Source of the DNA: Planctomycetota bacterium
Lineage (GTDB): Bacteria > Planctomycetota > J058
Reading direction: 5' to 3'
Length of the DNA: 64,000 nt
Assembly (NCBI GenBank): GCA_003695705.1
Contig: RFHU01000012.1
Coordinates: 1-64,000 of the forward strand
The translations under genes were made by a program, and so were the position numbers. This document shows, piece by piece, positions 1 to 64,000 of this stretch. Every line of letters starts with the position of its first letter. The stretch's first letter is position 1. The notes beneath the pieces are model-generated. The model saw only the letters and a list, made by a program, of their open reading frames with translations, was not told the origin of the DNA and ran no database searches.

Positions 1-126
1 GCGCCCTTCTTCGCCGTCTGGCCGGCGCAGTCGCCGCAGTCCGCGCCCTTCTTCGCCGTCTGGCCGGCGCAGTCGCCGCAGTCCGCGCCCTTCTTCGCCG
101 TCTGGCCGGCGCAGTCGCCGCAGTCC
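1..126. repeat. Three perfect 42-bp tandem repeats
   Basis: The 42-base unit beginning gcgcccttcttcgccgtctg occurs at 1-42, 43-84 and 85-126 with no base difference and appears to continue beyond the left edge. The period is a multiple of three and encodes a 14-residue repeat in the minus-strand gene. Identity at synonymous positions points to recent expansion by slippage or unequal exchange. Confidence 0.95.
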
Positions 127-260
127 TCCCTCGGAGCCTCGAGGTCGATGCGGCTCGGGTCGAAGCCCTTCTTGCCGCCGCAATCCTGCGCCGAGGCGAA
201 GGAGGCCGCGCCGGCGAGCAGCGCTGCGGAAACGGAAACGATGCGGAGTGCGTACTTCAT
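1..260 (-). CDS. Secreted Cys-rich repeat protein, C-terminus cut by window edge
   Basis: This gene is missing from the ORF track because it leaves the window at base 1 without a stop. Reading the minus strand from the ATG at 260 gives a signal peptide (MKYALRIVSVSAALLAGAAS, probable cleavage near FASA-QD), a linker (DCGGKKGFDPSRIDLEAPRE), then at least three identical copies of DCGDCAGQTAKKGA. A GAGGAAGAGG ribosome-binding sequence lies about six bases before the ATG. Each repeat has a Cys-Gly-Asp-Cys pair, which could bind metal or form disulfides; that is inference. I do not recognise the family. The protein is exported by its signal peptide, and the cytochrome gene lies about 105 bases upstream on the same strand. 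Confidence 0.8.
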   Translation of the reverse strand, partial: MKYALRIVSVSAALLAGAASFASAQDCGGKKGFDPSRIDLEAPREDCGDCAGQTAKKGADCGDCAGQTAKKGADCGDCAGQTAKKG

Positions 261-365
261 GGGGTTCCTCTTCCTCGTTCGCGTGGTTGGGGCAGGCCCG
301 AGGAGCGCCCAGCCTACCCGCTCGGAACCCGATCGGGGGCGCCGGGCGCACGCCGGGGGTCTCCT

Positions 366-2072
366 CTAGGGAACGCGCACTTCGGCGCTCGCCGCGGGGA
401 CGGGCCTCCGGTCGGCCGCCTCGTAAGCCGAGCGAAAGAAACGGACTTCGGGGGTGTCCCAGGCGAAGAGCTCGTCGGCGTAGCGTGCGCCGAGGACCTG
501 GTAGAAGAGGGTGGCTTCGACGGTCAGGGGCCCCGCCCGCGCGGGGAGGTCCACGAAGTAGTCGACCGAGTCCTCTCCCGGGCGATGGTCGGGGTCGCCT
601 TCCGTCCCGCGCGGGGCCGTCTCCACCGCGGCCGGGTGCTCGGGCTTCCAGCCGACGGGGAGGAGGCGATTGTCCTTGAGGTAGGCGACCCCGCGCAGGA
701 GCAGGTAGGTCGGACGGCCTTCGGCGTCGGCCAGGACGGCCTCGTAGACGACCGCCTCCCGAGAGCTCGTCACCCGAGTCCGGTGAGCCAGCAGGCCGCC
801 CCCGCGGCGTTCGGTGGGGAGTGGTGTCCCCGCGTCGTCCACGATGCGGCCTTGGGCGTCGTGCTCTCCGGAGGCGAAGAGGACCTGCCCGGCGGCGTTC
901 CGGACGCGCAGGCGGAGCCAGGCTCGGCGCGTAGGGTGCCCGGTGGGGAACTTGTGGCCGGTGAGGTTCTCCACGCGCACCCGGACGTGGAGCCGGCGCT
1001 CGCTGCGCTCCACCACCCGCACCCAGAGGCGCGCGGTGCGCTGGCTGAGCTGCTCCCGCGCCAGGGCGATGGTCCGGTCGAAGGCCTCGCGGGGCGCGTT
1101 GGGGCGTAGGACGTCGGCGCGGTCGCGCAGAATGGCCGGCACCAGCGTGTTTCCGCCGATGAAGATGTGCTGGCCGACGGGGGAGCGTTCGGGGATCCGG
1201 AAGTCCCCGCCCATGGGGTTGCGGGCAATGCGCGTCTCGATGAGGCGTCCCTCCGCGTCCCGAACGGGCACGTGGCAGTCCTGGCAGCTCCGGGCCCGAT
1301 GGTCGAGGTCCTCGACCTCGTCGTTGTAGACCGAATTGCGCCACTCGAGGTAGGGGGTCTGCTCGGGGAGCACCGCGCCCGTCGGGCGCCCCTCCGCGTC
1401 GAGGGAATCGGTGAAGAGGGTGTGGCAGGTGGCGCAGAGGGCCGAGTCGCGCAGGTGCTCTCCCTGGACCGGTCGGAACCCCGAGTGGCGCACCATGGGC
1501 ATGGCGAAGGGGTCGGCGTGGGGCCCGAAGATCCGACGCCCCCGCCCCACCCGAAAGCCCCCGCCGAAGCTCTCCCGCGCGCCGAGGAGCTCGGGCTGCA
1601 CTTGATGGCAGAGGGTGCAGGAAACCCCGTCGAGCGCGAGTTGGCCGAGGTCGCTGTCTTCGCGGAGGAGGTCCAGGCCGGGAGCGGGCGCACCGGCCAA
1701 GCGGAGGGTCTCGCTGGCGAGGGGGGCATGGCAGCGCATGCACTTGGCCTCGATGGCCGCCTTCCGGGATGGGGTGGCGGCCACCTCGACCGACACGGCG
1801 GCGCGCCAGAGGGGATCGCGGGAGGCGTTGGCCATCATCGTCGAGCGCCACAGGTCGAAGGGGGCGATGGAGCGTCCCTCGGCGTCGCGCAGGCCGCGCG
1901 CCCGCGGCGAGCTGGCATGGCAAAGCGCACAGCGGCTGGAGGTGGCGAAGTGCTCCGCGTCCACGGTGCGGTGGGCGGGGAGGGGCGACGGTTCGGCGTC
2001 CTGGGCGCCGACCCAGGCTCCCGCCGTGCAGGCAACGGCCAGGGAGAGGACGAAGGGCAGCGGCGAGCGCAC
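366..2072 (-). CDS. Secreted five-haem cytochrome c family protein
   Basis: A 568-residue protein with an N-terminal signal peptide (hydrophobic stretch ending near VGAQ, residue 24) and five CXXCH haem c sites: CALCH about 48, CMRCH 111, CTLCH 152, CATCH 213 and CQDCH 263. All haem sites lie in the first half. The C-terminal half has no haem motif and looks like a beta-rich domain (LHVRVRVENLTGHKFPTGHP and following). This pattern fits periplasmic multihaem cytochromes of the c554/c552 type, which carry electrons or reduce small oxyanions; the actual substrate cannot be told. The kinase-FGE gene lies about 100 bases upstream and the Cys-repeat gene downstream, all on the minus strand. Confidence 0.85.
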   Translation of the reverse strand: MRSPLPFVLSLAVACTAGAWVGAQDAEPSPLPAHRTVDAEHFATSSRCALCHASSPRARGLRDAEGRSIAPFDLWRSTMMANASRDPLWRAAVSVEVAATPSRKAAIEAKCMRCHAPLASETLRLAGAPAPGLDLLREDSDLGQLALDGVSCTLCHQVQPELLGARESFGGGFRVGRGRRIFGPHADPFAMPMVRHSGFRPVQGEHLRDSALCATCHTLFTDSLDAEGRPTGAVLPEQTPYLEWRNSVYNDEVEDLDHRARSCQDCHVPVRDAEGRLIETRIARNPMGGDFRIPERSPVGQHIFIGGNTLVPAILRDRADVLRPNAPREAFDRTIALAREQLSQRTARLWVRVVERSERRLHVRVRVENLTGHKFPTGHPTRRAWLRLRVRNAAGQVLFASGEHDAQGRIVDDAGTPLPTERRGGGLLAHRTRVTSSREAVVYEAVLADAEGRPTYLLLRGVAYLKDNRLLPVGWKPEHPAAVETAPRGTEGDPDHRPGEDSVDYFVDLPARAGPLTVEATLFYQVLGARYADELFAWDTPEVRFFRSAYEAADRRPVPAASAEVRVP

Positions 2073-2132
2073 GAAGACCTCCCGGCGGGGGCGTAGGGAC
2101 CCGCCAGGGCGCGCATTCTACTCCCGGGCGCT

Positions 2133-2146
2133 GGCCCGGGCGGGCC
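2133..2146. terminator. Short inverted repeat between kinase and cytochrome genes
   Basis: GGCCCG-gg-CGGGCC forms a six-base-pair stem in the 100-base gap after the kinase-FGE stop. There is no T tract, so a terminator role is only possible. Confidence 0.25.
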
Positions 2147-2171
2147 GCGGCGCACGGGCTGCTCGGCTTCC

Positions 2172-4175
2172 TTAGGGGGAGCGGGCGACGCGAAAGCCGA
2201 TGAAGGGCGTCCAGGTGTCGGGGGCGGCGAACTCCCGCGCGGTGGTCGTGCAGGCGGAGAGCGGCTGCGCGTACGAACCGCCGCGAACCACCCGCGCGGG
2301 GGCTGGGGCGGGGTCCACGAGCGGCTCGTGCGCGGGCTCCGCCCTGTAGTAGGCACCGCCGTCCTCGACCCACTCGTAGACGTTGCCCGCCATGTCGAGG
2401 CAGCCGAAGGGGGAGGCGCCCGCCGGGTAGCGACCGACCGGCTGCGAACCCAAGGGGCCGTCCCCGCGGACACGGGCCCGGTCGGGAAGGGCGGCGTCTC
2501 CCCAGGGGAAACGCCGCCCGTCTCGACCGCGCGCGGCGTATTCCCACTGCGCCTCGCTCGGCAGGCGCAGCCCGGCCCAGGCGCAGTAGTCGCGCGCGTC
2601 CTTCCAGGACACCAGGACCACCGGGTGCTTCGGCGAGGTCGGGTAGGGAGGATCGAGGGGGGAATCGCGTCCCGCGTCGCGACAGTAGGCTGCGTACTGG
2701 GCGCGGGTGACCTCGTACTTGCCCAGGAAGAAGCCGTCCACCGAAACCCGGTGGGGAGGTGCTTCGAGGCGGCTCCGCCGGCTGCCCATGAGAAAGGTGC
2801 CGCCCGGGATCCACACCAGGACCGAGCCGTCTCGTTCGTTGAGGTACTCCCCCGGACTCGGACCCCAGCGGACGCCGGGCGGGAGGCGCGGGGGCCGCGC
2901 CGCGGGGGGGAGGGCGCGGAACCAGGCCGGCGCGCCCGTCTCTTTGGCCCGAGGAGAGCCGTCGGGGGCCTTCGTCGGCCCGGCGCGCCTCTGGGGCGTT
3001 CCGCGCGCGGGCGAGGGAGCCTCTTCGTCGGCCGAGGGGGAGGGTGCGGGCGGCGTGGGAGTCCGGGCGGCGACGCCGGACGCGGGGGCGGAGCCACCGG
3101 CGACGAGGGCGGCGACGAGGGCGACGAGGCCTGCGCCCCCAAGCAGGGCCAGGGCCGCGGCGGTTCGTCCGGAGCCCCACCGGCGACCCCGGCGACCGGC
3201 GTCCGCCTCGACCGGGAGGCCGCCGGCCAGCCAGGCGTCGAGGGCCGCCGCGAAGGCGTCGCCGTCCGGGTAGCGCTCGGCCGGCTCGCGAGCCAGGGCG
3301 CGCAGGCAAACGGCCTCGAGGCCGGGAGGCACTCGGGGAAGGATCGCGTGCGGTGGTGTCGGCGACTGGGTGCGGACCGCCTCCGCCAACTCGAGGAGGC
3401 TGCTGGCGGGGAAAGGCGGCCGCCCGCAGAGGAGCCGGTAGAGGAGGACCCCGAGGGCCCACACGTCGGTCGCCGGGCTGACCTCGCCTGCGGAGAACTG
3501 CTCGGGTGCCATCGCACGGGGGGTCCCGACCAGGTCCCCCGTGCGGGTGAGGTCGTCGAGGCCGGTTGCGCGCGCGAGGCCGAAGTCCGTCACGCGGACG
3601 CGACCGTCGCCGTCGACCAAGACGTTCTCCGACTTCACGTCGCGATGCACCACCCCGCGCCGATGCGCGTGGCCGAGGGCGCGGGCCGCGTCGCGCAGCC
3701 ACTCGACGCCCCGACCCAGGGAAGCGTGGGCGCAGGCCTCGAGCAGGGGGCGGGCGCCCGGAACGAGCTCGTAGACGAGGAAGGGCACAGCGCCGGCCCA
3801 GCCGAAGTCGTGCACCGCGACGATGGCCGGGTGCCGGAGGGCGGCGGCGACCTGCCCCTCGCGCCGGAAACGCCGCAGCACGGCCTCGTCCGCCCGCGGC
3901 AGGCGGTCGAGGCGCTTCAAGGCCACCTGGCGACCGAGTCGCGGGTCGAAGGCGCGGTGGACGGTCCCGGCTCCGCCCCGTCCGAGGACCTCGAGCAGGA
4001 CGTAGCCCGAGACCCACCGACCGGGCGCCCACCCAGACTCGGGCGTGGGGCACGGCGTCTCCGCCGCCGCGGCACCCTCCCCGCTGGGGATAGCGGAGAG
4101 GCACCACTCCGCCGACGCGGAGCCGTGGGCGTCGTCGAAGGGTTCCGGGCCCTCTGGGTTGCCCGCGTTCGCCAC
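2172..4175 (-). CDS. Ser/Thr protein kinase fused to FGE-sulfatase domain
   Basis: The start is taken as the GTG at 4175, which has AAGGAG nine bases upstream; the longer ORF in the track runs through the divergent promoter into the neighbouring gene. The 667-residue product has a Hanks kinase domain at about 58-310 with a Gly loop (LGRGGAGTV), Lys in VALKRL, catalytic HRDVKSEN and DFG, so it looks active. A single membrane helix follows (LALLGGAGLVALVAALVAG), then a Pro/Ala-rich linker. A C-terminal FGE/SUMF1-like domain covers about 425-665 (WIPGGTFLMGS, LPSEAQWEYAARG, CLDMAGNVYEWVED, RVVRGGSY). The topology puts the kinase in the cytoplasm and the FGE-like domain outside, so that domain may act as a sensor. 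Whether it has formylglycine-generating activity is unknown. Confidence 0.9.
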   Translation of the reverse strand: MANAGNPEGPEPFDDAHGSASAEWCLSAIPSGEGAAAAETPCPTPESGWAPGRWVSGYVLLEVLGRGGAGTVHRAFDPRLGRQVALKRLDRLPRADEAVLRRFRREGQVAAALRHPAIVAVHDFGWAGAVPFLVYELVPGARPLLEACAHASLGRGVEWLRDAARALGHAHRRGVVHRDVKSENVLVDGDGRVRVTDFGLARATGLDDLTRTGDLVGTPRAMAPEQFSAGEVSPATDVWALGVLLYRLLCGRPPFPASSLLELAEAVRTQSPTPPHAILPRVPPGLEAVCLRALAREPAERYPDGDAFAAALDAWLAGGLPVEADAGRRGRRWGSGRTAAALALLGGAGLVALVAALVAGGSAPASGVAARTPTPPAPSPSADEEAPSPARGTPQRRAGPTKAPDGSPRAKETGAPAWFRALPPAARPPRLPPGVRWGPSPGEYLNERDGSVLVWIPGGTFLMGSRRSRLEAPPHRVSVDGFFLGKYEVTRAQYAAYCRDAGRDSPLDPPYPTSPKHPVVLVSWKDARDYCAWAGLRLPSEAQWEYAARGRDGRRFPWGDAALPDRARVRGDGPLGSQPVGRYPAGASPFGCLDMAGNVYEWVEDGGAYYRAEPAHEPLVDPAPAPARVVRGGSYAQPLSACTTTAREFAAPDTWTPFIGFRVARSP

Positions 4176-4359
4176 GCCGTCAGTCTCCTTCCCCCGGGAG
4201 CGACGCACAAGCCGCCGACGGTGGGGAACGACGGAATAAGGGCGGAATCGGCCGCGCGAAGGCGAGCCCCAAGTGCTTGTTCGCGAGCCCCTTGGGCTCG
4301 CTCCCCCGCGGGCACGCGCCTCGCTCCCAAGGCCCTCCGTCCTGCGAGAGGAGCGCGCG

Positions 4360-6600
4360 ATGCATCCGGGCCGGTTCTTCCTTTCCTCTTTCCTCTGGGC
4401 CGTTGCCGTCGCCGCGGTCGCGGCGCCGGGCTGCGGCGGACACGGCCGCTCGTCCGCGCGCGGCTCTGCGTCGGGCGGCAGCACCGCGACGCCGCCCCCC
4501 GGCGGGGGCGCGCCCGCCGGCGCCGTCGCCTTGCGCCTGCGCGACGGCCCCGCGCAGCCCGCCGACCGCCGCGTGCAGGCCCCCGCCGCGGGGGTGGTGG
4601 TCGGGCAGGTACGCGTCGAGGCCAGCGCCTCCTTGACCGTCGAAGCCGTCGCGGCCGCCGCCGACGGGACCATCGATGAATCCACCGGCCTCGGCGACAC
4701 CCGCCTCTACCGCGACGTCGACGGAGACGGCGCCTTGGGCCCCAACGACCTGCCCCTGGGGACGGGACAGGCAGTGTCGCGAGACAACGGGATGGTCACC
4801 TTCCGCGGGCTCGGGCTCCGCGTGGACCCCGCCGCCCCCGTCGACCTCCTCCTCGCCACCGAGGTCCGCGGCGCCGCCCGGGTCGGCGACACGGTGAGCT
4901 TCCGCGTCGAGGGGTGGCGAGCCGAGGCCCGCGACCCCTCGGGCCAGCTCGTGCGCGGGGAGGCGGGCGCCGAGCTGGGCGCGGCGCGGGTCGTGGGAGG
5001 AGACCCGCCGCGCGACCTCTCGGTGTCGCTGGCGCCCACGAGCCCGAGCAGCCCCTTGTCCGTCGCGGCCGACGCGCGCGACGTGCCCGCCGTGGCCTTG
5101 CGCTTCGAGAGCGCCCTCGGCGGCCTGGACCTGCAAGGACTCACCTTTGCCCTGCGCGGCAGCGGCGACGACGCCCGCGACCTGCTCGAGGCACGCCTGG
5201 TGCTCGACGCCAACCGCAACGGGGCCATCGACGCCGGCGAGCGCGTGCTCGCACGCGGAGTGCCCGACGCGGACGACGGCCGCCTGGCCTTCGCCTTCGG
5301 CGGACAGCGCCTCGCTGCCGGTGGAAGCCTGGACCTCGTGGTGGGGCTCCGCTTGGCGGGGACCGCCGCGGCGGGGGCCAAGTTCTCGCTGGCCCTCGAC
5401 GCCGCCGGCGTCACGGCCCACAACCACACCGGCAACGGCGGGGTCTCCGTCCGGCTCGCGGCGACGCCCCTGCGCGGGGCGACCCTCCGCGTGGGAAGAA
5501 CCGCCGACGCACTACTGGCGCGCGCCGCGGGCGACCCGGCGCGCATCGCCGGCGCCGGCGAGCATCTCTCCTTGGCCTTGACCCTCCGCGCGGGGGGCGC
5601 GCCGGCGCAAGTCGACGCGCTCACCGTGCATGCGCGCGGCGACCTCGACGACGCTCGGGAAGTGGGCGGGGTCTCCCTCTACGACGACGCCGACGGCGAC
5701 GGGCGCTTTGTGCCGGGGAGCGACGCGCTCCTGAGCGGCCCCGCGCGCTTCGCGCGCGACGATGGCCAAGTCCACTTCGCCCTCGCCAGCCCCCTCGACG
5801 TGCCCGCGGGTACCGCCCGCACCCTGCTCGTCGTGGTCGAGTTCCCGGCCGGTCTCGCGCCGGGCAAGGGCTTCGCCCTCGTCGTGGACCCGGCCGCCGG
5901 CGACCTCAGCACGAACGCCACGGTTGCGCCCGTTCCCTTGCAGGTGGGCACCTTGCTCGTGACCGGCTCCGGGCGGACGGCCCTCGTGCAGCCCGACCCC
6001 GCCCTGGGCAAGGACGCCTACGTGCGCGGCGAGGGCCTCTACCTCAACGACAACTTCGGCCGGCACGGCCTGGCGGTGGGCGACCGCCCGAGCGGCCAAC
6101 TCGGCGAGCGGCAGAGCTACATCGAGCTCCCGCTCCCCGCCCTGCCGGCCGGAGCGACGCCCGCCCGCGCCTACCTCGCCCTTTACGTCACCGGCACCGG
6201 AGGGCTCACGGGGCCCTTCCTCGACGTGCAGGCGCACCGCGTGATCGACTCGCCCGGGGGGCGGACGCCCTGGATCGAAGGACGCGGCGGCTTCGACGCC
6301 TCGGCGGACGGCATTTGCTACGACGGGACCATCCAGGGGACCGGACGCCCGGAGCTCAGCCGCCCCGACGTGGACCCCACGGCCTTGGACGAAGTGCGCG
6401 TGGCCGCGGGAAGCGAGGGGAACTGGGTCCTCTTCGACGTCACCGCCGCCGTGCGCCGCTGGGCGAACGGCAGCGCGCCCAACTTCGGCCTGCGCCTGCG
6501 CGACAAGGACTTCGCCACCCACGACGACGGCGCGGTCTCCTTTGCCTCGAGCGACGACCCCTGGGCGCGACGGCGGCCCATCCTCATCGTCGAGCACTGA
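4360..6600 (+). CDS. Secreted lipoprotein with C-terminal DNRLRE domain
   Basis: The start is the ATG at 4360, preceded by GAGAGGAG; the longer ORF has no such support. The product is about 746 residues. The N-terminus is hydrophobic and ends in APGCGG, an imperfect lipobox, followed by a Gly/Ser/Pro linker. The middle contains repeated beta domains with EF-hand or dockerin-like acidic loops (DVDGDGALGPNDLPLG and DDADGDGRFVPGSDALL) that may bind calcium. The last 200 residues resemble the DNRLRE domain found in extracellular proteins (YIELPLPALP, VLFDVTAAVRRWANG, FGLRLRDKD). It is likely exposed on the cell surface. It is divergent from the kinase-FGE gene with 184 bases between them. Confidence 0.8.
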   Translation: MHPGRFFLSSFLWAVAVAAVAAPGCGGHGRSSARGSASGGSTATPPPGGGAPAGAVALRLRDGPAQPADRRVQAPAAGVVVGQVRVEASASLTVEAVAAAADGTIDESTGLGDTRLYRDVDGDGALGPNDLPLGTGQAVSRDNGMVTFRGLGLRVDPAAPVDLLLATEVRGAARVGDTVSFRVEGWRAEARDPSGQLVRGEAGAELGAARVVGGDPPRDLSVSLAPTSPSSPLSVAADARDVPAVALRFESALGGLDLQGLTFALRGSGDDARDLLEARLVLDANRNGAIDAGERVLARGVPDADDGRLAFAFGGQRLAAGGSLDLVVGLRLAGTAAAGAKFSLALDAAGVTAHNHTGNGGVSVRLAATPLRGATLRVGRTADALLARAAGDPARIAGAGEHLSLALTLRAGGAPAQVDALTVHARGDLDDAREVGGVSLYDDADGDGRFVPGSDALLSGPARFARDDGQVHFALASPLDVPAGTARTLLVVVEFPAGLAPGKGFALVVDPAAGDLSTNATVAPVPLQVGTLLVTGSGRTALVQPDPALGKDAYVRGEGLYLNDNFGRHGLAVGDRPSGQLGERQSYIELPLPALPAGATPARAYLALYVTGTGGLTGPFLDVQAHRVIDSPGGRTPWIEGRGGFDASADGICYDGTIQGTGRPELSRPDVDPTALDEVRVAAGSEGNWVLFDVTAAVRRWANGSAPNFGLRLRDKDFATHDDGAVSFASSDDPWARRRPILIVEH

Positions 6601-6713
6601 CCGCCGCGGGAGGGACGGCGCGAAGTCGGTCGCGGGTCGCCTTCGTCGAGCCGCCCTCGGGCGCTCTGGACCGCTCCGCAGCGCCCGAGCCTTCCACCAC
6701 GAACCGCTGCTCT

Positions 6714-6754
6714 CGAAGGGCGGAGGTGCGCGCGGTGCGCGCCTCCGCCCTTCG
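6714..6754 (+). terminator. Probable terminator after the DNRLRE lipoprotein gene
   Basis: A perfect 13-base-pair stem, CGAAGGGCGGAGG and CCTCCGCCCTTCG, surrounds a 15-base loop that can itself pair. It is followed by TTTCG. It lies about 110 bases after the lipoprotein stop. The T run is short, so termination may need other factors. Confidence 0.5.
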
Positions 6755-6872
6755 TTTCGCCGTGCGCTCGCCGTTCACGGCGGTTCGCTCCGTGCCCTTC
6801 CCCTGGGTCCCACGCGAACCGCGCACTCCGTGCGTGCGCCCGGCTTGCCCGAGCGGGCGGGCACGACGTGCA

Positions 6873-6902
6873 CAGCGGACCTCTGGATCCGGAGGTCCGC
6901 TG
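6873..6902 (+). other. Perfect 11-bp hairpin upstream of the broken lipoprotein gene
   Basis: CAGCGGACCTC and GAGGTCCGCTG flank an eight-base loop (tggatccg). It sits about 80 bases before the ATG at 6985 and may be a second terminator or a leader structure. Confidence 0.45.
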
Positions 6903-6984
6903 AAACCGACCGAGACGCGAAGCAGCCGGGCGGTTCGACGCGAGCGCGTGGTCCTCCCCTTGCGTTCAGGGCGCCCGACCAAAG

Positions 6985-7407
6985 ATGCCCCAGGATCGTC
7001 CTTCGCGCTCCTCGCCTCGGCTGCTTCGCTGCAGCGCTCGCCCTTGCCGGCTGCGGCAGCGGATCCTCGGGAAGCGGAGGCGGACGGGTCGCCCCCGGCG
7101 GGGGCGGCGACCGCCCCAGCACGTTCCACGGCTCCGTGTTCCCGGTGGTGCGCAACACCGGCGCCAAGGCGGCCTGCCAGGGCGGCGGCGCCGGTGGCTT
7201 CGCCTTCGACGGCTCGAACGAGGACGCGGCCTACCGGGCGACCGTCGCCTACGCGGACCGGAGCGACCCGCCGGCTTCGCTCGTCCTCCGCAAGCCCGCG
7301 GAAGACGGCGTCCGCCACGGCGGCGGCGTGGTCCCCTGCACGAAAAGAACAACGCCAACTACGAGCTGCTCCTGCGCTGGATCCAGGGCGGCCTGACGCA
7401 GCGCTGA
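6985..7407 (+). pseudogene. Frameshifted small lipoprotein resembling planctomycete cytochrome-type (PSCyt1-like) domain
   Basis: No single frame gives a sensible protein, but joining two frames does. From the ATG at 6985, removing one C from the CCCC at 6988-6991 gives MPRIVLRAPRLGCFAAALAL followed by AGCG, a lipoprotein signal. The middle frame then reads FHGSVFPVVRNTGAKAACQG and later SLVLRKPAEDGVRHGGG. At the CCCC at 7333-7336, adding one C restores PLHEKNNANYELLLRWIQGG and the stop at 7407. The pattern SLVLRKP...HGGG...YELLLRWIQGG resembles the haem-domain proteins common in planctomycetes, although no CXXCH is visible. The two frame breaks are opposite in sign and both in C runs, so either assembly error or real decay is possible. 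Confidence 0.6.
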
Positions 7408-7550
7408 GCGGGGGGCAGTTCGCGGCGCCCGGCGCTCGGGCTAGGGCTCCCCGGCTCGGCGGCGACGGGTCGCCCCGAGCCGGGGCGGCCGGCATCCCGA
7501 GCCCGCGCACGGCGCAGCCTCCGCCCTGGAGGCACGCCGCGGGGCCGCGC

Positions 7551-8387
7551 TCAGGAGGCGTCGGTCAGCTCGGCCACGGCTCGCTTCGCCTCTTCGACCT
7601 GGGCGATGAATTCCTGGCGGGTCTTCTCCAGGCGGGCGAGGTGGTCCTGCAGGCGGGCGTGGCTGCGTTCGAGCTGGCGCAGCTCGTCCTCGAGCGACTC
7701 CTTGCGCCCGAGGGCTCGGTCGTGCTGCGCGCGGAGCTCGGCCACGGCGTCGCTCCCCTCCTGGGCGGCGGCATCGAGGCTGCGCCGCTCCTCTTGCAGC
7801 CGATCGCGCTCGCCGCGGAGCTGGGCAACACGCTCGCCCATGGACCGGTTGTAGGCGGCCAGCCTCCGCACCTCCGCCTCGAGCTCGTCCTGCTGCTCGC
7901 CCAGATGACGCCCCTCGGCAGCGAGGCGCTCGGTCTCGCGGGCCAGGGCCTCGTTGCGCTCGATGAGGGCCCGCACCTGGCGCGCCGCTTCCTGGAGCCG
8001 ACCCAGGGCCTCGTCGAGGCCGCGCGTGGCGCCCACCTGCAGCTCGGCGATGCGCGCGTTCTCCTCGCCGAGGACGTCGTCGAGGAGCTGTCGCGAAGCG
8101 GTGAAGCGTTCGGCGAGCTGCGCCGCCGAGGGACCCTGCGGGGGACGCGGACGCGGCGGGACCTTGGCCTCGCCGGCCCGCCCTGCGCCGCCTTGCGAGG
8201 GACGCGCCTGCGGGCCCGAGGGCGGCTTGCTGCGCGGGCGGACCGGTCGACCCTGCGGCGGGTTGCGCACGCGCCCGCCGCCGGAAGGCGGTGAGCCGCG
8301 GCGCCCGCCGTCGCCGCTCGGCGCGGGCGGACGCCGCTTCGGGTCGTCCGAAGACCGGTCGGGCGCTGGTTGGGATGCTTCGGCCAT
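7551..8387 (-). CDS. Coiled-coil protein with basic Pro-rich N-terminus
   Basis: This 278-residue protein has about 105 residues rich in Pro, Arg, Gly and Ser (low complexity, strongly basic) followed by a long predicted coiled coil to the end (QLAERFTASRQLLDDVLGEE, later LRQLERSHARLQDHLARLEK). No signal peptide or membrane segment is seen. The start at 8387 lies 12 bases after the stop of the upstream coiled-coil gene, so the two probably form an operon and may assemble together. No family is recognised. A scaffolding or nucleic-acid-binding role for the basic tail is only a guess. Confidence 0.75.
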   Translation of the reverse strand: MAEASQPAPDRSSDDPKRRPPAPSGDGGRRGSPPSGGGRVRNPPQGRPVRPRSKPPSGPQARPSQGGAGRAGEAKVPPRPRPPQGPSAAQLAERFTASRQLLDDVLGEENARIAELQVGATRGLDEALGRLQEAARQVRALIERNEALARETERLAAEGRHLGEQQDELEAEVRRLAAYNRSMGERVAQLRGERDRLQEERRSLDAAAQEGSDAVAELRAQHDRALGRKESLEDELRQLERSHARLQDHLARLEKTRQEFIAQVEEAKRAVAELTDAS

Positions 8388-8399
8388 CGCGGCCTCCCC

Positions 8400-9575
8400 T
8401 CAGTCGGTGGTTCCTTGCTCGTCGAGCGCGCGGCGGATGGCCCGCGGAAGGATGTCGCGCTCGATGCGCTTGGCGGCGCGGACCACCTCGGCCTCGACGA
8501 GGGTCTTCAGCTCGGGCGAGGCCAGCAGGCCTTCGAGGCCGGCGGCGCCGGCCGCTTCCGCCTCGGCGGAGGCGCCTCCCCGCGCAGCGGTCCGCACGCT
8601 CCGCAGTTCCTCTTCCAAGGCCTCCAGCCGCGCCGCAGCGGCCTCGCGGGCGGCGCGGGCCTCGGCGGCGAGCTCGTCCAGGGCCTGGCGCAGCGCGGCC
8701 CGCTCTCCGGCGGCGCGCTCCTCGAGCTCCGCGAGGGCGCCCTCGAGCGCCTGTCGGGCGGCGGCGAGGTCCTCCCGGGCCGCCCCCGTCGCCCCCTCGA
8801 CCGCGTCCAGGCGCGCCGTCGCCGCCCTCCGCACACCCTCGAGGGCGGCCTCGAATTCCTTGCGGGCGGCCCCGACGTCGCGGGTCGCCGCCGCCGCCAG
8901 GTCTTCGTGGGCCTCGGCGGCCTCCTTGCGCAAGTCGCGTGCGAGCGCCTCCCGCGCCGCGGTCGCGGCTTCGACTTCCCGTGCGAGCTCGCGGGCTCCC
9001 TGTTCGAGGGCGTCGAGGCGCTCGGCGCGTTCGCGGGCTCCCTGTTCGAGGGCGTCGAGGCGCTCGGCGTGCTCTTCGCGCACGGCGGCCGACTCGGCCT
9101 GCAGGCGCTCGCCGAGGACCTCGAGGCGGCCCACCAGGCGGTCTTCCAGGGCCGCGAGGTGTCGGCCGACGCGCTCCTCGAGCGCCGTGCGCGCCTGCGT
9201 CGCCTCCTCGCGTGCGGCGGCCAGGGCTTGCTCGGCCTTGACGAATTCTTGCACGGTCTCGGCGCGGGTCTTCTGCAGCACCTTGTCGAGCTCGGCGCGC
9301 GCCTTGTTCAGGCGCGCCGTCGCCAGCTCGAGCGCGGTCTGGGGGACACCGTGTTCGCGCAGGCCGCGTGCGAGGACGAGGACTTCGTCGGCGAGCTGGG
9401 CGGCCGGGTCGAGCTGGGCGCGCGCGAGGAGGGCTTCGGCCGCGCGCAGGCGCGCCTCGACGCCGGGATGGCTGCCGGCGCGCGCGCAGGCGGCCTGGGC
9501 GGCCGCGCGCGCGCGCGCGAGGCGCTCTTGCACGACGGCGGCGGTCAGACTCGATCCCGCGGCGTCCTCGGCCAT
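8400..9575 (-). CDS. Ala/Glu-rich long coiled-coil protein
   Basis: A 391-residue protein made almost entirely of Ala, Glu, Arg and Leu heptads after a short N-terminal helical region. A 14-residue unit, AERLDALEQGARER, is duplicated near the middle and encoded by a 42-bp near-identical DNA repeat. The C-terminal 45 residues (LLASPELKTLVEAEVVRAAK, then RIERDILPRAIRRAL) are less repetitive and could be a small domain. There is no signal or membrane helix. It is the first gene of a two-gene minus-strand operon with the coiled-coil gene at 7551-8387. Its function is unknown. Confidence 0.75.
   Translation of the reverse strand: MAEDAAGSSLTAAVVQERLARARAAAQAACARAGSHPGVEARLRAAEALLARAQLDPAAQLADEVLVLARGLREHGVPQTALELATARLNKARAELDKVLQKTRAETVQEFVKAEQALAAAREEATQARTALEERVGRHLAALEDRLVGRLEVLGERLQAESAAVREEHAERLDALEQGARERAERLDALEQGARELAREVEAATAAREALARDLRKEAAEAHEDLAAAATRDVGAARKEFEAALEGVRRAATARLDAVEGATGAAREDLAAARQALEGALAELEERAAGERAALRQALDELAAEARAAREAAAARLEALEEELRSVRTAARGGASAEAEAAGAAGLEGLLASPELKTLVEAEVVRAAKRIERDILPRAIRRALDEQGTTD
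8989..9069. repeat. Tandem duplication with 42-bp period inside the coiled-coil gene
   Basis: The 39-base string tcgcgggctccctgttcgag... occurs at 8989-9027 and again at 9031-9069. It encodes the duplicated 14-residue heptad unit. Confidence 0.85.
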
Positions 9576-9869
9576 CGCCCCGTCATAGCAGGCGCGCTGG
9601 GCCGGGGCCAGGAATCTTCACCCCGCGCTGAAGCGCGGACGCCGTGCGCGGTCGGCGAGACCTGCGCTGCGAAAGGGCGGCCGGCGCTCCGCTCGCCCCG
9701 AGCCCGCCGGGCTCGGCCCCGGGCCGCGGCCTCGCGCGCGCCCACGGAGGTCCTCCGCCGGGGCCGGCGCGCAGTCCCTACGCGGTCGGGCCCCGGCGCG
9801 CGCGAGGGAGCAGGGTCGGGTCCGGGTGCGAGTGGGCAAGGGCGACCCGCCGGGCTATGGTCGGCGGGG
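9576..9869. other. Divergent promoter region with two small inverted repeats
   Basis: This 294-base gap separates the minus-strand coiled-coil operon from the plus-strand VCBS gene. It holds CCGCGCT-ga-AGCGCGG at 9623-9638 and CCGAGCCC-gcc-GGGCTCGG at 9698-9716. No clear sigma-70 hexamer pair was found. Confidence 0.4.
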
Positions 9870-11444
9870 ATGCGCGCGATCGAGGTCTGGTTGGCGGCGC
9901 TCGTGGCGGTCGGGACGACCGGCTGCCAGAGCTGGGAGCGCACCCGCAAGGAAGTGGTGCACCCCCTGAACGCCCTCTTGCACCGGGACTACCCCCGCTC
10001 CTTGCGTGGCCCCGCGAACGCGGAGCGCGCGCTCGGGCTGCACGCGCCGGCGCTTCAGCCCCAGGCGCGCGCCGAGCTGACGCGGCTGCTCGCGCCCTTC
10101 GCCGAAGTCCGCCAGAGCCGCTGCCTCATCGTCGAAGCCGCTCCGGGCCCGGGGAAGGGAGCGTGGACGGCCCGCTGCCGGCTGTCCCTCGACGGCGTCG
10201 ACGCGGAGGGAAAGCGCTGGACCGTCCGGCAGGCGCAGGCGCTCACCTGCGCCCCGGGTCCCGACGGCTGGCGCATCGAGGGGCGACGCGTGGAGGACCC
10301 CGAGGTCGTAGGCCCCGGCGGACCGACCTTCCGCGAGGAGGCGGGCCTGCGGGGCGTGGTCTTCGCTCACCGCTCGCGGGGGGTCCCCGACCATCGCGGC
10401 CGGGTGCGGCCCTACCTGCCCGGCTCGGGGCTCACCGCGGTCGACGTGGACGACGACGGCCTCGACGACCTGTTGCTGGTGGGCGGGGGCGAGCTGCGGC
10501 TCTTGCGCAACCTCGGCGGTCGGTTCCGGGACGAGACCGAGGAGCGGGGGCTCGTCGCGCCGGAACGGGGCGAGTGTCGCCTGGGGATCTTCGGCGACAT
10601 CGACGGCGACGGGGACCTCGACCTCTTCCTGGGCGTGGTCGACGCCGAGAACGCCCTCTACCTCGGCACCCCCGAGGGGCGCTTCGAGCGCGTCTCCGCG
10701 CGCGAGCGGGGCCTGGTCGGCAGCGGACAGACCACCTCGGCCTGCTTCGCCGACTTCGACGGCGACGGGGACCTCGACCTCTACGTGGTCAACGGCATGA
10801 ACCTGACCCAGCGCGAGCCGGATCCCATTTACGACGCGCGCAACGGCACGCCGAACCAACTCTTCCGCAACCGGGGCGACGGAACCTTCGAGGAGGTCGG
10901 CGCGGCCGCGGGCGTCGACGACGAGGGCTGGGGTCTGGCCTGCACCACGGCGGACATGGACCGAGACGGAGACGTCGACCTCTTCTTGGCCAACGACTTC
11001 GGCCTCGACAAGCTCTACGCGAACCGGGGCGACGGGACCTTCGAGGAGGTCTCGGAGGAGTGGGGGATCGTCCACAGCAATCCGAGCATGTCGGCCGACT
11101 TCGGCGACCTCGACGGCGATGGCCTCCTCGACTTGTTCGTGGCCGGCATGGCGAGCAACTCCCGCTGGATCGTGCGCATGCCGGGCTTCCCGGCGCGGGG
11201 TCCCTTCCCGCTCAACGTGCTGATCCGCGGGCTGATCTTGGAGAGCATGTGGGGAATGCTCCACGGGAACCGCGTCTACCGAGGCCTCCCCGGCGGCGGC
11301 TTCGAGGAGGTGAGCGAAGCCTGGGGCCTGCGCGACCAGGAGTGGGGTTGGGCGACGCCGCTCTTCGACTACGACAACGACGGCGACCTCGACGCCTACG
11401 GAGTCAACGGCTTCTGGTCGGGCGACGAGCCCGACGACTTGTGA
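9870..11444 (+). CDS. CRTAC1-type VCBS/FG-GAP lipoprotein, part before the in-frame TGA
   Basis: The start is the ATG at 9870 with GGCGGGG just upstream; the longer ORF overlaps the divergent operon. It encodes 524 residues. The N-terminus (VWLAALVAVGTTGCQSW) is a probable lipoprotein signal with a weak lipobox. Next comes a region of about 150 residues, then repeated VCBS/FG-GAP calcium-binding blades with acidic loops (DVDDDGLDDLLLV, DIDGDGDLDLFLG, DFDGDGDLDLYVV, DMDRDGDVDLFLA, DLDGDGLLDLFVA, DYDNDGDLDAYGV). This forms a beta-propeller, probably outside the cell. The ORF ends at TGA 11442-11444, but the next ORF continues in the same frame with the domains normally found at the C-terminus of this family. 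The gene is therefore interrupted or recoded, not complete. Confidence 0.85.
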   Translation: MRAIEVWLAALVAVGTTGCQSWERTRKEVVHPLNALLHRDYPRSLRGPANAERALGLHAPALQPQARAELTRLLAPFAEVRQSRCLIVEAAPGPGKGAWTARCRLSLDGVDAEGKRWTVRQAQALTCAPGPDGWRIEGRRVEDPEVVGPGGPTFREEAGLRGVVFAHRSRGVPDHRGRVRPYLPGSGLTAVDVDDDGLDDLLLVGGGELRLLRNLGGRFRDETEERGLVAPERGECRLGIFGDIDGDGDLDLFLGVVDAENALYLGTPEGRFERVSARERGLVGSGQTTSACFADFDGDGDLDLYVVNGMNLTQREPDPIYDARNGTPNQLFRNRGDGTFEEVGAAAGVDDEGWGLACTTADMDRDGDVDLFLANDFGLDKLYANRGDGTFEEVSEEWGIVHSNPSMSADFGDLDGDGLLDLFVAGMASNSRWIVRMPGFPARGPFPLNVLIRGLILESMWGMLHGNRVYRGLPGGGFEEVSEAWGLRDQEWGWATPLFDYDNDGDLDAYGVNGFWSGDEPDDL

Positions 11445-11476
11445 ATGGTCTTCCTCGAGAACGTCGGTCGACGTTC
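11442..11476 (+). promoter_or_regulatory. In-frame TGA followed by SECIS-like hairpin
   Basis: After the TGA at 11442-11444 a perfect stem GAACGTC/GACGTTC (11459-11465 and 11470-11476) closes on the four-base loop GGTC. There are 21 bases between the TGA and the loop GGTC. Bacterial SECIS elements are known as hairpins a short distance after UGA with conserved G in the apical loop, GGUC in E. coli fdhF. The resemblance is seen directly; function in Sec insertion is inference. A chance hairpin in GC-rich DNA after a nonsense mutation is the main alternative. Confidence 0.4.
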
Positions 11477-12047
11477 GCGCGTGGATGCCGGCGAGTTCAG
11501 TTTCTGGGTCGAGCTCGGGGACAAGTCCCTCAACGGCAACGAGGCCAACCGGCTGTTCCGCAACGAGGGCGACGGCCGCTTCCGGGACGTGGCCTGGGTC
11601 GCGGGCGCCGCCCGCCGCGAGGATGCGCGGAGCGTCGTCGCGACGGACGTCGACGCCGACGGCGACCTCGACTTGGTGGTCCAGAATTTCGAGGACGAAG
11701 TCCGACTGCTGGTCAACGAAGGACCGTGCGGACACTTCCTCTCCGTCCGTCTGCGAGGGACCGCGAGCGGCCGCCAGGCCATCGGCGCCCGCGTCGAACT
11801 CACCGCCGGCGGGCGCACCCAGACCCGCGAGGTGCGCACCACGGCCGGCTACCTCTCCGGCGTCTCCTTGGCGTGCCACTTCGGGCTGGGCGCGGCGACC
11901 CGCGTCGAGCGCCTCGTGGTCCATTGGCCTTCGGGAGCGCGCACGGTCCTCGAGGATCTCCCCGCCGACCGCCACCTCGTGGTGACCGAGGACGGCGAGG
12001 TCCTCCCGGGGCCCGACGTCTCCAGCGCGCGCCCCGGGCAAGGGTAG
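11445..12047 (+). CDS. C-terminal part of the CRTAC1 protein: last VCBS repeat and ASPIC/UnbV domain
   Basis: This 200-codon ORF is in the same frame as the preceding ORF and begins with the ATG directly after its TGA. It contains the motif NEANRLFRNEGDGRFRDVAW, a VCBS loop (DVDADGDLDLVVQNF) and an ASPIC/UnbV domain (RQAIGARVELTAGG, TTAGYLSGVSLACHFGLG, VHWPSGARTVLEDL). In CRTAC1-family proteins these segments follow the propeller in one chain. There is no signal peptide or clear ribosome-binding site of its own. It most likely belongs to the same protein, either through selenocysteine or readthrough at the TGA, or as the separated tail of a gene with a nonsense mutation. The downstream purH gene is convergent. 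Confidence 0.75.
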   Translation: MVFLENVGRRSRVDAGEFSFWVELGDKSLNGNEANRLFRNEGDGRFRDVAWVAGAARREDARSVVATDVDADGDLDLVVQNFEDEVRLLVNEGPCGHFLSVRLRGTASGRQAIGARVELTAGGRTQTREVRTTAGYLSGVSLACHFGLGAATRVERLVVHWPSGARTVLEDLPADRHLVVTEDGEVLPGPDVSSARPGQG

Positions 12048-12102
12048 GGGCTCTCCCCCCGGGGGCACACGCCGCTCCGCCGTGCGCGGGGGCGCGGGAC
12101 GC

Positions 12103-13659
12103 TCAGTGCCGGAAGTGGCGGGTTCCGGTGAAGACCATGGCCAGGTCGAGGGCGTCGGCGCGTTCGATGACCTCGGCGTCGCGACGGCTCCCGCCGGGCT
12201 GCACGATGGCGCGCACACCGGCCTCCGCCGCCGCCTCGACGCCGTCGGCGAAGGGGAAGAAAGCGTCGGAAGCGAGGGCGGCGCCGCGGGCCCGGGCTCC
12301 GGCCTTGCGCGCGGCGATGCCCACGGCGTCGACGCGCGACGGTTGGCCGCCCCCGACACCGTAGAGGGCTGCGGGGCCGGCGATGACGATGGCGTTGCTC
12401 CGCACGTGGCGAACGCAGGTCCAGGCGAAGCGGAGGGCCTCCTCTTCCTCGGGGATGGGGGCGCGTCGGGTCACGACCTCCCAGCGAGCGGCCTCGGCGC
12501 GGTCGGCGTCTTGGACGAGCAGGCCGCCGGCCACGCTGCGCAGGCGCAGCCCCGGCTCGGCGGGGAGGCTCGCCTCGACGAGGCGCACCGACTTCCCCCA
12601 GCCCTTGCGTGCACGCAGGCACGCAACGGCCTCGTCGCGGAAGGACGGCGCGACGATGGCTTCGATGAAGCCTTTCGCGCAGAGGGCCTCGGCCAAGGCG
12701 AGGTCGACTTCGACGTTCACGCCGAGGACGGAACCGAAGGCCGAGAGCGGGTCGCCGGCCCAGGCGGCCTCGAGGGCCTCGGTCGCGGTCTCGCCGCGAG
12801 CGGCGCCGCAGGGCCCGGCGTGCTTCACGACGCACACGCCGGGGCGGGGAAGGTCTGCCGAGAGCGCGAGGGCAGCGTCCAAGTCGAGCAGGTTGTTGTA
12901 GCTGAGCTCCTTGCCGCCCTCGCGGCGTCGCAGGGCGCCAAGGCCGGCGGCGGGAGCGAAGGCGTAGAGGGCGCCGCGCTGGTGCGGGTTCTCGCCGTAG
13001 CGCAGCGGGGCGCCCGCGCGCACGGCGGAGACGACGAGGCGGGCGGGCAGGTCGGCGGACGGAGCGTCCTCTGCGAAGCGCGCGGCGAGGGCCGCCGCGA
13101 TGCTCTGGTCGTAGGCGGCGGTGCGGGCGAAGCCGGCCAGGGCCAAGGAGCGGCGGGTGGCCAGGGAGACGCCGCCGTGCGCGCGGAACTCCTCCAGGAA
13201 GGAGGCGTAGTGGGACGGATCGGAGAGGAGCGCGACCCGCGCGAAGTTCTTCGCGCTCGCGCGAAGCATGGCCGGACCGCCGATGTCGATCTCCTCGACC
13301 AGCTCGTCGAGGGGGCGGCCGGCGGCGACTGCCTCCTCGAAGCGATAGAGGTTGACGACGACGAGTTCGAAGGGCTCGATCCCGCAACGCTCCAGGTCGG
13401 GAGCGTCTTGGGGAAGCCGGGCGAGCAGCCCGCCGTGGATCTTCGGGTGCAGGCTCTTGACCCGTCCTCCGAGGATCTCGGGATGCTCGGTGACTTCGGA
13501 CACCTCGCGCACGTCGAGCCCGGCGGCGCGCAGGACACGGGCCGTCCCGCCGGTCGAGACGAGCTCCACGCCTCGCTCGGCGAGGGCTGCGGCGAGGTCT
13601 TCGAGTCCGCTCTTGTCGGCCACGCTGAGGAGGGCGCGGCGAATGGGGACGATGGACAT
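12103..13659 (-). CDS. purH: Bifunctional AICAR transformylase / IMP cyclohydrolase
   Basis: This 518-residue protein catalyses the last two steps of purine synthesis: formylation of AICAR using 10-formyl-tetrahydrofolate, then ring closure to IMP. The N-terminal MGS-like cyclohydrolase domain has RRALLSVADKSGLEDLA, STGGTARVL and VKSLHPKIHGGLLAR. The C-terminal AICARFT domain has the catalytic Lys-His in VVKHAGPCGAA, although the usual Asn of KHANPCG is Gly here. RYGENPHQ, NVEVDLALAE and the terminal GTRHFRH are typical. Length is normal for the family. It acts in the cytoplasm. The acyltransferase gene lies 23 bases upstream on the same strand, so the two may be co-transcribed. Confidence 0.97.
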   Translation of the reverse strand: MSIVPIRRALLSVADKSGLEDLAAALAERGVELVSTGGTARVLRAAGLDVREVSEVTEHPEILGGRVKSLHPKIHGGLLARLPQDAPDLERCGIEPFELVVVNLYRFEEAVAAGRPLDELVEEIDIGGPAMLRASAKNFARVALLSDPSHYASFLEEFRAHGGVSLATRRSLALAGFARTAAYDQSIAAALAARFAEDAPSADLPARLVVSAVRAGAPLRYGENPHQRGALYAFAPAAGLGALRRREGGKELSYNNLLDLDAALALSADLPRPGVCVVKHAGPCGAARGETATEALEAAWAGDPLSAFGSVLGVNVEVDLALAEALCAKGFIEAIVAPSFRDEAVACLRARKGWGKSVRLVEASLPAEPGLRLRSVAGGLLVQDADRAEAARWEVVTRRAPIPEEEEALRFAWTCVRHVRSNAIVIAGPAALYGVGGGQPSRVDAVGIAARKAGARARGAALASDAFFPFADGVEAAAEAGVRAIVQPGGSRRDAEVIERADALDLAMVFTGTRHFRH

Positions 13660-13682
13660 GGCTTCCTCCGCGGGCCGAGAGC

Positions 13683-15062
13683 CTACCAGGGCTCCTCCCC
13701 GGGAGGCGCGGGGGCCGCGGGACCGAGCCGCGCGTCGAGGACGATGGCGCGGGCCTCGTCGAGCAGCCGGAGAAGCTCCCGCCGCTGCGCGCGGAGGGCC
13801 GCCAGGCGCTCGGGGGCGAGGGAGCGCCGGCGGGCGGCGACGCGCGCGCTCCGCCGCCGGCTAGCGTAGGCCTCACCCCAGAGGAGGGCGACCAGGCCCG
13901 CCGGGGGGAGGGACCCCAGGTAGAGGAGGGTCGGCGTCCAGGGCGATGCGAAGCCTCCCGCCCGCTCGGCGAGGGCATGGGCCGCCGCTCCCTGCACGGC
14001 GTAGGTGAGGAAGAAGCCGAGGAAGCCCACGAGGAACTTGACCGTGGCCGCGTAGCCCCGGTCCACGGGGAGCACCTTCAGGACCAGGCGGGGCAACTGG
14101 TAGAGCACGAGGTGGTTCAGGGCCCCCCAGAGGGCAAGGGGCGCGGCGGCAACCAAGGCGAGGCCGGAGGCGACCCCGGCCCGCGGGGCTCGGTCGCGGA
14201 CCGCGCGGTCGTCCACCCCGGCGTCGGCGAGGGCGGCCCGGTAGGCGGCGAGGGCGGCGCGCAGGCGCTCGACCCGCGCGGGGTCGCGTGCGGAGAGCTC
14301 GGAGACGGCGCGGGCGATGGCCGCGGTGGCGGCCAGGCGCCCGCCGGCCTCCCTCGCGACCCGACCGCCGTAGAGTTCGTCGACCAGGCGGGCGTCCTCT
14401 CCCAGGGCGTCGTCGTCGAAGTGGACCACTTCGGCGAGGAGGGCCTCGCGCACGGCTTCGGTGAGGGCCCGCACGGCGACGAAGGGCTCTCCCGAGGACT
14501 CTGCCAGGCGGCGGTAGGGAGCCACGGGAATGGGCTCGCCGTAGGTCACGCGAGCGCGGCTGCGGAAGGTGGCGGGGTCGTCGTAGACGAGGCCCGCCGG
14601 GACGACGACCACCCGACCGGGCGCCCGCTCCTCGGCGCCAAGGGCGATGCGCGCGAGGCCGGTCTTCAGCTTCTGCAAGCGCGGCGCGTCGACGCTCACC
14701 CCTTCCGGAAAGATGAGCAGAGCCTCCCCGCGAGCCACGGCCTCTTCGCAGTCGGCGAGCACGCGGGCGTTGGTGCCCTGCTCCACCGGTCCGTCTTGCC
14801 TCCGGTGCACCGGGACGGCCCCCAGCGCCCGCAGGAGCCACCCCACCGGCGCAGGGCGAAACAGGGTCGCCTTGGCGACGAAGCGAACGCGGCGCGGCAC
14901 GCCGCTGGCAACGAGCAGCGCGTCGATGAGCGTGTTGGGGTGGTTGGCGGCCAGGAGGAGCGGCCCGCTGCGGGGGATGCGCTCGCTCCCTTCGACTTCG
15001 ATGCGACGGAAGAAGACCGCCAGCGCGTGGCGGACGAGCGCGCGGAGGAGGGCATAGAGCAT
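13683..15062 (-). CDS. PlsC-like 1-acylglycerol-3-phosphate acyltransferase with extra membrane domain
   Basis: A 459-residue protein. The N-terminal 250 residues are a PlsC-type acyltransferase with the NHX4D block (ANHPNTLIDALL), a conserved Arg block (FVAKATLF) and FPEGVSVDAPRL. It likely transfers an acyl chain to a lysophospholipid at the membrane. The C-terminal part has three or four hydrophobic helices (VASGLALVAAAPLALWGALN, VKFLVGFLGFFLTYAVQG, WTPTLLYLGSLPPAGLVALL) and a basic helical tail. This is longer than a standard PlsC protein of about 240 residues. It lies directly upstream of purH on the same strand. The exact acceptor is not known. Confidence 0.85.
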   Translation of the reverse strand: MLYALLRALVRHALAVFFRRIEVEGSERIPRSGPLLLAANHPNTLIDALLVASGVPRRVRFVAKATLFRPAPVGWLLRALGAVPVHRRQDGPVEQGTNARVLADCEEAVARGEALLIFPEGVSVDAPRLQKLKTGLARIALGAEERAPGRVVVVPAGLVYDDPATFRSRARVTYGEPIPVAPYRRLAESSGEPFVAVRALTEAVREALLAEVVHFDDDALGEDARLVDELYGGRVAREAGGRLAATAAIARAVSELSARDPARVERLRAALAAYRAALADAGVDDRAVRDRAPRAGVASGLALVAAAPLALWGALNHLVLYQLPRLVLKVLPVDRGYAATVKFLVGFLGFFLTYAVQGAAAHALAERAGGFASPWTPTLLYLGSLPPAGLVALLWGEAYASRRRSARVAARRRSLAPERLAALRAQRRELLRLLDEARAIVLDARLGPAAPAPPGEEPW

Positions 15063-15196
15063 CGCCGGATCATGCCCAGGCCCGGGCGGAGGGGCAATGC
15101 GCCGCCGAGGCGCGGGGTGCCCCGGGCGCCGCCGGGCGCCCCCCCGAACAACTGGAGTTCTTGCGCAGGGGAACGCGGCGAGCGAGGCTCCGGAGC

Positions 15197-15973
15197 ATGG
15201 GTTCGGTCGAGCGCGCCGGGACGTGCGAAGCCTGTCTGGAGCCCCTGGGCGACCACGGCTGGCAGTGTCCCGCCTGCGGGCTCCGGCTCCACCGCGCTTG
15301 TCGCCAGCGGCTCGCGGGCTGCCCCTCGGCGGGCTGCGCGCGGCGCGGCGCCGAGGAGGGACCTTCGCGCCGTCCGCCGGCCTCCGTCCCTCCTCGTCCC
15401 GCCCGCCGGGGCTTCCTGTGGAGGGTGTTGCACACGCCCACAGTAGACGAGGACGGAGTCCCCTCGGGCTGGGTGGGCGAGCCGGCGGTGGGCTTCAATG
15501 CCCTCGACACCTTCGTGCGGAACCTCGACCGCATGATCGAGGGCCGCTTCGCCGCCCTGGGGTGCGGCAGCGGACTCGCCCTCGGCCTTCTGTGGGACGG
15601 GTACTTCCTGCTCTCGGGCAGCGAGTTGCCTGGTTGGTTCCTCGCGCTCCTGCCCCTCTTCCCGGTGGCGCTGGGCGGTGCGGTGGCCGGGGTCGCGGCG
15701 CACTTCGAGCCCGTGCGCCGTCCCCGGCTCACCTGGACCTCGTGGGGCCTCGCCGGGTCGGCGCTGGCGCTGTCGTGTTGCCTCGGGGCAGTGTTCCTGT
15801 GCCGTCGCTTCCTCTCCCTGCCGGGCTTCTTCCTGCCGCCCGGCGACGTGGCCCAGGAGTTCGAGGTCTGGAGCGCGCTCTCGTGGCTCGCCGGCGTGGC
15901 CATCGGCCTGGGCACCACCGTACTTCTGGCCTTGTACGCGCTGGGCCTCCCCGACCGCGGGGAGGAGCCCTGA
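15197..15973 (+). CDS. Membrane protein with N-terminal Cys-rich zinc-finger-like domain
   Basis: The start at ATG 15197 (GGCTCCGGAG upstream) places MGSVERAGTCEACLEPLG at the N-terminus of a 258-residue protein. The first 45 residues contain CEACLEPLGDHGWQCPACG followed by HRACRQRLAGCPSAGC, a set of Cys/His pairs like a RING, C1 or treble-clef zinc site. A linker leads to four predicted membrane helices (LGCGSGLALGLLWDGYFLL, FLALLPLFPVALGGAVAGV, LAGSALALSCCLGAVFLC, LAGVAIGLGTTVLLALYAL). It is a cytoplasmic zinc-finger membrane protein of unknown function. It is divergent from the acyltransferase gene and converges on the small HEAT-like gene. Confidence 0.75.
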   Translation: MGSVERAGTCEACLEPLGDHGWQCPACGLRLHRACRQRLAGCPSAGCARRGAEEGPSRRPPASVPPRPARRGFLWRVLHTPTVDEDGVPSGWVGEPAVGFNALDTFVRNLDRMIEGRFAALGCGSGLALGLLWDGYFLLSGSELPGWFLALLPLFPVALGGAVAGVAAHFEPVRRPRLTWTSWGLAGSALALSCCLGAVFLCRRFLSLPGFFLPPGDVAQEFEVWSALSWLAGVAIGLGTTVLLALYALGLPDRGEEP

Positions 15974-15978
15974 AGTGG

Positions 15979-16013
15979 GGGGTCAAGGGCGGCCGTCGGG
16001 CGCCCTTGGCCCC
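15979..16013. terminator. Bidirectional terminator between convergent genes
   Basis: GGGGTCAAGGGCG (15979-15991) pairs with CGCCCTTGGCCCC (16001-16013) over 13 base pairs with one G-U on the plus transcript, around a nine-base loop. It fills the gap between stop codons at 15973 (plus) and 16014 (minus). It lacks a long T tract. Confidence 0.55.
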
Positions 16014-16211
16014 TCAGACGATCTTGAGGATCTCCCGCAACACGCGCACCGAACGGCGCTCGGGGTCCAGCTCACGGAGGGCCTCGATGGCCTGCCGGCG
16101 CACGGTCTGGTCTCCGTGGTGGAAGATCTCCTGCAGGTAGTAGGCGGGGGTCCTCCGGTCGAGGTCGCGGAGGGCTTGGCAGGCATCGAAGTGCGAGTTC
16201 GACGGTTGCAT
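16014..16211 (-). CDS. Small HEAT-repeat-like protein
   Basis: A 65-residue protein with an AGGGGGTGAG ribosome-binding sequence close to the ATG at 16211. It reads MQPSNSHFDACQALRDLDRR and then an amphipathic two-helix unit, VRRQAIEALRELDP, typical of HEAT or PBS-lyase repeats, which mediate protein binding. One helical repeat is too short for a solenoid, so it may dimerise or be an antitoxin-like or adaptor protein; this is a guess. It converges on the zinc-finger membrane protein gene and is divergent from hom. Confidence 0.65.
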   Translation of the reverse strand: MQPSNSHFDACQALRDLDRRTPAYYLQEIFHHGDQTVRRQAIEALRELDPERRSVRVLREILKIV

Positions 16212-16594
16212 TGCTCACCCCCTCTCGCCGAAACCCAGAGCAACCACCGAGCCAAGCCCTCCGCCCGGCCGCGCTGGCGCTAAGTGCTTCGATCCAGGCC
16301 TTCCTGGGCAGCCGACGCCCGCTCCGCTGCGGTCTTCGACGCACCGTGCGTGCAAGAGTGTCACCCCTCACAGCACCGTTTCGTTCGCCGTCCTCCGCAC
16401 TGGAAACGTTCGAGGCCCCGGCGCTCTTCAACCGGCCCCCCTTCTCCATCGACGAGAACGGCTCCCGGGTTGAGTCCTTTCGTCGAAAACTACGGAGCGG
16501 CGCAGGGACGACGCATGTCGGTGCCTCCTGGCATGGGCCAGAGGCCGGCGCCTCCGGCGCGAAATCGAGCCCGCTCCCCAGTAGACTCCCTGGA
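16212..16594. other. Intergenic region upstream of hom
   Basis: These 383 bases separate the divergent small HEAT-like gene and hom. The ORF-track reading in the hom frame through this region has the composition of noncoding DNA. No convincing promoter hexamer pair, leader peptide or riboswitch-like structure was found. Confidence 0.4.
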
Positions 16595-17632
16595 ATGGGC
16601 AAGCGGATCTCGCTCTTCGGACTCGGCCACGTCGGGCAGGCGCTGCTCCGCTCGCTCCACCGAGCGCGCGGCGGCGCACACCTCGTCCTCGCCGCGGACG
16701 GCCACGGGGTCTATCGCGGCGAGTCCCTCGACCCCGCCGCGGTGCTCGAGCGGCGCGCGCGGCGCGACTACGACGCGCCGCGCCGGCCCGGCGACGAAGA
16801 GCCCCTCCTCCTCGAAGCGCGCCCCGACCTGCACGTCGAGCTGACGCCCACCAACCTCGAGACCGGACTCCCCGCGGTACGCGACCTCGAGGTGGCGCTG
16901 GCCCTGGGCGTCCCCGTGGTCACCGCGGCCAAGAGCCACCAGCGCTCGCGCGAGACCCTCGCGGGCATCCTCGAGCGGGCGCAGGGCATCCCCTTCCTCG
17001 ACCACGCGGCGACCTTAGCGGGCATCCCCGCAACCGAAATGGTCGCGGGGGTGGGGATGCGGCTCACGCGCATCGAAGGGGTCCTCAACGGCACCACCAA
17101 CTACATCTTGGCCCGCTTGGCCGAGGGCGTCCCCTTCGAGGCGGCGCGCGACGAGGCCGTGGCGCGCGGTTTCGCCGAGCGAGACTGGCGCTACGACCTC
17201 GAAGGCGACGACGTGGCGGTCAAGCTCGTGGGGCTCACGCGCCACTTGTGCGGTCGGCCCGTCCTCGCCCGCGACGACGTGCGCCGGGAGGGCGCCCCCG
17301 AGCTCGGCATCGAGCGGGGCATCGTCGGCGCGACCCCAGAGCTCGTGGCCCGCCTGGCGGCGGAGGGAAAGGTCCTCAAGCTCCTTGGCCGGGTGGACAT
17401 CGACGGCGACTCGGTCCGCGCTTCCGTCGGCCCGGCCGTGCTCGACCGCCGCGACTCCTTCGCCGGCATCGAAGGCTTCACCAACGCCGTGCGCCTGGAG
17501 GGAACGATGAACGAGACCCGCATGGAGCTCTTCCTGCGCGGGCCGGGCGCGGGCGCCGACGAAACCGCCAGCCGCGTCCTGGGCAACGTGAACCATCTCA
17601 TCGAAGTCCTCGACTGGCGGGAGAGCGCGTGA
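16595..17632 (+). CDS. hom: Homoserine dehydrogenase
   Basis: This enzyme reduces aspartate-4-semialdehyde to homoserine with NAD(P)H. The start is the ATG at 16595, giving 345 residues (MGKRISLFGLGHVGQALLRS) with the Rossmann motif at the very N-terminus. The longer ORF upstream is not coding-like. The catalytic region has EGVLNGTTNYILARLAEGVP and GFAERDWRYDLEGDDVAVKL. No C-terminal ACT domain is present, so this is the short form without threonine feedback through ACT. It overlaps the threonine synthase start by four bases (GTGA), giving a coupled hom-thrC pair. Confidence 0.93.
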   Translation: MGKRISLFGLGHVGQALLRSLHRARGGAHLVLAADGHGVYRGESLDPAAVLERRARRDYDAPRRPGDEEPLLLEARPDLHVELTPTNLETGLPAVRDLEVALALGVPVVTAAKSHQRSRETLAGILERAQGIPFLDHAATLAGIPATEMVAGVGMRLTRIEGVLNGTTNYILARLAEGVPFEAARDEAVARGFAERDWRYDLEGDDVAVKLVGLTRHLCGRPVLARDDVRREGAPELGIERGIVGATPELVARLAAEGKVLKLLGRVDIDGDSVRASVGPAVLDRRDSFAGIEGFTNAVRLEGTMNETRMELFLRGPGAGADETASRVLGNVNHLIEVLDWRESA

Positions 17633-18956
17633 CCGAGCCACGGCTGCGGTGCGTCGCCTGCGCGCGCGAAGCGGACGGCCTGTGGGCCACGGCCTGCGCC
17701 TGCGGCGAGCTGCTCGAGGTCGTGCAGCCACCCGCGAAGCTCTCCGGAGCGGAGCTGGCGGCGCGCTTCGCCGCGCGCCGCGCGGCGAAGCGCGGGCCGA
17801 CCGCAGCGGCGTCTGGCGCTACCGCGAGCTCATCGCGCCGCACCTTGCTCCCGAGGAGATGCTCGCCCGCGGCGAGGGGAACACGGGGCTCTACGCCTCG
17901 CGGCCCCTCGCCGAGTGGGTCGGGCTCTCCGGAGACTTGTGGATCAAGCACGAGGGAGAGAACCCGACCGCCTCCTTCAAGGATCGCGGCCTGTGCGTGG
18001 CCGTCAGCCTCGCGCGGCGGGCCGACTGCAGGGTGCTGGCCTGCGCCTCGACCGGGAATACCTCCAGCTCGCTGGCCTCCTACGCCGCCCTGGCGGGCTT
18101 GCCTTGTGTGGTCTTCGTCCCCGCCGGGAAGATCTCCACGGGCAAGCTCGCCCAGACGCTCGCCTACGGCGCCCGCGTGCTCGAGGTGGAGGGCTCCTTC
18201 GACGAGGCCATGCGCCTCGTCGAGGAGGCCGCCGAAGCCTTCGGCCTCGGACTCCTGAACTCGGTGAATCCTTGGCGCATCGAAGGCCAAAAGAGCATCG
18301 CCCTCGAACTCCTCGACGAGCTCGACTGGGAGGCGCCCGACTGGATCGTGCTCCCATCGGGGAACCTGGGGAACATTTCCGCGCTGGGCAAGGCCCTCCG
18401 CGAAGCCCACGCGGCGGGCCTCATCGACCGCCTGCCCCGCATCGCCGGGGTGCAGGCCGCCGGCGCCGCCCCCTTCGCGCGGCTGGTCGCCGCGCGCCGC
18501 GAGAACGCCGCCGCCGAACTGCTCCCCGAGCTCGCGCCCGAGACCCTCGCCACGGCGATCCGCATCGGAAAGCCCCGGAGCTGGCGCAAGGCCCTGCGAG
18601 AAGTCGAGGCGCTCGACGGCGAGGTCCTCGCCCTCCCCGACGAAGAATTGCTCGACGCCAAGGCGGCGATCGACGCCGCCGGCATCGGCTGCGAACCTGC
18701 GAGCGCGGCGGCGGTCGCCGGCGTGCGCCGCCTGGTGGCCGAGGGCAAGATCGAGCGCGGGGCGCGGGTGGCGAGCATCCTCACGGGGCACCTGCTCAAG
18801 GATCCCGACCTCACCGCCCGCCTGCACGACGGCTCCCTCCCCGGCGTCCCCGCGCCCCGGCCGAGGGCGCGACGCCGAGTGGCCTCGTCCCTCGACGCGC
18901 TGCGGGAAGCCCTCGCGGACCTGCTCGGAAGAGCACCGCCGCCCCCACTCCGCTAG
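17629..18956 (+). CDS. thrC: Threonine synthase, frameshifted near the N-terminus
   Basis: Threonine synthase converts O-phosphohomoserine to threonine using pyridoxal phosphate. The true start is probably the GTG at 17629, overlapping the hom stop. That frame begins VTEPRLRCVACAREADGLWA, a zinc-ribbon-like N-terminus (CVAC...CACG) seen in this family. The frame is lost near 17794-17798; adding one G to the GGG at 17794-17796 joins it to SGVWRYRELIAPHLAPEEML in the next frame. The rest is intact: GEGNTGLYASRPL, the PLP lysine in NPTASFKDRG, ACASTGNTSSSLASYAALAG and LPSGNLGNISALGKA. A perfect 14-bp hairpin (17762-17794) ends exactly at the break. A sequencing or assembly error is likely, but a real mutation cannot be excluded. 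Confidence 0.85.
17762..17794. repeat. Perfect 14-bp inverted repeat at the thrC frame break
   Basis: CGCGCTTCGCCGCG (17762-17775) pairs perfectly with CGCGGCGAAGCGCG (17781-17794) around a five-base loop. It lies inside the coding region, and the frame break begins at its 3' end. Confidence 0.85.
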
Positions 18957-18965
18957 AACCGAGCT

Positions 18966-19724
18966 ATGGCCGATGCGCGCGAGCGGCGCTGGGAGCGGGC
19001 GGCGGCGGCGGGCGAGCCGGGTGCGGAGGGGCGGCTGCTCGCGGAGCGGGTGCGCCGCGGGAGGCTGTCCCCCCGCCGCCTCGAGCTCCTGGCCGTGCTT
19101 GGAGACCCTGCGGCGTGCGCCGCAAGGGGGGCTCCCGCGCCGCGAGCGCCGCGCGCCGAGTCCGAGCGCGTGATCGCCCTCCGCGAGGTCCTGGCGGAGA
19201 CCGCGGTGTGGTGTCGCGAACGGGCGACGGCGGCGGACCCCAAGGGCAGCCTGCGCAGCGACGCGCTCCGGACGGCTGCCTTCCATCCGCCCTGGGCGGA
19301 GGGGGTCGCGCGGCGGGCCCAGGCGGTCGCCGCGCTCTGCGCTCGACGCGCGCAAGCCCTGGGCTCCTCGGGGTGGCCGAGCCCCGCCCCGCGCGCCCAC
19401 GGGCTCGGAGGCGGGCGCTTGCTCTGCTTCGACCCCGACGCGACCCTCTCGGACGGCGCGGCCGAGGAGGCGAGCGAGGGCTTCTTCGACGCCGACAACC
19501 TGCCCCCCTGGGACACATGGCTCGCCTACGCCGTGGACGGGGTCCCGCCGGGGAGCTGGCAGTCCTTCGGCTCCTACCTCGTGTGCTACGTGCCGCCCGC
19601 GCTCCTCGGCCCGGCACGCCGCGGCGTGGAGGCGAATCCGGAGGGCAGCCTCTGCTGGGCCGACGACCTGCGAGGCCCCTTCGCCCGGGCGCTCCGCGCG
19701 GCGGGCTTCCTCGCGGTCGGCTGA
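18966..19724 (+). CDS. Uncharacterised cytoplasmic protein
   Basis: A 252-residue soluble protein starting ten bases after thrC and possibly in its operon. The N-terminal 55 residues form a charged helical segment (RWERAAAAGEPGAEGRLLAE, then LSPRRLELLAVLGDPAA) like segments I associate with planctomycete and myxobacterial proteins of unknown function. The C-terminal 120 residues contain CFDPDATLSDGAAEEASEGF, LPPWDTWLAYAVDG and SYLVCYVPPALLGPARRGVE. No catalytic motif, signal or membrane helix is visible. It converges on lysC. I do not assign a function. Confidence 0.75.
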   Translation: MADARERRWERAAAAGEPGAEGRLLAERVRRGRLSPRRLELLAVLGDPAACAARGAPAPRAPRAESERVIALREVLAETAVWCRERATAADPKGSLRSDALRTAAFHPPWAEGVARRAQAVAALCARRAQALGSSGWPSPAPRAHGLGGGRLLCFDPDATLSDGAAEEASEGFFDADNLPPWDTWLAYAVDGVPPGSWQSFGSYLVCYVPPALLGPARRGVEANPEGSLCWADDLRGPFARALRAAGFLAVG

Positions 19725-19802
19725 GGAGCGGCGCCTCCTCCGGCCTGCCTTCCTGGAGCGCCGACGAGCGCCTCCCGCCGAGGGCAGAAGGGGTGGCCGC
19801 TG

Positions 19803-21197
19803 TCACTCGCCGAGCGCGCGCTCCTCGACGAAGCGCCGATGGAGGGCGAGAACCGCGGCACGCGCGTCGCAGGCGGCCACGATCACCGAGATCGTCCGCT
19901 CCGAGGCGGTCTGGGCGATGGACTCCACGTTGATCCCTTCGCCGGCCAGGCACTCGAAGACCGTGGCCGCGAAGCCGATCTTTCCGCGCATGCTGGAGCC
20001 GATGAGCGAAACGGCGGCGAGCGCGTCGCGAACGGTCGCGCTGTGACCGTTCGCGCGGGCGGCCAGGACCCCCTCGACGGCCTCCCGATCGGCGGCCTTG
20101 ATCGCCAGGGTGACCTCGCCGGCCGGAGAGGCCTCGGTGAGGAGAAGGGGAACCACGCCCGTGCGGGCGAGTTCTTCGAGGATCTGCGCGAGCAAGGCCA
20201 GGACCCTCCCCGGGCTGGGAGCGGGGGCGAGGGGGAGGCCCGCGTGGTGGGTCACTACGGTGGCTTCCTCGGGGACGAGGTCGATCATCACGACGTCCGG
20301 CACGCAGCTGATCGCCAGGTGCGAGGTGGGGACCTCGCCAATGACCGAGGGGGCCGTGTCCTCGAGGAAGGAGCGGATCTCGATGGAGATCCCCGCGTGC
20401 CGGGCCGGGTGAAGCGCCTTGAGGGCGATGGCCGGCAGGCCGTAGTGGGCGAGTTCGAGGGCGTCGAGGTAGTGGAGGCGCTCGATCACTTGCGGGCGCG
20501 CGACCACCCGCGGGTCGCCGGTGAGCAGGCCCGGAGTGTCCTTCCAGAGCACGGCGGGGCCGCCAAGCACCGAGGCGAGGTAGGTGGCCGTGGTGTCGGA
20601 GCCGCCGCGACCGAGGGTCGTGAGCCGACCGTCGGGGTCGCGACCGACGAAGCCGGCGACCACGTAGACGACCTCCTCGTCGGGGCGGAGGGCGGCGCGG
20701 ACCGCCTCGCGGCTCTGCGCGAGGATGCGTGCATCGCCAGCCTCGGCGGTGGTGAGGATGCCGGCCTCCTCGGCCACCAGGACGCGCGCGGGGACCCCGG
20801 CCGCTTCGAGGTGGGCCGCGGCGAGGAGGACCGAGAAGCGTTCGCCAAAGGAAACGATGCGGTCGCGGGTCGAAGAGGGCACCTCACCGAGGGCGGCCAC
20901 GCCGTCAAGCAAGCGCGCCAGTTCGGCGAAGCGCGCGTCGAGAGCGCGCGCGGCCTCTGTGCGCGCCGAGGGGGCAAGCTCCGCCAGGACATCGTCGTGG
21001 CGACGGCGCAGCGCGTCCAGCGGAGGGGCGACGCCGCCGCGCGCGCGCTCGAGCAGCGCGATCAGCTCGTCGGTGACGCCTTTGAGGGCGGAGAGGACGA
21101 TGACCAGCGGGCGTTCCTCGGGGCGGACGCGCTCGATCATGCGCAGGACGCCGGCCCGGCTCTGCAGGCAGGAGCCTCCGAACTTCATCACCTTCAT
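19803..21197 (-). CDS. lysC: Aspartate kinase
   Basis: This enzyme phosphorylates aspartate, the first step to lysine, threonine and methionine. The 464-residue protein has KFGGSCLQSRAGVLRMIERV at the N-terminus (KFGGS phosphate site), the SFGERFSVLLAAAHLEAAGV block, LTTLGRGGSDTTATYLASVL and WKDTPGLLTGDPRVV, all typical of the amino acid kinase fold. The C-terminal part holds tandem ACT domains (DVVMIDLVPEEATVVTHHAG and VSLIGSSMRGKIGFAATVFE), so feedback inhibition is expected. It lies close to hom and thrC but on the opposite strand. Length fits the monofunctional enzyme. Confidence 0.93.
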   Translation of the reverse strand: MKVMKFGGSCLQSRAGVLRMIERVRPEERPLVIVLSALKGVTDELIALLERARGGVAPPLDALRRRHDDVLAELAPSARTEAARALDARFAELARLLDGVAALGEVPSSTRDRIVSFGERFSVLLAAAHLEAAGVPARVLVAEEAGILTTAEAGDARILAQSREAVRAALRPDEEVVYVVAGFVGRDPDGRLTTLGRGGSDTTATYLASVLGGPAVLWKDTPGLLTGDPRVVARPQVIERLHYLDALELAHYGLPAIALKALHPARHAGISIEIRSFLEDTAPSVIGEVPTSHLAISCVPDVVMIDLVPEEATVVTHHAGLPLAPAPSPGRVLALLAQILEELARTGVVPLLLTEASPAGEVTLAIKAADREAVEGVLAARANGHSATVRDALAAVSLIGSSMRGKIGFAATVFECLAGEGINVESIAQTASERTISVIVAACDARAAVLALHRRFVEERALGE

Positions 21198-21295
21198 GCA
21201 GGCGCGAGGCTAGCACGCGGCCGCCCGTCGCCGGGGGGCCTGGCGAAGCGCGGGGCGTCGGCGACAATCCCACCTCCCCTGTTCCCGGAGGCTCC

Positions 21296-22357
21296 ATGCA
21301 CACTTCGCGCCTGGCCGCGTTCCTCCTCGCGCCCCTCCTCGCGGCGACCGCTGCCGCGCAGACCCAGCCCGCGGGCGACCTCGCCTGGCGCCTGCAGGCC
21401 GGGGACACCTTCTCCTACGTCTTCCGCTGGGACTTCGTGCAGACCGAATCCCTGGGTCCCCAGATGGTCCTGCGCGACGTAAAGCTCGAGGTCGAGTACG
21501 TCCTCGAGCAGAAGGTCCTGGAGGTGGACGGCGAGGGGCGCGCGCGCATCGAGGCGACGGTTCGCGCGCTGAAGGCGGCGGTGGACCCGAAGATGATGGG
21601 CATGCCCATGGGGAAGATGAGCTTCGACTCGGCGCAAGAGGACGCCCCGAACAACTTCCTTCGCGCCCTGCGCGAGGCGGTCGGCAAGAGCTTCCGCTTC
21701 TCCCTTGCCCGGGACGGCGCCGTGACGGACGTGAGCGGAGGACAGGCCATTCGCGACGCGGTCACCGAGGTGGCCCGCCGCCAGACCGAGGAACTCAAGA
21801 AACGCCTCGGCGGGGGAGGAGGCGGCATGGGCGGCATGATGGGGCCCGACCTCATCGGCACCCTGGCGGCGCGCATCTCGGTCGCCTTCGACGACCAGAC
21901 CCTGGCCTCCACCCTGAACGTGGTGAACCACGTGCTCCCCCCGGACGGGGCGGCGGAGGAGGGTGCGAGCTGGACCCACGAGGTGGCCGAGCGGCTCCCG
22001 CAGCTCGGTGCGCTGCGCTTCGTGGGCAAGTACACCCGTGGACCCGGCGAGGGCGACGCGGCGCGCATCGCCTTCCGCCCCGAGGGGAAGGTCGAGCTGG
22101 AGAAGGCTGCCCCGGGCGGAGGCGACGGCTTTCAGGAGCAAGCAAAGGCGGGGCTGGCGGCCATGGAGGTGACCCACACCCGCATCCGCGGCGAGGCCTT
22201 CTTCGCCGCGGGCCGCCTGCGCTCCTCCAAGGTGGAACAGCGCATCGACGCCGTGGCGGACATCCCCCCGGACAGCCCCATGGCGGGCATGGCCAAGCCG
22301 GGGGAGAAGATCGCGGCCCGCTTCGAGCTGACCCTCACTTACCGTCAGGCCAATTAG
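21296..22357 (+). CDS. Secreted protein of unknown function, Met/Gly-rich loop
   Basis: A 353-residue exported protein: signal peptide MHTSRLAAFLLAPLLAATAA with cleavage near AAAQT, then a predicted beta-rich domain (WRLQAGDTFSYVFRWDF, VEYVLEQKVLEVDGEGRARI). A flexible loop RRLGGGGGGMGGMMGPDL interrupts the middle. The final strand region ends RFELTLTYRQAN. It resembles a class of exported planctomycete proteins with domain-of-unknown-function beta folds (DUF6263-like is possible), but I cannot confirm this. It lies divergent from lysC and is followed by an inverted repeat and lexA. Confidence 0.75.
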   Translation: MHTSRLAAFLLAPLLAATAAAQTQPAGDLAWRLQAGDTFSYVFRWDFVQTESLGPQMVLRDVKLEVEYVLEQKVLEVDGEGRARIEATVRALKAAVDPKMMGMPMGKMSFDSAQEDAPNNFLRALREAVGKSFRFSLARDGAVTDVSGGQAIRDAVTEVARRQTEELKKRLGGGGGGMGGMMGPDLIGTLAARISVAFDDQTLASTLNVVNHVLPPDGAAEEGASWTHEVAERLPQLGALRFVGKYTRGPGEGDAARIAFRPEGKVELEKAAPGGGDGFQEQAKAGLAAMEVTHTRIRGEAFFAAGRLRSSKVEQRIDAVADIPPDSPMAGMAKPGEKIAARFELTLTYRQAN

Positions 22358-22371
22358 TTCTTCTACCCCTT

Positions 22372-22393
22372 CGGTCCGACAGGAATCGGACCG
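22372..22393 (+). terminator. Inverted repeat after the secreted-protein gene
   Basis: CGGTCCGA-caggaa-TCGGACCG is a perfect eight-base-pair stem 15 bases after the stop at 22357. No T tract follows, so it could be a weak terminator or an operator. Confidence 0.4.
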
Positions 22394-22410
22394 GGATTGT
22401 CAGGTATTCG

Positions 22411-22449
22411 TTCGGACCGGCGTTCGGTTGATCTTCGGATCCCGTTCGA
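22411..22449 (+). promoter_or_regulatory. Phased TTCGG repeats in the lexA promoter, candidate LexA operator
   Basis: TTCGG occurs at 22411, 22423 and 22434 and TTCGA at 22445, with spacings of 12, 11 and 11 bases, so all lie on one DNA face. Two copies are part of an exact CGTTCGG repeat. They overlap a possible promoter, TTGATC (22428-22433) and TAACGT (22451-22456) with 17 bases between. LexA usually represses its own gene, which makes this a candidate operator. Confidence 0.4.
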
Positions 22450-22454
22450 GTAAC

Positions 22455-22476
22455 GTCCCCCAAACAAAAGGGGGAC
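22455..22476 (+). promoter_or_regulatory. Hairpin containing the lexA ribosome-binding site
   Basis: GTCCCCC (22455-22461) and GGGGGAC (22470-22476) pair perfectly around aaacaaaa. The right arm is the likely Shine-Dalgarno sequence, four bases before the GTG at 22481. If transcribed in full, the hairpin would hide the ribosome-binding site. Confidence 0.45.
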
Positions 22477-22480
22477 CCGC

Positions 22481-23167
22481 GTGAACCTGACCGCCCGTCA
22501 GCACCAGATCGTCAAGTTCATCTGGAAGTACCGCAAGCGCAACGGACTGGCGCCGACGCTGGCGGAGATCGCAGGGGAACTGGGCATCTCCAAGGTGACG
22601 GTGCACGAGCACATCGCCCAACTGGAGAAGAAGGGCGCCCTCGAGAAGGAACCCTTCCTCTCGCGTTCCACCCGCCTCACTCGCCGCATGGTCCGCGAAC
22701 TGGAGAAGACCCTCGTCGAGCAGTCCCGCTACGTGGGGCTCGAAGAGCCCCAGATCGAGCTTCCGCCCCGCGACGGCAACGGCGCAGGGGCCGCCCAGCT
22801 TCCGCTCCTCGGGGAGATCGCCGCCGGCGCGCCCCTCGAGGCCATCGAGGAGTCCGAGCTCGTCGACGTCACCGATCTCTGCCAGTTCGGACGCGCGAAC
22901 TACCTCCTCCGGGTCCGCGGCGACAGCATGATCGAGGACGGAATTCTGCCGGGCGACTACGTCCTCATCGAGAAGCGGAACAACGCCCGCGACGGGGAGA
23001 CCGTGGTCGCCGTCTTGGAGAACAACGAGGCCACCCTCAAGCGCTTCTACCGACTCAAGGACCAGAAGCGCTTCAAGCTGCAGCCCGCCAACGCGGCCCT
23101 CGAGCCCATCACCGTGGACAAGGTGGAGATCCGCGGGGTGGTGGTGGGCGTCGTCCGCGGCTACTGA
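22481..23167 (+). CDS. lexA: LexA SOS repressor
   Basis: A 228-residue LexA. The N-terminal winged helix (NLTARQHQIVKFIWKYRKRN and LAEIAGELGISKVTVHEHIA) binds operators. The C-terminal S24 peptidase domain has the self-cleavage bond Ala115-Gly116 in GEIAAGAP, the catalytic Ser149 in VRGDSMIEDG and Lys187 in EATLKRF. RecA filaments are expected to trigger its cleavage after DNA damage. It starts with GTG at 22481 after a GGGGGAC ribosome-binding site. The linker (LSRSTRLTRRMVRELEKTLV) is longer than in E. coli LexA. The gene seems autonomous, with tRNA-Pro about 100 bases downstream. Confidence 0.95.
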   Translation: MNLTARQHQIVKFIWKYRKRNGLAPTLAEIAGELGISKVTVHEHIAQLEKKGALEKEPFLSRSTRLTRRMVRELEKTLVEQSRYVGLEEPQIELPPRDGNGAGAAQLPLLGEIAAGAPLEAIEESELVDVTDLCQFGRANYLLRVRGDSMIEDGILPGDYVLIEKRNNARDGETVVAVLENNEATLKRFYRLKDQKRFKLQPANAALEPITVDKVEIRGVVVGVVRGY

Positions 23168-23227
23168 GCCACGGGGCTCGCCCCAGCGCGCGGCGCACCG
23201 CACTCGCGCCCGGCGCTTCCTTCCCGA

Positions 23228-23256
23228 TTGACACCCCCCGAAGGCGGGCGTATGCT
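23228..23256 (+). promoter_or_regulatory. Sigma-70-type promoter of tRNA-Pro
   Basis: TTGACA (23228-23233) and TATGCT (23251-23256) are 17 bases apart. The predicted start lies near 23263, four bases before the mature tRNA. Confidence 0.75.
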
Positions 23257-23266
23257 CCGCTCCACA

Positions 23267-23340
23267 CGGGGCGTGGCTCAGCCTGGTAGAGCGCTACGTT
23301 CGGGACGTAGAGGCCGCTGGTTCAAATCCAGTCGCCCCGA
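23267..23340 (+). tRNA. tRNA-Pro (anticodon CGG)
   Basis: The 74-base sequence folds into a cloverleaf. The acceptor stem CGGGGCG pairs with CGCCCCG, the D arm contains GGCTCAGCCTGGTAGAGC, and the anticodon stem CTACG/CGTAG encloses loop TTCGGGA with anticodon CGG at 23301-23303. The T arm is CTGG-TTCAAAT-CCAG. CCA is not encoded. It reads the CCG codon, common in this GC-rich genome. Confidence 0.95.
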
Positions 23341-23354
23341 TGCAAGCGGAGGGA

Positions 23355-23384
23355 CGGCCGTTCGACCGGCAGGTTGAGCGGCCG
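23355..23384 (+). terminator. Possible terminator after tRNA-Pro
   Basis: CGGCCG at 23355 and 23379 can pair around an 18-base loop and is followed by CTTTCG. The stem is short, so support is weak. Confidence 0.3.
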
Positions 23385-23495
23385 CTTTCGTAGCCACGCA
23401 CCGCGACATCCGCGGACCGGGAGCCGCGCACGTCCTGCGGTTGCGCGCCAGACAGCCCACCCCTAAGCTTTGCCCCGAAGAAGGGGACCCCCGGA

Positions 23496-25601
23496 GTGTC
23501 CGACGAACCGACCGAGGCGATCGCCGCCAGCACCCTGCTGGCGGTGGAGAACAAGCGGCGTCGGGAGCGCGACGCCCTCCTCGGACGCCAGCTCGGCGAC
23601 ACCCGCATCGAGGAATTCCTCGGGCGCGGCGGAATGGCCACCGTCTACCTCGGCCGGCAGGTGCAACTCGACCGACAGGTCGCGGTCAAGGTCCTCAGCC
23701 CCAAGCTGACGCAGGACCAGAAACAGGTCGAGCAATTCCTCCGCGAGGCCCGTACCCTCGCCAAGCTCGAGCACCCGAACATCGTCACCGTCTACGGCGT
23801 GGGCCAGGAGGCGGGGGTCAACTACTTGATCCTCCAACTCATCCGCGGCGGCAGCCTGCGCGATCGCTTGCGCGAGAAGGGGCGCTTCTCCGCCGAGGAA
23901 GCCACCGACGTCATCCGGCAGGTGGCGCAAGGACTGCGAGCGGCCCACGCCCAGGGCATCGTTCATCGGGACATCAAGCCGGACAACATTCTGGTCGGCG
24001 ACGGCCCGACCTACAAACTCACCGATTTCGGCCTCGCGCTCATGGTGCGCGACCAGACCTTCAGCGAAGGGAAGATCGTCGGCACGCCCCACTACATCTC
24101 CCCCGAACAAGTCGACGCGCAGGAAGTCGATGCCCGAACCGACATCTACTCGCTGGGCGCGACCTTCTACCACCTGCTCACGGGCGCACCGCCCTTTCGA
24201 GGGGCTTCCACCATCGACCTGCTGATGAAGCACGTCAGCGAGCCCCTCGTGCCTCCGCACGAGCGCGAGGCAGAGGTGCCCGCGGCCCTCTCGCAGGTGG
24301 TGTGCCGCATGATGGCCAAGGCGCCGGCCGAGCGCTACCCGAACCTAGACGCCCTCATCGCGGACCTCGAGGCCCCCTCGCGCGAGCCCCCCGCGCCACC
24401 GCCCGCTTCGGCGAGCGTCCACCACCAGCCCACCCAGCTCCTCACGGGCACCCTCGAGCCCCTGCAGACCCTCTCGCGGCCTCTCAAGCCCCGGCGGTCG
24501 CCCCTCCTGCAGGTGGGATTCCTCCTCTTGCTGACCGCCCTTGGCGGACTGGCGAGCACCTACCGGACCCAACTCGAGCGGGTGATCTCCGACCTCGGCC
24601 TGCTCCGCTCCGCCAGAGGCCAGGAACGCGCAGACGACCTGGCCGTCTTCGAAGAAACCCTGCGCGACCTACCCCCGGCGGAGGCGCGCGCCCGCTACGA
24701 AGCCCTGGCGGACGCGCGGCCGGATCTGCGCGAGGCCATCGCCGCGCGCCTCGCCGCCCTTGGACAGCGCGCCATGAGCGCGCGGGAGCGCGCCCTCGCC
24801 GCCCGCCTCGCCGAGGCCAAGGGTCTGCGCGCCCAGCGGGCCCTCGGGCCAGCCCTCGACCTCCTGAACGAGACCTTGGCCGCGGTCGAGGACGAACTCG
24901 CGGGCGATCCTCCCGCGCAAGGGCTCCTCGCCAAGCTGCGTGCGCTGCGCAGCAAAATCCGCGACGAGCTGAGCAAGCTGGGACTGGCCTGGGTTCCGCG
25001 CCAGGCGCACGCCGTCCTCGGAGAGGGAGAACGCTCCCGCACGCTCGAAGACGTGGGGGGGTTCTACATCGGCCTGCGCGAGGTGACCTGCGCCGAATAC
25101 GCCGCCTTCCTCGCCCGCAACGACGAGGCTCCGACTCCCCTCGGTTGGTCCGCACGCTCGCCCGCGACCGACGAGGAAGAACTGCCCGTGGGCGGCGTTT
25201 CCGCAGCCGAGGCCCTCGCCTACGCCCGTTCCCTCGGCTTCCGCCTCCCCACGCCCGACGAGTGGGAACTCGCCGCGCGGGGAAGGGAGGGGCAGACCTG
25301 GCCTTGGGGCAACGAACCGCGAGAGGACGCCTGCAACTGGAGCCGAGGACGCCGGGGTACCCCCAAACCGCCGGGCAGCTTCCCGCAAGACCGAAGCCCC
25401 TTCGGCTGCCTGGACATGGCCGGCAACCTCTCCGAGCTCGTGGCGAACGAGGACGGCGTCCAGGTTCGCGGCGGGAGCTACGCAACCCCTAGGCTCGACA
25501 ACGCCCGCCCCGCCTTCTTCGTCCCCGTGCCGAAGACCCTCCGGCACCCCGCGGTCGGCTTCCGACTGGCCACGACCAAGATCCCCGCGAGGCCTCGGTG
25601 A
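23496..25601 (+). CDS. Ser/Thr protein kinase fused to FGE-sulfatase domain
   Basis: A 701-residue fusion starting with GTG at 23496 (CCGGA upstream). The kinase domain at about 37-290 has all key motifs: FLGRGGMATVYLGRQ, Lys in VAVKVLS, HRDIKPDN, LTDFGLAL and GTPHYISPEQ. A membrane helix follows near residue 340 (LLQVGFLLLLTALGGLAS). A helical region (KGLRAQRALGPALDLLNETL) then leads to a C-terminal FGE/SUMF1-like domain with YIGLREVTCAEYAAFL, LPTPDEWELAARGREGQTWP, CLDMAGNLSEL and VQVRGGSY. The kinase is cytoplasmic and the FGE-like part external, suggesting a receptor layout. It overlaps the next gene by GTGA, so the two are translated together. Confidence 0.92.
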   Translation: MSDEPTEAIAASTLLAVENKRRRERDALLGRQLGDTRIEEFLGRGGMATVYLGRQVQLDRQVAVKVLSPKLTQDQKQVEQFLREARTLAKLEHPNIVTVYGVGQEAGVNYLILQLIRGGSLRDRLREKGRFSAEEATDVIRQVAQGLRAAHAQGIVHRDIKPDNILVGDGPTYKLTDFGLALMVRDQTFSEGKIVGTPHYISPEQVDAQEVDARTDIYSLGATFYHLLTGAPPFRGASTIDLLMKHVSEPLVPPHEREAEVPAALSQVVCRMMAKAPAERYPNLDALIADLEAPSREPPAPPPASASVHHQPTQLLTGTLEPLQTLSRPLKPRRSPLLQVGFLLLLTALGGLASTYRTQLERVISDLGLLRSARGQERADDLAVFEETLRDLPPAEARARYEALADARPDLREAIAARLAALGQRAMSARERALAARLAEAKGLRAQRALGPALDLLNETLAAVEDELAGDPPAQGLLAKLRALRSKIRDELSKLGLAWVPRQAHAVLGEGERSRTLEDVGGFYIGLREVTCAEYAAFLARNDEAPTPLGWSARSPATDEEELPVGGVSAAEALAYARSLGFRLPTPDEWELAARGREGQTWPWGNEPREDACNWSRGRRGTPKPPGSFPQDRSPFGCLDMAGNLSELVANEDGVQVRGGSYATPRLDNARPAFFVPVPKTLRHPAVGFRLATTKIPARPR

Positions 25602-28600
25602 GCGGCGAACGCACGAGTCGACGGACCGGACGCCCGGCGCAGTCCTCCTCCGCACGAGGCAGCACCAGCGGCGACGGCCGGGTCGTCGCTGGCCCGCCCG
25701 AGTTGTCGGGAGCCTGGACGCCGGACGCCTGCCTCGAGGTCCTGCGGCGCGTCCTCGAGCGCCGCGCCGTCTGCTACCTGTTGGTCACCGACGGGAAGAG
25801 CGAGAAGTGCCTCTACTTCCCCTTCGGGGGTCTGCGCCTCACCTCCCTCGGCGCGCGGCGCGGAGTTCCGCTGCGCTGGCTGATGAGCAAACACCCGTCC
25901 TGCACGCCCGAGCTCGCCCGCCAGCTCGAGAAGGTGACCGTGGGTTCGGGAGAGCGCGCGAGCCTCGAAGACTCCCTCAGCGGACCCCTGCGGGAGATTG
26001 CGCAGGTCTGCTCCAAGCGCATCGTCCGCGACGAGCTGCTGGACCTCGTGGTCTGGGACGGCGCCGAGTACGAATTCCACGCCAGCAACCCACCTCCGGT
26101 CATTTTCGAGCCCGAGTACGAGGCGGTGAAGCTCTCCCTCGGAGTGAAGGATCTGCTCAGCGAGGTTCGCCAGGCGGTCCCGCGGTGGAAGAAGCTCCGC
26201 CGCGCCTTGGGGTCGCCCTCGCGGACGCGGGTCACCCTCCGCTCCGGATCCCCCTCCGGACATCTCGAGCGCGCGCTGCTCGGCAGCCTGCGCGAAGCGG
26301 GCGGCGAGGGGAGGACCCTCGATGAGCTCGTGCTGCGCGGACGGCGGGCGGGCGCCACGGCCCTGGAGGTGTGCGAGCGGGTGGCCGAACTCTCCGAGCG
26401 GGGAACGCTTCGCGTCGAGCCGAACGCCAAGCCCCGTCCGCGGTCCAAGGAACTCCTGCGCCGCGAGGCGGACGAGCTCGAGGCGGCCATCGAGCTCATG
26501 ATCAACAAGCTCGCCGCGCACCGCCGCATCGCCAACCTCTTCCGTCAGGCCGGCGACACGGCGCGCGCGAGCGAGCACCTGCAGCAAGTGGGCCTCGAAC
26601 TCGAACGCCGCGACGACGCGGAAGGCGCCATCGAGGTCTACCGAGAGATCGTGGCCATGAACCCGCAGGCCTTCGCCGCGCGGGAGCACATCGCCCTCAT
26701 GCTGGAGCGCCTTGGGCGAACCGCCGACGCCGTGCGCGAATGGTTCGCCCTCGCCCGGCAGTTCGCCTCCTTCGGCTTGTTCAACCGCGCCAAGGACCGC
26801 CTCCGGAAGGCGATCCGCCTCGACCGCAGGAACCCCGACCTGCGGCGCTTCCTCATCGACGCGCTCCAGGCCCTCGGCCAGCGACGGGAGGCCGCCCAGG
26901 AATACCGCCGCCTGGCCGAGCTCTACACCGCCGAGGGACGCGAGGACGAGGCCCTGACCTGCCTGCAGCAGGTCGCCGAGCTCGACAGCGCGGACGTCGA
27001 GGCGCGCGAGGCCTTGCGCCGCGCGGCGAGCGCGCGGGGCGCAGGGAGCAAGGCGAAGGCGCTCCTCGCCCTCGCCGTGTCCGCGCTGGTCCTGGCCGGC
27101 GGAGCGTTCTGGATCCACGGCCACTACCGCATGCTCCAGGCCCTCGCGCGCGCTCGCGAGGAGGCCCTGCAGGCCGCCCAGCAGGAGCGCTTCGCCGAGG
27201 CCCGACGTGCCCTCGACGACTTCCAGGCCCGGTTCGGAGTCTCCGACGACCGCCTCGCCGGAACCCGCGACGGCATCCGGGCCCTCGAGAACCTCGCCGC
27301 GCGCAAGCGCTTCGCCCGAGCCCAGGCCCTGGAAGAAAAGCGGGAGGTACGGGCGGCGATGGATGCCTACCGCGCGGTCCGTCGCCAAGCGCCCGACTCC
27401 AAGTGGGCCCGCCGGGCGGAAGAGCGACTCGCGGCCATCGAGAAGCTCGCGCGCAAGGCCGAACGCGCCGCCCAAGCCGTGGCCGCGCTCATCGAGGTTG
27501 GCGGGCGCGAGCAGGAAGCGGCCAAGCAGGGCTTCGAGCTCATGCGCACCTACTCTTGGACCGCCGCGGCGCGGGCCACGACGGTGCCCCTCCTCGTGGA
27601 GACCGAACCGCCCGGCGCGAGTGTGGAGGTCGAAGGGGAGCCGCAGCGCGGGGTCACGCCCTGCTTCGCCTGGCTCCCCGGGCCCGACCCGCTGCGCATC
27701 ACGTGCCGCCGCGACGGCTACGAACCCACCTCCGCGGTGGTCGACCCCGCGGGCATCGTGCCCCCCCGCTGGCCCTTGCGCCTCCAACTGCAACGCAAGC
27801 TCCGCTGGCGCCAGACCACGGAGGGGCCGCTCGTCCAAGCACCCGGTGTGGCGGACGACGGGAGCATCGTGCTCGCCGGCAGCGACTACCGCCTCTACGG
27901 CCTCGACCCCACCGGAGCGCTTCGCTGGAGCCGGCTGTTGGGCCTGTTCGTCGAAACCACCGGACCCCCGGTGCTCGCCGGACGGACCGCCGTCGTCGTA
28001 CTGGACGGCCGAGAAGTGGTCGCCTTCGACGTCGACACGGGTCGCCGCCGCTGGCGGAACCGCCGCGAAGGACCCGAACTGCACGCCGTCGGAGCGCTCT
28101 CGACTTCCCTGCTCCTCGTTGCCGCTCGCGCGCGTGTGGACGCCTTCGACCCGGTGCGGGGTCGCCTGCGCTGGAGCCGCCGCCTTCCCGGAAGCCTGGC
28201 CGGGCCCTTGACCGTCGATCCGCCGCGGCGGCGCGCCGTGGGCGCAACGACGGGGGGGTTGTTGGTCATCGTCGACGAAGCGGGCAAGGTCTACGGCCTC
28301 AAGGTCCCGGGCCGGCCGGTGGGCCGGGCCGTGCCCGGCCCCACCGGCTGCCTCGTGGCCACCGACGACGGCAAGCTCCACTTGGTGTGGCGCACGGTCC
28401 GCTGGTCCCGGGTCCTCGGCGAAGCGCCCGGCGCGACGCCACTCTGGGCTGGAGATCGGATCTACGTGCCCGTGGAGGACACCCTGCTCTGCCTCTCCGC
28501 GGCCGACGGCGAACCCATCTGGTCGCGGCGCTTTTCGGCCAAACTCTCGACGCCGGCCTTCCGCGAGGGAAGGCTCTACGTGAGCACCCGCGACGGCCGC

Positions 28601-28750
28601 GTCCACGCCCTGGTCGCCGCGACGGGCAAGACCCGCTGGATCCACCGCGCCGGCGGCGCGGTCTACGCGCCGCCGGTCCCCGTCGACGGGGCGGTGCTCG
28701 TCGCGTCGACGGACCGGAGCCTCAGCACCATCGTCGACGAACTCCGCTGA
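25598..28750 (+). CDS. DUF4388-TPR-PEGA-PQQ propeller membrane protein
   Basis: A 1050-residue protein starting with GTG at 25598, overlapping the kinase stop. The domains in order are: a DUF4388/PATAN-like domain (about 40-190; GGLRLTSLGARRGVPLRWLM), a winged-helix-like stretch (GRTLDELVLRGRRAGATALE), TPR repeats (about 300-470; AIEVYREIVAMNPQAFAARE), one membrane helix (LLALAVSALVLAGGAFWI), a helical stalk, a PEGA domain (LLVETEPPGASVEVEG) and a C-terminal PQQ-like beta-propeller with repeated W-motif blades (GALRWSRLLGLFVETTGPPV, RLRWSRRLPGS, EPIWSRRFSAKLSTPAFREG, KTRWIHRAGGAVYAPPVPVD). Its cytoplasmic DUF4388-TPR half probably works with the coupled kinase; the outside propeller may sense or bind. 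This pairing is inferred from the overlap. Confidence 0.88.
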   Translation: MSGERTSRRTGRPAQSSSARGSTSGDGRVVAGPPELSGAWTPDACLEVLRRVLERRAVCYLLVTDGKSEKCLYFPFGGLRLTSLGARRGVPLRWLMSKHPSCTPELARQLEKVTVGSGERASLEDSLSGPLREIAQVCSKRIVRDELLDLVVWDGAEYEFHASNPPPVIFEPEYEAVKLSLGVKDLLSEVRQAVPRWKKLRRALGSPSRTRVTLRSGSPSGHLERALLGSLREAGGEGRTLDELVLRGRRAGATALEVCERVAELSERGTLRVEPNAKPRPRSKELLRREADELEAAIELMINKLAAHRRIANLFRQAGDTARASEHLQQVGLELERRDDAEGAIEVYREIVAMNPQAFAAREHIALMLERLGRTADAVREWFALARQFASFGLFNRAKDRLRKAIRLDRRNPDLRRFLIDALQALGQRREAAQEYRRLAELYTAEGREDEALTCLQQVAELDSADVEAREALRRAASARGAGSKAKALLALAVSALVLAGGAFWIHGHYRMLQALARAREEALQAAQQERFAEARRALDDFQARFGVSDDRLAGTRDGIRALENLAARKRFARAQALEEKREVRAAMDAYRAVRRQAPDSKWARRAEERLAAIEKLARKAERAAQAVAALIEVGGREQEAAKQGFELMRTYSWTAAARATTVPLLVETEPPGASVEVEGEPQRGVTPCFAWLPGPDPLRITCRRDGYEPTSAVVDPAGIVPPRWPLRLQLQRKLRWRQTTEGPLVQAPGVADDGSIVLAGSDYRLYGLDPTGALRWSRLLGLFVETTGPPVLAGRTAVVVLDGREVVAFDVDTGRRRWRNRREGPELHAVGALSTSLLLVAARARVDAFDPVRGRLRWSRRLPGSLAGPLTVDPPRRRAVGATTGGLLVIVDEAGKVYGLKVPGRPVGRAVPGPTGCLVATDDGKLHLVWRTVRWSRVLGEAPGATPLWAGDRIYVPVEDTLLCLSAADGEPIWSRRFSAKLSTPAFREGRLYVSTRDGRVHALVAATGKTRWIHRAGGAVYAPPVPVDGAVLVASTDRSLSTIVDELR

Positions 28751-28870
28751 TCGGGTAGCGCGAACGCCCTCCAAGGGGCCTCGGCGCGGAGACCATCGCC
28801 TCGGCCGAACGAGCGGCGATCGCGCCCGAAGGACTCGGGAACCAAGGCGCGAAGGCGGCGTGTATCCTTC

Positions 28871-28894
28871 CCCGGGCAGTCCAATGCTGCCGGG
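28871..28894 (+). other. Bulged hairpin upstream of the serpin gene
   Basis: CCCGGGCAG and CTGCCGGG pair with one bulged G, about 40 bases before the serpin GTG. TATGCT, identical to the tRNA -10 hexamer, lies just downstream, but no matching -35 is seen. Confidence 0.3.
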
Positions 28895-28933
28895 CCGAGA
28901 CAGCCGCGTTCGTATGCTGGAAGGAGTTTTTTC

Positions 28934-30271
28934 GTGCGCCTCGATCGAGTTTCTCGCAGCCTCCTACTCGCCATCGCCGTCCTCGCGGCGGCGTCCCCCC
29001 TCCCCGCAGCGGAGGCGGACCTCTCCGCGAGCATTCAGGGCTTCGGGTTCGACCTCCACCGCCGCCTCGCCAGCGAGCGGAAGAGCGTCGTGTTCTCTCC
29101 CTACTCGCTCTGGCTGGCCTTCGTCACGGTTCGCGCGGGCGCGCGCGGGGAGACGGCCAAGGAGCTGGACGCTGCCTTGCACCTCCCCGCAGGAGGTCTC
29201 GTCGACGCCCATCGCGCCCTGTCGGAGTCCCTGCGCGCGTCGATGGAGAAGGGCGTGCGGGCCTACGAGCGCGAGCGGCGCCGGTTCCAAGACGAGGAAG
29301 AAGATCGCTTCGTGGAGCGAGACCAGCCCCTCTTGCCTCCGGTCTACCAGGTCCTCAACCGCCTCTTCGTCCAGACTGGCCTCCCGCTGCAGGAGCGCTT
29401 CCTACGTCGCCTCACGGTCCACTACGACACCCCCGTGCTCCGCCTCGACTTCTCCGACCCGAGCTCGGCCAGCGCGCGGATCAACGCCTGGTTGGAGCGG
29501 GAGACGCGCGGCCAGCTTCGCGGGGCGGTTTCGCCGAGTTCCTTCGCCGCGGAGACCCGCCTCGCCTTGATCACGGCCGTCACCTTTCGGGGGAGCTGGC
29601 ACACGCTGTTCGACGAGGACGTTCGCGAGCTCCCCTTCCACGGGGTCGACGGAGAGACCTACGAGGTCCCCACGATGATGCTCGAGGAGGAGCTCCCCTA
29701 CGCCGAAGATGCGCGGTTGCAGGTCCTCGAACTTCCCTACAAGGGGAAGGAGTTCAGCATGCTGCTGCTCCTCCCCCGGCGCTGGGACGGCCTGCCGGAG
29801 CTCGAGCGGCGTCTCTCCCCGGAACTTCTCTCGAGCTACGTCTCGCGGCTCCAGCGCCGCCAGGTCGTGGTGCGCATGCCCGAGTTCCAGGTGCGGAACG
29901 ACCTCGATGCCCGCCGCGCTTTGCAGTCCCTTGGCGTTCGGCGCCTCTTCGTGCGCGGGAAGGCGCAGCTGGGAGACCTTTCCCCCGTGCCGGAGTTGTG
30001 CGTGAACGGGGTGGCCCACTCCGCGAGGATCGCCGTGGACCGGCGGGGGACCGTGGCCGAGGCGGTCACCGCCGTGGGGCTCGAGTTCGGCGTCGAGCCC
30101 CCGCCTCCGGTCTACTTCATCGCCGACCACCCCTTCGTGTTCGTCCTCCGGCACCCAAAGACGGGCTGCGTCCTCTTCCTGGGGCGCTTCGGGGCTCCCG
30201 AGCGAGCTCCCGTGGGGCGCAGGGCGACGCCCGCGGCGAAGAGCGACGACGCTGGCGGCGAGGGCGAGTAG
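28934..30271 (+). CDS. Secreted serpin (serine protease inhibitor)
   Basis: A 445-residue serpin starting with GTG at 28934, with AGGAG eight bases before. The signal peptide is SRSLLLAIAVLAAASPLPAA. Serpin landmarks are present: NVVFSP-type strand KSVVFSPYSLWLAFVTVRAG, LITAVTFRGSWHTLFDE, VLELPYKGKEFSMLLLLPR and the signature FIADHPFVFVLRHPKTGCVL. The reactive-loop hinge VDRRGTVAEAVTAVGLEFG has the small residues needed for loop insertion, so it is probably inhibitory. The scissile bond should lie around GVEP before PPPV. An insert ERERRRFQDEEEDRFVERDQ is unusual. The C-terminal tail (about 25 residues) is extra. It likely traps host or self proteases outside the cytoplasm. Confidence 0.93.
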   Translation: MRLDRVSRSLLLAIAVLAAASPLPAAEADLSASIQGFGFDLHRRLASERKSVVFSPYSLWLAFVTVRAGARGETAKELDAALHLPAGGLVDAHRALSESLRASMEKGVRAYERERRRFQDEEEDRFVERDQPLLPPVYQVLNRLFVQTGLPLQERFLRRLTVHYDTPVLRLDFSDPSSASARINAWLERETRGQLRGAVSPSSFAAETRLALITAVTFRGSWHTLFDEDVRELPFHGVDGETYEVPTMMLEEELPYAEDARLQVLELPYKGKEFSMLLLLPRRWDGLPELERRLSPELLSSYVSRLQRRQVVVRMPEFQVRNDLDARRALQSLGVRRLFVRGKAQLGDLSPVPELCVNGVAHSARIAVDRRGTVAEAVTAVGLEFGVEPPPPVYFIADHPFVFVLRHPKTGCVLFLGRFGAPERAPVGRRATPAAKSDDAGGEGE

Positions 30272-30359
30272 TTCCGCGCGGGGGGGCTCGCGCCCTCTTT
30301 CAGCACTCCGCGCGCCGAGGTCTCCAAGACGGTTCCCTGGATGGGGGTCCAGCCGTCGC

Positions 30360-31085
30360 TCAGGCCCCAAGACGGGTCCGACCCTCCCGCGCCTCTTCGG
30401 ATCCAGAGGGGTTTTGCGTCGCGCCAGAGCCGGAGTCGGCCCGGCGGCAGGGGGCGCGGCGAAAGGCGACGAAGTAGGCCAGGGTCCCGAGGGCGAAGCC
30501 GGCGGGAACATCCACGATGTAGTGCTGCTTGACCAACACCGTGGAGGCCATGATGGCGCAGGCCTCGATCCAAGCCAGCCAAGCCCAGCGGGGAGCGTAG
30601 CGGGCGACGATCCAGGCCACGAGCACGGCGTTGGCCGTGTGGAGGCTGGGGAAGATGTTGTAGCCCGGGTCCACGCGGTAGAGCCATTCGAGGGCGGCCA
30701 TCGTGAGGCCCTCGCCTCCGAGTTCGGGCCGCAGCATGCGGGTGGGAACCGCGTAGAAGAAGACGATGCTCGGTGCGTAGGTGAGGGCGTAGGCGCTGGC
30801 GATCCTTCGGAAGCGCCCCAACTCCCCGCAGAAGAAGAGAGGCACGAAGCAGAGGGGGAAGTAGGAGAGATACGGCCAGACCCACACGGGCCAGAAGGGA
30901 ATCCGCCGGTCGACGGCCGGGATCTCCGTGATCCAGGGGGTCGCGCCCCGCTCGACGAGGTGCGCGTTGTGGAAGTCGACCGCGTAGAAGCCCACCCCGA
31001 GGACGACGGCGAGGACGAGACCTACCCCCACCTTCTCCAGCCATTCGAGCGCCGGGGACCGTGTCGCGACCATCGTGGACTGCAC
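30360..31085 (-). CDS. PAP2-family membrane phosphatase or phosphotransferase
   Basis: About 241 residues with six predicted membrane helices. PAP2 superfamily motifs are in order: a partial first motif (PTRMLRPELGG), the second motif FPSLHTANAVLV (PSGH-like), and the third motif STVLVKQHYIVDVPAG with the catalytic His and Asp. Such enzymes remove phosphate from lipid phosphates or transfer headgroups, as in inositol-phosphoceramide synthase; the SLHT form of motif two fits the latter group. The start is uncertain: GTG at 31085 has AGGA nine bases upstream, and ATG at 31073 is an alternative. The C-terminal tail is soluble and Ser/Arg-rich. It converges on the serpin gene and is divergent from the TerB-like kinase gene. 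Confidence 0.85.
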   Translation of the reverse strand: MQSTMVATRSPALEWLEKVGVGLVLAVVLGVGFYAVDFHNAHLVERGATPWITEIPAVDRRIPFWPVWVWPYLSYFPLCFVPLFFCGELGRFRRIASAYALTYAPSIVFFYAVPTRMLRPELGGEGLTMAALEWLYRVDPGYNIFPSLHTANAVLVAWIVARYAPRWAWLAWIEACAIMASTVLVKQHYIVDVPAGFALGTLAYFVAFRRAPCRRADSGSGATQNPSGSEEAREGRTRLGA

Positions 31086-31287
31086 GGGGAGGAATCCTAC
31101 CCGCTCCGACCGCCTCGGGGCACTGCCGCGCGACGGCAAGGACGTCCGGACGGCTCGGTCCCACCGTCCGGGGCGCACGAGCCGGGGGGCGCGGCATCGC
31201 GGGCGGCCTCCACGGCGACGCGAGCGGGTCGGGCTGCCGTCGGCCGGCGGTCCTGAGTAGGATGTCCTGCAGGGAGGCCCGGGAGCC

Positions 31288-32670
31288 GTGACCCCAGAGG
31301 ATCGCTTTCGGCTGCTCGCGGGGGTGGCCCTGGTCGACGGGCGCTTCGAGCCCGCCGAGGAGCGACTCCTCCTCCGCTGCGCCCGCTGGCTCGGGGTCGC
31401 GCCCGGCCGAGCGGGCGCCCTGCTCGAGGAACTCGCTCGCGCCGGAGGGGTCCGGGGACTCTCCCTACCCCCCGACGCCGAGGAGCGTCGCCGCCTCTTC
31501 CGAGGCGTCGTGTGGGTCGTGGCGGCCGACGGCCGCGTCACCGTTCCCGAACAGAGCCTGCTGCTGCGCCTCGCCCCCCACTTCGGCGTGGATGCCCCCG
31601 AGGTAGGGAAGTTGCTCTCCGAGGCCCTTTGCGCGGTCTCCCGCGCGGACGAACTCCCCGCGGGCTGGCGTCGGCCGACGGGCCTTCGCTCCCCTCCGCC
31701 CCGACCCCGGCGGACGACCCGGCGCCTGCTCGGCCCGGGGACGGTCCTCGCCGGGCGCTTCCGCGTCGAGGAGGTCATCGGTCGAGGCGGCTTCGGCACG
31801 GTTTACCGAGCGCGGCACCTCGACCTGGGAGAGGACGTCGCCCTCAAGATCCTCTCTCGCAGGGTCGCCAGCGACGACGCGGCGCGGGAGCGCTTCCTCG
31901 CCGAGGTCAAAGCGTGCCGCTCCTTCGCCCACCGCTACGCCGTCGCGGTGCGGGAATTCGGTCGGGACCGCGCGCACGAACTCCTCTACTTCAGCATGGA
32001 CCTCGTGCGCGGACGGACCCTGGGCGACCTGCTCGCCGCGGACGGCCCGCAGCCGGCCGAGCGACTCGTCCCCCTCTTCGCGCAGGCCCTCGAAGCCCTT
32101 GCCGAGGCCCACCGCGTCGGCATCGTCCACAGCGACCTCAAGGCCGACAACTTGATGCTGACCCGAGGGCCGGAGGGCGACGAGGAGATCCGGGTACTCG
32201 ACTTCGGCATCGCCCGGGCCGTCGAGCGCGCCGGCAGCACCTCGTCCGGGGAGTTGACCGCGGGAGGAGAGGTCGTGGGCACCCTGGCGACCATGAGCCC
32301 CGAGCAGGCGCAGGGACTGCCCCTCGACGGGCGCAGCGACATCTACTCGTTGGCCGTGGTCCTCTGCCGCGCACTGACGGGACGCCTCCCTTACGGCCGG
32401 CACCTCGAGGCCTCGGACACCAAGATCGCCGTGCTCTACCACATCATCAACGCGCCGCCGCGCACCCTGGACGAGGCGGACGGCCTTCCGCCGGCCCTGC
32501 GGCAGGTCCTCCGCCGCTGCCTCGCCAAGTCGCCCGCGGAGCGCTACCCCAGCGCCGACGCCGCCCGCGCCGCACTCCTCGAGGCGATGCGCTCCCCGGA
32601 GCCCGAACCGCTCCGGGCGCCCATCAGTCGCTGGTTCCGTCGCTGGGTGGACCCCGGAAGGTCGCCGTGA
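31288..32670 (+). CDS. TerB-like domain fused to Ser/Thr kinase with HSD catalytic loop
   Basis: A 460-residue soluble protein starting with GTG at 31288. The first 120 residues resemble a TerB/tellurite-resistance helical domain with two acidic repeats (LVDGRFEPAEERLLLRCARW and VAADGRVTVPEQSLLLRLAP) that could bind a metal or a partner. The kinase domain at about 158-430 has IGRGGFGTVYRAR, Lys187, and DFG at 305-307. The usual HRD motif is HSD here (VHSDLKADNLM, Ser282), so the Arg that contacts the activation loop is lost while the catalytic Asp283 and Asn remain. That suggests activity without activation-loop phosphorylation. No membrane helix is present. It overlaps the next gene by GTGA. 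Confidence 0.88.
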   Translation: MTPEDRFRLLAGVALVDGRFEPAEERLLLRCARWLGVAPGRAGALLEELARAGGVRGLSLPPDAEERRRLFRGVVWVVAADGRVTVPEQSLLLRLAPHFGVDAPEVGKLLSEALCAVSRADELPAGWRRPTGLRSPPPRPRRTTRRLLGPGTVLAGRFRVEEVIGRGGFGTVYRARHLDLGEDVALKILSRRVASDDAARERFLAEVKACRSFAHRYAVAVREFGRDRAHELLYFSMDLVRGRTLGDLLAADGPQPAERLVPLFAQALEALAEAHRVGIVHSDLKADNLMLTRGPEGDEEIRVLDFGIARAVERAGSTSSGELTAGGEVVGTLATMSPEQAQGLPLDGRSDIYSLAVVLCRALTGRLPYGRHLEASDTKIAVLYHIINAPPRTLDEADGLPPALRQVLRRCLAKSPAERYPSADAARAALLEAMRSPEPEPLRAPISRWFRRWVDPGRSP

Positions 32671-33179
32671 AGCCACCGAATCGGCGCAGAGCGCCGGCCG
32701 CACACCGGATCGTGGTGGCGGAGCTGCTGGTGGGGTTCGCCCCCCTCGGCTGCACGCACAACCATCTCTCGGTGGCCTTGCGGGCCGACACCGAGGCTCC
32801 GCCCCCGGCGTCCTCCGACCATCTGCGGGTCGACTTCGACGAGCTCGCCCCCTGCGACCTACGGGTGCATCGCGGACCGGGCGTCGCGGAGGTCGTGTTG
32901 CGCCCGCACTCCGGACACACCTGGAGGCTCGAGTGGCAGGGAACCGCCCGCTACTTCTTGCTCGTCGCCTGCGAGGAAGACCTGCGCCTCCTCGGCGGAA
33001 AAGGACGGGCCGCGAGCCTCCCCGCAAGCGCGGCCGTCGGTCTCCTGCTCGGACTCGACGGCCGTGTGGCGAAGCTTGGAGAGGGAGACGGCTCGGAGCC
33101 TCCTCGCTGGGAACCCTTCCTGGTCGGCCGACCCGTGAACCGATCCCGCGAGGGACATCGCCATCCCCACCACCACTGA
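32667..33179 (+). CDS. Small protein coupled to the TerB-like kinase, His-rich tail
   Basis: A 170-residue protein that starts with GTG at 32667, sharing GTGA with the kinase stop. The ORF track only shows it inside a longer shadow ORF. Third codon positions are strongly G/C, supporting coding. A short hydrophobic segment (IVVAELLVGFAPLGC) near the N-terminus is followed by a mainly beta region (VAEVVLRPHSGHTWRLEWQG, YFLLVACEEDLRLLGGKG) and the tail REGHRHPHHH, which might bind metal. I do not recognise a family. Coupling to the kinase suggests it is a substrate or regulator. Confidence 0.6.
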   Translation: MKPPNRRRAPAAHRIVVAELLVGFAPLGCTHNHLSVALRADTEAPPPASSDHLRVDFDELAPCDLRVHRGPGVAEVVLRPHSGHTWRLEWQGTARYFLLVACEEDLRLLGGKGRAASLPASAAVGLLLGLDGRVAKLGEGDGSEPPRWEPFLVGRPVNRSREGHRHPHHH

Positions 33180-33353
33180 ACCCCGCAGACTCCACCCACC
33201 CGCCCAACGGAAAAGGGGCCTGCCGACCTCGGCGCCGACCGGACGCCGCGGTCGGCTCGCCTCTTCCTCCGCAGGACGCGCTCGGCGAACGGGCCGGCCG
33301 TCCCGCACGGCCGCCCTCGCGCGGCGGGGCTGGGCCCGCGTAGGATCGAGGCC

Positions 33354-34652
33354 GTGAGCGCCCCCTTGGCCCTGGTCCTGGACTACCGGCGCACGGGCAA
33401 GTACGCCTTTCACACCCTCGTCGGCTCCCTGGAAACGGACCCGGAGACGCGCGAGGTCCCCGTGGACTTCGTCCCGCGCGCAGACGACCTTGCCGAGGCG
33501 GTCGCCGCGCGGTTGCGCCGCGCGGAACGGGTTCTGGTGTGCTGGTCCTTCTACTCGGCCGACTTCCTCGCGATCGCCGCGCGGCTGGCGAGCCTGCGCG
33601 AGCGGGTGCAGGACCCCCGCGTGCTGCACCTCGCCGGTGGCGTGCACGCCAGCGCCGAACCTCGGGCCTGCCTCGAGACCGGCTTCGACCTCGTCGCCGT
33701 CGGCGAGGGGGAGGAGACGATCCGCTCCGTCGTGCGCGCCTTGCTCGCCGGGGAAGACCCGCGGGGTCTGCGCGGCGTCGCCTCCTTGGAGGAGGGGGAA
33801 CTCCGCCTCGCAGGGCGAGCCCGGCCCGTGGACCTCGACGCCTTCCCGCCCTTCGCCCCCGCCCACGACCGGCTCGGCCCCATCGAGATCACGCGCGGTT
33901 GCATCTACGCCTGCCGCTTCTGCCAGACCCCGTACATGAATCGGGCCCGCTTCCGCCATCGGTCGCCCGAGAACGTCTTCCGCTGGGTCGAGCACCTCGT
34001 CGGGCGAGGCTTCCGCGACTTCCGCTTCATCTCGCCTACCTCCCTCTCCTACGGCGCGCAGGGCCCCGAGCCTTGTCTGGAACGCCTGGAGGCCCTCTTG
34101 GCCGGTGTGCGCGAGCGCATTGGCCCCGCGCGGCGCTTGTTCTACGGGACCTTCCCCTCCGAGCTCCGCCCCGAACACGTGACCCCCGAGGCCTTGGCCC
34201 TCCTGCGCCGCTACGTGGACAACCGCGACATCATCCTCGGCGCGCAGTCCGGCTCCGAGGCGGTCCTGGAGCGGAGCAAGCGCGGCCACGGCGTCGACGT
34301 CATCGAGCGCGCCGTCGCCGTGTCGCTCCAGGCGGGCTTCACCCCGCACGTGGACTTCATCTTCGGCCTGCCCGGCGAAGGTCCGGCCGAGGCCGCCGCC
34401 TCCCTCGAGCTGGCGCGTTCGCTCGCGGAACGCGGAGCGCGCGTGCACGGCCACACCTTCCTCCCGCTGCCCGGAACCCCCTTTCGGGACGAGGCGCCGG
34501 GCCGGCTCTCGGCCGAAACGCGCGCTGCCCTCGAACGCCTCGCATCGCGCGGGCGCCTCTACGGGCAGTGGAAGCGGCAGGAGAGCATCGCGACGGACTT
34601 GGCCGCGCTGCGCCGGCCAGGTCCGCGACGCCTGCCGAGCACGGACTCCTGA
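33354..34652 (+). CDS. B12-binding-domain radical SAM protein
   Basis: A 432-residue enzyme. The N-terminal 160 residues fit a cobalamin-binding-like Rossmann domain (VLVCWSFYSADFLAIAARLA, LAGGVHASAEPRACLETG and GFDLVAVGEGEETIRSVV). The radical SAM core has the iron-sulfur motif CIYACRFC (Cys183, 187, 190), ITRGC before it, and the later GAQSGSEAVLERSKRGH and VDFIFGLPGEGPAE motifs. It resembles the TIGR04013 (MJ_1487-like) family, whose reaction is not known to me. It probably carries out a methylation or rearrangement, in the cytoplasm. Its neighbours do not suggest a pathway. It converges on the GroES-like gene after 28 bases. Confidence 0.85.
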   Translation: MSAPLALVLDYRRTGKYAFHTLVGSLETDPETREVPVDFVPRADDLAEAVAARLRRAERVLVCWSFYSADFLAIAARLASLRERVQDPRVLHLAGGVHASAEPRACLETGFDLVAVGEGEETIRSVVRALLAGEDPRGLRGVASLEEGELRLAGRARPVDLDAFPPFAPAHDRLGPIEITRGCIYACRFCQTPYMNRARFRHRSPENVFRWVEHLVGRGFRDFRFISPTSLSYGAQGPEPCLERLEALLAGVRERIGPARRLFYGTFPSELRPEHVTPEALALLRRYVDNRDIILGAQSGSEAVLERSKRGHGVDVIERAVAVSLQAGFTPHVDFIFGLPGEGPAEAAASLELARSLAERGARVHGHTFLPLPGTPFRDEAPGRLSAETRAALERLASRGRLYGQWKRQESIATDLAALRRPGPRRLPSTDS

Positions 34653-34680
34653 GGGTCTGCGCGGTGGGTTGGAGAACGCC

Positions 34681-35052
34681 CTACTCGGCGCCCTCGCGGA
34701 AGACCACGAGGACGGCGGATTGGGGAACGACGAGGTAGGTCTCGCCCTCGTAGCGCACCTCGACCGCGGCCTTCTTGAAGAAGAGCGCGAAGTCGCCGAC
34801 CTCGACCTGCATGGGCAGGTAGCGCCCATCGCGACGCGGCTCCTTCCAGGGCTCGTCCTCGTCCGGGGCCTGGCTGGGAATGGGAACGCCCGGACCGCGA
34901 GCGACCACCAACCCGGAGCGGACCCCGTCGCTCTCGTGAACGCCCACGGGGAGGAAGAGCCCCGAGTGCGTGCGCCGGTCTTCGCTCGGCTTCACCAGGA
35001 CGCGGTCGCCGATGACGACGATCTTCTTGCCGATGCCGCGGGGTTCGTTCAC
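34681..35052 (-). CDS. GroES-like co-chaperonin family protein
   Basis: A 123-residue protein with the GroES fold: GDRVLVKPSEDRRTHSGLFL at the N-terminus, a mobile-loop-like segment SGLFLPVGVHESDGVRSGLV, and the C-terminal part VEVGDFALFFKKAAVEVRYE followed by GETYLVVPQSAVLVVFREG. Classical GroES is about 95 residues; an insert (PSQAPDEDEPWKEPRRDGRY) accounts for the extra length. Such variants occur alongside a normal GroES in several phyla. No groEL is near. It is likely a cytoplasmic co-chaperonin variant; its partner is unknown. Confidence 0.85.
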   Translation of the reverse strand: MNEPRGIGKKIVVIGDRVLVKPSEDRRTHSGLFLPVGVHESDGVRSGLVVARGPGVPIPSQAPDEDEPWKEPRRDGRYLPMQVEVGDFALFFKKAAVEVRYEGETYLVVPQSAVLVVFREGAE

Positions 35053-35187
35053 CGAGGCGCAGCCTACTGCCTGCGAAGCGCCCTCGCCAGGATCCGAGAC
35101 AAGAAGCTCGCCGCGCAGTCGGCGCCACCGGCCTTCGGGAGGCGCCGGTCGCGACCCGGACGCCGGTCGGAGGCCGGCCGCCCCCTC

Positions 35188-37161
35188 TCAGCGGGACCCC
35201 GCGGCCTCGCCCCCGGCCGGCGGCGTCGGCCCCTCGGCCTCCAGGGCGCGGACGGCGGCAGGGTCGGGGCCGACGCTCCCCCAGCCCTCGCGGTAGATGG
35301 CCATCAGCTCTTGCCGCGCGGCCTCCCGGTCCTGCACAAAGCGCGTTGGCTTCAGCGCCAGGCGCAGCCAGCCGACGACCTCCGGAGCGCGCTCGTGCTC
35401 TCCCCGCGCACGCACGAGTCGGGCGAGGGCGAGGGCGAGGGGAGCGCGGCGCCCGGGTTCGCACGAACGCAGGCGGCGTACGCCGAGGCGCAGCGCCCCT
35501 TCGGGATCGACCCGCGCGGGGTCCTCGCGCGCGATGCGCAGCAGACGAACCGTTGCGCGCATCGCGGAGCCGACGTCGTCATCCTTTCCCCCCTCTCCGC
35601 GCGCGGCACGCCAGTACCATTCCACCGCCTTCCGCGAGGCGTCCGGCTCCTGCCAGGTGCCCATCTCGAGATGATCGCCCAGGCGCAAGGCCGCGGCCGC
35701 AAGGCCGGCCCCGGCGGCGCGCTCGTAGCAAGCCCGCGCCGCCTGGGCGTCGCGCTCGACCCCGGCCCCTGCCAGGAAGGCGTCGCCGAGTTCCACCCAG
35801 CAGCGCGGGTCGCCGTCGCCGCGCGCTCCGGAGGCGAACCATTGTACGGCCAGGTCGGGACGACCGAGGGCGAGGAGGCTCTGCCCGTAGATGCCCGCCG
35901 TGATGGATTTCTCGTAGTTGTCGTGCCAACCCTGCTGGAACGCCGCATCGAGGTCGGCGGGAGGGACCTCGCTGGGGGCTGGGATGCGCTCTAGGAGCGC
36001 GTCGAGTCGCTCCGCGCGCTCCGCAGGGTCGGAGGCAAGCGCGCGCGCATCGGCCGCGTTGGACAGTGCCGGGTCGCGCTCGCCGCCTCCGCTCGGTGGC
36101 CGGTCGGGCAGCGGCCGGCCGGGGGCTGGCCGTCCGAGCTCCTCGGCGCTCCGCTCCCTGGGGGCGGCGTCGCTCGGCTGCGGGGAGCCCCGCAACGACG
36201 CGGGCCTCCCCGCGGCGCTTCGCTTCGTCCAGGCCAAGAACCCGAGGCCCGCGAGGGCACAAGCCCCCGCGAGGAGGAGCCCGACGGCCACGCGGCGGGC
36301 CCGGGGTCTCGCCGCCCCCTTCCGGGCAAGCCAGTCTTCGAGTGCGTCGGCGAGCGCGTCCGCGGTGGCGTAGCGGGCCGCGGGGTCCTTCTCCAGGCAG
36401 CGGAGGATGATCCGCTCCAGCCCCGCGTCCAGGGGCGCAAGCTTCCCGGGAGGAAGCGGGGGCTCGCGGAGGACGCGATCGAGCACGGAGAGCACCCCGC
36501 CGCCGACGAAAGGCAGACGCCCGGTGGCGCAGGCGTAGAGCACGGCCCCAAGTCCGTAGACATCGCTGCGCTCGTCCGCCGCCGCTGCGGACCGTACCTG
36601 CTCGGGAGGCATCGCCGCCGGGGTCCCGAGCAGCGTGCCGGTGGCGGTCAGGGCGTCCTCTCCGCGCAGCTTGCTGAGGCCGAAGTCCGAGAGGCGAGGT
36701 CGGCCTTGCTCGTCGAAGAGCACGTTCTCGGGCTTCAGGTCGCGGTGGAGCACGCCCCGGCGGTGCATGTGCGCGAGGCCGCGGGCCAGCGCGGCGCCGA
36801 TCCGCGCGGTGTCGTCGGCAGGCAAGGGACCGCCGACCAGGCGCTGGGCCAGGGATCCTCCCGCCGCGTAGTCCAAGACGAGGTAGGGGCGCCCCGCCGA
36901 TACCCCCGCCGAGCGAACCCGCAGGACCGCCGGATGCGCATCGGCGCGCGCCTGCGCCTCGCCCTCGCGGCGGAACCGGGCGACGAGTTCGAGCTCGTCC
37001 AGGCAGAGCAAGGACTTGATCGCCACCTCGGCCCCGGTCGCCGTGTGCCGCGCCCGGAAGACCTCGCCCATCCCGCCTCGGCCGAGGCGTTCGAGAAGCC
37101 GGTAGCCGTCGACGGCCGCGCCGGGCGCCCAACCGGACCCTGCCTTGCCCTCGCTCCGCAC
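35188..37161 (-). CDS. Ser/Thr kinase with membrane helix and Sel1-like repeats
   Basis: The start is the GTG at 37161, with GGAG 12 bases upstream; the longer ORF extends into noncoding sequence and over the thioredoxin gene. The 657-residue protein has a complete kinase domain at about 15-275 (LGRGGMGEVFRAR, VAIKSLL, HRDLKPEN, LSDFGLSK, GTPAAMPPEQV). One membrane helix follows near 300 (VAVGLLLAGACALAGLGFLA), then a disordered Pro/Ser-rich linker. The C-terminal 260 residues hold TPR/Sel1-like helical repeats (ELGDAFLAGAGVERDAQAAR and LRLGDHLEMGTWQEPDASRK). The repeats would lie outside the membrane if the kinase is inside. Its upstream neighbour is the thioredoxin-TPR gene, about 200 bases away. 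Confidence 0.9.
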   Translation of the reverse strand: MRSEGKAGSGWAPGAAVDGYRLLERLGRGGMGEVFRARHTATGAEVAIKSLLCLDELELVARFRREGEAQARADAHPAVLRVRSAGVSAGRPYLVLDYAAGGSLAQRLVGGPLPADDTARIGAALARGLAHMHRRGVLHRDLKPENVLFDEQGRPRLSDFGLSKLRGEDALTATGTLLGTPAAMPPEQVRSAAAADERSDVYGLGAVLYACATGRLPFVGGGVLSVLDRVLREPPLPPGKLAPLDAGLERIILRCLEKDPAARYATADALADALEDWLARKGAARPRARRVAVGLLLAGACALAGLGFLAWTKRSAAGRPASLRGSPQPSDAAPRERSAEELGRPAPGRPLPDRPPSGGGERDPALSNAADARALASDPAERAERLDALLERIPAPSEVPPADLDAAFQQGWHDNYEKSITAGIYGQSLLALGRPDLAVQWFASGARGDGDPRCWVELGDAFLAGAGVERDAQAARACYERAAGAGLAAAALRLGDHLEMGTWQEPDASRKAVEWYWRAARGEGGKDDDVGSAMRATVRLLRIAREDPARVDPEGALRLGVRRLRSCEPGRRAPLALALARLVRARGEHERAPEVVGWLRLALKPTRFVQDREAARQELMAIYREGWGSVGPDPAAVRALEAEGPTPPAGGEAAGSR

Positions 37162-37364
37162 GGAACCAGGGTACTCCGCCCACGCGGGGCGCGCTCGCCC
37201 CTCCCCGTTCCGGAGCAGCCGAGCGTGCTTCCTCGGCCCTGCGGCCGAACGCCTCCGTGCGCCGCGCGGGCCTCCGCCCCGGACGAGGGGAAGGTGCACT
37301 TCGCAGCCTTTCGGGAGGCCTCGGCAAGGACCTCTTCGGCGCAGCGAGGCGAGCGGCGCGCGGC

Positions 37365-38213
37365 TCAGAAGAGGAGCAAGCCGAGCTTGCGCCGGTACTC
37401 GGTGACGAGGGGGTCGCCGTGCCCGAGCGCCGCGAAGATGGCGACCATGCCCTCCCGCACGGGTCCGCGGGCGATCTCGCGGTCCGCGCTCCCCGCCGCG
37501 TAGAGCTCCTCGAGGGCCTCTGCGTAGCGCCCCTCGCCGGCGAGGCGCAGGCCGAGGGCGACGCGGCGCTCGGGGCCTTCGCCGGCGGCGAGGGCCGCGC
37601 GCAGCTCCTCTTCGGGCGGCTGCTCCCGCCCTCGCTCGACGAGGGTCATCCGCGCCCGCAGGGCCTCGGCGGCCTCGGCCTGCTCGCTCCCGCCGGGCAC
37701 ACGCCCGAGGAGCTCGCGGGCCTCCTCGAAGTCGCCGCGCTCGACGAGGAGCCGGGCCAGCCCGAGCAGCGCCTCGGCGTGCTCGGGCTCTTCGGCCAGG
37801 ATCGCGCGGAAGCCGGCCTCGGCCTCCGCAGGGCTCTTCGCTTCCAGCGCCTCGGCGCGGCGGTCCGCCGGCGCGGGGGCGAGATCGTCGAGGAAGCGGC
37901 GCAGCTCGGGCTCGGGCAAGGCCCCTTGGAAGGAACGCACCGGCTGGGCGTCGCGGAAGGCGACCACCGTCGGAACGCTCGTGATGCCGAACACAGCCGC
38001 CAGGTCGTTCGCGCGGTCCACGTCGACCTTGGCGAGGACCACCGCGCCCTCCCGCTCGTTTACCAGTCGCTCGAGCAGGGGCCCGAGCATCCGGCACGGC
38101 CCGCACCACGTTGCCCAGAAGTCCACGATGACGGGGACTTGCAGGGACCGCTCGACCACCTCCCGCTCGAAATTGCGCGCGTCGACGTCGACGATCCAGC
38201 CTTGTTCGGACAT
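37365..38213 (-). CDS. Thioredoxin-TPR protein, CnoX/YbbN-like
   Basis: A 282-residue protein with a thioredoxin domain (residues 1-115) containing the active-site WCGPC (Cys37, Cys40) in VIVDFWATWCGPCRMLGPLL and the cis-Pro motif SVPTVVAF. A tetratricopeptide-like helical domain follows (EAGFRAILAEEPEHAEALLG). This arrangement and length match CnoX (YbbN), a redox co-chaperone that holds client proteins and delivers them to GroEL. E. coli CnoX lacks a full CXXC pair; here both Cys are present, so oxidoreductase activity is likely. It is cytoplasmic. A GroES-like gene lies 2.3 kb away on the same strand. Confidence 0.92.
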   Translation of the reverse strand: MSEQGWIVDVDARNFEREVVERSLQVPVIVDFWATWCGPCRMLGPLLERLVNEREGAVVLAKVDVDRANDLAAVFGITSVPTVVAFRDAQPVRSFQGALPEPELRRFLDDLAPAPADRRAEALEAKSPAEAEAGFRAILAEEPEHAEALLGLARLLVERGDFEEARELLGRVPGGSEQAEAAEALRARMTLVERGREQPPEEELRAALAAGEGPERRVALGLRLAGEGRYAEALEELYAAGSADREIARGPVREGMVAIFAALGHGDPLVTEYRRKLGLLLF

Positions 38214-38404
38214 GCTGACCTCCGCCCGCGCACTCTACCCTCCTGCCGAAGGCAAGGCCGCCCCCGGCGAGACGGCGCCGCGCAGGCCCCCCTCGCCCTT
38301 CGTTGCCCAGAGCGGGCGACCGGCCGCCGTCGGACGCCGCCCGAAGGCGGCCGCCATCCCTGCGCTTCGTCGGGAGGTCCCGAGACGCCTGCTAGGCTGA
38401 GGGC

Positions 38405-41212
38405 GTGACGCCCGAGCGCCCGCGCCCTCCGCTCTTCCGCGCCGCCGGTCCTGAGGTCGGCTCCGTGGTCCTGGGCTGCCGCGTGGAAGCCGAACTCGGG
38501 CGGGGCGCCATGGGCGTCGTGCTCCGTGCCCGCGCTCCGAACGGCCAGCCCGTCGCCTTGAAGGTCGTCCTCGATGCGGACGCCCAGCCCAAACGCCGAG
38601 AGCGCTTCGTGCGCGAGGCACGCGCGCTGGCCGGCCTCGACCATCCCCACATCGTCCGGCTCCTCCGGGCAGACCTCGTCGGGCCCGCGCCCTGCATCGT
38701 CATGGAGCTGGTCGAGGGCGCCGACCTCGAGGCGGTCCTCGCCGCGGAGGACCGCTCGCGCGACGAGCTCCTGGGGCTCTTGGAGCAAGCCGCCCGCGCC
38801 GTGCACCACGCCCACGAGCGGGGCATCGTGCACCGCGACCTCAAGCCTTCGAACATCCTGGTGACCCCCGCCGGGGAGGCCAAGGTCGGCGACTTCGGGC
38901 TCGTGCGCGACCTGGACCGGCGCACGCGGCTCACCCGCACCGGCGCAATGCTCGGCACGCCGAGCTACATGTCCCCCGAACAAGTGCGCGGCGACCGCGA
39001 TGTCGGTCCGCCCAGCGACGTCTTCTCCCTGGGCGTCGTCCTCTACGAAGTCCTCACCGGCCGGCGCCCCTTCACGGGAGAGTCGGCCCTGTCCCTGATC
39101 TCGAGCATCGTCCACGACCGCCCCACCCCACCGTCCTCGCTGCGGCGAGACCTCGGCCCGCGCCACGACGCCCTGTGCGCCCGAGCCCTTGCCAAGCGTC
39201 CTGCCGAGCGCCCCTCCGCGCTGGAACTGGCCGAGGGCATCGCGCGACTGCGCCGCGACGGCGGCGGGCGGCGCTGGGCTCGGCCCCTCCGCCCCGTGCT
39301 CGCGGTCGCAGGCCTGGCGGCCGTGGCCTGCGCGCTCGGGCTCGTCGCGCTGCGCTGGCCACGCACCCTCCCCAGCGCGGAGGTGCGCCGGCGCGCGCAG
39401 CGACTCGCCGAGCGCGCCGACGCGCTCCTCCGCAGCGAGGCCTCTCTCGCCGGCGCGCTCCGCGAAGCCGAAGCCCTGGCCGCGGAGGTCGAGCGCTTGC
39501 GCGCCGCCGCGGCGCCCGAAGATCGTCGCTTGCTCGTGGGCGCCAGCGAGCGCGTCCGCACGCTGACCGGCTTGGCGACCTTGAGCGCCGGCCGGCGAGC
39601 GCAGGCCCAGACCGCTGCCGAAGCGCTCGCGACCGCCGGCGCGCGCGGCGGCGAGGTCCTCGCCGCCGCCATCGCCGTCACGGCGAGCCCCGTCGAGCCC
39701 GCCGCCGCCACGGCGGGCGCGCGGACCCTGGGACGCGCGATCGCGGGCGGCTGGCGTGCCTGCGAACTGCGGGCCTGGCGCGCCCGCGCTCTCGGGGAGG
39801 CTGGACTGCGCGCCCGCCACGACGCGCGCCTGGCCCTCGCCGACCTCGAAGCCGTCGCGCGCCGGCGCCCGCTGCGCCCCGGCGAGCAGCGCCTGCGCGT
39901 GCGGGCCCTTCTCGCGCTCGGGCAGCAGGCAGCGGCCGAGGAGGCCTTGGCCGCCCTCCCCGACCCGCCGCTCGAACTGCGCTGGGCCGTGGCCCTTCGC
40001 TTCGCGGGCGCGGCGCACGCCGAGCATCCGCGCGAAGCCCTGGAGCGCCTGCGCGCCCTGCCTCCTCAGGTCGACCCCGCCCCCGAACGCGCCAAGCTGG
40101 CGCGGGCGGTCTACGCCCTGGCGCGTTCCCGCGCGGCCTCCCTCGAACGACAGGCCGAGCCGAACCCGGAGGCCTGCTTCGACCTCGTGGACCGCTGCCG
40201 CCTGGCCCGCCTCCTCAGCCCCGCCGAACCACCGCCGCCGGACCTGATCCAGACCCTCCTCCGCGCGGCCCTGGGCAACTTCGAGCGCGGCGGGCCCGGG
40301 CGCGTGGGAGACCCCAAGCTCGGCCACGCGCTCTCGGAGCTCGTCCCCGACGATCACGCCGTGCAGCGACGCCTGGCGGGCATGGTCGAGTTCGTTACGG
40401 ATCACGAGGGGCGGCGGGCCCTCCTCGTCCCCGTGCGGCGTGCCATCGCGCTCGCGGCGGACCCCACCGAGCGCGTCGAACTGCAGACCGTGCTCTGCGT
40501 AACCCTGGCGGCCCTCAACGACCGCTTCGAGTGGGCGTACGACCCCGCGGAGTGCCGCGAACTCGTCGCCGTGGCCAGCGAACTTCTGAGCACCCTGGCG
40601 CCGGGACCGAAGCAGGGCATCGCCTACGGCGCCCGCGCCGTCGGCCTGCGCCGCTTGGGCCGGCTCGAGGAGGCGTGGAAGGACCTCGGGCGCGCCGTGG
40701 AGGCCTTGCCCACTCTGCCGCAGCTCCGCTACACGCGCATGCAGGTGGCCCGGGCCTTGGGCAAGACCGAGGAAGCCATCCTCGACGCCGCCTACCATCT
40801 GGACCGCCTGGCCGAAGCATCCCAGCGAACCAACCAGTGCGTCGTCTTTCTCTGGGAGCAGGTGGGACGGGAACGACCGGCCTTCGTGCGCCCCCGCCTG
40901 GAAGCCTTCCTCCGCAGCCGCCCCGAATACGCCGGCTGGTGGGTCCGCGCCGCCCTCCTCCAGCTCCTGGGCGGCGACGCCGCCGCGGCCGGGCGCAGCC
41001 TCGCGCACGCCGTGCACTGGCTGGAAGAGCCGGCCTCGCAGGCCTACGCGCGCCTGCGGCCAACCCACCTGGCCGCCTTCCGCGCCGCGCGGGACGCCGT
41101 CGCCGCACGCGGCGTCGCCGCGCTCGAGGAAGTGGCCCGGCTCGTGGAGGACCTCGAGGACCTGCGACGCCGGTCCGAAGCGAAACCTGGCACCCTGCCG
41201 CACCTTCCCTGA
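38405..41212 (+). CDS. Ser/Thr kinase with large helical-repeat C-terminus
   Basis: A 935-residue protein starting with GTG at 38405. The kinase domain (about 22-285) is complete: LGRGAMGVVLRAR, VALKVVL, HRDLKPSN, VGDFGLVRD and GTPSYMSPEQ. A membrane helix (PVLAVAGLAAVACALGLVAL) sits at about 300-320. The remaining 600 residues are Ala/Arg/Leu-rich helices that look like degenerate TPRs (ARHDARLALADLEAVARRRP and EQRLRVRALLALGQQAAAEE), probably a ligand- or partner-binding solenoid. It is divergent from the thioredoxin-TPR gene and converges on the protoglobin gene. Confidence 0.88.
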   Translation: MTPERPRPPLFRAAGPEVGSVVLGCRVEAELGRGAMGVVLRARAPNGQPVALKVVLDADAQPKRRERFVREARALAGLDHPHIVRLLRADLVGPAPCIVMELVEGADLEAVLAAEDRSRDELLGLLEQAARAVHHAHERGIVHRDLKPSNILVTPAGEAKVGDFGLVRDLDRRTRLTRTGAMLGTPSYMSPEQVRGDRDVGPPSDVFSLGVVLYEVLTGRRPFTGESALSLISSIVHDRPTPPSSLRRDLGPRHDALCARALAKRPAERPSALELAEGIARLRRDGGGRRWARPLRPVLAVAGLAAVACALGLVALRWPRTLPSAEVRRRAQRLAERADALLRSEASLAGALREAEALAAEVERLRAAAAPEDRRLLVGASERVRTLTGLATLSAGRRAQAQTAAEALATAGARGGEVLAAAIAVTASPVEPAAATAGARTLGRAIAGGWRACELRAWRARALGEAGLRARHDARLALADLEAVARRRPLRPGEQRLRVRALLALGQQAAAEEALAALPDPPLELRWAVALRFAGAAHAEHPREALERLRALPPQVDPAPERAKLARAVYALARSRAASLERQAEPNPEACFDLVDRCRLARLLSPAEPPPPDLIQTLLRAALGNFERGGPGRVGDPKLGHALSELVPDDHAVQRRLAGMVEFVTDHEGRRALLVPVRRAIALAADPTERVELQTVLCVTLAALNDRFEWAYDPAECRELVAVASELLSTLAPGPKQGIAYGARAVGLRRLGRLEEAWKDLGRAVEALPTLPQLRYTRMQVARALGKTEEAILDAAYHLDRLAEASQRTNQCVVFLWEQVGRERPAFVRPRLEAFLRSRPEYAGWWVRAALLQLLGGDAAAAGRSLAHAVHWLEEPASQAYARLRPTHLAAFRAARDAVAARGVAALEEVARLVEDLEDLRRRSEAKPGTLPHLP

Positions 41213-41341
41213 CCGCAACTGCCGGCCTCCGCCGAGACCCGGCACCGACGACCGCCAACGAGAAGCCTCGGCACGCTTCCGCGGCCCGCGTTGTACCGCT
41301 CGACCCGGGCGGAGCGACGGGCAGGCGTAGAGGAGGAAGAC

Positions 41342-41383
41342 GCGCCTTCGGAGGCGCTCGACGTCGAGCGCCTCCGAGGGCGC
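41342..41383. terminator. 42-bp palindrome between convergent genes
   Basis: The sequence from GCGCCTTCGGAGGCGCTCGA to its complement forms a 21-base-pair stem with one mismatch and no spacer, centred on GACGTC at about 41362. It lies between the stops of the kinase gene (41212, plus) and the protoglobin gene (41429, minus). A bidirectional terminator is the likely role; such a palindrome could also form a DNA cruciform. Confidence 0.55.
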
Positions 41384-41428
41384 TGAGCCAGCGCACCGCC
41401 TCCCGCCGGAAGCGCGCTCCGGGGTTCC

Positions 41429-42025
41429 CTAGAACTCGCCCCCGCGGACGTAGGGGTGGCTCCAGAGCGTGACCTGGAGCAGCACCGACTTGAGCCAGGC
41501 CTGCTGCATGCGCTCGATCTCTTCCGGAGGAGCCCCCGTCCGGCCCAGGAAGGGCTTGAGGGTCGCGGTGATCGGGTAGGTCAGCAAGATCAGGTCGCGC
41601 AGCGGGATGAGCGGGCTGGCCTCGACTCCGTCGGTGGTGTTCTTCCCGCTGGAGTGGTGGCGCCTTCCGATCTCGAATTGGTAGTCCAGCCAGGCCTGGT
41701 CGTAGTTCGCCGCTGCGGTGTCACGAATCCACTGGCCGAACCGGCGCCGTACCGCGTTCAGATACCCCTCGAGGGGAGCTCCGGTGGTCGGGTCGCAGAA
41801 GTGGCGAACCAGGTGGGGCTGGCTGCCCACGAAGCCGTACCAGACGTCGAGGATCTCCTCGATGTGCGGCTCGAGGATCGGCGCGGAGGCGCGCAGCGCC
41901 TCCGCATCGTCTTCCCCGAAGGTGACGGACTTCTTCATCGTCTCGAAGTCGTCGAGGGAAATGGGAGCGCGCGCCAAGTCGGCGGCGCCGTACGTGTATC
42001 CAGGGATCGCGGTTTGGTTCGTCAC
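41429..42025 (-). CDS. Protoglobin-family haem protein
   Basis: The start is GTG 42025, because GAGAAGGAGAG lies four bases before it; the ORF-track start 18 codons upstream has no such site. The 198-residue protein fits the single-domain protoglobin family: YTYGAADLARAPISLDDFET at the N-terminus, LRASAPILEPHIEEILDVWY, and a proximal haem His in YQFEIGRRHHSSGKNTTDGV (His123 or His124), followed by SPLIPLRDLILLTYPITATL. Protoglobins bind O2, CO or NO. No output domain is fused. The gene is divergent from a MarR regulator with 109 bases between, so it is probably controlled by it. Confidence 0.9.
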   Translation of the reverse strand: MTNQTAIPGYTYGAADLARAPISLDDFETMKKSVTFGEDDAEALRASAPILEPHIEEILDVWYGFVGSQPHLVRHFCDPTTGAPLEGYLNAVRRRFGQWIRDTAAANYDQAWLDYQFEIGRRHHSSGKNTTDGVEASPLIPLRDLILLTYPITATLKPFLGRTGAPPEEIERMQQAWLKSVLLQVTLWSHPYVRGGEF

Positions 42026-42134
42026 GGATCTCTCCTTCTCGAGGGTGGCGGCTCGCTTGTAATATCGAGTCGCTACCAATAGAGCAACCCAGGGGAGCCT
42101 GGTCCAGTCGATTTCGACTCGCTATCGTAAGTAC
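42026..42134. promoter_or_regulatory. Divergent promoter/operator of protoglobin and MarR genes
   Basis: On the minus strand TTGCTC (42087-42082) and TATTAC (42064-42059) are 17 bases apart, a plausible promoter for the protoglobin gene. TCGAGTCGCTA (42065-42075) lies between them and recurs with one change as TCGACTCGCTA at 42114-42124. The second copy overlaps a perfect inverted repeat AGTCGA-tt-TCGACT (42106-42119) just before the MarR start. These are candidate MarR operators. Confidence 0.5.
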
Positions 42135-42695
42135 GTGCAAGAACTGACCCCGAGCGAGCTGCTGGAGCGTTTGGCGACCCTGAGCCGCGCCGAGCGGCGT
42201 GCCGCGGGAGCCGAGCTCGGGCTGAACGCCGCTCAACTCGACGCCCTCTCCTACCTAGAGCGCTGCAACAAGTACAGCGACACGCCCGCCGCGCTGGCCG
42301 ACTTCTTGTGCTCGTCCCGGGGAACCGTCTCGCAGACGCTCCTCGCCCTCGAGAGAAAGGGCTTCCTCACCAAGACTCCCGACACAGCCGACCGCCGGTC
42401 CGTGCATTGCGCCCTGACTTCCAAGGGCAGGGCTGCGCTGGCCATCGCGGCCGCCCGCGACCCGGTGGCCCGTGGCTTGGAGCAACTCGAGAAGGCGGAG
42501 CAGGCCCGGCTCGCGAGTCTGCTCCTGCCCGTCCTCCGCTCGGCGCAAGAGGCCCACGGGAGGCTTACCTTTGGAGTTTGCCGGACCTGCGCCCATTTCC
42601 GCCGACGCGGTCGGCGCTACCGCTGTGGCCTCACGGGCGAACCCCTGACCGCCGCGGACAGCGAGCGAATCTGCCGCGAGCACGAACCCTGTTGA
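42135..42695 (+). CDS. MarR-family regulator with C-terminal Cys cluster
   Basis: A 186-residue protein starting with GTG at 42135. The winged-helix region has LNAAQLDALSYLERCNKYSD, ALADFLCSSRGTVSQTLLAL (recognition helix), ERKGFLTKTPDTADRRSVHC (wing with the DRR motif) and a dimerisation helix. The C-terminal extension adds five Cys at about 149, 152, 164, 180 and 186 (FGVCRTCAHFRRRG, YRCGLTGEPLTAADSERICR). This may hold zinc or an iron-sulfur cluster. Paired with a divergent gas-binding globin, a redox or NO-responsive repressor is an attractive inference, not shown. It likely binds the shared intergenic repeats. Confidence 0.88.
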   Translation: MQELTPSELLERLATLSRAERRAAGAELGLNAAQLDALSYLERCNKYSDTPAALADFLCSSRGTVSQTLLALERKGFLTKTPDTADRRSVHCALTSKGRAALAIAAARDPVARGLEQLEKAEQARLASLLLPVLRSAQEAHGRLTFGVCRTCAHFRRRGRRYRCGLTGEPLTAADSERICREHEPC

Positions 42696-42737
42696 GGTCG
42701 AAGGCGCTCGACACGGACGCGTGGATCGAGCGAAGCG

Positions 42738-45700
42738 TCACTCGGGCGGTGCGCTCGCGGCCTCCTGCGCGCGCCGACGCCATGCGTCCGCGGACTTCGG
42801 GTCCGCGGCGACGCCTTCGCCCCGCCGGTAGCAGCGCTGCAGCAAGCGCATGGCCCCAACATGGCCCGCACGGGCTGCGCGGAGGAGGTGCTGCACGGCC
42901 CGCTTCGGATCGCGCCTCCCGTTCCTCCCCTCGAGCGCCCACAGCCCGAGGACGTAGTCCGCCAGGCCGACCCCACGCTCCGCCGCGTATTCGAGCCAGC
43001 GCCGCGCCGCGGCCGGGTCGCGGGCAACGCCGTCGCCGCGCTCGCAGAGCCGGGCGAGGTGCACCGCCGCGCTCGTGGCCCCAGCGGAGATGGCGCGCCG
43101 GTACCAGGCTGCGGCCTGCGCCGGGTCGCGGGCAAGGCCCCGACCCTCCTCGCAGCGCCTCCCCAGGGCGGCCATCGCCTTGGCGTGCCCGCTCTCGGCT
43201 GCGCGACGCAGCAGGCGCAAGGCCTCGTCGGGATCGGAGGGGACTCCGTCTCCGTTCGCGAGGAGGATCGAGAGCTGGTACATGCCCTCCGGCGAACCTT
43301 GGTCCGCGGCGCGGCGGTAGAGCTTCGCAGCTCGGACGGGATCGCGCGATACGCCCAGCCCGTGGCGATGGAGATGCGCCAGCCGGAGCAGCGCCCTCCT
43401 GCTGCTCCGCTTCGCGGCGCGCAGGTACCAGCGCGCCGCTTCCGCCGGGTCGACGGGAACCCCTTGGCCGGTCTCGTAGAACTGCCCCATCCGATAGGCC
43501 GCGATCGGAAGGTCCGCCTGGGCGGCCAACCGGCACCAGCGCAGTGCTTCGCGCTGGTTCGCAGGAAAACCGCTCTCGCCCCCGTAGAGGCGCGCCAGGT
43601 CGTAGGCAGCTTCCGGGAGTCCCGCCTCCGCGGCCTCGCGAAAGCACCGCTCCGCGGCCTTCAGGTCCCCAGGAACGCCGAGGCCCTTCTCGTACAGGCG
43701 CCCGAGCCGGGCCAGCCCCTTGGGGTTCCCGCCGTCGGCGGCGCGACGGTAGAGGTCGGCGGCGGTCCAGGGTTCCTTCGGAACCCCGCGGCCCTGCTCG
43801 TAGAGGCGACCGAGCGCGGCCATGCCTTCCGTGGAGCCAAGCTCGACCGCTCGGCGCAGCCAACGCACGGTCTGGGCGTCGTCCCGCGGAAGGCGGTTCC
43901 CTCGCTGATGCTCCGCCGCAAGGAAGAGGACGCGCTCGGGGGAAGCGGCGGCCGCCGCGCGCGCGAACCACCGCTCCGCCTCCGCCTCGTTGCGCACCAC
44001 CCCCTCCCCGCGCGCGTAGGCCCAGGCGAGGTAGGCGGAGGCCAGGACTTCCCCTCCCTCGGCGGCGCGTCGCCACCAAGGCAAGGCCGCCTCGGGGTCC
44101 GCCGGGACGCCGTCGCCCTTCATGTAGCGCAGGGCGAGGAGCAAGGACGCCTCCGACTCGCCCCCCGTCGCGGCTCGGCGCAAGAGCCGCAGGCCCTCCC
44201 CAAGGCCCACCGCCGCCTGTTCGTCGTCGCCGGCGAGGCGCCCGAGGTAGAGCGCCGCTTTGGGCTCCCCCTCCGCAGCGGCCCGCCGCAAGAGACGCAA
44301 CCCTGCCTCGGGATCGCGATCTCCGGCGAGGCCCTCCCAGAGGATCCGACCGAGGCGAAAGCTCCGTTTGCGAGAAGAGAGTCCCTCTCCCCGACGGAAC
44401 CCCTCGGCGGCGCGCTCGTACCAGCGCCGGGCCGCGTCCGCGTCCCGCTCGACGCCCGTACCCGCCGCGCTGCGCACCGCCAGAACGTAGGCCGCATCGG
44501 GCTGGCCGGCTTCGGCAGCCCGGCGGTACCAGGCAAGGGCCTCCTCGTCGCCGCCTCCCCGGCGCTCTTCGAGGATCGCCGCCAGGCGCACGGCGGCCGC
44601 CGCGTGACCGGCCTCCGCGGCTCGACAAAACCAAGCCTCGGCAACGCGCGGGTCCCGCGCCACGACGTCGCCTCCTTGGTAGCGAAGTCCGAGGGCGTAG
44701 GCGGCGGGCGCGTCGCCCGCGTCGGCGGCCACCCGAAGCAACTCCAAACCCCGGGCGGTCTCGCCTGCCGCGAGCGCTCCCTGGGCCTCTTCGCGGACGG
44801 CCGCGGGCGAACGGGGAAGTGGGGAACGCGGATGGGAGGCGACGCGAAGGGCTCGGACCAGTCCAAGCGTCGCCGCAAAGGCCGCCGCGCCGACGACGAC
44901 CCGACGCCACCGCACGGCGCGACCGGGCGCGCTCGGACCCGCCTCGGCCAGGGCTCGCGCCAGGGCGGCCATGTCGGGGTAACGCGCCGCGGGCTCCTTC
45001 TCGAGGCAGCGGAGGACCACGGCCTCGAGGGCCGCGGGCACCTTCGGCGCGAGGCGCGAGGGTGGGACGGGTTGCTGGCGCTGGGTCGCGAGCAGCACCT
45101 CCAGAACCGTGGCTCCGCCCACCGGGGGCCGCCCCGTCAGGGCAGCGTAGAGGGTGGCGCCCAGACCGTAGACGTCGCTGGTGGGCCGGTGCTGGGCGGG
45201 CGACCCCGAGACTTGCTCTGGGCTCAAGAACGCGGGCGTACCGACGAGGCAACCGGTCTGGGTCAAACGCTCGGCAGCGCCGGGGCCAAGGTCCTTCGCC
45301 AGGCCGAAGTCCAAGACCACGGGCGAACCGTCGCTGCGAAGGAAGACGTTGGCGGGCTTGAGGTCCCGATGCACCACCCCGACCGCGTGGGCGGCGGAGA
45401 GGGCCTCGGCGATCGAGCGGCCCAACGCCCGCACGGCCTCGGGGGACAGGGGACCGGACCGAGCGAGGCGGTCCTCCAGGGTCTCGCCGACGAGGCGCTC
45501 CATGGCAATCCAGGGCACGCCCCGCTCCACCCCAGCGGAGAGAATCCGAACGACGCCCGGATGCCGGAGTCGGGCGAGGACCTCCGCCTCGCGCTCGAAG
45601 CGGGCCTGTTGGGCTGGCGTCGCCTCGCCTCCGGCGAGCAGGACCTTGACGGCGACCTCGCCCCGCTCGGGATGCCGCGCGGCGTAGACCTGTCCCATGC

Positions 45701-45761
45701 CGCCACGGCCGAGGACCTCGGTGACTTCGTAGGGACCGATGCGATGCGGAGTCGCTGCCAC
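42738..45761 (-). CDS. Ser/Thr kinase with about 18 Sel1 repeats
   Basis: A 1007-residue protein starting with ATG at 45761. The kinase domain (about 10-265) is complete: LGRGGMGQVYAAR, VAVKVLL, HRDLKPAN, VLDFGLAKD and GTPAFLSPEQV. A membrane helix at about 290 (WRRVVVGAAAFAATLGLVRA) is followed by roughly 18 Sel1-like repeats to the end, such as ALGRLYEQGRGVPKEPWTAA and RMGQFYETGQGVPVDPAEAA. Sel1 solenoids bind proteins, so the external part is probably a large sensing or scaffolding arm. It is convergent with the MarR gene and divergent from the ceramidase-like gene. No frameshift is seen despite the repeats. Confidence 0.92.
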   Translation of the reverse strand: MAATPHRIGPYEVTEVLGRGGMGQVYAARHPERGEVAVKVLLAGGEATPAQQARFEREAEVLARLRHPGVVRILSAGVERGVPWIAMERLVGETLEDRLARSGPLSPEAVRALGRSIAEALSAAHAVGVVHRDLKPANVFLRSDGSPVVLDFGLAKDLGPGAAERLTQTGCLVGTPAFLSPEQVSGSPAQHRPTSDVYGLGATLYAALTGRPPVGGATVLEVLLATQRQQPVPPSRLAPKVPAALEAVVLRCLEKEPAARYPDMAALARALAEAGPSAPGRAVRWRRVVVGAAAFAATLGLVRALRVASHPRSPLPRSPAAVREEAQGALAAGETARGLELLRVAADAGDAPAAYALGLRYQGGDVVARDPRVAEAWFCRAAEAGHAAAAVRLAAILEERRGGGDEEALAWYRRAAEAGQPDAAYVLAVRSAAGTGVERDADAARRWYERAAEGFRRGEGLSSRKRSFRLGRILWEGLAGDRDPEAGLRLLRRAAAEGEPKAALYLGRLAGDDEQAAVGLGEGLRLLRRAATGGESEASLLLALRYMKGDGVPADPEAALPWWRRAAEGGEVLASAYLAWAYARGEGVVRNEAEAERWFARAAAAASPERVLFLAAEHQRGNRLPRDDAQTVRWLRRAVELGSTEGMAALGRLYEQGRGVPKEPWTAADLYRRAADGGNPKGLARLGRLYEKGLGVPGDLKAAERCFREAAEAGLPEAAYDLARLYGGESGFPANQREALRWCRLAAQADLPIAAYRMGQFYETGQGVPVDPAEAARWYLRAAKRSSRRALLRLAHLHRHGLGVSRDPVRAAKLYRRAADQGSPEGMYQLSILLANGDGVPSDPDEALRLLRRAAESGHAKAMAALGRRCEEGRGLARDPAQAAAWYRRAISAGATSAAVHLARLCERGDGVARDPAAARRWLEYAAERGVGLADYVLGLWALEGRNGRRDPKRAVQHLLRAARAGHVGAMRLLQRCYRRGEGVAADPKSADAWRRRAQEAASAPPE

Positions 45762-45911
45762 GACGACCTCTCCAGCCTACCACCGAGGCCGGCCGGGGTC
45801 GCGGCGCGCTGCTCGCGGAGACGCCGCCCGCGGCGATCGTCTCCGCGCGCCCGCGGGGACCGAGCCCGACCTTCGCCCCGTCGCCCCGTCGCCCCGGTAT
45901 GTTCGGTGCTC

Positions 45912-47480
45912 GTGAACTCCGAGCCGCCCGAGCCGTCCGAGCCCCACCGCCCCCGCGTCCGCAAGACGCGCTGCTGCGGCTGCTTGCTGCTCTTTGCCCT
46001 CGTCGCAGCGGCCCTCTGGGTCCTGTGGGCGCTGCGCGACCGCAGCCCCGGCTACCGCGTGCAGCTCGACCTCGGAGGCCCTGCGGCGCCGGGGGAGGTC
46101 CGTGGGCTGCGCGTGGGCTTCGCCCGCGAGGCCATCACCCCCGAGGTCCCTGGCCCCGGCGGACGCCCCGTGTGGCTGGCCGGCTTCCGCGTGGGCCGAG
46201 CCGCCACCGCGGTGCACGACGACCTGTGGGCGGTCGCCTGCGTCATCGATGACGGTCGCGCCCGCGTGGGCATCGTCGCCCTCGACGCCATCGGCTTCTT
46301 CCACGACGACGTCGTCGCCGTGCGCCGCCGCGTGGCCCCGGAACTCCGGCTCGACTACGTGGTCGTGGCCTCCACCCACAACCACTCCACCCCCGACCTC
46401 CTCGGGCTGTGGGGGGCCTTCCCCGGGCGCAGCGGCGTCGACCCCGCCTACCGGGAGCGGGTCATAGGCACCTGCGTCGAGGTACTCGCGCGCGCCACGA
46501 CCGCGCTCGAGCCCGCCGAGTTGAGCCTGCGCCGCATTCCCCTCAGCCCCGCAGGGCTCGTCGAGGACACCCGCGCACCCGAAGTCTTCGACGCCGACGT
46601 GCGCATGCTCCACTTCACCCGCCCCGGCAGCGACGAGACCGTGGGCAGCATCGTGACCTGGGGCGACCATCCCGAGACCGCGTGGTCGCGAAACACCGAG
46701 ATCACCGCCGACTTCCCCGGCTACCTGCGCGACGCCCTCGAGCACGGCCTCCCGCCGCGCGAACCTGGGCTCGGCGGCACCCACCTGTTCGTGAACGGCG
46801 CCGTGGGCGGACTCATGACCACCTCGCCGCGCGTCGCGGTGCGCGATCCCCTTGGCGGCGGAGTGCTGCAGGAACCGTCCCACGAAAAGGCGCGCGCCCT
46901 GGGCTTCTCCCTGGCCCGCGCGGTGCTCGCCCACGTCCACGGGCCCTGGACGGTTCCGCGCGACGACCGCCCCGCCCTCTCGATCCGAGCCCGCACCGTC
47001 GCGCTGCGCGTGGACAACTGGCGCTTCCTGCTCGCGCCCGCCCTAGGGACCATCGACCGCGGGCACGTCCGCTGGCGGCACCTGCGCAGCGAGGTCGCGT
47101 TGCTCCGCCTGGGGGAAGCGAGCATCCTCTGCGTGCCGGGGGAGGTCTACCCCGAGATCGTCAACGGAGGCGTCGAGCGGGCCCCTGGCGCAGACTTCGC
47201 TCTGGACCCCGTGGAGATCCCCCCGTGGCGCGATGCCATGCCCGGCAAACTGAAGCTGGTCTTCGGACTCGCCAACGACGAGGTTGGCTACATCATTCCC
47301 AAGAGCGAGTGGGACGCAGAGCCTCCCTTCCTCTACGGCGCCTCGACCTCTCCCTACGGCGAGGTGAACTCCCTCGGCCCGGACACGGCGCCCACGCTGC
47401 ATCGGGCCGTATTGGACCTGCTCGGGCGAAGGCCCCCCGCCGGCGCCGAAGGGGTTTCGCCGCGCCCAAACGGGCACTAG
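45912..47480 (+). CDS. Membrane-anchored neutral/alkaline ceramidase-like hydrolase
   Basis: About 522 residues, started here at the GTG 45912 (GTG 45906 is also possible; the ATG at 45899 is out of frame). The N-terminus has a Cys-containing membrane anchor (RCCGCLLLFALVAAALWVLW). The domain resembles neutral ceramidases: VGFAREAITPEVPG, VDDLWA-like VHDDLWAVACVIDDGRARVG, the metal-site block VASTHNHSTPDLLGLWGAFP, TWGDHPETAWSRNTEITADF and VPGEVYPEIVNGG. The classical active-site block NGDVSPN is not obvious; FVNGAVGGLMTTSP stands at the expected place and lacks a clear match for the nucleophilic Ser. Its substrate could be another amide lipid. The FHA gene starts 24 bases downstream. Confidence 0.8.
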   Translation: MNSEPPEPSEPHRPRVRKTRCCGCLLLFALVAAALWVLWALRDRSPGYRVQLDLGGPAAPGEVRGLRVGFAREAITPEVPGPGGRPVWLAGFRVGRAATAVHDDLWAVACVIDDGRARVGIVALDAIGFFHDDVVAVRRRVAPELRLDYVVVASTHNHSTPDLLGLWGAFPGRSGVDPAYRERVIGTCVEVLARATTALEPAELSLRRIPLSPAGLVEDTRAPEVFDADVRMLHFTRPGSDETVGSIVTWGDHPETAWSRNTEITADFPGYLRDALEHGLPPREPGLGGTHLFVNGAVGGLMTTSPRVAVRDPLGGGVLQEPSHEKARALGFSLARAVLAHVHGPWTVPRDDRPALSIRARTVALRVDNWRFLLAPALGTIDRGHVRWRHLRSEVALLRLGEASILCVPGEVYPEIVNGGVERAPGADFALDPVEIPPWRDAMPGKLKLVFGLANDEVGYIIPKSEWDAEPPFLYGASTSPYGEVNSLGPDTAPTLHRAVLDLLGRRPPAGAEGVSPRPNGH

Positions 47481-47504
47481 GCTGGAGGCTCCTCAGGAGA
47501 CGGC

Positions 47505-48644
47505 ATGGCCTGGTTGCAATTCCTCAGCGGAGAGCGAGCCGACGACTTCGTCGAGCTCAACCCCACGGCCACCCTCATCATCGGGAGCGCCCCCGACGCG
47601 CACATCCAGCTCCGCGACCCCGAGATCGCCCCGCAGCACTGCCAGGTGTATCCCGCCCAGGGCGCCTACTGGCTGCGGGACCTAGGCCAGGGAATGACGG
47701 TCCACGGCCTGCACCGCTTGGTCCAAGAAACCGAGGGCCTACGCGACCACGACGTGTTCATCCTCGGGCGGACCTTCGTGCGCTTCTGCGCGCAGCCTCC
47801 GCGCGGCGCGAGCGGGGGAAGCGGCGCGGGAGCCGATCCTGCCGCCCTCGAAGCCGCGCAGCGCGAGCTGGCGGCACTGCGAGCCGAGGTGGATCGCCTG
47901 CGCGCCTGGGGAAGCAAGGGCGAGGAGCTGACCGAGTCGCTGAGCGAGAAACTCCGCGAGGCGAAGGAACGCCTGGAGAAGGCGCGCCGCCAACTCAACG
48001 AGCGCGACGAAGAAATCGAGCGGCTGCGCGCCGAGCGCGGCGCCGCAGACAAAGAGAGCGCGCGCCTCGAAGAACGCCTGTCCGAAGCGGTGGGCGAACT
48101 TCGGGAGCTGCGAGGGAAGAGCGCGGAGCTCGAGGCGGCCCTCGAAGAAAAGGAGCGCGCGCTCGAGGCCAGCCGCAAGGAGCGGGAGACCGCACGGGTC
48201 GACGCGAAGCGCCTGGCCGTGGAGCTCGACTTGCTGGAGCGGCGCTCCGCGGAGGCCGTGGAGGAAACGCGCGTCGGGGCGGAGGAGCGGCTGGCCGAAG
48301 AACGGCGCCGGGCCGAACTCCTGGCCGAGCGGTTGGCCGCCGCCGAGGAGGCCCTGACGCGCTTGGGGGTCGCGCCGACCGCCCCGGTCGCCTCGACGCC
48401 CCTTGCGTCCAAAGGGTGGCGGGCGCTCTTGGAGGAGTTCCCCCTCGACCCTCCCCTGCGCGCGGCGCTCGAAGAGGCGATCTCGGCGGCGGTCGAAGCG
48501 GAAGCGCTCCGGCGGTACGCCGGACCGGACCTGCGCTGGGACGACCCGGCAAGCGCCGAGCAAGTGCAGCGCGCGCGGGCGCTCCGCCAACGCGGCGAGC
48601 GCGTCGCCCTGGCGCTGGCCCTCGAGCAGGAGCCGGACGCATGA
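47505..48644 (+). CDS. FHA-domain coiled-coil protein
   Basis: A 379-residue soluble protein. The N-terminal 95 residues resemble an FHA domain (LNPTATLIIGSAPDAHIQLR, EIAPQHCQVYPAQGAYWLRD, HDVFILGRTFVRF), which normally binds phospho-threonine; the Ser/His block is weak, so binding is not certain. A coiled coil of about 190 residues follows (LREAKERLEKARRQLNERDE). The C-terminus has a small helical domain (WRALLEEFPLDPPLRAALEE). It could link kinase signals to a filamentous or scaffolding structure. It lies 24 bases after the ceramidase-like gene and 190 bases before another coiled-coil gene. Confidence 0.8.
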   Translation: MAWLQFLSGERADDFVELNPTATLIIGSAPDAHIQLRDPEIAPQHCQVYPAQGAYWLRDLGQGMTVHGLHRLVQETEGLRDHDVFILGRTFVRFCAQPPRGASGGSGAGADPAALEAAQRELAALRAEVDRLRAWGSKGEELTESLSEKLREAKERLEKARRQLNERDEEIERLRAERGAADKESARLEERLSEAVGELRELRGKSAELEAALEEKERALEASRKERETARVDAKRLAVELDLLERRSAEAVEETRVGAEERLAEERRRAELLAERLAAAEEALTRLGVAPTAPVASTPLASKGWRALLEEFPLDPPLRAALEEAISAAVEAEALRRYAGPDLRWDDPASAEQVQRARALRQRGERVALALALEQEPDA

Positions 48645-48834
48645 GGTGCGGCGCCGCGTCGGTCCCGGGGAAGGGCGCCGAGGACTTGCGGAACGACGCT
48701 GGGCGCTGGGCCGAGGGAATCTCCTTGCGTCCCCGCACGGGCTCCGACGCGACCGCGGGGGAAAGCGCCCCACGCCACGGCGAGACTTCTCGGACGGACT
48801 GCTATGGTGGCGCCGCACTCCGTGGAGGCTGGGG

Positions 48835-50502
48835 ATGGGCCTGAAGAAGCAACCAACCGGCGAACCGTCGCGCGCGGGCGACGAAGACACCGCCAGCGAC
48901 CGCTCGGCTCAGGACGCCGGCGCCGAGGCTCCTTCGCCGAGCGCCGACAACGAAGGTCCGGACGGTGGCAGCAGCCCGCGCGCGGTGGACGCCCTCCCGG
49001 TTGCCGTCGCGGCGACCGCGCAGGACGGCGCAGACGACCCCGCACGGGACGACGCAGGCGACCCCGCACGGGACGGCGCAGGCGACCCCGTGGCCGCGGC
49101 CGCGGCGAAGGCCGAATCCGCCGCCGCGCGCTGGCGAGAGCGCAGCGAGGAGACGGTCGCACGGATCCGGGCGGCGCAGGAAGCCAAGCGCGCGGAGGAC
49201 GAGGCCTCCCGGCGCGGCGACGAGGCCTTCCGGGCGGCGCTCGATGCGGCCCGGCGAACGCTCGCGCAGGCGCTGCAGGAGGAGAACGCGGCGCGGCTCC
49301 GCTTGGCCTTGGCGCGAAACGCCGCCGTCGCCGCGCGGGCACGCGCCGAGCAGGCGCGGGTCGACGCTCGCGAGGCCGAGCAAGCGGCCGAACAGCTGCG
49401 GCAGGTGGCCGAAAAGGCCCGGGCCCGCGCCGACGCGAAGGCGGGCGACGAGGGCAACGCCACCACGAGCGTCAAGGACGCGGAACTGCGCGTGGAGGAG
49501 CTCACGGGCGCCCTCGCCGACGCGGAGGCCAACGTGCGCGCCGCCGAGGAGGCCGAGAAGGCGGCCCTCGAGGCGGCGCGCGCAGCCTCCCAGGACGCTG
49601 CGCAGCGTTCCAAGGCGCTCAGCGAAGCCCGCGCGCGCGTCTCCCAGAACGCGTCCGCCTTGCAGGCGGCCGAGGAAGAGGTCTTTGCCGCCGAGCAGGA
49701 GGTCGCCCGTTGCGAGCAAGCGGTGGCGGCGGCCGAGGCCGAGCTCGAGTCGAAGGCCCAGGCGACCCGGGAGGCCTCCGCGGCCGCCGAGGCAGCCAGC
49801 GAAGAAGCCCTGGAGCGTTCCCAGGCCGTCTCGCGCGCCAAGACCCTCGAGGAGCGCAAGGCGGCCGCGGAGCTGGCCGCGAAGAGTTCGGCCGCGGTGT
49901 TCGAGAAGGCCCAGGCGGAACAGGCTGCGCGCGAGGAGGAGGAGCGGGCCAAGGACGCGCTGGAGCGCGCGCGCGAGGCCATGGCCGGTCCCCAGCGGCA
50001 ACTCGTCCTGGCCAAGGAGAAGCGGACCGCGGTCCTCAAGGAGAAGGGGGAGGCGGAGAAGCGTGCCTCCGACCTCGAGGCCGAGCGAGAGGCGCTCCTC
50101 GGCGAGGCCGAGGCCAAGAACGCCGAGGCGGCGGAAGCGACCGAGCGCCGGCACCGGGCCGAGGTCGAGGCAGGGGATCTGCGCCGTTCGCTGGCGGAAG
50201 CCCGGAGCGCGCTCAACGCCGCCCGCGAGCGAGAGGCGTCGGGCCAGGCGGCGGCGAGCGACGCCGCCGAAGCCGCGCGCGCGGCCGAACGCGACGCGGA
50301 GCGGGCGGCCGAGATGGCAAAGGTCGCGGGCGAGGTCGCCGACGCGGCGGAGGCCGCGGCGGACGAGGCAGAGGCCGCGCTGCAAGAAGCCGAGGAAGAG
50401 GCGGAACGCTGCGCAGAGGAGACCCGAACCCGCGAGGCGCTCTGCCAAGAGCGCCTCGACGCGGAGGCCCGCTGGCGCCTGCGGCCTCGACCCACCCCCT
50501 GA
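48835..50502 (+). CDS. Ala-rich coiled-coil protein
   Basis: The start is the ATG at 48835 (GGAGGCTGGGG upstream); the ORF-track start is much earlier and overlaps the FHA gene. The 555-residue protein begins with an acidic disordered region containing three DDPARDDAG/GDPARDGAG-type units, then more than 400 residues of continuous Ala/Glu/Lys/Arg heptads (QEENAARLRLALARNAAVAA, EKARARADAKAGDEGNATTS and many others). It is a cytoplasmic coiled-coil with no membrane segment, likely a rod or scaffold. It follows the FHA coiled-coil gene. I do not recognise a specific family. Confidence 0.75.
   Translation: MGLKKQPTGEPSRAGDEDTASDRSAQDAGAEAPSPSADNEGPDGGSSPRAVDALPVAVAATAQDGADDPARDDAGDPARDGAGDPVAAAAAKAESAAARWRERSEETVARIRAAQEAKRAEDEASRRGDEAFRAALDAARRTLAQALQEENAARLRLALARNAAVAARARAEQARVDAREAEQAAEQLRQVAEKARARADAKAGDEGNATTSVKDAELRVEELTGALADAEANVRAAEEAEKAALEAARAASQDAAQRSKALSEARARVSQNASALQAAEEEVFAAEQEVARCEQAVAAAEAELESKAQATREASAAAEAASEEALERSQAVSRAKTLEERKAAAELAAKSSAAVFEKAQAEQAAREEEERAKDALERAREAMAGPQRQLVLAKEKRTAVLKEKGEAEKRASDLEAEREALLGEAEAKNAEAAEATERRHRAEVEAGDLRRSLAEARSALNAAREREASGQAAASDAAEAARAAERDAERAAEMAKVAGEVADAAEAAADEAEAALQEAEEEAERCAEETRTREALCQERLDAEARWRLRPRPTP
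49024..49095. repeat. Three 24-bp tandem repeats in the coiled-coil gene
   Basis: Units close to gacggcgcaggcgaccccgc lie at 49024, 49048 and 49072, with a few base differences. They encode an eight-residue acidic repeat (DGADDPAR-like) in the disordered N-terminus. Confidence 0.8.
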
Positions 50503-50932
50503 AGGAAGCGGAGCCACGCTGCTCCTCGCTTCGGGAGCCCTCGCGCGCCGTCGAGCCGAACTCCCCACCGTTGGCTCGGAGGCTCCGTAGGGTCGGCGAG
50601 GAGTGGGCGAACGAAGCAGCTTGGGGAGCCCTCCGGGAAGCGCCGGGCGCGCGGACGGTCCACCGTACGTGGCCGCGCGCGGGCCGAGGCGACCCCCGAT
50701 CACCGCTGCCGCAGGGCTCTCGTGCTCGGGGACCGTGCCCGGTATCGGCGGCGCGGAGGGAGCCCGCGAGGCCGGGATGGAACGCCCGCTCGCGCCCCGC
50801 CGGACGAACGTGGAGAGGTCCCGGCGGTGGGCTGAGGCGCGGCGCGGGAGGTCCAGAGGCCTTCGGGTTGGGAGCGACGACGGGCGCCGTCAGGAATCCC
50901 TTCGGCGGGCTGCTGCCTTCCGGTGGACGCGG
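50503..50932. other. Intergenic region, no convincing gene
   Basis: This 430-base stretch separates the Ala-rich coiled-coil gene from the small minus-strand ORF. Overlapping ORFs such as 50603-51154 are Arg/Gly-rich and lack support. No clear RNA gene or terminator was found. Confidence 0.4.
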
Positions 50933-51046
50933 TCAGTCGCCCTGGCCGTGGGCTTCGTACCAGTCGTCGGCGAAGCGCGCGGCAATCTCGCTGGGGGTGG
51001 GCTCGGGGCGATCGAGGCGGCGAATGCTGTGAGCGGAGTCTTGCAT
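50933..51046 (-). CDS. 37-residue small protein with strong ribosome-binding site
   Basis: Too short for the ORF track. The minus strand has GGAAGGAGAAGG five bases before the ATG at 51046, which opens a 37-codon frame (MQDSAHSIRRLDRPEPTPSE, then IAARFADDWYEAHGQGD) ending in TGA. The strong Shine-Dalgarno and balanced composition support translation. The C-terminal half could form one amphipathic helix. It has no recognised family. Its role could be regulatory or a leader peptide for the downstream (lower-coordinate) region, but no gene follows on that strand within 400 bases. Confidence 0.55.
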   Translation of the reverse strand: MQDSAHSIRRLDRPEPTPSEIAARFADDWYEAHGQGD

Positions 51047-51329
51047 GGACCTTCTCCTTCCGACGAGCGCGCGTCTAGCAAGCGTCTTGCCGTGCGAAAG
51101 GGACCTCTAATTCCCGAAGGCGCAGGGACCTTGGAAAGCGTCAACCAACGCTGAGATGGTGAATTTTCGTCTCGGGACAAAGAGTTGGAGGACGGCGAGC
51201 CCAAGGCCGCGAGGGGAGGAACCGGCACGCGCCTCCTCGGGGCTCGCTGCGCGGCCCATGGAGTCCTGCGGTGGGCAGCGCCGGTCGGCGTCGCGCGAGG
51301 CGGAGCCTCGCCGCCTCCGCCGCCCGCGG
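51047..51329. other. Upstream region of the small ORF
   Basis: Nothing coding was identified. On the minus strand a TTGACG hexamer lies near 51145, but no well-spaced -10 was found. The downstream end of the 70-residue gene (stop at 51330) borders this stretch. Confidence 0.35.
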
Positions 51330-51542
51330 TCAGGCGAAGAAGCCGCCCTTCTTGCGCCCCTGCTTGAGCGGAGGCCTCCACGCGTGCTCGGGGTCGGGCA
51401 AGAAGCAGGAGCTCACTTGCTCGTCGAGTTGGAGCACGACCAGCCAGCCGCCCGGGACCCGCTGCCGGTACTGCCGGATGGACGCGCCCGAGCCGTCGAC
51501 GAGTTCCCACTCCGCGGTCTGGGCCGGCGTGTCGTCGCTCAC
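51330..51542 (-). CDS. 70-residue protein coupled to the FHA pseudokinase
   Basis: The GTG at 51542 overlaps the pseudokinase stop (GTGA), and the ORF is hidden in the track inside a long shadow. It encodes about 70 residues: VSDDTPAQTAEWELVDGSGA, then SIRQYRQRVPGGWLVVLQLD, ending KQGRKKGGFFA. It looks like a small beta-strand protein with a basic tail. I do not recognise it. Coupling suggests it is made in step with the pseudokinase and may bind it. Confidence 0.6.
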   Translation of the reverse strand: MSDDTPAQTAEWELVDGSGASIRQYRQRVPGGWLVVLQLDEQVSSCFLPDPEHAWRPPLKQGRKKGGFFA

Positions 51543-53242
51543 GAGGCCTCCTCGAGTTCGAAGACGATCCCCACGCCGGCCACCTCGAGGCGCTGGCCGG
51601 CGCGCAGCGGCGAGCGGTCGGGAACCGGAACGCCGTCGACCGCCAGGGTGCCCTCGCTGGGGGTCAGGTTCACCGCCCAGTGGCCTCCGGCGGAGCGCAC
51701 CACGAGCGCCGCGCGACCCGGCGCATCCCGCGGGAGGCGAAGCTCGCACGACGCAGCGCTGCCGAGGGAGACCAGACTCGTCACGCGGACGGAGGCCCCC
51801 TCGGCCAGACGGAGCCGTCCCGGAGGCGGCAGCGCAAGCTCGGCCTCGAGGGGCGCTTCGAGAAGCGCGGAAGCGACGCCGCGCGAACCGCTCGGCCGCC
51901 GAGCGCGCGAGGTCGCCTCCGTGGCGACGTCCTCCGCGCCGGCGGAACCCGTCGGACTCCGGGGCTCCGCGGCGCAAGGGCTCGCTCCGGTCGTGCGCCG
52001 TACGCAGACCGTGTCCTCGCCCACCTTCTCGGTCTCTGTTTCGGGAATGAGGTCCAGCGGGTCCACCACCTCCAGGGTGAGCCGAAAGCGTTCGGCGACG
52101 AGGAGTTCGTCCCCCGGGCGGACGTAGGAGGAGTTGCGCAGAAGTCGACCGTTGAGAAGGGTCGGGTTGCTCGCGGAGAGCGGGGTGACCTCCAGGCGAT
52201 CGCCGCGGCGGCGGAATTCGAGTTGCCGGCGGGAGACCCGCGGATCGTCGATGCGCACCGCCACGCCCGGGGCACGCCCCACCACGAATCGCTCCTGTTC
52301 CACCACCACGTCGCACAGGACCCGGTCGCCCGAGGAGGCGCGCACGCGAAGGGGTTCGCGGGCAAAGCGGCCCGTCTCCAACAAGTAGGCGCTCGCGAGA
52401 TCTTCGTCCTCCTCGCCGTCGCTCTGCGGGGCAATGGCGCGCAGGGCGTCGCGAGCCTCGGCCACCGTGGAGTAGCGCGCCCCAGGGAACCACGCGGCCA
52501 GGCGGGAAAGGACGTCGCGCACCGCCTCGGGCAGGTCGGCCGGGAGGGGGAGGCCGCGGTCGCGCAGCGCCTCGAGCCGGTCCGGCAGCGGCTGTGCTTC
52601 GTAGGGAAGCCGACCTTCGAGCGCGCGGTAGAGGGTCATGCCGAGCCCGTAGAGGTCGGCGCGACCATCGACCGGCACGTCGTCGTTCGCGGACAGTTCG
52701 GGGGCGGCGTAGAGGGGGCTGCCGATGCTGGCGGTTCCCGCCGGGCTCGCGCCGTCGGGATCGAGGACGCTCGAGAGGCCGAGCCCCGCGAGCTTGGCGC
52801 GACCGCTGCCCGCCACCAGAATGCGCTCGGGGCGCACGTCGCGATGCACCACACGCTGCTCCTCGGCGCAGGCGAGGGCCTCGGCAACGTCCGCGGCCAC
52901 CGCAAGGGCCCGCGGAAGGGGCAAGCGTCCGTCGCCGTCGGAGAGGAGCGCGGAGAGCTTGCGCGCACCCGGGAGCCACTCGAAGGCCAGGTAGCGCTCC
53001 CCGGTGTCGGGGCAGGTTCCCAGGGTGTGCAAGGTCAGGACGTTGGGATGGCGCAGACGCGCGGCGACCTTGGCCTCGCGCAGGAAGCGCTCGCGGGCCT
53101 TGGGATCGGCGTTCGGGTCGAGGACCTTGAGCAGCACGTCGCGCTGGAGGCTGAGCTGACGCGCCTTGTAGAGCCGACCGCCTTCCTCGCGTCCGAGGCG
53201 TTCCAGGATCGCGTAGCCGTTGATGCGTGGATCGATCGACAC
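51539..53242 (-). CDS. Predicted pseudokinase with two FHA domains
   Basis: The start is the GTG at 53242; the longer ORF reads over the GH5-like gene. The 567-residue protein begins with a Hanks-type fold (about 8-265): LGREEGGRLYKARQL, Lys39 in VLLKVL, HPNVLTL and HRDVRPER. The catalytic loop keeps Asp135 but the metal-binding Asn is Arg140, and DFG is replaced by GLG (KLAGLGLSS, residues 150-158). It is therefore predicted to be catalytically dead. Two FHA domains follow: about 310-400 (FVVGRAPGVAVRIDDPRVSR, with RRQLEFRRRGD and NPTLLNGRLL) and a C-terminal one (LVSLGSAASCELRLPRD, EGTLAVDGVPV). It probably works as a phospho-threonine-reading scaffold. The coupled 70-residue gene follows. 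Confidence 0.88.
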   Translation of the reverse strand: MSIDPRINGYAILERLGREEGGRLYKARQLSLQRDVLLKVLDPNADPKARERFLREAKVAARLRHPNVLTLHTLGTCPDTGERYLAFEWLPGARKLSALLSDGDGRLPLPRALAVAADVAEALACAEEQRVVHRDVRPERILVAGSGRAKLAGLGLSSVLDPDGASPAGTASIGSPLYAAPELSANDDVPVDGRADLYGLGMTLYRALEGRLPYEAQPLPDRLEALRDRGLPLPADLPEAVRDVLSRLAAWFPGARYSTVAEARDALRAIAPQSDGEEDEDLASAYLLETGRFAREPLRVRASSGDRVLCDVVVEQERFVVGRAPGVAVRIDDPRVSRRQLEFRRRGDRLEVTPLSASNPTLLNGRLLRNSSYVRPGDELLVAERFRLTLEVVDPLDLIPETETEKVGEDTVCVRRTTGASPCAAEPRSPTGSAGAEDVATEATSRARRPSGSRGVASALLEAPLEAELALPPPGRLRLAEGASVRVTSLVSLGSAASCELRLPRDAPGRAALVVRSAGGHWAVNLTPSEGTLAVDGVPVPDRSPLRAGQRLEVAGVGIVFELEEAS

Positions 53243-53268
53243 GAACGCGAGGGCCCCTCTCGAGGAGC

Positions 53269-54414
53269 CTAGCGCAGCGGGGCGGGCCGCACCACGGTCC
53301 CATCGAGCAAACGCGCGCGAGCCCCACCTCGCCCCCGCTCCGTCCCACGCGGGAGAAGGAGTCGGCGAAGGCAGCAGGAGCGGGCACGGCGCCCGGAACG
53401 CCAGCGCTCGGCGCAGTCTCGGGCGACCCCGAGGGCAGGGCGCGGAGCGCCGTCCGCGTAGTACGCGAACCGCCGCCCGCGAGGCTGGCGATCTTCGAGG
53501 CGCCAGGCGAAGGCCGCGGCGAGGCCGAGGCGCTCGGCGGACTGCAAGAAGCCCTCCGTGGCACGCGCCTGCAGCGGAGCGTCCTCGCGGGAGCTGGCCT
53601 GGCCGAACTCGCCTAGGACCAGGGGGAGACCGCGCGCGCGCGTCCGCAGCGCGAGAAGGACTCCCCAGGGAAGGCGTCCGCGGTCGTCGTAAGCGTGCAC
53701 GTCGTGGAAGTCGAGGCCGAGGCGATCGAAGCGCCCCCAAAGGAGGTCCCGAACCGCGGTGCGGTGGCCGCTGCTCGCGGTGACCTTGAGCCAGGGAGCC
53801 CGCGCGTGCACGAAGGCCGCCGTGCGCTGCAGCCAGCGGCGCGCTCCGCACCAACCCCGCGGCCAGACGCCGGCGCGTAGCGCGCCCTGGACCTCGTTCA
53901 GAAGGTCGAGTCCGTAGCAGGCATCAGGTTCGCGCGCAAGGACGTCGAGGATCGGCCCGATGACCTCTTGACGGAAGGCCTCGGCGCAGGGGTTCCCTTC
54001 GCAGAGGAGGCCCCGCCAGCGCTCGAAGGCGAGGCCGTCGCGCCCCCAGTGAGCCGGCCAGTTGCCGCTGAGCAGGGTCCAGTAGACGCGCAGGCCGTGG
54101 GAGCGAGCCCTCGCGGCCACCCGTCCGACGCGCTCGAGGAAGCCGGAATCGACCCCTACGGGGCGCGCGCCCTCCCAGCGGACGCCCTCTCGGGCGCGGC
54201 CTTCGCAGAGCCACACCCGCACCGCCTCGCCCCCTCCGGACCGCGCGCGTGCGAACACCCGCTCCCAATCGCGTGGGTCGTAGGCCGCGCTCAGGTCGCG
54301 ACCGTACTTCCCTTCGATCCAGGCGATGTTGTAGCCCAGCGTCGGCGGAGCCCCGACCGCGGAGGCGGCGGGGACGAACAGGAGCGCCGCCGCGAACCAA
54401 GCGCGTGGAAACAC
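53269..54414 (-). CDS. Secreted GH5-like glycoside hydrolase
   Basis: A 381-residue protein with a signal peptide (WFAAALLFVPAASAVGAPP). The TIM-barrel family signature is clear: LGYNIAWIEGKYGRDLSAAY, the acid/base Glu in GLDLLNEVQGALRAG, the His block LDFHDVHAYDDRG, the nucleophile Glu in LVLGEFGQASS, and AAAFAWRLEDRQPRG. This fits clan GH-A endoglucanase/mannanase-like enzymes that cleave beta-linked polysaccharides. The last 45 residues (RWRSGRRARSCCLRRLLLPR and more) are strongly basic, unlike the rest, and may reflect a frame error near the end or a true basic tail. It is divergent from the coiled-coil gene at 54793 and lies just upstream of the pseudokinase gene. Confidence 0.85.
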   Translation of the reverse strand: MFPRAWFAAALLFVPAASAVGAPPTLGYNIAWIEGKYGRDLSAAYDPRDWERVFARARSGGGEAVRVWLCEGRAREGVRWEGARPVGVDSGFLERVGRVAARARSHGLRVYWTLLSGNWPAHWGRDGLAFERWRGLLCEGNPCAEAFRQEVIGPILDVLAREPDACYGLDLLNEVQGALRAGVWPRGWCGARRWLQRTAAFVHARAPWLKVTASSGHRTAVRDLLWGRFDRLGLDFHDVHAYDDRGRLPWGVLLALRTRARGLPLVLGEFGQASSREDAPLQARATEGFLQSAERLGLAAAFAWRLEDRQPRGRRFAYYADGAPRPALGVARDCAERWRSGRRARSCCLRRLLLPRGTERGRGGARARLLDGTVVRPAPLR

Positions 54415-54548
54415 CGGAGCACCTCCGCGAGCAGCCTACCCGACCGAGCGACCGGAGCGGAGCGCGTTCGCCGCCTCGACGCGCCCCCGCGGGACCGGCG
54501 CGGCGCCAGGAGGCAGCGGGCTGGCGCCCTCGCCAGGGGGAACGCGCC

Positions 54549-54779
54549 TCAGCCCTTGGGGAGCAAGCGGACGACGGGCCAGCCGACCCAGACTTGCAAG
54601 GAGCCGTCCTCCGGAGCGCGCCGCGTGCGCGCCACGCCGGCGGCCGCGCGGCGCTCCCACGTGCGCCGCAGGGGACCCTCGAGTTCGCACAGCCGCCGCC
54701 AGGCCACACCGACCTCCTCCCACCTCTTCGGCACGGGAGCGCGCACGCCTTGAACCGACGCCGGGGTAAGGTAGTGCAT
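54549..54779 (-). CDS. Possible small ORF of unknown function
   Basis: A 76-residue reading frame (MHYLTPASVQGVRAPVPKRW, ending VGWPVVRLLPKG) from ATG 54779; the track shows a longer version from 54815. No Shine-Dalgarno is visible and the frame overlaps the region upstream of the divergent coiled-coil gene. Composition is protein-like, but the evidence for expression is weak. It could be noncoding. Confidence 0.35.
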   Translation of the reverse strand: MHYLTPASVQGVRAPVPKRWEEVGVAWRRLCELEGPLRRTWERRAAAGVARTRRAPEDGSLQVWVGWPVVRLLPKG

Positions 54780-54792
54780 GGGAGGTCGCGCC

Positions 54793-55680
54793 ATGGGGCT
54801 GGGCAAGTGGTTCAACCGCTACATTCTCGAAGTGCAGCGGGAGGAGGGCGAACCTCCTGCGGACCCCGAGCGCAGCCCGGAAGAAGCCGCGCGGACCGCG
54901 CCCCTCGTGCCGACCCGGCCCGCCCGCGAGGTCATCGAGGACCTCCCGCAGCCGACCTTCACCGACCTCGAGGCGGAACTCGAGGCGCGCAGGGCAGCGC
55001 GCGGGGAGAAGGACCGCCCGTCGGCGGCGTCGGCGGCGCCGGCGGACGACGCGAGCGTGGCCAACGAGACGCCCACGGCGGACGACGGGTGCGTCGCGGC
55101 GGAAACGCCGACGCCGCCGGCGCCGGCGCGCGACCCGCTCGACGACGGAGGGCCCCCGCCGGTGACGGTCGAGCAGGTCTACGCGGCCGCCAAGCTGAAG
55201 AAGCCCTTGCACGGCTTCACCCTGGAGAAGGTCGCCGCGATGCTCTCGGACCCGCGGCTGGAGTCCCTCGACGAGCGGTCCCGCGCCAACGCCGTGGCGG
55301 TGATGCTCGACGCAGCCGGGGTGAAGGTGACCGAGATCCTCCGCCAAGCCGCCGAGCGCGACGGCGCCCTCGACCGCTTCGAAGGCTTCCTCACCGACAA
55401 GCTGATCTCCCTCGAGGTCGCCCTCGAGAAGGAGAACTCCGAACTCGAGGCGGAGATCGAACGGCTCATCGCGCGCAAGCGCGAACAGTTGGAGAAGAAC
55501 CGCCAGCGGCTGCTGGAGAAGGAGCGCGAACTGGCGCGCTTCCGACGCGTCAAGCGGGCCGAGGAGGAGCGTCTGTTCGAGGTCGTCCGCCACTTCACGA
55601 CCGACAACCCCGTCAGCATCACCGCCCTCGGAGAGGGCCCGCACTCGCCAGAGGACGACGAGGAGCCCCCCGCCGCCTGA
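54793..55680 (+). CDS. Acidic coiled-coil protein
   Basis: The start is the ATG at 54793, with GGAGG seven bases upstream; the ORF-track ATG at 54778 overlaps this site. The 295-residue protein opens with an amphipathic GLGKWFNRYILEVQREEGE, has a long disordered Ala/Pro-rich part, a helical domain of about 70 residues (YAAAKLKKPLHGFTLEKVAA, VAVMLDAAGVKVTEILRQAA) and a coiled coil (LIARKREQLEKNRQRLLEKE). The N-terminal helix might touch membrane. It is a soluble protein, family not recognised. It converges on the LPS-type kinase gene. Confidence 0.75.
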   Translation: MGLGKWFNRYILEVQREEGEPPADPERSPEEAARTAPLVPTRPAREVIEDLPQPTFTDLEAELEARRAARGEKDRPSAASAAPADDASVANETPTADDGCVAAETPTPPAPARDPLDDGGPPPVTVEQVYAAAKLKKPLHGFTLEKVAAMLSDPRLESLDERSRANAVAVMLDAAGVKVTEILRQAAERDGALDRFEGFLTDKLISLEVALEKENSELEAEIERLIARKREQLEKNRQRLLEKERELARFRRVKRAEEERLFEVVRHFTTDNPVSITALGEGPHSPEDDEEPPAA

Positions 55681-55731
55681 ACTCGGTCGCCGGAGAGGGT
55701 CGACGGCGTCCAGACCGGCCGCTCGCCCGGT

Positions 55732-55768
55732 CGCAAGGCGAGCAGCGAAGGCCTGCGGCCTCCTTGCG
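55732..55768. terminator. Nested hairpin between convergent genes
   Basis: CGCAAGG (55732-55738) pairs with CCTTGCG (55762-55768), enclosing the smaller stem AGGCC-tgc-GGCCT. It lies in the 255-base gap between the coiled-coil gene (plus) and the LPS-type kinase gene (minus). Confidence 0.35.
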
Positions 55769-55935
55769 GGCGCGGGGGAGCCGCATCCGCCCTGCTGCTC
55801 GGCCCCGGAGAGGACGCGGTGGGTCGCGGGTCGCTGCCCGCGTCGGGAAAGCCGCGTCGCCCCTGCGGTCCGGGGAGGCGCCGGACGGTCGTCGCGGGCG
55901 GATGGGCTTCCCCCGCGCTGCGTAGGCCCCGCTCC

Positions 55936-56667
55936 TCAGGCCTTGCGTGGGTTCGGCCCCTGCCTCGCCCAGCGACGACGCTTGGCGCGACCGAGTCGGA
56001 GGACCTCCCTCCAGAGGGTGCCCGGGGAGAGCCCGCGCAGCCGACTGTATTCCTCGAGGGCGCGCCAGCGCGCCCCCGCGCCGAGGGGTCGGGGGCCGGC
56101 CTGCGCGTAGGCGTCCAGGCTCGCCAGATTGCGCAGGACCAGGTCGCGGGGTACGCGGCGCCGGCGGCGTACGTCGTCGAGGTCGACGGGGACGAGGGCG
56201 CCTCCCTCCCCTTCGGCCACGACCAAGTTCGGTGGCTTCACGTCGCGCAAGCAGAACCCCGCCTCGTGGAGGCGGGCGAGAAGGGAAGCCGTCGCTCGCG
56301 CCAGCCGACGGGCCGTGTCCGCGTCGGCCCGCGCCAGTGCCTCGGCCAAGGTCGGCCCGGGAACGTGGCGGGCGACGTACACCGAGCGCCCGCGCTCCTC
56401 GACGACCCCCAAGGGCTCGGGTACACGAAAGCCCGCCGCGCGCAGTGCACGGGCCCCGGCCAGCGAGCGCGCGGCGCGGCTCCCGCGCAGGGCGACGCCC
56501 AGGCGCGTGCGCCAGCGCAACGTAACGCGCTCCTTGCACACCGCGTCGCTCGCCTCGTCGAAGGGGACGCGCGTCACGCGCCGGTCGGCGGCGGCACGAA
56601 GCACGGCCGCGCCTTGCGCGCGGTCGTGGGCCGCCAGGAGCTCGCGCAGGCGCTCGCGCGGGATCAC
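55936..56667 (-). CDS. LPS core kinase-like protein (Kdo/WaaP type)
   Basis: Start GTG 56667 overlaps the upstream glycosyltransferase stop (GTGA); the longer ORF is a shadow. The 243-residue protein shows the kinase fold of the lipopolysaccharide kinase group: FDEASDAVCKERVTLRWRTR at the N-terminal lobe, AGFRVPEPLGVVEERGRSVY, VARHVPGPTLAEALA, the catalytic loop FCLRDVKPPNLVV and a DFG-equivalent LVPVDLDDVRR. Such enzymes phosphorylate heptose or Kdo in the inner core of lipopolysaccharide, on the cytoplasmic membrane side. Its sugar acceptor cannot be named. It is the last gene of a five-gene minus-strand operon. Confidence 0.85.
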   Translation of the reverse strand: MIPRERLRELLAAHDRAQGAAVLRAAADRRVTRVPFDEASDAVCKERVTLRWRTRLGVALRGSRAARSLAGARALRAAGFRVPEPLGVVEERGRSVYVARHVPGPTLAEALARADADTARRLARATASLLARLHEAGFCLRDVKPPNLVVAEGEGGALVPVDLDDVRRRRRVPRDLVLRNLASLDAYAQAGPRPLGAGARWRALEEYSRLRGLSPGTLWREVLRLGRAKRRRWARQGPNPRKA

Positions 56668-57545
56668 CCCGAGCGGGTCCTCTGCGCCGGGTCTTCCCGC
56701 TCGGCGCTGGCCTCCGCGTCGGTCGCGTGGGTCGCGGCCGGGTCTTCGCCCCGCCGCCCGTAGCGCACGCGCTCCCCACGGCCGCGCGAGCGCCCTTCTA
56801 CGTGCAGGAACACCCACAACTTTGCGTAGCGCAAGAACACGTAGACCGCGCCCAGGACCGCGACGATGAACCCGCGCCAGCCATCGAGGAAGCCCGCCTT
56901 GAGGACGAACATCTTGAAGAACTTGAAGGGCGGGTTGAGGAGGAGCTGGAGGGTCACCGCGCGCTGGCCGCGGGCCAGCTTCTCTTCGGCCGCGATGGTC
57001 GAGAAGTAATCGATGGTCTTGAGGTGGTCGGAGATGCTCCGGTAGGTGTAGTGCTCGAGGTCCGCGTCCAGGCGCCCCACACGGCTCCCGGGATCGAGGT
57101 AGACGTGGTCGTGCGGATTCACCCCGCCCCAGCGCCCCCGCGCGCGGCGAAAGAGGCGCAGCTTGCGATCGGGGTACCAGCCGCCGTGACGGATCCAGCG
57201 TCCTAGGTAGATGTTGCGTCGGTTGAGCTCGTAGCCGTCGCGGTCGGGCGCAGCCAACGCGCGCTCGATTCGCTCCCGCAGCGCGGGGGTAACCCGCTCG
57301 TCGGCGTCGATGCACAGGACCCACTCGCCGGTGGCCTGGTCGATGGCGAAGTTCTTCTGCTCGATGTGCCCTGGCCAGTCGCGCTCGATGACCCGAGCGC
57401 CGAGGGAGGCAGCGATGGCTCGGGTGCGGTCCGTGGAGTGGGAATCCACCACCACGACTTCGTCGCAGAAGGAGACGCTCTCGATGCAGGCGCCAATGTT
57501 CGCCTCTTCGTTGAAGGCGATGATGCAGGCGGTCAAGGTTGGCAC
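56664..57545 (-). CDS. Family 2 glycosyltransferase (LPS core type)
   Basis: A 293-residue enzyme starting at GTG 57545 with GGAGG upstream, 13 bases inside the end of the previous gene. It has a GT-A fold: LTACIIAFNEEANIGACIES, the metal-binding DADER after WVLCIDADERVTP, and VVVVDSHSTDRT. A C-terminal hydrophobic region (FIVAVLGAVYVFLRYAKLWV) may anchor it to the membrane. The sequence is similar to WaaE-type heptose/glucose transferases of lipopolysaccharide core synthesis. It belongs to a coupled operon with another glycosyltransferase and an LPS-type kinase. Confidence 0.88.
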   Translation of the reverse strand: MPTLTACIIAFNEEANIGACIESVSFCDEVVVVDSHSTDRTRAIAASLGARVIERDWPGHIEQKNFAIDQATGEWVLCIDADERVTPALRERIERALAAPDRDGYELNRRNIYLGRWIRHGGWYPDRKLRLFRRARGRWGGVNPHDHVYLDPGSRVGRLDADLEHYTYRSISDHLKTIDYFSTIAAEEKLARGQRAVTLQLLLNPPFKFFKMFVLKAGFLDGWRGFIVAVLGAVYVFLRYAKLWVFLHVEGRSRGRGERVRYGRRGEDPAATHATDAEASAEREDPAQRTRSG

Positions 57546-58669
57546 GCGGCCTCCGAGCAGGTCGCGGGCGCAGGGCGGCCCTCGGCCGCCGCGCGGTAGA
57601 CCTCGCTCAGGCGGGCGGCGGTGCGCTCCCAGGTGAAGGCACGCGCCCGCTCGCGACCGCGGGCCACGCGCTCGGCGCGCGCGCCGGGATCGACGGCCTC
57701 CCGCAGGGCGGCACCCAGGCCGACGGCGTCCTCCGCGTCGGCGTGCAGGGCGGCCCCGGCGGACACCTCGAGGAGGGCCGGCGCGCGCGAGGCCACCACG
57801 GGGACCTCGGCCCGGAAGGCTTCGAGCAAGGGCATACCGAACCCCTCGTAGCGCGACGGGAAGAGAAGGGCGTCTGCGCCGCGCAGGAGCGAAGCTACCG
57901 CAGCGCTCGGGAGGTAGGAAGGCCGCACGACCCGGCCGACGAGGCCGAGTCGGCCCACGGCGGCCTCGACGGCTTCCGCGCCGTAGCCTTCGGGCCCGCA
58001 GAGCACCAGGCGATGGCGCACGAGCCCCGCGGCGGCGAAGGCCTCGAGCGCCCCGACGGTGTTCTTGCGGCGCGAAAGCTCGCCCAGGCAAAGCACGTAG
58101 GGACCCTCGCCCACCCAGGCCGCCACGCGAGCGCGCGCGACGGCGGGGAGCTCGTGGGAAACGTCCGCTGCCGCGGCGAGCGGGACCACGGCAACCCGCT
58201 CGCCCGGGATGCCGAGGACCCGCTCGAGCTCCTCGCGCACGGCCTGGGTGTAGGTGACCACCAGACGCGCGCGCTCCCGCACCCTGCGCCAGTGGGCCTC
58301 GCGGGTGCGACGAAAGCGGGCGGTGGAATAGCCGTGTTGGGCGGACAGGTCGTGGATCGTGGCAACCAGGGCCGGGCCGCGGAGCGAGGGCAGCCGGGCG
58401 TCCGGACCGTGGAACACGTCGAGCCGTCGGGCGAGGCCCGGAGTCCAGGAGTCGGCGAAGAACCGGCTCCGACCGGGAAGGAAGTGCCGCCGGCGACGCA
58501 GGCGCGAAAGGCGGTAGAGCACCTCGACGAAGATGTCGGAGCGATCGCGGAGGGCGGCGCACTGGCGGGCGATGGCAAGCCCGACGCCGGTGGGCCGCGG
58601 GACCGCCGCTGCCGAAGCGTCGATGCCCACGCGCAGGGGGCGATCGGGCGGCGGAGGAATCGGGGTCAC
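57533..58669 (-). CDS. Family 4 glycosyltransferase
   Basis: A 378-residue enzyme starting at GTG 58669 (GTGA overlap with the lipoprotein gene). It has a GT-B fold: LRVGIDASAAAVPRPTGVGL with the Gly-rich acceptor region, HDLSAQHGYSTARFRRTREA, YVLCLGELSRRKNTVGALEA, and the EX7E-like C-terminal block LFPSRYEGFGMPLLEAFRAE. It is likely a cytoplasmic or membrane-associated nucleotide-sugar glycosyltransferase acting on envelope glycans. It is followed by the family 2 enzyme and preceded by the lipoprotein gene in the operon. Confidence 0.9.
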   Translation of the reverse strand: MTPIPPPPDRPLRVGIDASAAAVPRPTGVGLAIARQCAALRDRSDIFVEVLYRLSRLRRRRHFLPGRSRFFADSWTPGLARRLDVFHGPDARLPSLRGPALVATIHDLSAQHGYSTARFRRTREAHWRRVRERARLVVTYTQAVREELERVLGIPGERVAVVPLAAAADVSHELPAVARARVAAWVGEGPYVLCLGELSRRKNTVGALEAFAAAGLVRHRLVLCGPEGYGAEAVEAAVGRLGLVGRVVRPSYLPSAAVASLLRGADALLFPSRYEGFGMPLLEAFRAEVPVVASRAPALLEVSAGAALHADAEDAVGLGAALREAVDPGARAERVARGRERARAFTWERTAARLSEVYRAAAEGRPAPATCSEAACQP

Positions 58670-59235
58670 GGGCCTTCCTCGCGCGGTGGGAGGGCGGACA
58701 CCAGGGCGGAGACGACCTCCTCCACGGCGACCGCGCAGGGGTCCTTGTCGACGGGCCATTCCGCCGCCAGCGAAACGCGGTGGGGCGCGAACCCGCGGTC
58801 CGCGTCGGCGCCAAGGTGCACGGCCACGCGCAGGAGGTTGCCCGCGTCGTCGGTGGTCAAGGCCACCGCGCACACGAAGGCGTCTTCGCCACGCGCTTCG
58901 CCGGGGCGCGCGGGGCGGTAGCCGAGTTCGACGAGCGCCGCGCGGGCGGCTCGGGCGGCGCGGCCGAGCAGGCCCGGGGCCTCGGCGAGGGGGCGAACGG
59001 CGTCGCGACCGGCCGCGCGCGCCGTCCCCGGGCGGTAGGCGTCCCTCAGCGCCTGCGCCCAGTCCACCGGCTCGGCGTAGGCCCAGGCGCCGCGCTCGTC
59101 GAGAAGGGGGCAGATGAGGGCAAAGCGGGCTCGCCCTTCGACGGCGAGCCGCTCGTCCCAGTCTTGGACGTAGGCCCGCGGCCCGGCGCAGCAGCCGACG
59201 AGGAGCACGGAGATCGCGAGGGCAGCGGCTTTCAC
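58666..59235 (-). CDS. Envelope lipoprotein of unknown function
   Basis: A 189-residue protein starting at GTG 59235 (GTGA overlap with the upstream gene). The N-terminus KAAALAISVLLVGCCAG has a good lipobox (LVGC), so it is lipid-anchored. The rest is a mixed alpha/beta domain (AYVQDWDERLAVEGRARFAL, GEDAFVCAVALTTDDAGNLL, VSLAAEWPVDKDPCAVAVEE). I do not recognise the family. It sits in a glycan operon, so a role in envelope assembly is possible. Confidence 0.8.
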   Translation of the reverse strand: MKAAALAISVLLVGCCAGPRAYVQDWDERLAVEGRARFALICPLLDERGAWAYAEPVDWAQALRDAYRPGTARAAGRDAVRPLAEAPGLLGRAARAARAALVELGYRPARPGEARGEDAFVCAVALTTDDAGNLLRVAVHLGADADRGFAPHRVSLAAEWPVDKDPCAVAVEEVVSALVSALPPREEGP

Positions 59236-60425
59236 GCGGCGCTCCCCAGGGCGCAGAGGATGCCGTCGCCGCGCTGCAGGAAGACTCGCCCGCCGGCGAG
59301 GAGGACCTGGCCGGTCCCCTCGGCCGCGAGGTCTTCCTCCCAAGGAGCGCGCAGGGCCCACAGCCCAGCGAGGGCCTCCGCGGGTCCTGAGTCGGTGCTC
59401 GGAGGCGGGGGACTTCCGCCCAGCCCCAGCCCGGGGGGCGCGCGACGGACCCAGAGGGGCCCCGCGGTGGTCGCGAGCGCGAAGGCCTCCGCCCTTTGAG
59501 CGGCAGAGGCGCCGGCGGGCGGCGGCGCAGGAGGAAAGGGGTCCTCCCGCCCCGGGGACCACCGCGCGGGCCCCAGCCAGGGCGGAACTCCTTGGTCGCC
59601 TCCTACCCAGTAGACCGCCCAGTCCTGGGCCTCGTCGCGCCAGCGAAGGGCGAGCTGCGGGGCGAGGAGGTCGAGGGAGAGGCTCAGGAGGTCGTCCTCC
59701 CAAGCCTCCAGGCACAGCTCGCCTCCGGCCAGGGCTTCGCCGGTCTCGGCGCGCTCCACGGCAACGCGCGGAGGGCGGGGATCCGCCCAACTCGCGCCGC
59801 CGGGAAGGGCGACCTGGACGGCGAGCGCCACGGTCGTGGGGCCGCGACCGACCACGTCTGGTTCGGTGGTTCGACCCCGCCCCGGGTGGTAGCGACCAAC
59901 GCGGCGCCGTTCGAGCGGCGCCGCGTAGTGGGCCACCGCCTCGACGGCGCCCCAGGGGGCGACCGCCCAGGGGAGGGCAAGGGCACGCTCCTCCGCTCCT
60001 CGGCTCCCCCGTTCTTCGCGCAGGCTGGGAACGCGCCAGCGCAGGCTCCCCGAGCGTGCGTCGCGCGCCTCGAGGCAGCCTCCGGGAGCCTCGAGGAGCA
60101 CGGTCCCCGCGGCGATCCACAGGGCCCGGCCTTCGCAACGCCAGAGGAGCTCGAGCCGAGGGGGGAGCAGCAAGGCCGCTCCGTCGAGCTCGCGTCCGCC
60201 CGAGCGCTCCCACCGCTCGAGTCCGGGGGCTGGGCGCGGGAGTTCGACTGCTTCCGCGCGCGGCCGACACCAGGCGCCCTCGAGGGCGCACACCTCGGAC
60301 GCGAGCTCTGCGCGCACGCCGGTCGTCGCTGCGCGCCGCAGGGCGGTTCGGTAGGCCTCGGCAAGGCGGCGATCCTCGGGCGCGGCGTGCAGCGCCCGGG
60401 CGAGGGTCCGCAGGCGATGGTCGAT
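59232..60425 (-). CDS. First gene of the glycan operon, unknown function, possible ATC start
   Basis: The ORF track starts at GTG 60317, but coding-like sequence continues upstream (DHRLRTLARALHAAPEDRRL, AEAYRTALRRA) to an ATC at 60425, in frame and six bases after a perfect GGAGG. No ATG, GTG or TTG is better placed there; CTG at 60413 is too far from the site. The product is about 397 residues, soluble by sequence, with a helical N-terminus and beta-strand-rich remainder (LALRWRDEAQDWAVYWVGGD, LLAGGRVFLQRGDGILCALG) that might form propeller blades. No signal peptide is seen. It is coupled by GTGA to the lipoprotein gene and begins the operon. Confidence 0.7.
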   Translation of the reverse strand: MDHRLRTLARALHAAPEDRRLAEAYRTALRRAATTGVRAELASEVCALEGAWCRPRAEAVELPRPAPGLERWERSGGRELDGAALLLPPRLELLWRCEGRALWIAAGTVLLEAPGGCLEARDARSGSLRWRVPSLREERGSRGAEERALALPWAVAPWGAVEAVAHYAAPLERRRVGRYHPGRGRTTEPDVVGRGPTTVALAVQVALPGGASWADPRPPRVAVERAETGEALAGGELCLEAWEDDLLSLSLDLLAPQLALRWRDEAQDWAVYWVGGDQGVPPWLGPARWSPGREDPFPPAPPPAGASAAQRAEAFALATTAGPLWVRRAPPGLGLGGSPPPPSTDSGPAEALAGLWALRAPWEEDLAAEGTGQVLLAGGRVFLQRGDGILCALGSAA

Positions 60426-60522
60426 GACGCACCTCCGCGCGGCATCCTACCGCCCTGCCCCGGCCCCCGAGGGGTGACGGCGAGAGGGACCGCGCAGGGC
60501 GAGCGGGATTCGCTGGCGGGCT

Positions 60523-60549
60523 CCTTGGCGAACGGAAGACACGCCAAGG
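60523..60549 (-). terminator. Hairpin downstream of the rhomboid gene
   Basis: CCTTGGCG (60523-60530) and CGCCAAGG (60542-60549) pair perfectly around an 11-base loop, about 70 bases after the rhomboid stop. No T run follows. Confidence 0.4.
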
Positions 60550-60618
60550 GCTTCGTGGCCGGCGGTCGTCCGCGGCGCGCGCGCGTCCGCAACGGAGGAC
60601 ACCGCGACCGCGGGTCCC

Positions 60619-61362
60619 CTACAAACCCTGCCGGAGGCTGACGACGGCTGCGCCTTCGGCCGCGAGGGCCAGGAGGCAGCAAGCCAAGGAGAGGGGCTTC
60701 CAGGCGGGGTGGGGAGCGCGCCCCGGCAACGGCTGGACGAGGGCGCCGGCGAGGGCGCCGGCCACGGCGCCGGCGACGTGGCTGGCGACGTCGATGCGGG
60801 GGACCAGGGCGGTGACCGCGACGCCCACCAGGATCCACGTTTGGAGGGTGCGCGCCAGGCTGCCCAGGCGGTCGGCGTGCTCCCGCGCGTAAACGAAGCC
60901 GAGCAAGAGGAGGCCGGAGACGGCCCCCGAGGCGCCTGCGGAGACGCCGACGTGGCCAAAGGGCACCACGCCGCGCGCCACCAAGGCGCTCCAGCTCGCC
61001 GAGCCGAGGCTGCTCGCCAAAGCGAAGGCGACGTAGAGGACCCACAGGCGATGGTGGCCGTAGTGCACCTCGAGCAAGCGACCGAGGAAGAAGAGAGCGA
61101 GCGAATTCCCCAGCACGTGCAGAAGGTCGTAGTGGAGGAAGGCGCAGGTGAAGAGACGCCACGGCTCGTGGAGGACGAGGGGGTAGACGTTGCCGCCCAG
61201 GCGGGCGATGAGGCCCGCGTCGACGTGGGGGCCGCCCGCCTTGAGCACGACGAAGGCGAAGAGGAGCACGTTGGCGAGGAGCACCCCGTAGGTGAAGGGG
61301 TAACGCTCGAGCTGTTCGAGGGGGCCGCCTCGGCCGAGGTCGGGGCGCAAGGAACCGCGCAT
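60619..61362 (-). CDS. Rhomboid-family intramembrane serine protease
   Basis: A 247-residue membrane protein with six predicted helices. The catalytic Ser145 lies in VGVSAGASGAVSGLLLLGF (GASGA) and the catalytic His195 in DVASHVAGAVAGALAGALV. An N-terminal loop contains LHEPWRLFTCAFLHYDLLHV LGNSLAL-like features with the WR motif and HLLGN-type block, typical of rhomboids. It cleaves membrane proteins within the lipid bilayer. It starts directly after the stop of the upstream degenerate MaeB/Pta-like gene (no gap), so the two are probably translated together. Confidence 0.93.
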   Translation of the reverse strand: MRGSLRPDLGRGGPLEQLERYPFTYGVLLANVLLFAFVVLKAGGPHVDAGLIARLGGNVYPLVLHEPWRLFTCAFLHYDLLHVLGNSLALFFLGRLLEVHYGHHRLWVLYVAFALASSLGSASWSALVARGVVPFGHVGVSAGASGAVSGLLLLGFVYAREHADRLGSLARTLQTWILVGVAVTALVPRIDVASHVAGAVAGALAGALVQPLPGRAPHPAWKPLSLACCLLALAAEGAAVVSLRQGL

Positions 61363-63468
61363 TCAGTCTCCGTCCTCTCGGGGCGGACCGAAGGCGATGC
61401 GCGGGCGAGGCGAGGAGGACGAGGGACGCGAGGCGGACTCCGCGCGGGGAAGGCCCAAGTCGATGAGCGGTCGGGCCGACGCGGTCGGCCCGGGGTCCGA
61501 GGGGGCGGGCGCCGGGTTCCGGCCTCGGTCGGGAGCGGCCACGCCCGCGGCGGCTGGGGAGCGAGGGTCCGCCGCGACGCCCGCCAACGGGTCCGCGGCG
61601 ACTTCGGAGGAGGGCTCGGCGTTCGCGGCCGCGGGGCCGGCGGAGCGCAGGGCAAGGACCAGGCGGAGCGCGCCTTCGGCGGCGGCCTCGCCGCTGCCCG
61701 GAGCGAGGACGAGCAAAGGGCCCGGGCCGGAAGGGAAGAGGGGACCCACGAGCTCTCCCCCTCCGGCCGCGGCGACGCCACAAGCGAAGGCCCTGGCCGC
61801 ATGGCGACCGGGGAGGACGAGGACGCACGGCAGCCCCCTGGCTTCCTCGGCCGCCTTCGCACCTTCGCTGCTTGCGCGGGGAGCCTCCGCGGTCCCCGGG
61901 GACTCGCTGCGGGGGGAGGAGGCCCGGTCCCCTCTCCGGGGACGGTCCGGCGGGGCGAGGGCCTCCGCGGCGCCCACCGGCCCATGCACGGGCTCCTCCG
62001 GTGCCGAGGCGCGCACGAGGTCCCGCGCGCGGGCGAGGCGTTCGAGGAGACGATCTCCGGGGACGGGCCCCGACGCGTGGGCGACGAAGTACACCGCGTC
62101 GGCTCCGCCGAAGCATTGGCGGGCCACTTCCCGAGCCTGGCGTGCGGCCTCGGCGAGGTCTTCGGCGGTGGGGTCCCGGGCGACGGCCGTGTCCGCAACG
62201 ACGAAGGCGCGCTGCGCGGTCGCCAAGAAGTGCACGCCCACCTGGCGACGGATCCGGCCGAGGGGAACGGCGCGCCTCGCGGCCTCGAGGAGGGCGTCCT
62301 CCTCGGCAGCGGAACAAACGACAGCGGCCGCGTCGGCGGCCCCGCACGCGAGGGCGCGCCAGGCAAAAGCGAAGGGATCGCGGCGCAGGGCTGCGCAGAC
62401 GCCGGGGTCGAGGAACTCGTCGTCGACGGCTTCGGCGAGCCAGGCCAGGGCCGCGTCGCTCCCGGCGGCGGCCCAGCGCACCGCCCCCTCGGCGCCGCGC
62501 GGACCCGCGGCGGAGACGGCCGAGGCGGAGCGGTCGCTCGGAAAGGGATCCACCGCGAGCAAGTCGACGCGCGCGCGTCCGTCCCGCGCCAGAGCACGCG
62601 CGGCCGAGCGGACTCCGGCGTCCGCTTCGCAGACGACCAGGAGTCGCGGCGGCGGGCACTCCGCGTCCAGGCTCGCCGCCCGCGCCGCTCCCGTCGCGGC
62701 GGCCAGGGGCGAGGCGACGCAAGCGTAGGCCTCGGTCAGGCGGCGCGGGTCTCGACCGTCGAGGGCGCATGCCGCCGCGAGGAGCGCCGCGTCGGTCTCG
62801 AGGCCGTGCCCGCGCTCCGCGAGGACTCGTGCCGCCCGCACCAGGGCGGGGAGTCCAGGAGCGGCGCCTCGATCGGCGGCGGCTCGGGCGAGGGAGGCCG
62901 CGAGGGGGTGGATCCCACGGACGCGAGGAAGGAGCGGTGTGCCGCGGGTTCGGGCACGCTCGGCGCTTGCGGCGTCTCCGGGTGCGCAGAGCAGGTCCAG
63001 GTCCTCCGGAAGCTCGTCGTCGCCCGGCTCCAGGCAGAGGAGGCGTTCGGGGCTCGCCCCCAGCGCTTCCAGCAGGGCGAGAAGGATCGCCTCCGCCCCG
63101 CCCTCGCAAGCGATGCGCAAAGCAGGAAACTCGCGCCCCGCGGCCTCCGCCCAGGCCCACGCGCCCACGGCGGTTGCCAGGTCGGCCGCGGCCGACGCAG
63201 CGACCAGGGGAGGATCTCCCTCCTGCTCCTGGGGGGTTCGGAGCGGGGCCTGGCCCGTGTCCGCCGGGAACGCGCTCAGGAGGGCGTCGCAAGCACCACC
63301 GAGGAGCAGGCGCGCCGCGTCGTGCACTGCGGCTCCGCTCGCCGCCACGGGGACGTCGAGAAGGTGGAGGCCCAAGGCCGACCCGGCCGAAGCAGGGAGG
63401 GGCGCAACTCCGACCGGGCGCAGGACCGCAACGGTGCGGGGGCCGAGGTCGATGCGTTCGGCGTCCAT
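61363..63468 (-). CDS. Degenerate MaeB/phosphotransacetylase-like protein
   Basis: Start ATG 63468, with GGGAGG four bases before it. The 701-residue protein has a C-terminal half resembling phosphotransacetylase as found at the end of malic enzyme MaeB: PRLLVVCEADAGVRSAARAL, then AQRAFVVADTAVARDPTAED, and CVLVLPGRHAARAFACGVAA with GPLFPSGPGPLLVLAPGSG. The N-terminal half (about 1-270) has a Rossmann-like stretch (ALRIACEGGAEAILLALLEA) that might be a worn malic-enzyme domain. Usual catalytic motifs are not evident and the Ala content is high. A long Pro/Ser-rich tail ends the protein. It may be a non-catalytic paralog with a regulatory role. It is directly followed by the rhomboid gene. Confidence 0.6.
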   Translation of the reverse strand: MDAERIDLGPRTVAVLRPVGVAPLPASAGSALGLHLLDVPVAASGAAVHDAARLLLGGACDALLSAFPADTGQAPLRTPQEQEGDPPLVAASAAADLATAVGAWAWAEAAGREFPALRIACEGGAEAILLALLEALGASPERLLCLEPGDDELPEDLDLLCAPGDAASAERARTRGTPLLPRVRGIHPLAASLARAAADRGAAPGLPALVRAARVLAERGHGLETDAALLAAACALDGRDPRRLTEAYACVASPLAAATGAARAASLDAECPPPRLLVVCEADAGVRSAARALARDGRARVDLLAVDPFPSDRSASAVSAAGPRGAEGAVRWAAAGSDAALAWLAEAVDDEFLDPGVCAALRRDPFAFAWRALACGAADAAAVVCSAAEEDALLEAARRAVPLGRIRRQVGVHFLATAQRAFVVADTAVARDPTAEDLAEAARQAREVARQCFGGADAVYFVAHASGPVPGDRLLERLARARDLVRASAPEEPVHGPVGAAEALAPPDRPRRGDRASSPRSESPGTAEAPRASSEGAKAAEEARGLPCVLVLPGRHAARAFACGVAAAGGGELVGPLFPSGPGPLLVLAPGSGEAAAEGALRLVLALRSAGPAAANAEPSSEVAADPLAGVAADPRSPAAAGVAAPDRGRNPAPAPSDPGPTASARPLIDLGLPRAESASRPSSSSPRPRIAFGPPREDGD

Positions 63469-63753
63469 GCGGCCTCCCGGGCCACCCGCAAGGGGGGCGG
63501 CGCCCCGGTTCTCCCACGACGCCGCCGCCGCGTCAACCGGAGTCCCTCTCCGCTCCCCGACCGGTCGCGGCGTGAGCGGCTGCGGGCGGCGCAACCGGAG
63601 AACACCTCTCGCTCGAGCCCCGGGCGCAGCCGCGCTCCCGGGGAGGAAGTCCCCTGGTTTGCTTCCGCGCCCTGGGTACGTCGCGGAGAACGCGCGGGGA
63701 AGGGGCCCCGGTCCGTCGGCCGCGAGCGCTCGGGAGCCCGCCCTCGGACGGTG

Positions 63754-64000
63754 TCAGTAGGGAATTTCGGGCGCCGCGAAGGTGACGTCCTTGATCTTGG
63801 CGCGCACCACCTCGTTGAGCGCCGAGATGACGTACTTCGTCGGCACCTGCTTGCGCGCGTCGATGATGACGGGCAGTCCCTTCTCCGAGGTGCCCGAGTA
63901 GCCGTCTCGGAACGCCACCAACTTCTCGTAGAGTTTGCGCCACACGGGGTGCTTCTCGGGCAGGTAGCGCCCGCGGTAGGTGAAGTCCTCGAGTTCGCCG
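63754..64000 (-). CDS. ExbD/TolR-like protein, N-terminus outside the window
   Basis: The frame is open from the right edge to the stop at 63754; the track shows only the part after an internal GTG. The visible 81 residues read GELEDFTYRGRYLPEKHPVW, then LPVIIDARKQVPTKYVISAL and EVVRAKIKDVTFAAPEIPY. The segment VIIDARKQVPTKYVISALN is typical of the periplasmic domain of ExbD/TolR, which works with an ExbB/TolQ motor to energise outer-membrane processes. The membrane helix is expected beyond the edge. Confidence in the family is moderate because the visible part is short. Confidence 0.7.
   Translation of the reverse strand, partial: GELEDFTYRGRYLPEKHPVWRKLYEKLVAFRDGYSGTSEKGLPVIIDARKQVPTKYVISALNEVVRAKIKDVTFAAPEIPY

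Follow-up and report, generated by a model that had tools for sequence, protein, structure and literature searches.

A cysteine-rich, repeat-built and putatively exported protein of Planctomycetota, read from a tandem array at a contig end

Described wall proteins and the gene at the contig end

Planctomycete envelopes are unusual and partly reinforced by protein, and the known Cys-rich wall proteins, those with the YTV domain (PF07639), are confined to some planctomycete lineages. Cys-rich YTV proteins have been recovered from planctomycete cell-wall preparations (PMC8567305), and a role as regulators of wall rigidity has been suggested for them (PMC10632474). At the Pfam gathering score, the YTV domain is absent from the protein considered here (P0001/P0002) and from the contigs of its genome, which is 88% complete; the same search, as a positive control, finds the domain in 6 of 99 genomes of the phylum. 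Single weak YTV matches above the cut-off were seen in family f18 (G024:C53:24906-25022 and G072:C12:12495-12578), and G024 carries both such a match and one of the KGC-module proteins described below. If these matches are real, YTV extends past the multi-copy genomes of family f28.

The window analysed here is a stretch of 64,000 nucleotides from a Planctomycetota metagenome-assembled genome (MAG) of 564 contigs (GCA_003695705.1, here G000). Its base 1 is base 1 of the contig (RFHU01000012.1, here C320). The features discussed below are the following.

1-126, minus strand: three 42-bp copies of one unit (DCGDCAGQTAKKGA) in tandem, identical at every base and truncated where contig C320 ends
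3-260, minus strand: 5' part (86 codons) of a gene that runs off the contig, encoding a repeat protein rich in Cys and Lys and predicted to be exported
189-260, minus strand: predicted signal peptide MKYALRIVSVSAALLAGAASFASA, judged by eye
366-2072, minus strand: multihaem cytochrome c with five CxxCH motifs, the co-directional upstream neighbour
Contig C330, L004:2-571: candidate continuation of the window gene, with two diverged units and two KGCxxS modules

The minus-strand ORF from 260 to 3 translates as MKYALRIVSVSAALLAGAASFASAQDCGGKKGFDPSRIDLEAPRE followed by three copies of DCGDCAGQTAKKGA, the last of which lacks its final residue. Its product, P0001, has a predicted signal peptide followed by the motif QDC(G/C) in the form QDCGG, with which the mature chain likely begins. 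A preliminary description of the locus had proposed an exported, Cys-rich protein with an in-frame repeat, and both parts of that proposal were upheld by the predicted signal peptide in the ORF starting at 260 and by the CGDC units of the same ORF, whose reading frame is intact on C320 and C330 alike. Since 42 is divisible by 3, the plus strand is open over the array as well, but the resulting ORF (APFFAVWPAQSPQS) was rejected, since it is the minus strand that has the signal peptide and, via C330, a family match.

Searches against Pfam, NCBIfam, PHROGs, PDB sequences and PDB folds gave nothing credible above thresholds; no PDB sequence matched credibly, and PHROGs and plasmids returned no match. 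Positions 2172-4700 of the window (minus strand) hold an 842-aa ORF in which a serine/threonine protein kinase is fused to a formylglycine-generating-enzyme-like (FGE-sulfatase) domain.

The tandem array and its probable continuation on a second contig

As the preliminary description stated, the three 42-bp units are identical at every base: a pure period of 42 spans window positions 1-126 (3.0 copies, 100% match). At this period the bases of the window match in an unbroken run of up to 84, whereas 20 first-order Markov sequences simulated from the window reach no more than 17 bases at any period from 4 to 99. Another stretch of perfect 42-bp periodicity (8989-9069, 1.9 copies) lies within a coiled-coil-like ORF (8400-9575, minus strand), where it encodes RLDALEQGARE-type repeats and has no relation to the Cys repeat.

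Within this MAG, contig C330 likewise starts inside the Cys repeat and keeps its frame; its units NCGGCAGQTAKKGA and NCSGCAGQTATKGK are followed by two modules of about 70 residues with KGCxxS motifs and by a stop at L004:571. Most likely, C320 and C330 carry the two ends of one gene whose assembly was broken by the array, and the paired KGCxxS modules that adjoin the Cys/Lys stretch on C330 would through this join be linked to the window half. The array would then most likely comprise at least five units. That the C330 fragment instead belongs to a different gene (a paralogue), in which case the window gene would end unlike its relatives, is in our judgement very unlikely. Such a reading can draw on the suffix-prefix match between the two contigs, which is merely 12 bases and obtainable from repeat phase alone, and on the start of C330, where the pure-repeat stretch matching C320 is absent, contrary to what a simple assembly-graph break predicts. 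It is opposed by the fact that the N-terminal 86 residues match only two places in the genome, the ends of C320 and C330, and no other contig ends. In addition, both contigs break within the same in-frame repeat, and the parts, once joined, stand in the order seen in relatives. The relative in G161 likewise runs off its contig inside its own array, a Lys/Cys repeat of 93-bp period (L082/L043, the end of G161:C116), so the window is not the only place where an array has broken an assembly.

C320 stops after exactly three periods (126 bp), the length that an assembler working with k near 127 would be expected to leave when it meets a longer run of identical units. The earlier expectation that the array continues off the window held in part, as the array resumes on C330 in two diverged units but the window edge is itself the end of contig C320. 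The concern that the repeat might be out of frame or an assembly loop was likewise only half dispelled: C320 and C330 both keep the reading frame, but the array most likely did break the assembly. A one-gene locus would be a clear example of metagenome assembly failing at a repeat array, so that the rest of the gene is concealed.

Relative to the window unit, the two C330 units carry two and six base changes, respectively, and all of the changed codons alter the amino acid, with no silent differences. Three identical copies, together with diverged units that lack silent differences, suggest the recent array expansion that had been proposed earlier. Array length may shift through unequal crossing-over or slippage.

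Relatives in Planctomycetota

Relatives were recovered with the C-terminal, module-bearing half of the protein and could not be recovered with the repeat half. When P0001 (the N-terminal 86 aa) was searched against 58 relatives' genomes, it matched only itself and C330; against 392 genomes of the phylum it gave weak matches only, and the most Cys-pair-rich ORF at each of the 19 weak-match places was no clear relative. The module profile matched 7 of the 392 Planctomycetota genomes (G000, G004, G024, G052, G133, G161 and G199), a result reproduced on a repeat search, and a pattern scan of the whole GTDB with two short peptide patterns found three loci, all in Planctomycetota MAGs. The six genomes besides G000 carry relatives with the same general plan, namely a Cys/Lys-rich stretch with KGC modules and a signal peptide wherever the start is complete. 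In G133 and G199, Cys/Lys stretches flank the modules on both sides. Presence is patchy even within the taxonomic family of the window genome, where 2 of 7 genomes (G000 and G004) have the gene. From these sequences the proteins appear to form a small family, so far found only in Planctomycetota and undescribed, though ordinary in kind.

The mature chain starts with QDCGD in G024, QDCCN in G133 and QDCGG in G199; G004 is near (QDGCC), G052 is different, and no start was seen in G161. The Cys/Lys-rich stretch is unlike between relatives (e.g. CGDCTDCDPAGCQEC, DCCNSSKK, SDCGDCDSQKAGKLAAK and DCCQEEAKKVATKTEKSCC), with cysteines arranged as CxxC, CC or CxxxC. DNA repeat periods differ as well, at 42 in the window, 93 in G161 and 102 in G133, and G004 has a Cys-free 15-bp array. 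An Extensin_1 match below the gathering score covers the Pro/Ala/Lys repeats of G004.

Within the modules, positions C16, G52, C53 and L60 are invariant and G15 and S19 nearly so, and Cys is retained at both helix turns. Overall confidence in the structure models of two relatives is low, with mean pLDDT values of 50 and 61 (three sequences). The modules are modelled as helical, with four helices each and ten-residue block means mostly of 60-88, and the Cys-rich N- and C-terminal ends as disordered (pLDDT about 25-45). Foldseek comparison of both models with PDB returned nothing with E below 4 and no solenoid.

Five relatives, taken from mature start to stop, contain 4-11% Cys, 16-24% K+R, 0.6-2.6% aromatics and 0-1.3% His, and their net charge is +14 to +41. 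Such a composition, rich in Lys, Ala and Cys and poor in aromatics and His, fits a structural role better than an enzymatic one. Cys counts in the mature relatives (15, 19, 23, 26 and 27) are not uniformly even; therefore, full intramolecular pairing is not implied.

Profiled neighbours of the family loci include the multihaem cytochrome, an OLD-like ATPase, a helicase, a SpoIIE phosphatase, an ExbD-domain gene and cyclophilins. No neighbourhood is conserved across these loci except for the cyclophilin in G133 and G199, and no conserved neighbour hints at wall synthesis. In both genomes, a gene for a cyclophilin-type prolyl isomerase lies downstream of that for the Cys-rich protein (L080:6885-8144 in G133 and L081:4172-5392 in G199). 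The co-directional cytochrome c gene in the window, about 105 bp upstream, might together with the CxxC motif indicate a redox or electron-transfer accessory, with CxxC units as thiol-disulfide exchangers and the cytochrome as their partner. This role is highly improbable given that no thioredoxin-type family was matched, that no cytochrome occurs among the profiled neighbours of relatives, and that CGDC is kept neither in the C330 units nor in most relatives.

Candidate role and comparison with known systems

The explanation that fits best is an exported, disulfide-cross-linked protein of the envelope or extracellular matrix, a building block rather than an enzyme, which we advance tentatively and with somewhat less than even confidence. 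Sec would export the protein, its cysteines would oxidise outside the cytoplasm, and the flexible CxxC/Lys segments would form inter-chain disulfides, perhaps plus ionic contacts to anionic polymers, with the helical modules as spacers in the resulting cross-linked component. Such a component would best fit Cys in variable flexible arrays, helical spacers, positive charge and export, and the variation of the Cys stretches alongside retained modules agrees with segments used for cross-linking more than with a single fixed site for metal. Points that weigh against this explanation are the uneven Cys counts, the patchy presence, the low model confidence, and the failure of searches to match a known family or to find a conserved neighbour tied to wall synthesis.

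The main rival, which we consider somewhat unlikely, is an exported metallothionein-like protein that sequesters metal, each CxxC unit binding a soft metal (Cu, Zn, Cd or Hg) and array length setting capacity. Repeated CGDC beside acidic residues, Cys pairs at spacing 3 every 14 residues and a weak sub-threshold similarity to the double zinc ribbon DZR_2 (E 0.3; 11.4 bits, cut-off 27) are consistent with it. However, Asp is missing from the C330 units (CGGC and CSGC) and several relatives have CC or CxxxC in place of CxxC, changes that speak for a loose Cys requirement. No metal-transport or metal-resistance gene was found among the profiled neighbours, and an exported thiol protein in an oxidising compartment would tend towards disulfide formation. 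The preliminary description had allowed for either a metal-binding or a disulfide-rich protein; because the other half of the protein and its family have become visible, a structural, disulfide-rich exported protein is favoured over a dedicated metal-binding peptide. A wider proposal, which we regard as unlikely, is that a new fast-evolving exported disulfide-cross-linked envelope family replaces YTV-type proteins in lineages mostly without YTV, and that repeat number tunes cross-link density. If true, planctomycete lineages with few YTV proteins would have a second, unrelated Cys-rich exported family as a candidate envelope stiffener.

Among known systems, GSU3529 (NF045727) weakly resembles the relatives in G024 and G052 over about 24 residues that surround a motif of the KGCxxS type; membership was rejected because scores of 19-22 bits fall short of the cut-off of 44, and the window genome gave no match. 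Sel1-like/Hcp Cys-rich solenoids have Cys at helix starts about 35 residues apart, a spacing shared with this family and useful as a lead only, and no Sel1 Pfam match was obtained at E up to 1. Metallothioneins and other Cys-rich metal-storage proteins resemble this family in their dense Cys in short repeats and in having few aromatics or His, but the present proteins are predicted to be exported, have helical modules attached, vary freely in Cys spacing and match no such family; metallothionein or zinc-ribbon membership was rejected, no domain exceeding its cut-off and DZR_2 alone appearing below it. The nearest precedent would be the Cys-rich YTV wall proteins of the Planctomycetia, which are likewise exported, Cys-rich, repeat-built and restricted to Planctomycetota. 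The window protein, in contrast, is without the YTV motif, is Lys-rich, has other modules and is found mostly in other lineages. It thus appears to be an analogue of the YTV cell-wall proteins rather than a member of that family.

Follow-up and report, generated by a model that had tools for sequence, protein, structure and literature searches.

A family of CRTAC1-type propeller proteins in Planctomycetota and Acidobacteriota with an in-frame UGA very probably read as selenocysteine

Selenocysteine (Sec) generally serves in redox sites, and in most known selenoproteins it lies within the thioredoxin fold itself. Bacterial selenoproteins with GGUC-type SECIS elements, among them E. coli FdhF and SelD, have an in-frame UGA and, just downstream of it, a hairpin with a GGUC loop; in fdhF the loop lies 18 nt after the UGA and the stem contains a bulged U. 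The biochemical role of the CRTAC1 family is, to our knowledge, unsettled in animals too. Here we analysed a 64-kb stretch of DNA from a Planctomycetota bacterium (‘the window’), one gene of which has the UGA, the hairpin just downstream and the GGUC loop in common with FdhF and SelD, although its protein has an unrelated fold, its UGA-to-GGUC spacing is 21 nt and its stem has no bulge. The product shares its domain order and fold with CRTAC1 and other FG-GAP-ASPIC/UnbV proteins (PDB 9etn; PF13517, PF07593), at 18% identity to 9etn, but ordinary CRTAC1 relatives have neither the D-x-U site nor the SECIS element present here. In contrast to thioredoxin-fold selenoproteins, the Sec of this family would be located in the propeller; TlpA/AhpC-like thioredoxin domains with TPR repeats occur as C-terminal fusions in many of its Sec relatives and are absent from the window protein.

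The gene, with all of its parts described below, occupies positions 9870-12047 of the plus strand. Its reading frame runs from an ATG at 9870 through an in-frame TGA at 11442-11444 to a TAG at 12045-12047 and is open save for that TGA, with 725 codons and a predicted lipoprotein product of 725 amino acids with Sec at position 525. As read from the sequence, a putative signal peptide with a lipobox (...VGTTGC, Cys19) is encoded at 9870-9926, and from this lipobox the protein is predicted to be exported. FG-GAP/VCBS propeller repeats precede the TGA at 10437-11429 (boundaries approximate; five stretches, Pfam FG-GAP_3, E 2.4e-42), and a last repeat (11535-11681; FG-GAP_3, E 2.1e-9) and an ASPIC/UnbV domain (11778-11978; PF07593, UnbV_ASPIC, E 1.3e-22) follow it; both the repeats and the C-terminal domain score above the Pfam cut-off. 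The domains on the 5′ and 3′ sides of the TGA are in one frame, which bears out the claim of an earlier note on this DNA that the TGA splits a CRTAC1-type protein whose two parts stay in frame. That note had also taken TGA to be a normal stop here and a changed genetic code to be excluded, and this holds too, the neighbouring purH (12103-13659) being one gene that terminates in TGA.

The best homologs of the window protein have the same TGA, read through, and align over nearly the full length at up to 53% identity. Homologs at E up to 1e-30 were found in 39 of 98 related genomes, most of them with exactly one in-frame TGA. By profile search at the cut-offs used, a member was found in 105 of the 392 Planctomycetota genomes sampled and in 60 of 297 from Acidobacteriota (the phylum of locus L045), near-complete single-contig assemblies included; most members have one in-frame TGA, and copies per genome reach four or more. 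Near-complete genomes with a UGA member include G462 (a 5.985-Mb contig), G559 and G587. The aligned TGA matches Sec525 of the window protein within the motif NGF-x-(S/T)G-xxxx-D-x-U, and the Asp at -2 is invariant (169/169 UGA genes). In this column, 222 distinct homologous genes from the two phyla have UGA in 169 cases, Cys in 11, Ala in nine, Asn in seven, Glu in six, Gly in four, Ser, Asp and Arg in three each, Gln in two, Met, Leu and Pro in one each and a gap in two; Trp occurs in none of the 222. The earlier note had proposed asking which of Cys, Sec and Trp homologs have at this position, and the answer is mostly Sec-UGA, with Cys in one clade. The 11 Cys genes form a single clade with support of 100, and a quick tree places the other losses of Sec in about seven separate groups. 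Since paralogs with Ala, Asn, Glu, Gly, Ser, Arg or Asp, and not Cys, at the Sec site occur, such lineages can do without the residue; relatives with Glu, Ala, Asn, Arg, Gly, Ser or Gln in its place (L168, L179, L171, L206 and L255-L265, among others) are possibly non-catalytic versions. The window genome itself has three Sec genes on three contigs, the two further paralogs, L058 (contig C481) and L062 (contig C268), having their TGA in the same column as the window gene.

The TGA is followed by a hairpin at 11459-11476, with a 7-bp stem (11459-11465 paired with 11470-11476) and an apical GGUC loop (11466-11469). The TGA is separated from the stem by 14 bases and from the loop by 21; these distances, and the perfect pairing, are as the earlier note had described them. 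No other perfect 7-bp GGTC hairpin occurs on the plus strand of the 64 kb, where 0.125 such hairpins are expected under a first-order Markov model; the folding energy of this one varies with the stretch chosen, from -14.6 to -18.6 kcal/mol. It agrees with all four published constraints on bacterial SECIS (bSECIS) elements, for which the published range of spacing is 16-37 nt (PMC13188914), and this agreement, together with the compensatory covariation described below, upholds the view that geometry and loop are of the bacterial SECIS type. Folding energy by itself was dropped as an argument, a 55-nt piece giving z = -0.8, which is unexceptional for GC-rich DNA; the case therefore rests on position, loop, covariation and a synonymous-recoding test.

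In the clade of the window gene (13 sequences), 96.7% of cells in the 7-bp stem are paired, the GGUC loop is invariant and six of the seven stem pairs show compensatory changes on both sides; covariation was 0.623 compared to 0.272 in shuffled alignments, none of 500 shuffles reaching the observed value. One further clade member, L015, was left out of this alignment because of a one-codon insertion and retains the hairpin once the shift is allowed for. In another and larger clade, marked by the motif WRxVV and counted in 33 representatives, the stem is of 6 bp and the loop reads xGUxx; pairing there is 91.4%, and covariation is 0.422 compared to 0.155 when shuffled (0/500). Because the region is protein-coding, each gene was recoded synonymously as a control for folding: 48 UGA windows gave a mean z of -1.10, compared to -0.18 for the 336 windows used as controls (p 2.6e-8), whereas the Cys homologs, at z +0.54, were not more stable than their recodings. 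Overall, 128 of 138 UGA genes had a hairpin with 5 bp or more and a GU in its loop, and no shared consistent stem was found in the seven UGA sequences that belong to neither the WRxVV nor the window type.

The genome of the window (G000; 6.6 Mb in 564 contigs, ~88% complete) encodes SelA (E 2.3e-138), SelD (E 2.3e-104), a SelB wing match (E 6.5e-18) and a tRNA-Sec (selC) with anticodon tca (UCA), and a search for the four sel genes, as suggested previously, thus recovers all of them. SelD (L217, contig C204) itself contains Sec, its TGA falling in the active site (...ACGGUASK...) and being followed by the hairpin GCCCCCA-GGUCC-UGGGGGC, so this organism uses GGUC-type SECIS elements beyond the window gene. 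Across genomes, selA was found in 24 of 27 Planctomycetota with UGA members compared to 44 of 71 others (p 0.007), and in 26 of 29 Acidobacteriota with UGA members compared to 11 of 20 whose members, at the cut-off used, are all non-UGA (p 0.008), both comparisons being uncorrected for relatedness. No selA match was found in 3/27 and 3/29 of these UGA-member genomes, respectively, probably on account of incomplete assemblies. SelB was detected in all seven tested genomes with Sec genes and in none of four tested genomes without selA (eleven genomes in all); genes from three of these four have Ser, Gln, Ala or Gly at the site, and the genes of the fourth (G566) have scores equal to those of G497. 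In Acidobacteriota a family gene lies near selA on one contig in G404 and within ~5 kb of it in G434, two cases only, which we did not count as evidence.

Considered together, the conserved UGA, the family-level exchange of Sec and Cys, the covarying SECIS, the complete machinery and the co-occurrence with selA and selB indicate that the UGA at 11442-11444 is very probably read as Sec, as the earlier note had proposed. SelB with Sec-tRNA(Sec) would bind the GGUC-loop hairpin 21 nt downstream of the UGA, and Sec would be inserted there instead of termination; the product would be an exported lipoprotein with a CRTAC1-like FG-GAP/VCBS propeller and a C-terminal ASPIC/UnbV domain, with a single Sec, in an invariant D-x-U site, placed between two of the propeller repeats.

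The earlier note regarded a nonsense mutation or a sequencing error as the simpler alternative, which cannot account for 169 genes with an identical TGA. A TGA that truncates a dead copy, at a codon once read as Trp, Cys or Arg, would look just the same in one gene by itself, and paralogs with sense codons at the site do occur; however, the TGA stands in one column of distinct genes from two phyla, the frame is intact on either side with normally one TGA per gene, the hairpin covaries and no homolog has Trp there, which makes a pseudogene extremely improbable. An error in sequencing or assembly might be suspected in a metagenome-assembled genome that is 88% complete and in 564 contigs, but we give it hardly any credence, since the TGA recurs in independent genomes, near-complete single-contig assemblies among them, and in three genes on three contigs of the genome itself. 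The open frame, and nothing more, would also fit a genome-wide reassignment of UGA to Trp or Gly, or readthrough that does not involve Sec; this is scarcely credible where TGA is an ordinary stop in neighbours such as purH and terminates many family members themselves, where Trp never occupies the Sec column and where the genome encodes SelB and a tRNA specific for Sec.

The fold and the domain fusions of relatives bear on what the residue might do. An AlphaFold model of the window protein (pLDDT 81, pTM 0.85) has as its best Foldseek match murine CRTAC1 (PDB 9etn; E 5.3e-28, TM-score 0.72 by target), consistent with a CRTAC1-like propeller fold; the run used ten sequences and the Sec loop is of low confidence in it (pLDDT <50), so we claim no active-site geometry. 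The window protein has no thioredoxin domain, its chain ending 200 amino acids after Sec, whereas in many relatives the chain runs past ASPIC/UnbV into AhpC-TSA/Redoxin domains (frequently with a WASWCxPC motif) and TPR repeats. The site reads UxC in eight members and CU in four; the UxC of one subclade (DGU[TASN]C[LV]W; L070, L025, L066, L036, L071, L080, L079 and L289) is a possible selenenylsulfide pair. The family alignment has no second conserved Cys; other invariant residues include acidic ones (the Asp at -2, a Glu and a DxR), and Ca-type DxDxDG repeats are present. In L230 (G203; 2752-10099) a Sec propeller, a TlpA-like thioredoxin and TPR repeats are joined in one protein, and the gene directly after it encodes a membrane protein that has TPR repeats and Cys motifs of the ferredoxin type, the two forming a possible electron-transfer operon.

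Given the lipobox, the thioredoxin-like fusions in relatives and the UxC and CU motifs, an exported redox role is best supported, and on balance we favour, from sequence, a redox-active Sec partnered by a thioredoxin-like protein in an exported product. Its main rival holds that Sec is real but has a structural role in the propeller, or is a metal ligand there, and is neither redox-active nor catalytic. This is the reading to which the lack of a second conserved Cys, the invariant acidic residues with the Ca-type repeats and the tolerance of Ala, Asn, Glu, Ser or Gly at the site in paralogs would point, but we consider it rather unlikely in view of the thioredoxin-like domains fused in many members, the 12 members with UxC or CU and the fact that Sec is generally employed in redox sites. 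The wider proposal that Planctomycetota and Acidobacteriota have a class of exported Sec-propeller oxidoreductases, whose Sec exchanges electrons with a TlpA-like thioredoxin on the same chain or on another, appears to us evenly balanced. If true, these would be a type of selenoenzyme outside the thioredoxin-fold majority, with multiple copies in many genomes.

Selenoproteins as a kind are well known; as far as the sources consulted show, the Sec-containing CRTAC1-type propeller family is new, and the earlier note had remarked that such a family would be unfamiliar to its author. No FG-GAP/VCBS/CRTAC1/UnbV family is among the 119 prokaryotic selenoprotein families of the May 2026 inventory (PMC13188914 Table 1), which includes those of Haft and Tolstoy 2025, and the new families of deep-Sep differ from this one. 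The window protein matches no model of NCBIfam release 20.0, and 28 relatives gave no more than a weak match to XAC2610_fam, in 6 of them. Selenocysteine was not found paired with UnbV in the open-access literature searched; the two papers pairing selenoprotein with FG-GAP were unrelated, and a supplementary table of PMC4807772 (Porphyra planctomycetes) might include a member.

The family is large and widespread, with more than 100 related genes in two phyla having the TGA at the same place. Standard gene calling would break such genes in two where Sec is encoded, and for this reason selenium use in Planctomycetota and Acidobacteriota, both major environmental phyla, is probably underestimated. 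The location of Sec in a CRTAC1-type beta-propeller also provides a concrete residue for functional study. Matches to CRTAC1-like proteins in plasmid records were partial only, with no more than 55% of the query covered. Among the genes adjoining 14 relatives, none was conserved except tandem or divergent copies of the family itself; at L041 and L219, in two genomes, two Sec-propeller genes are adjacent and arranged head to head.
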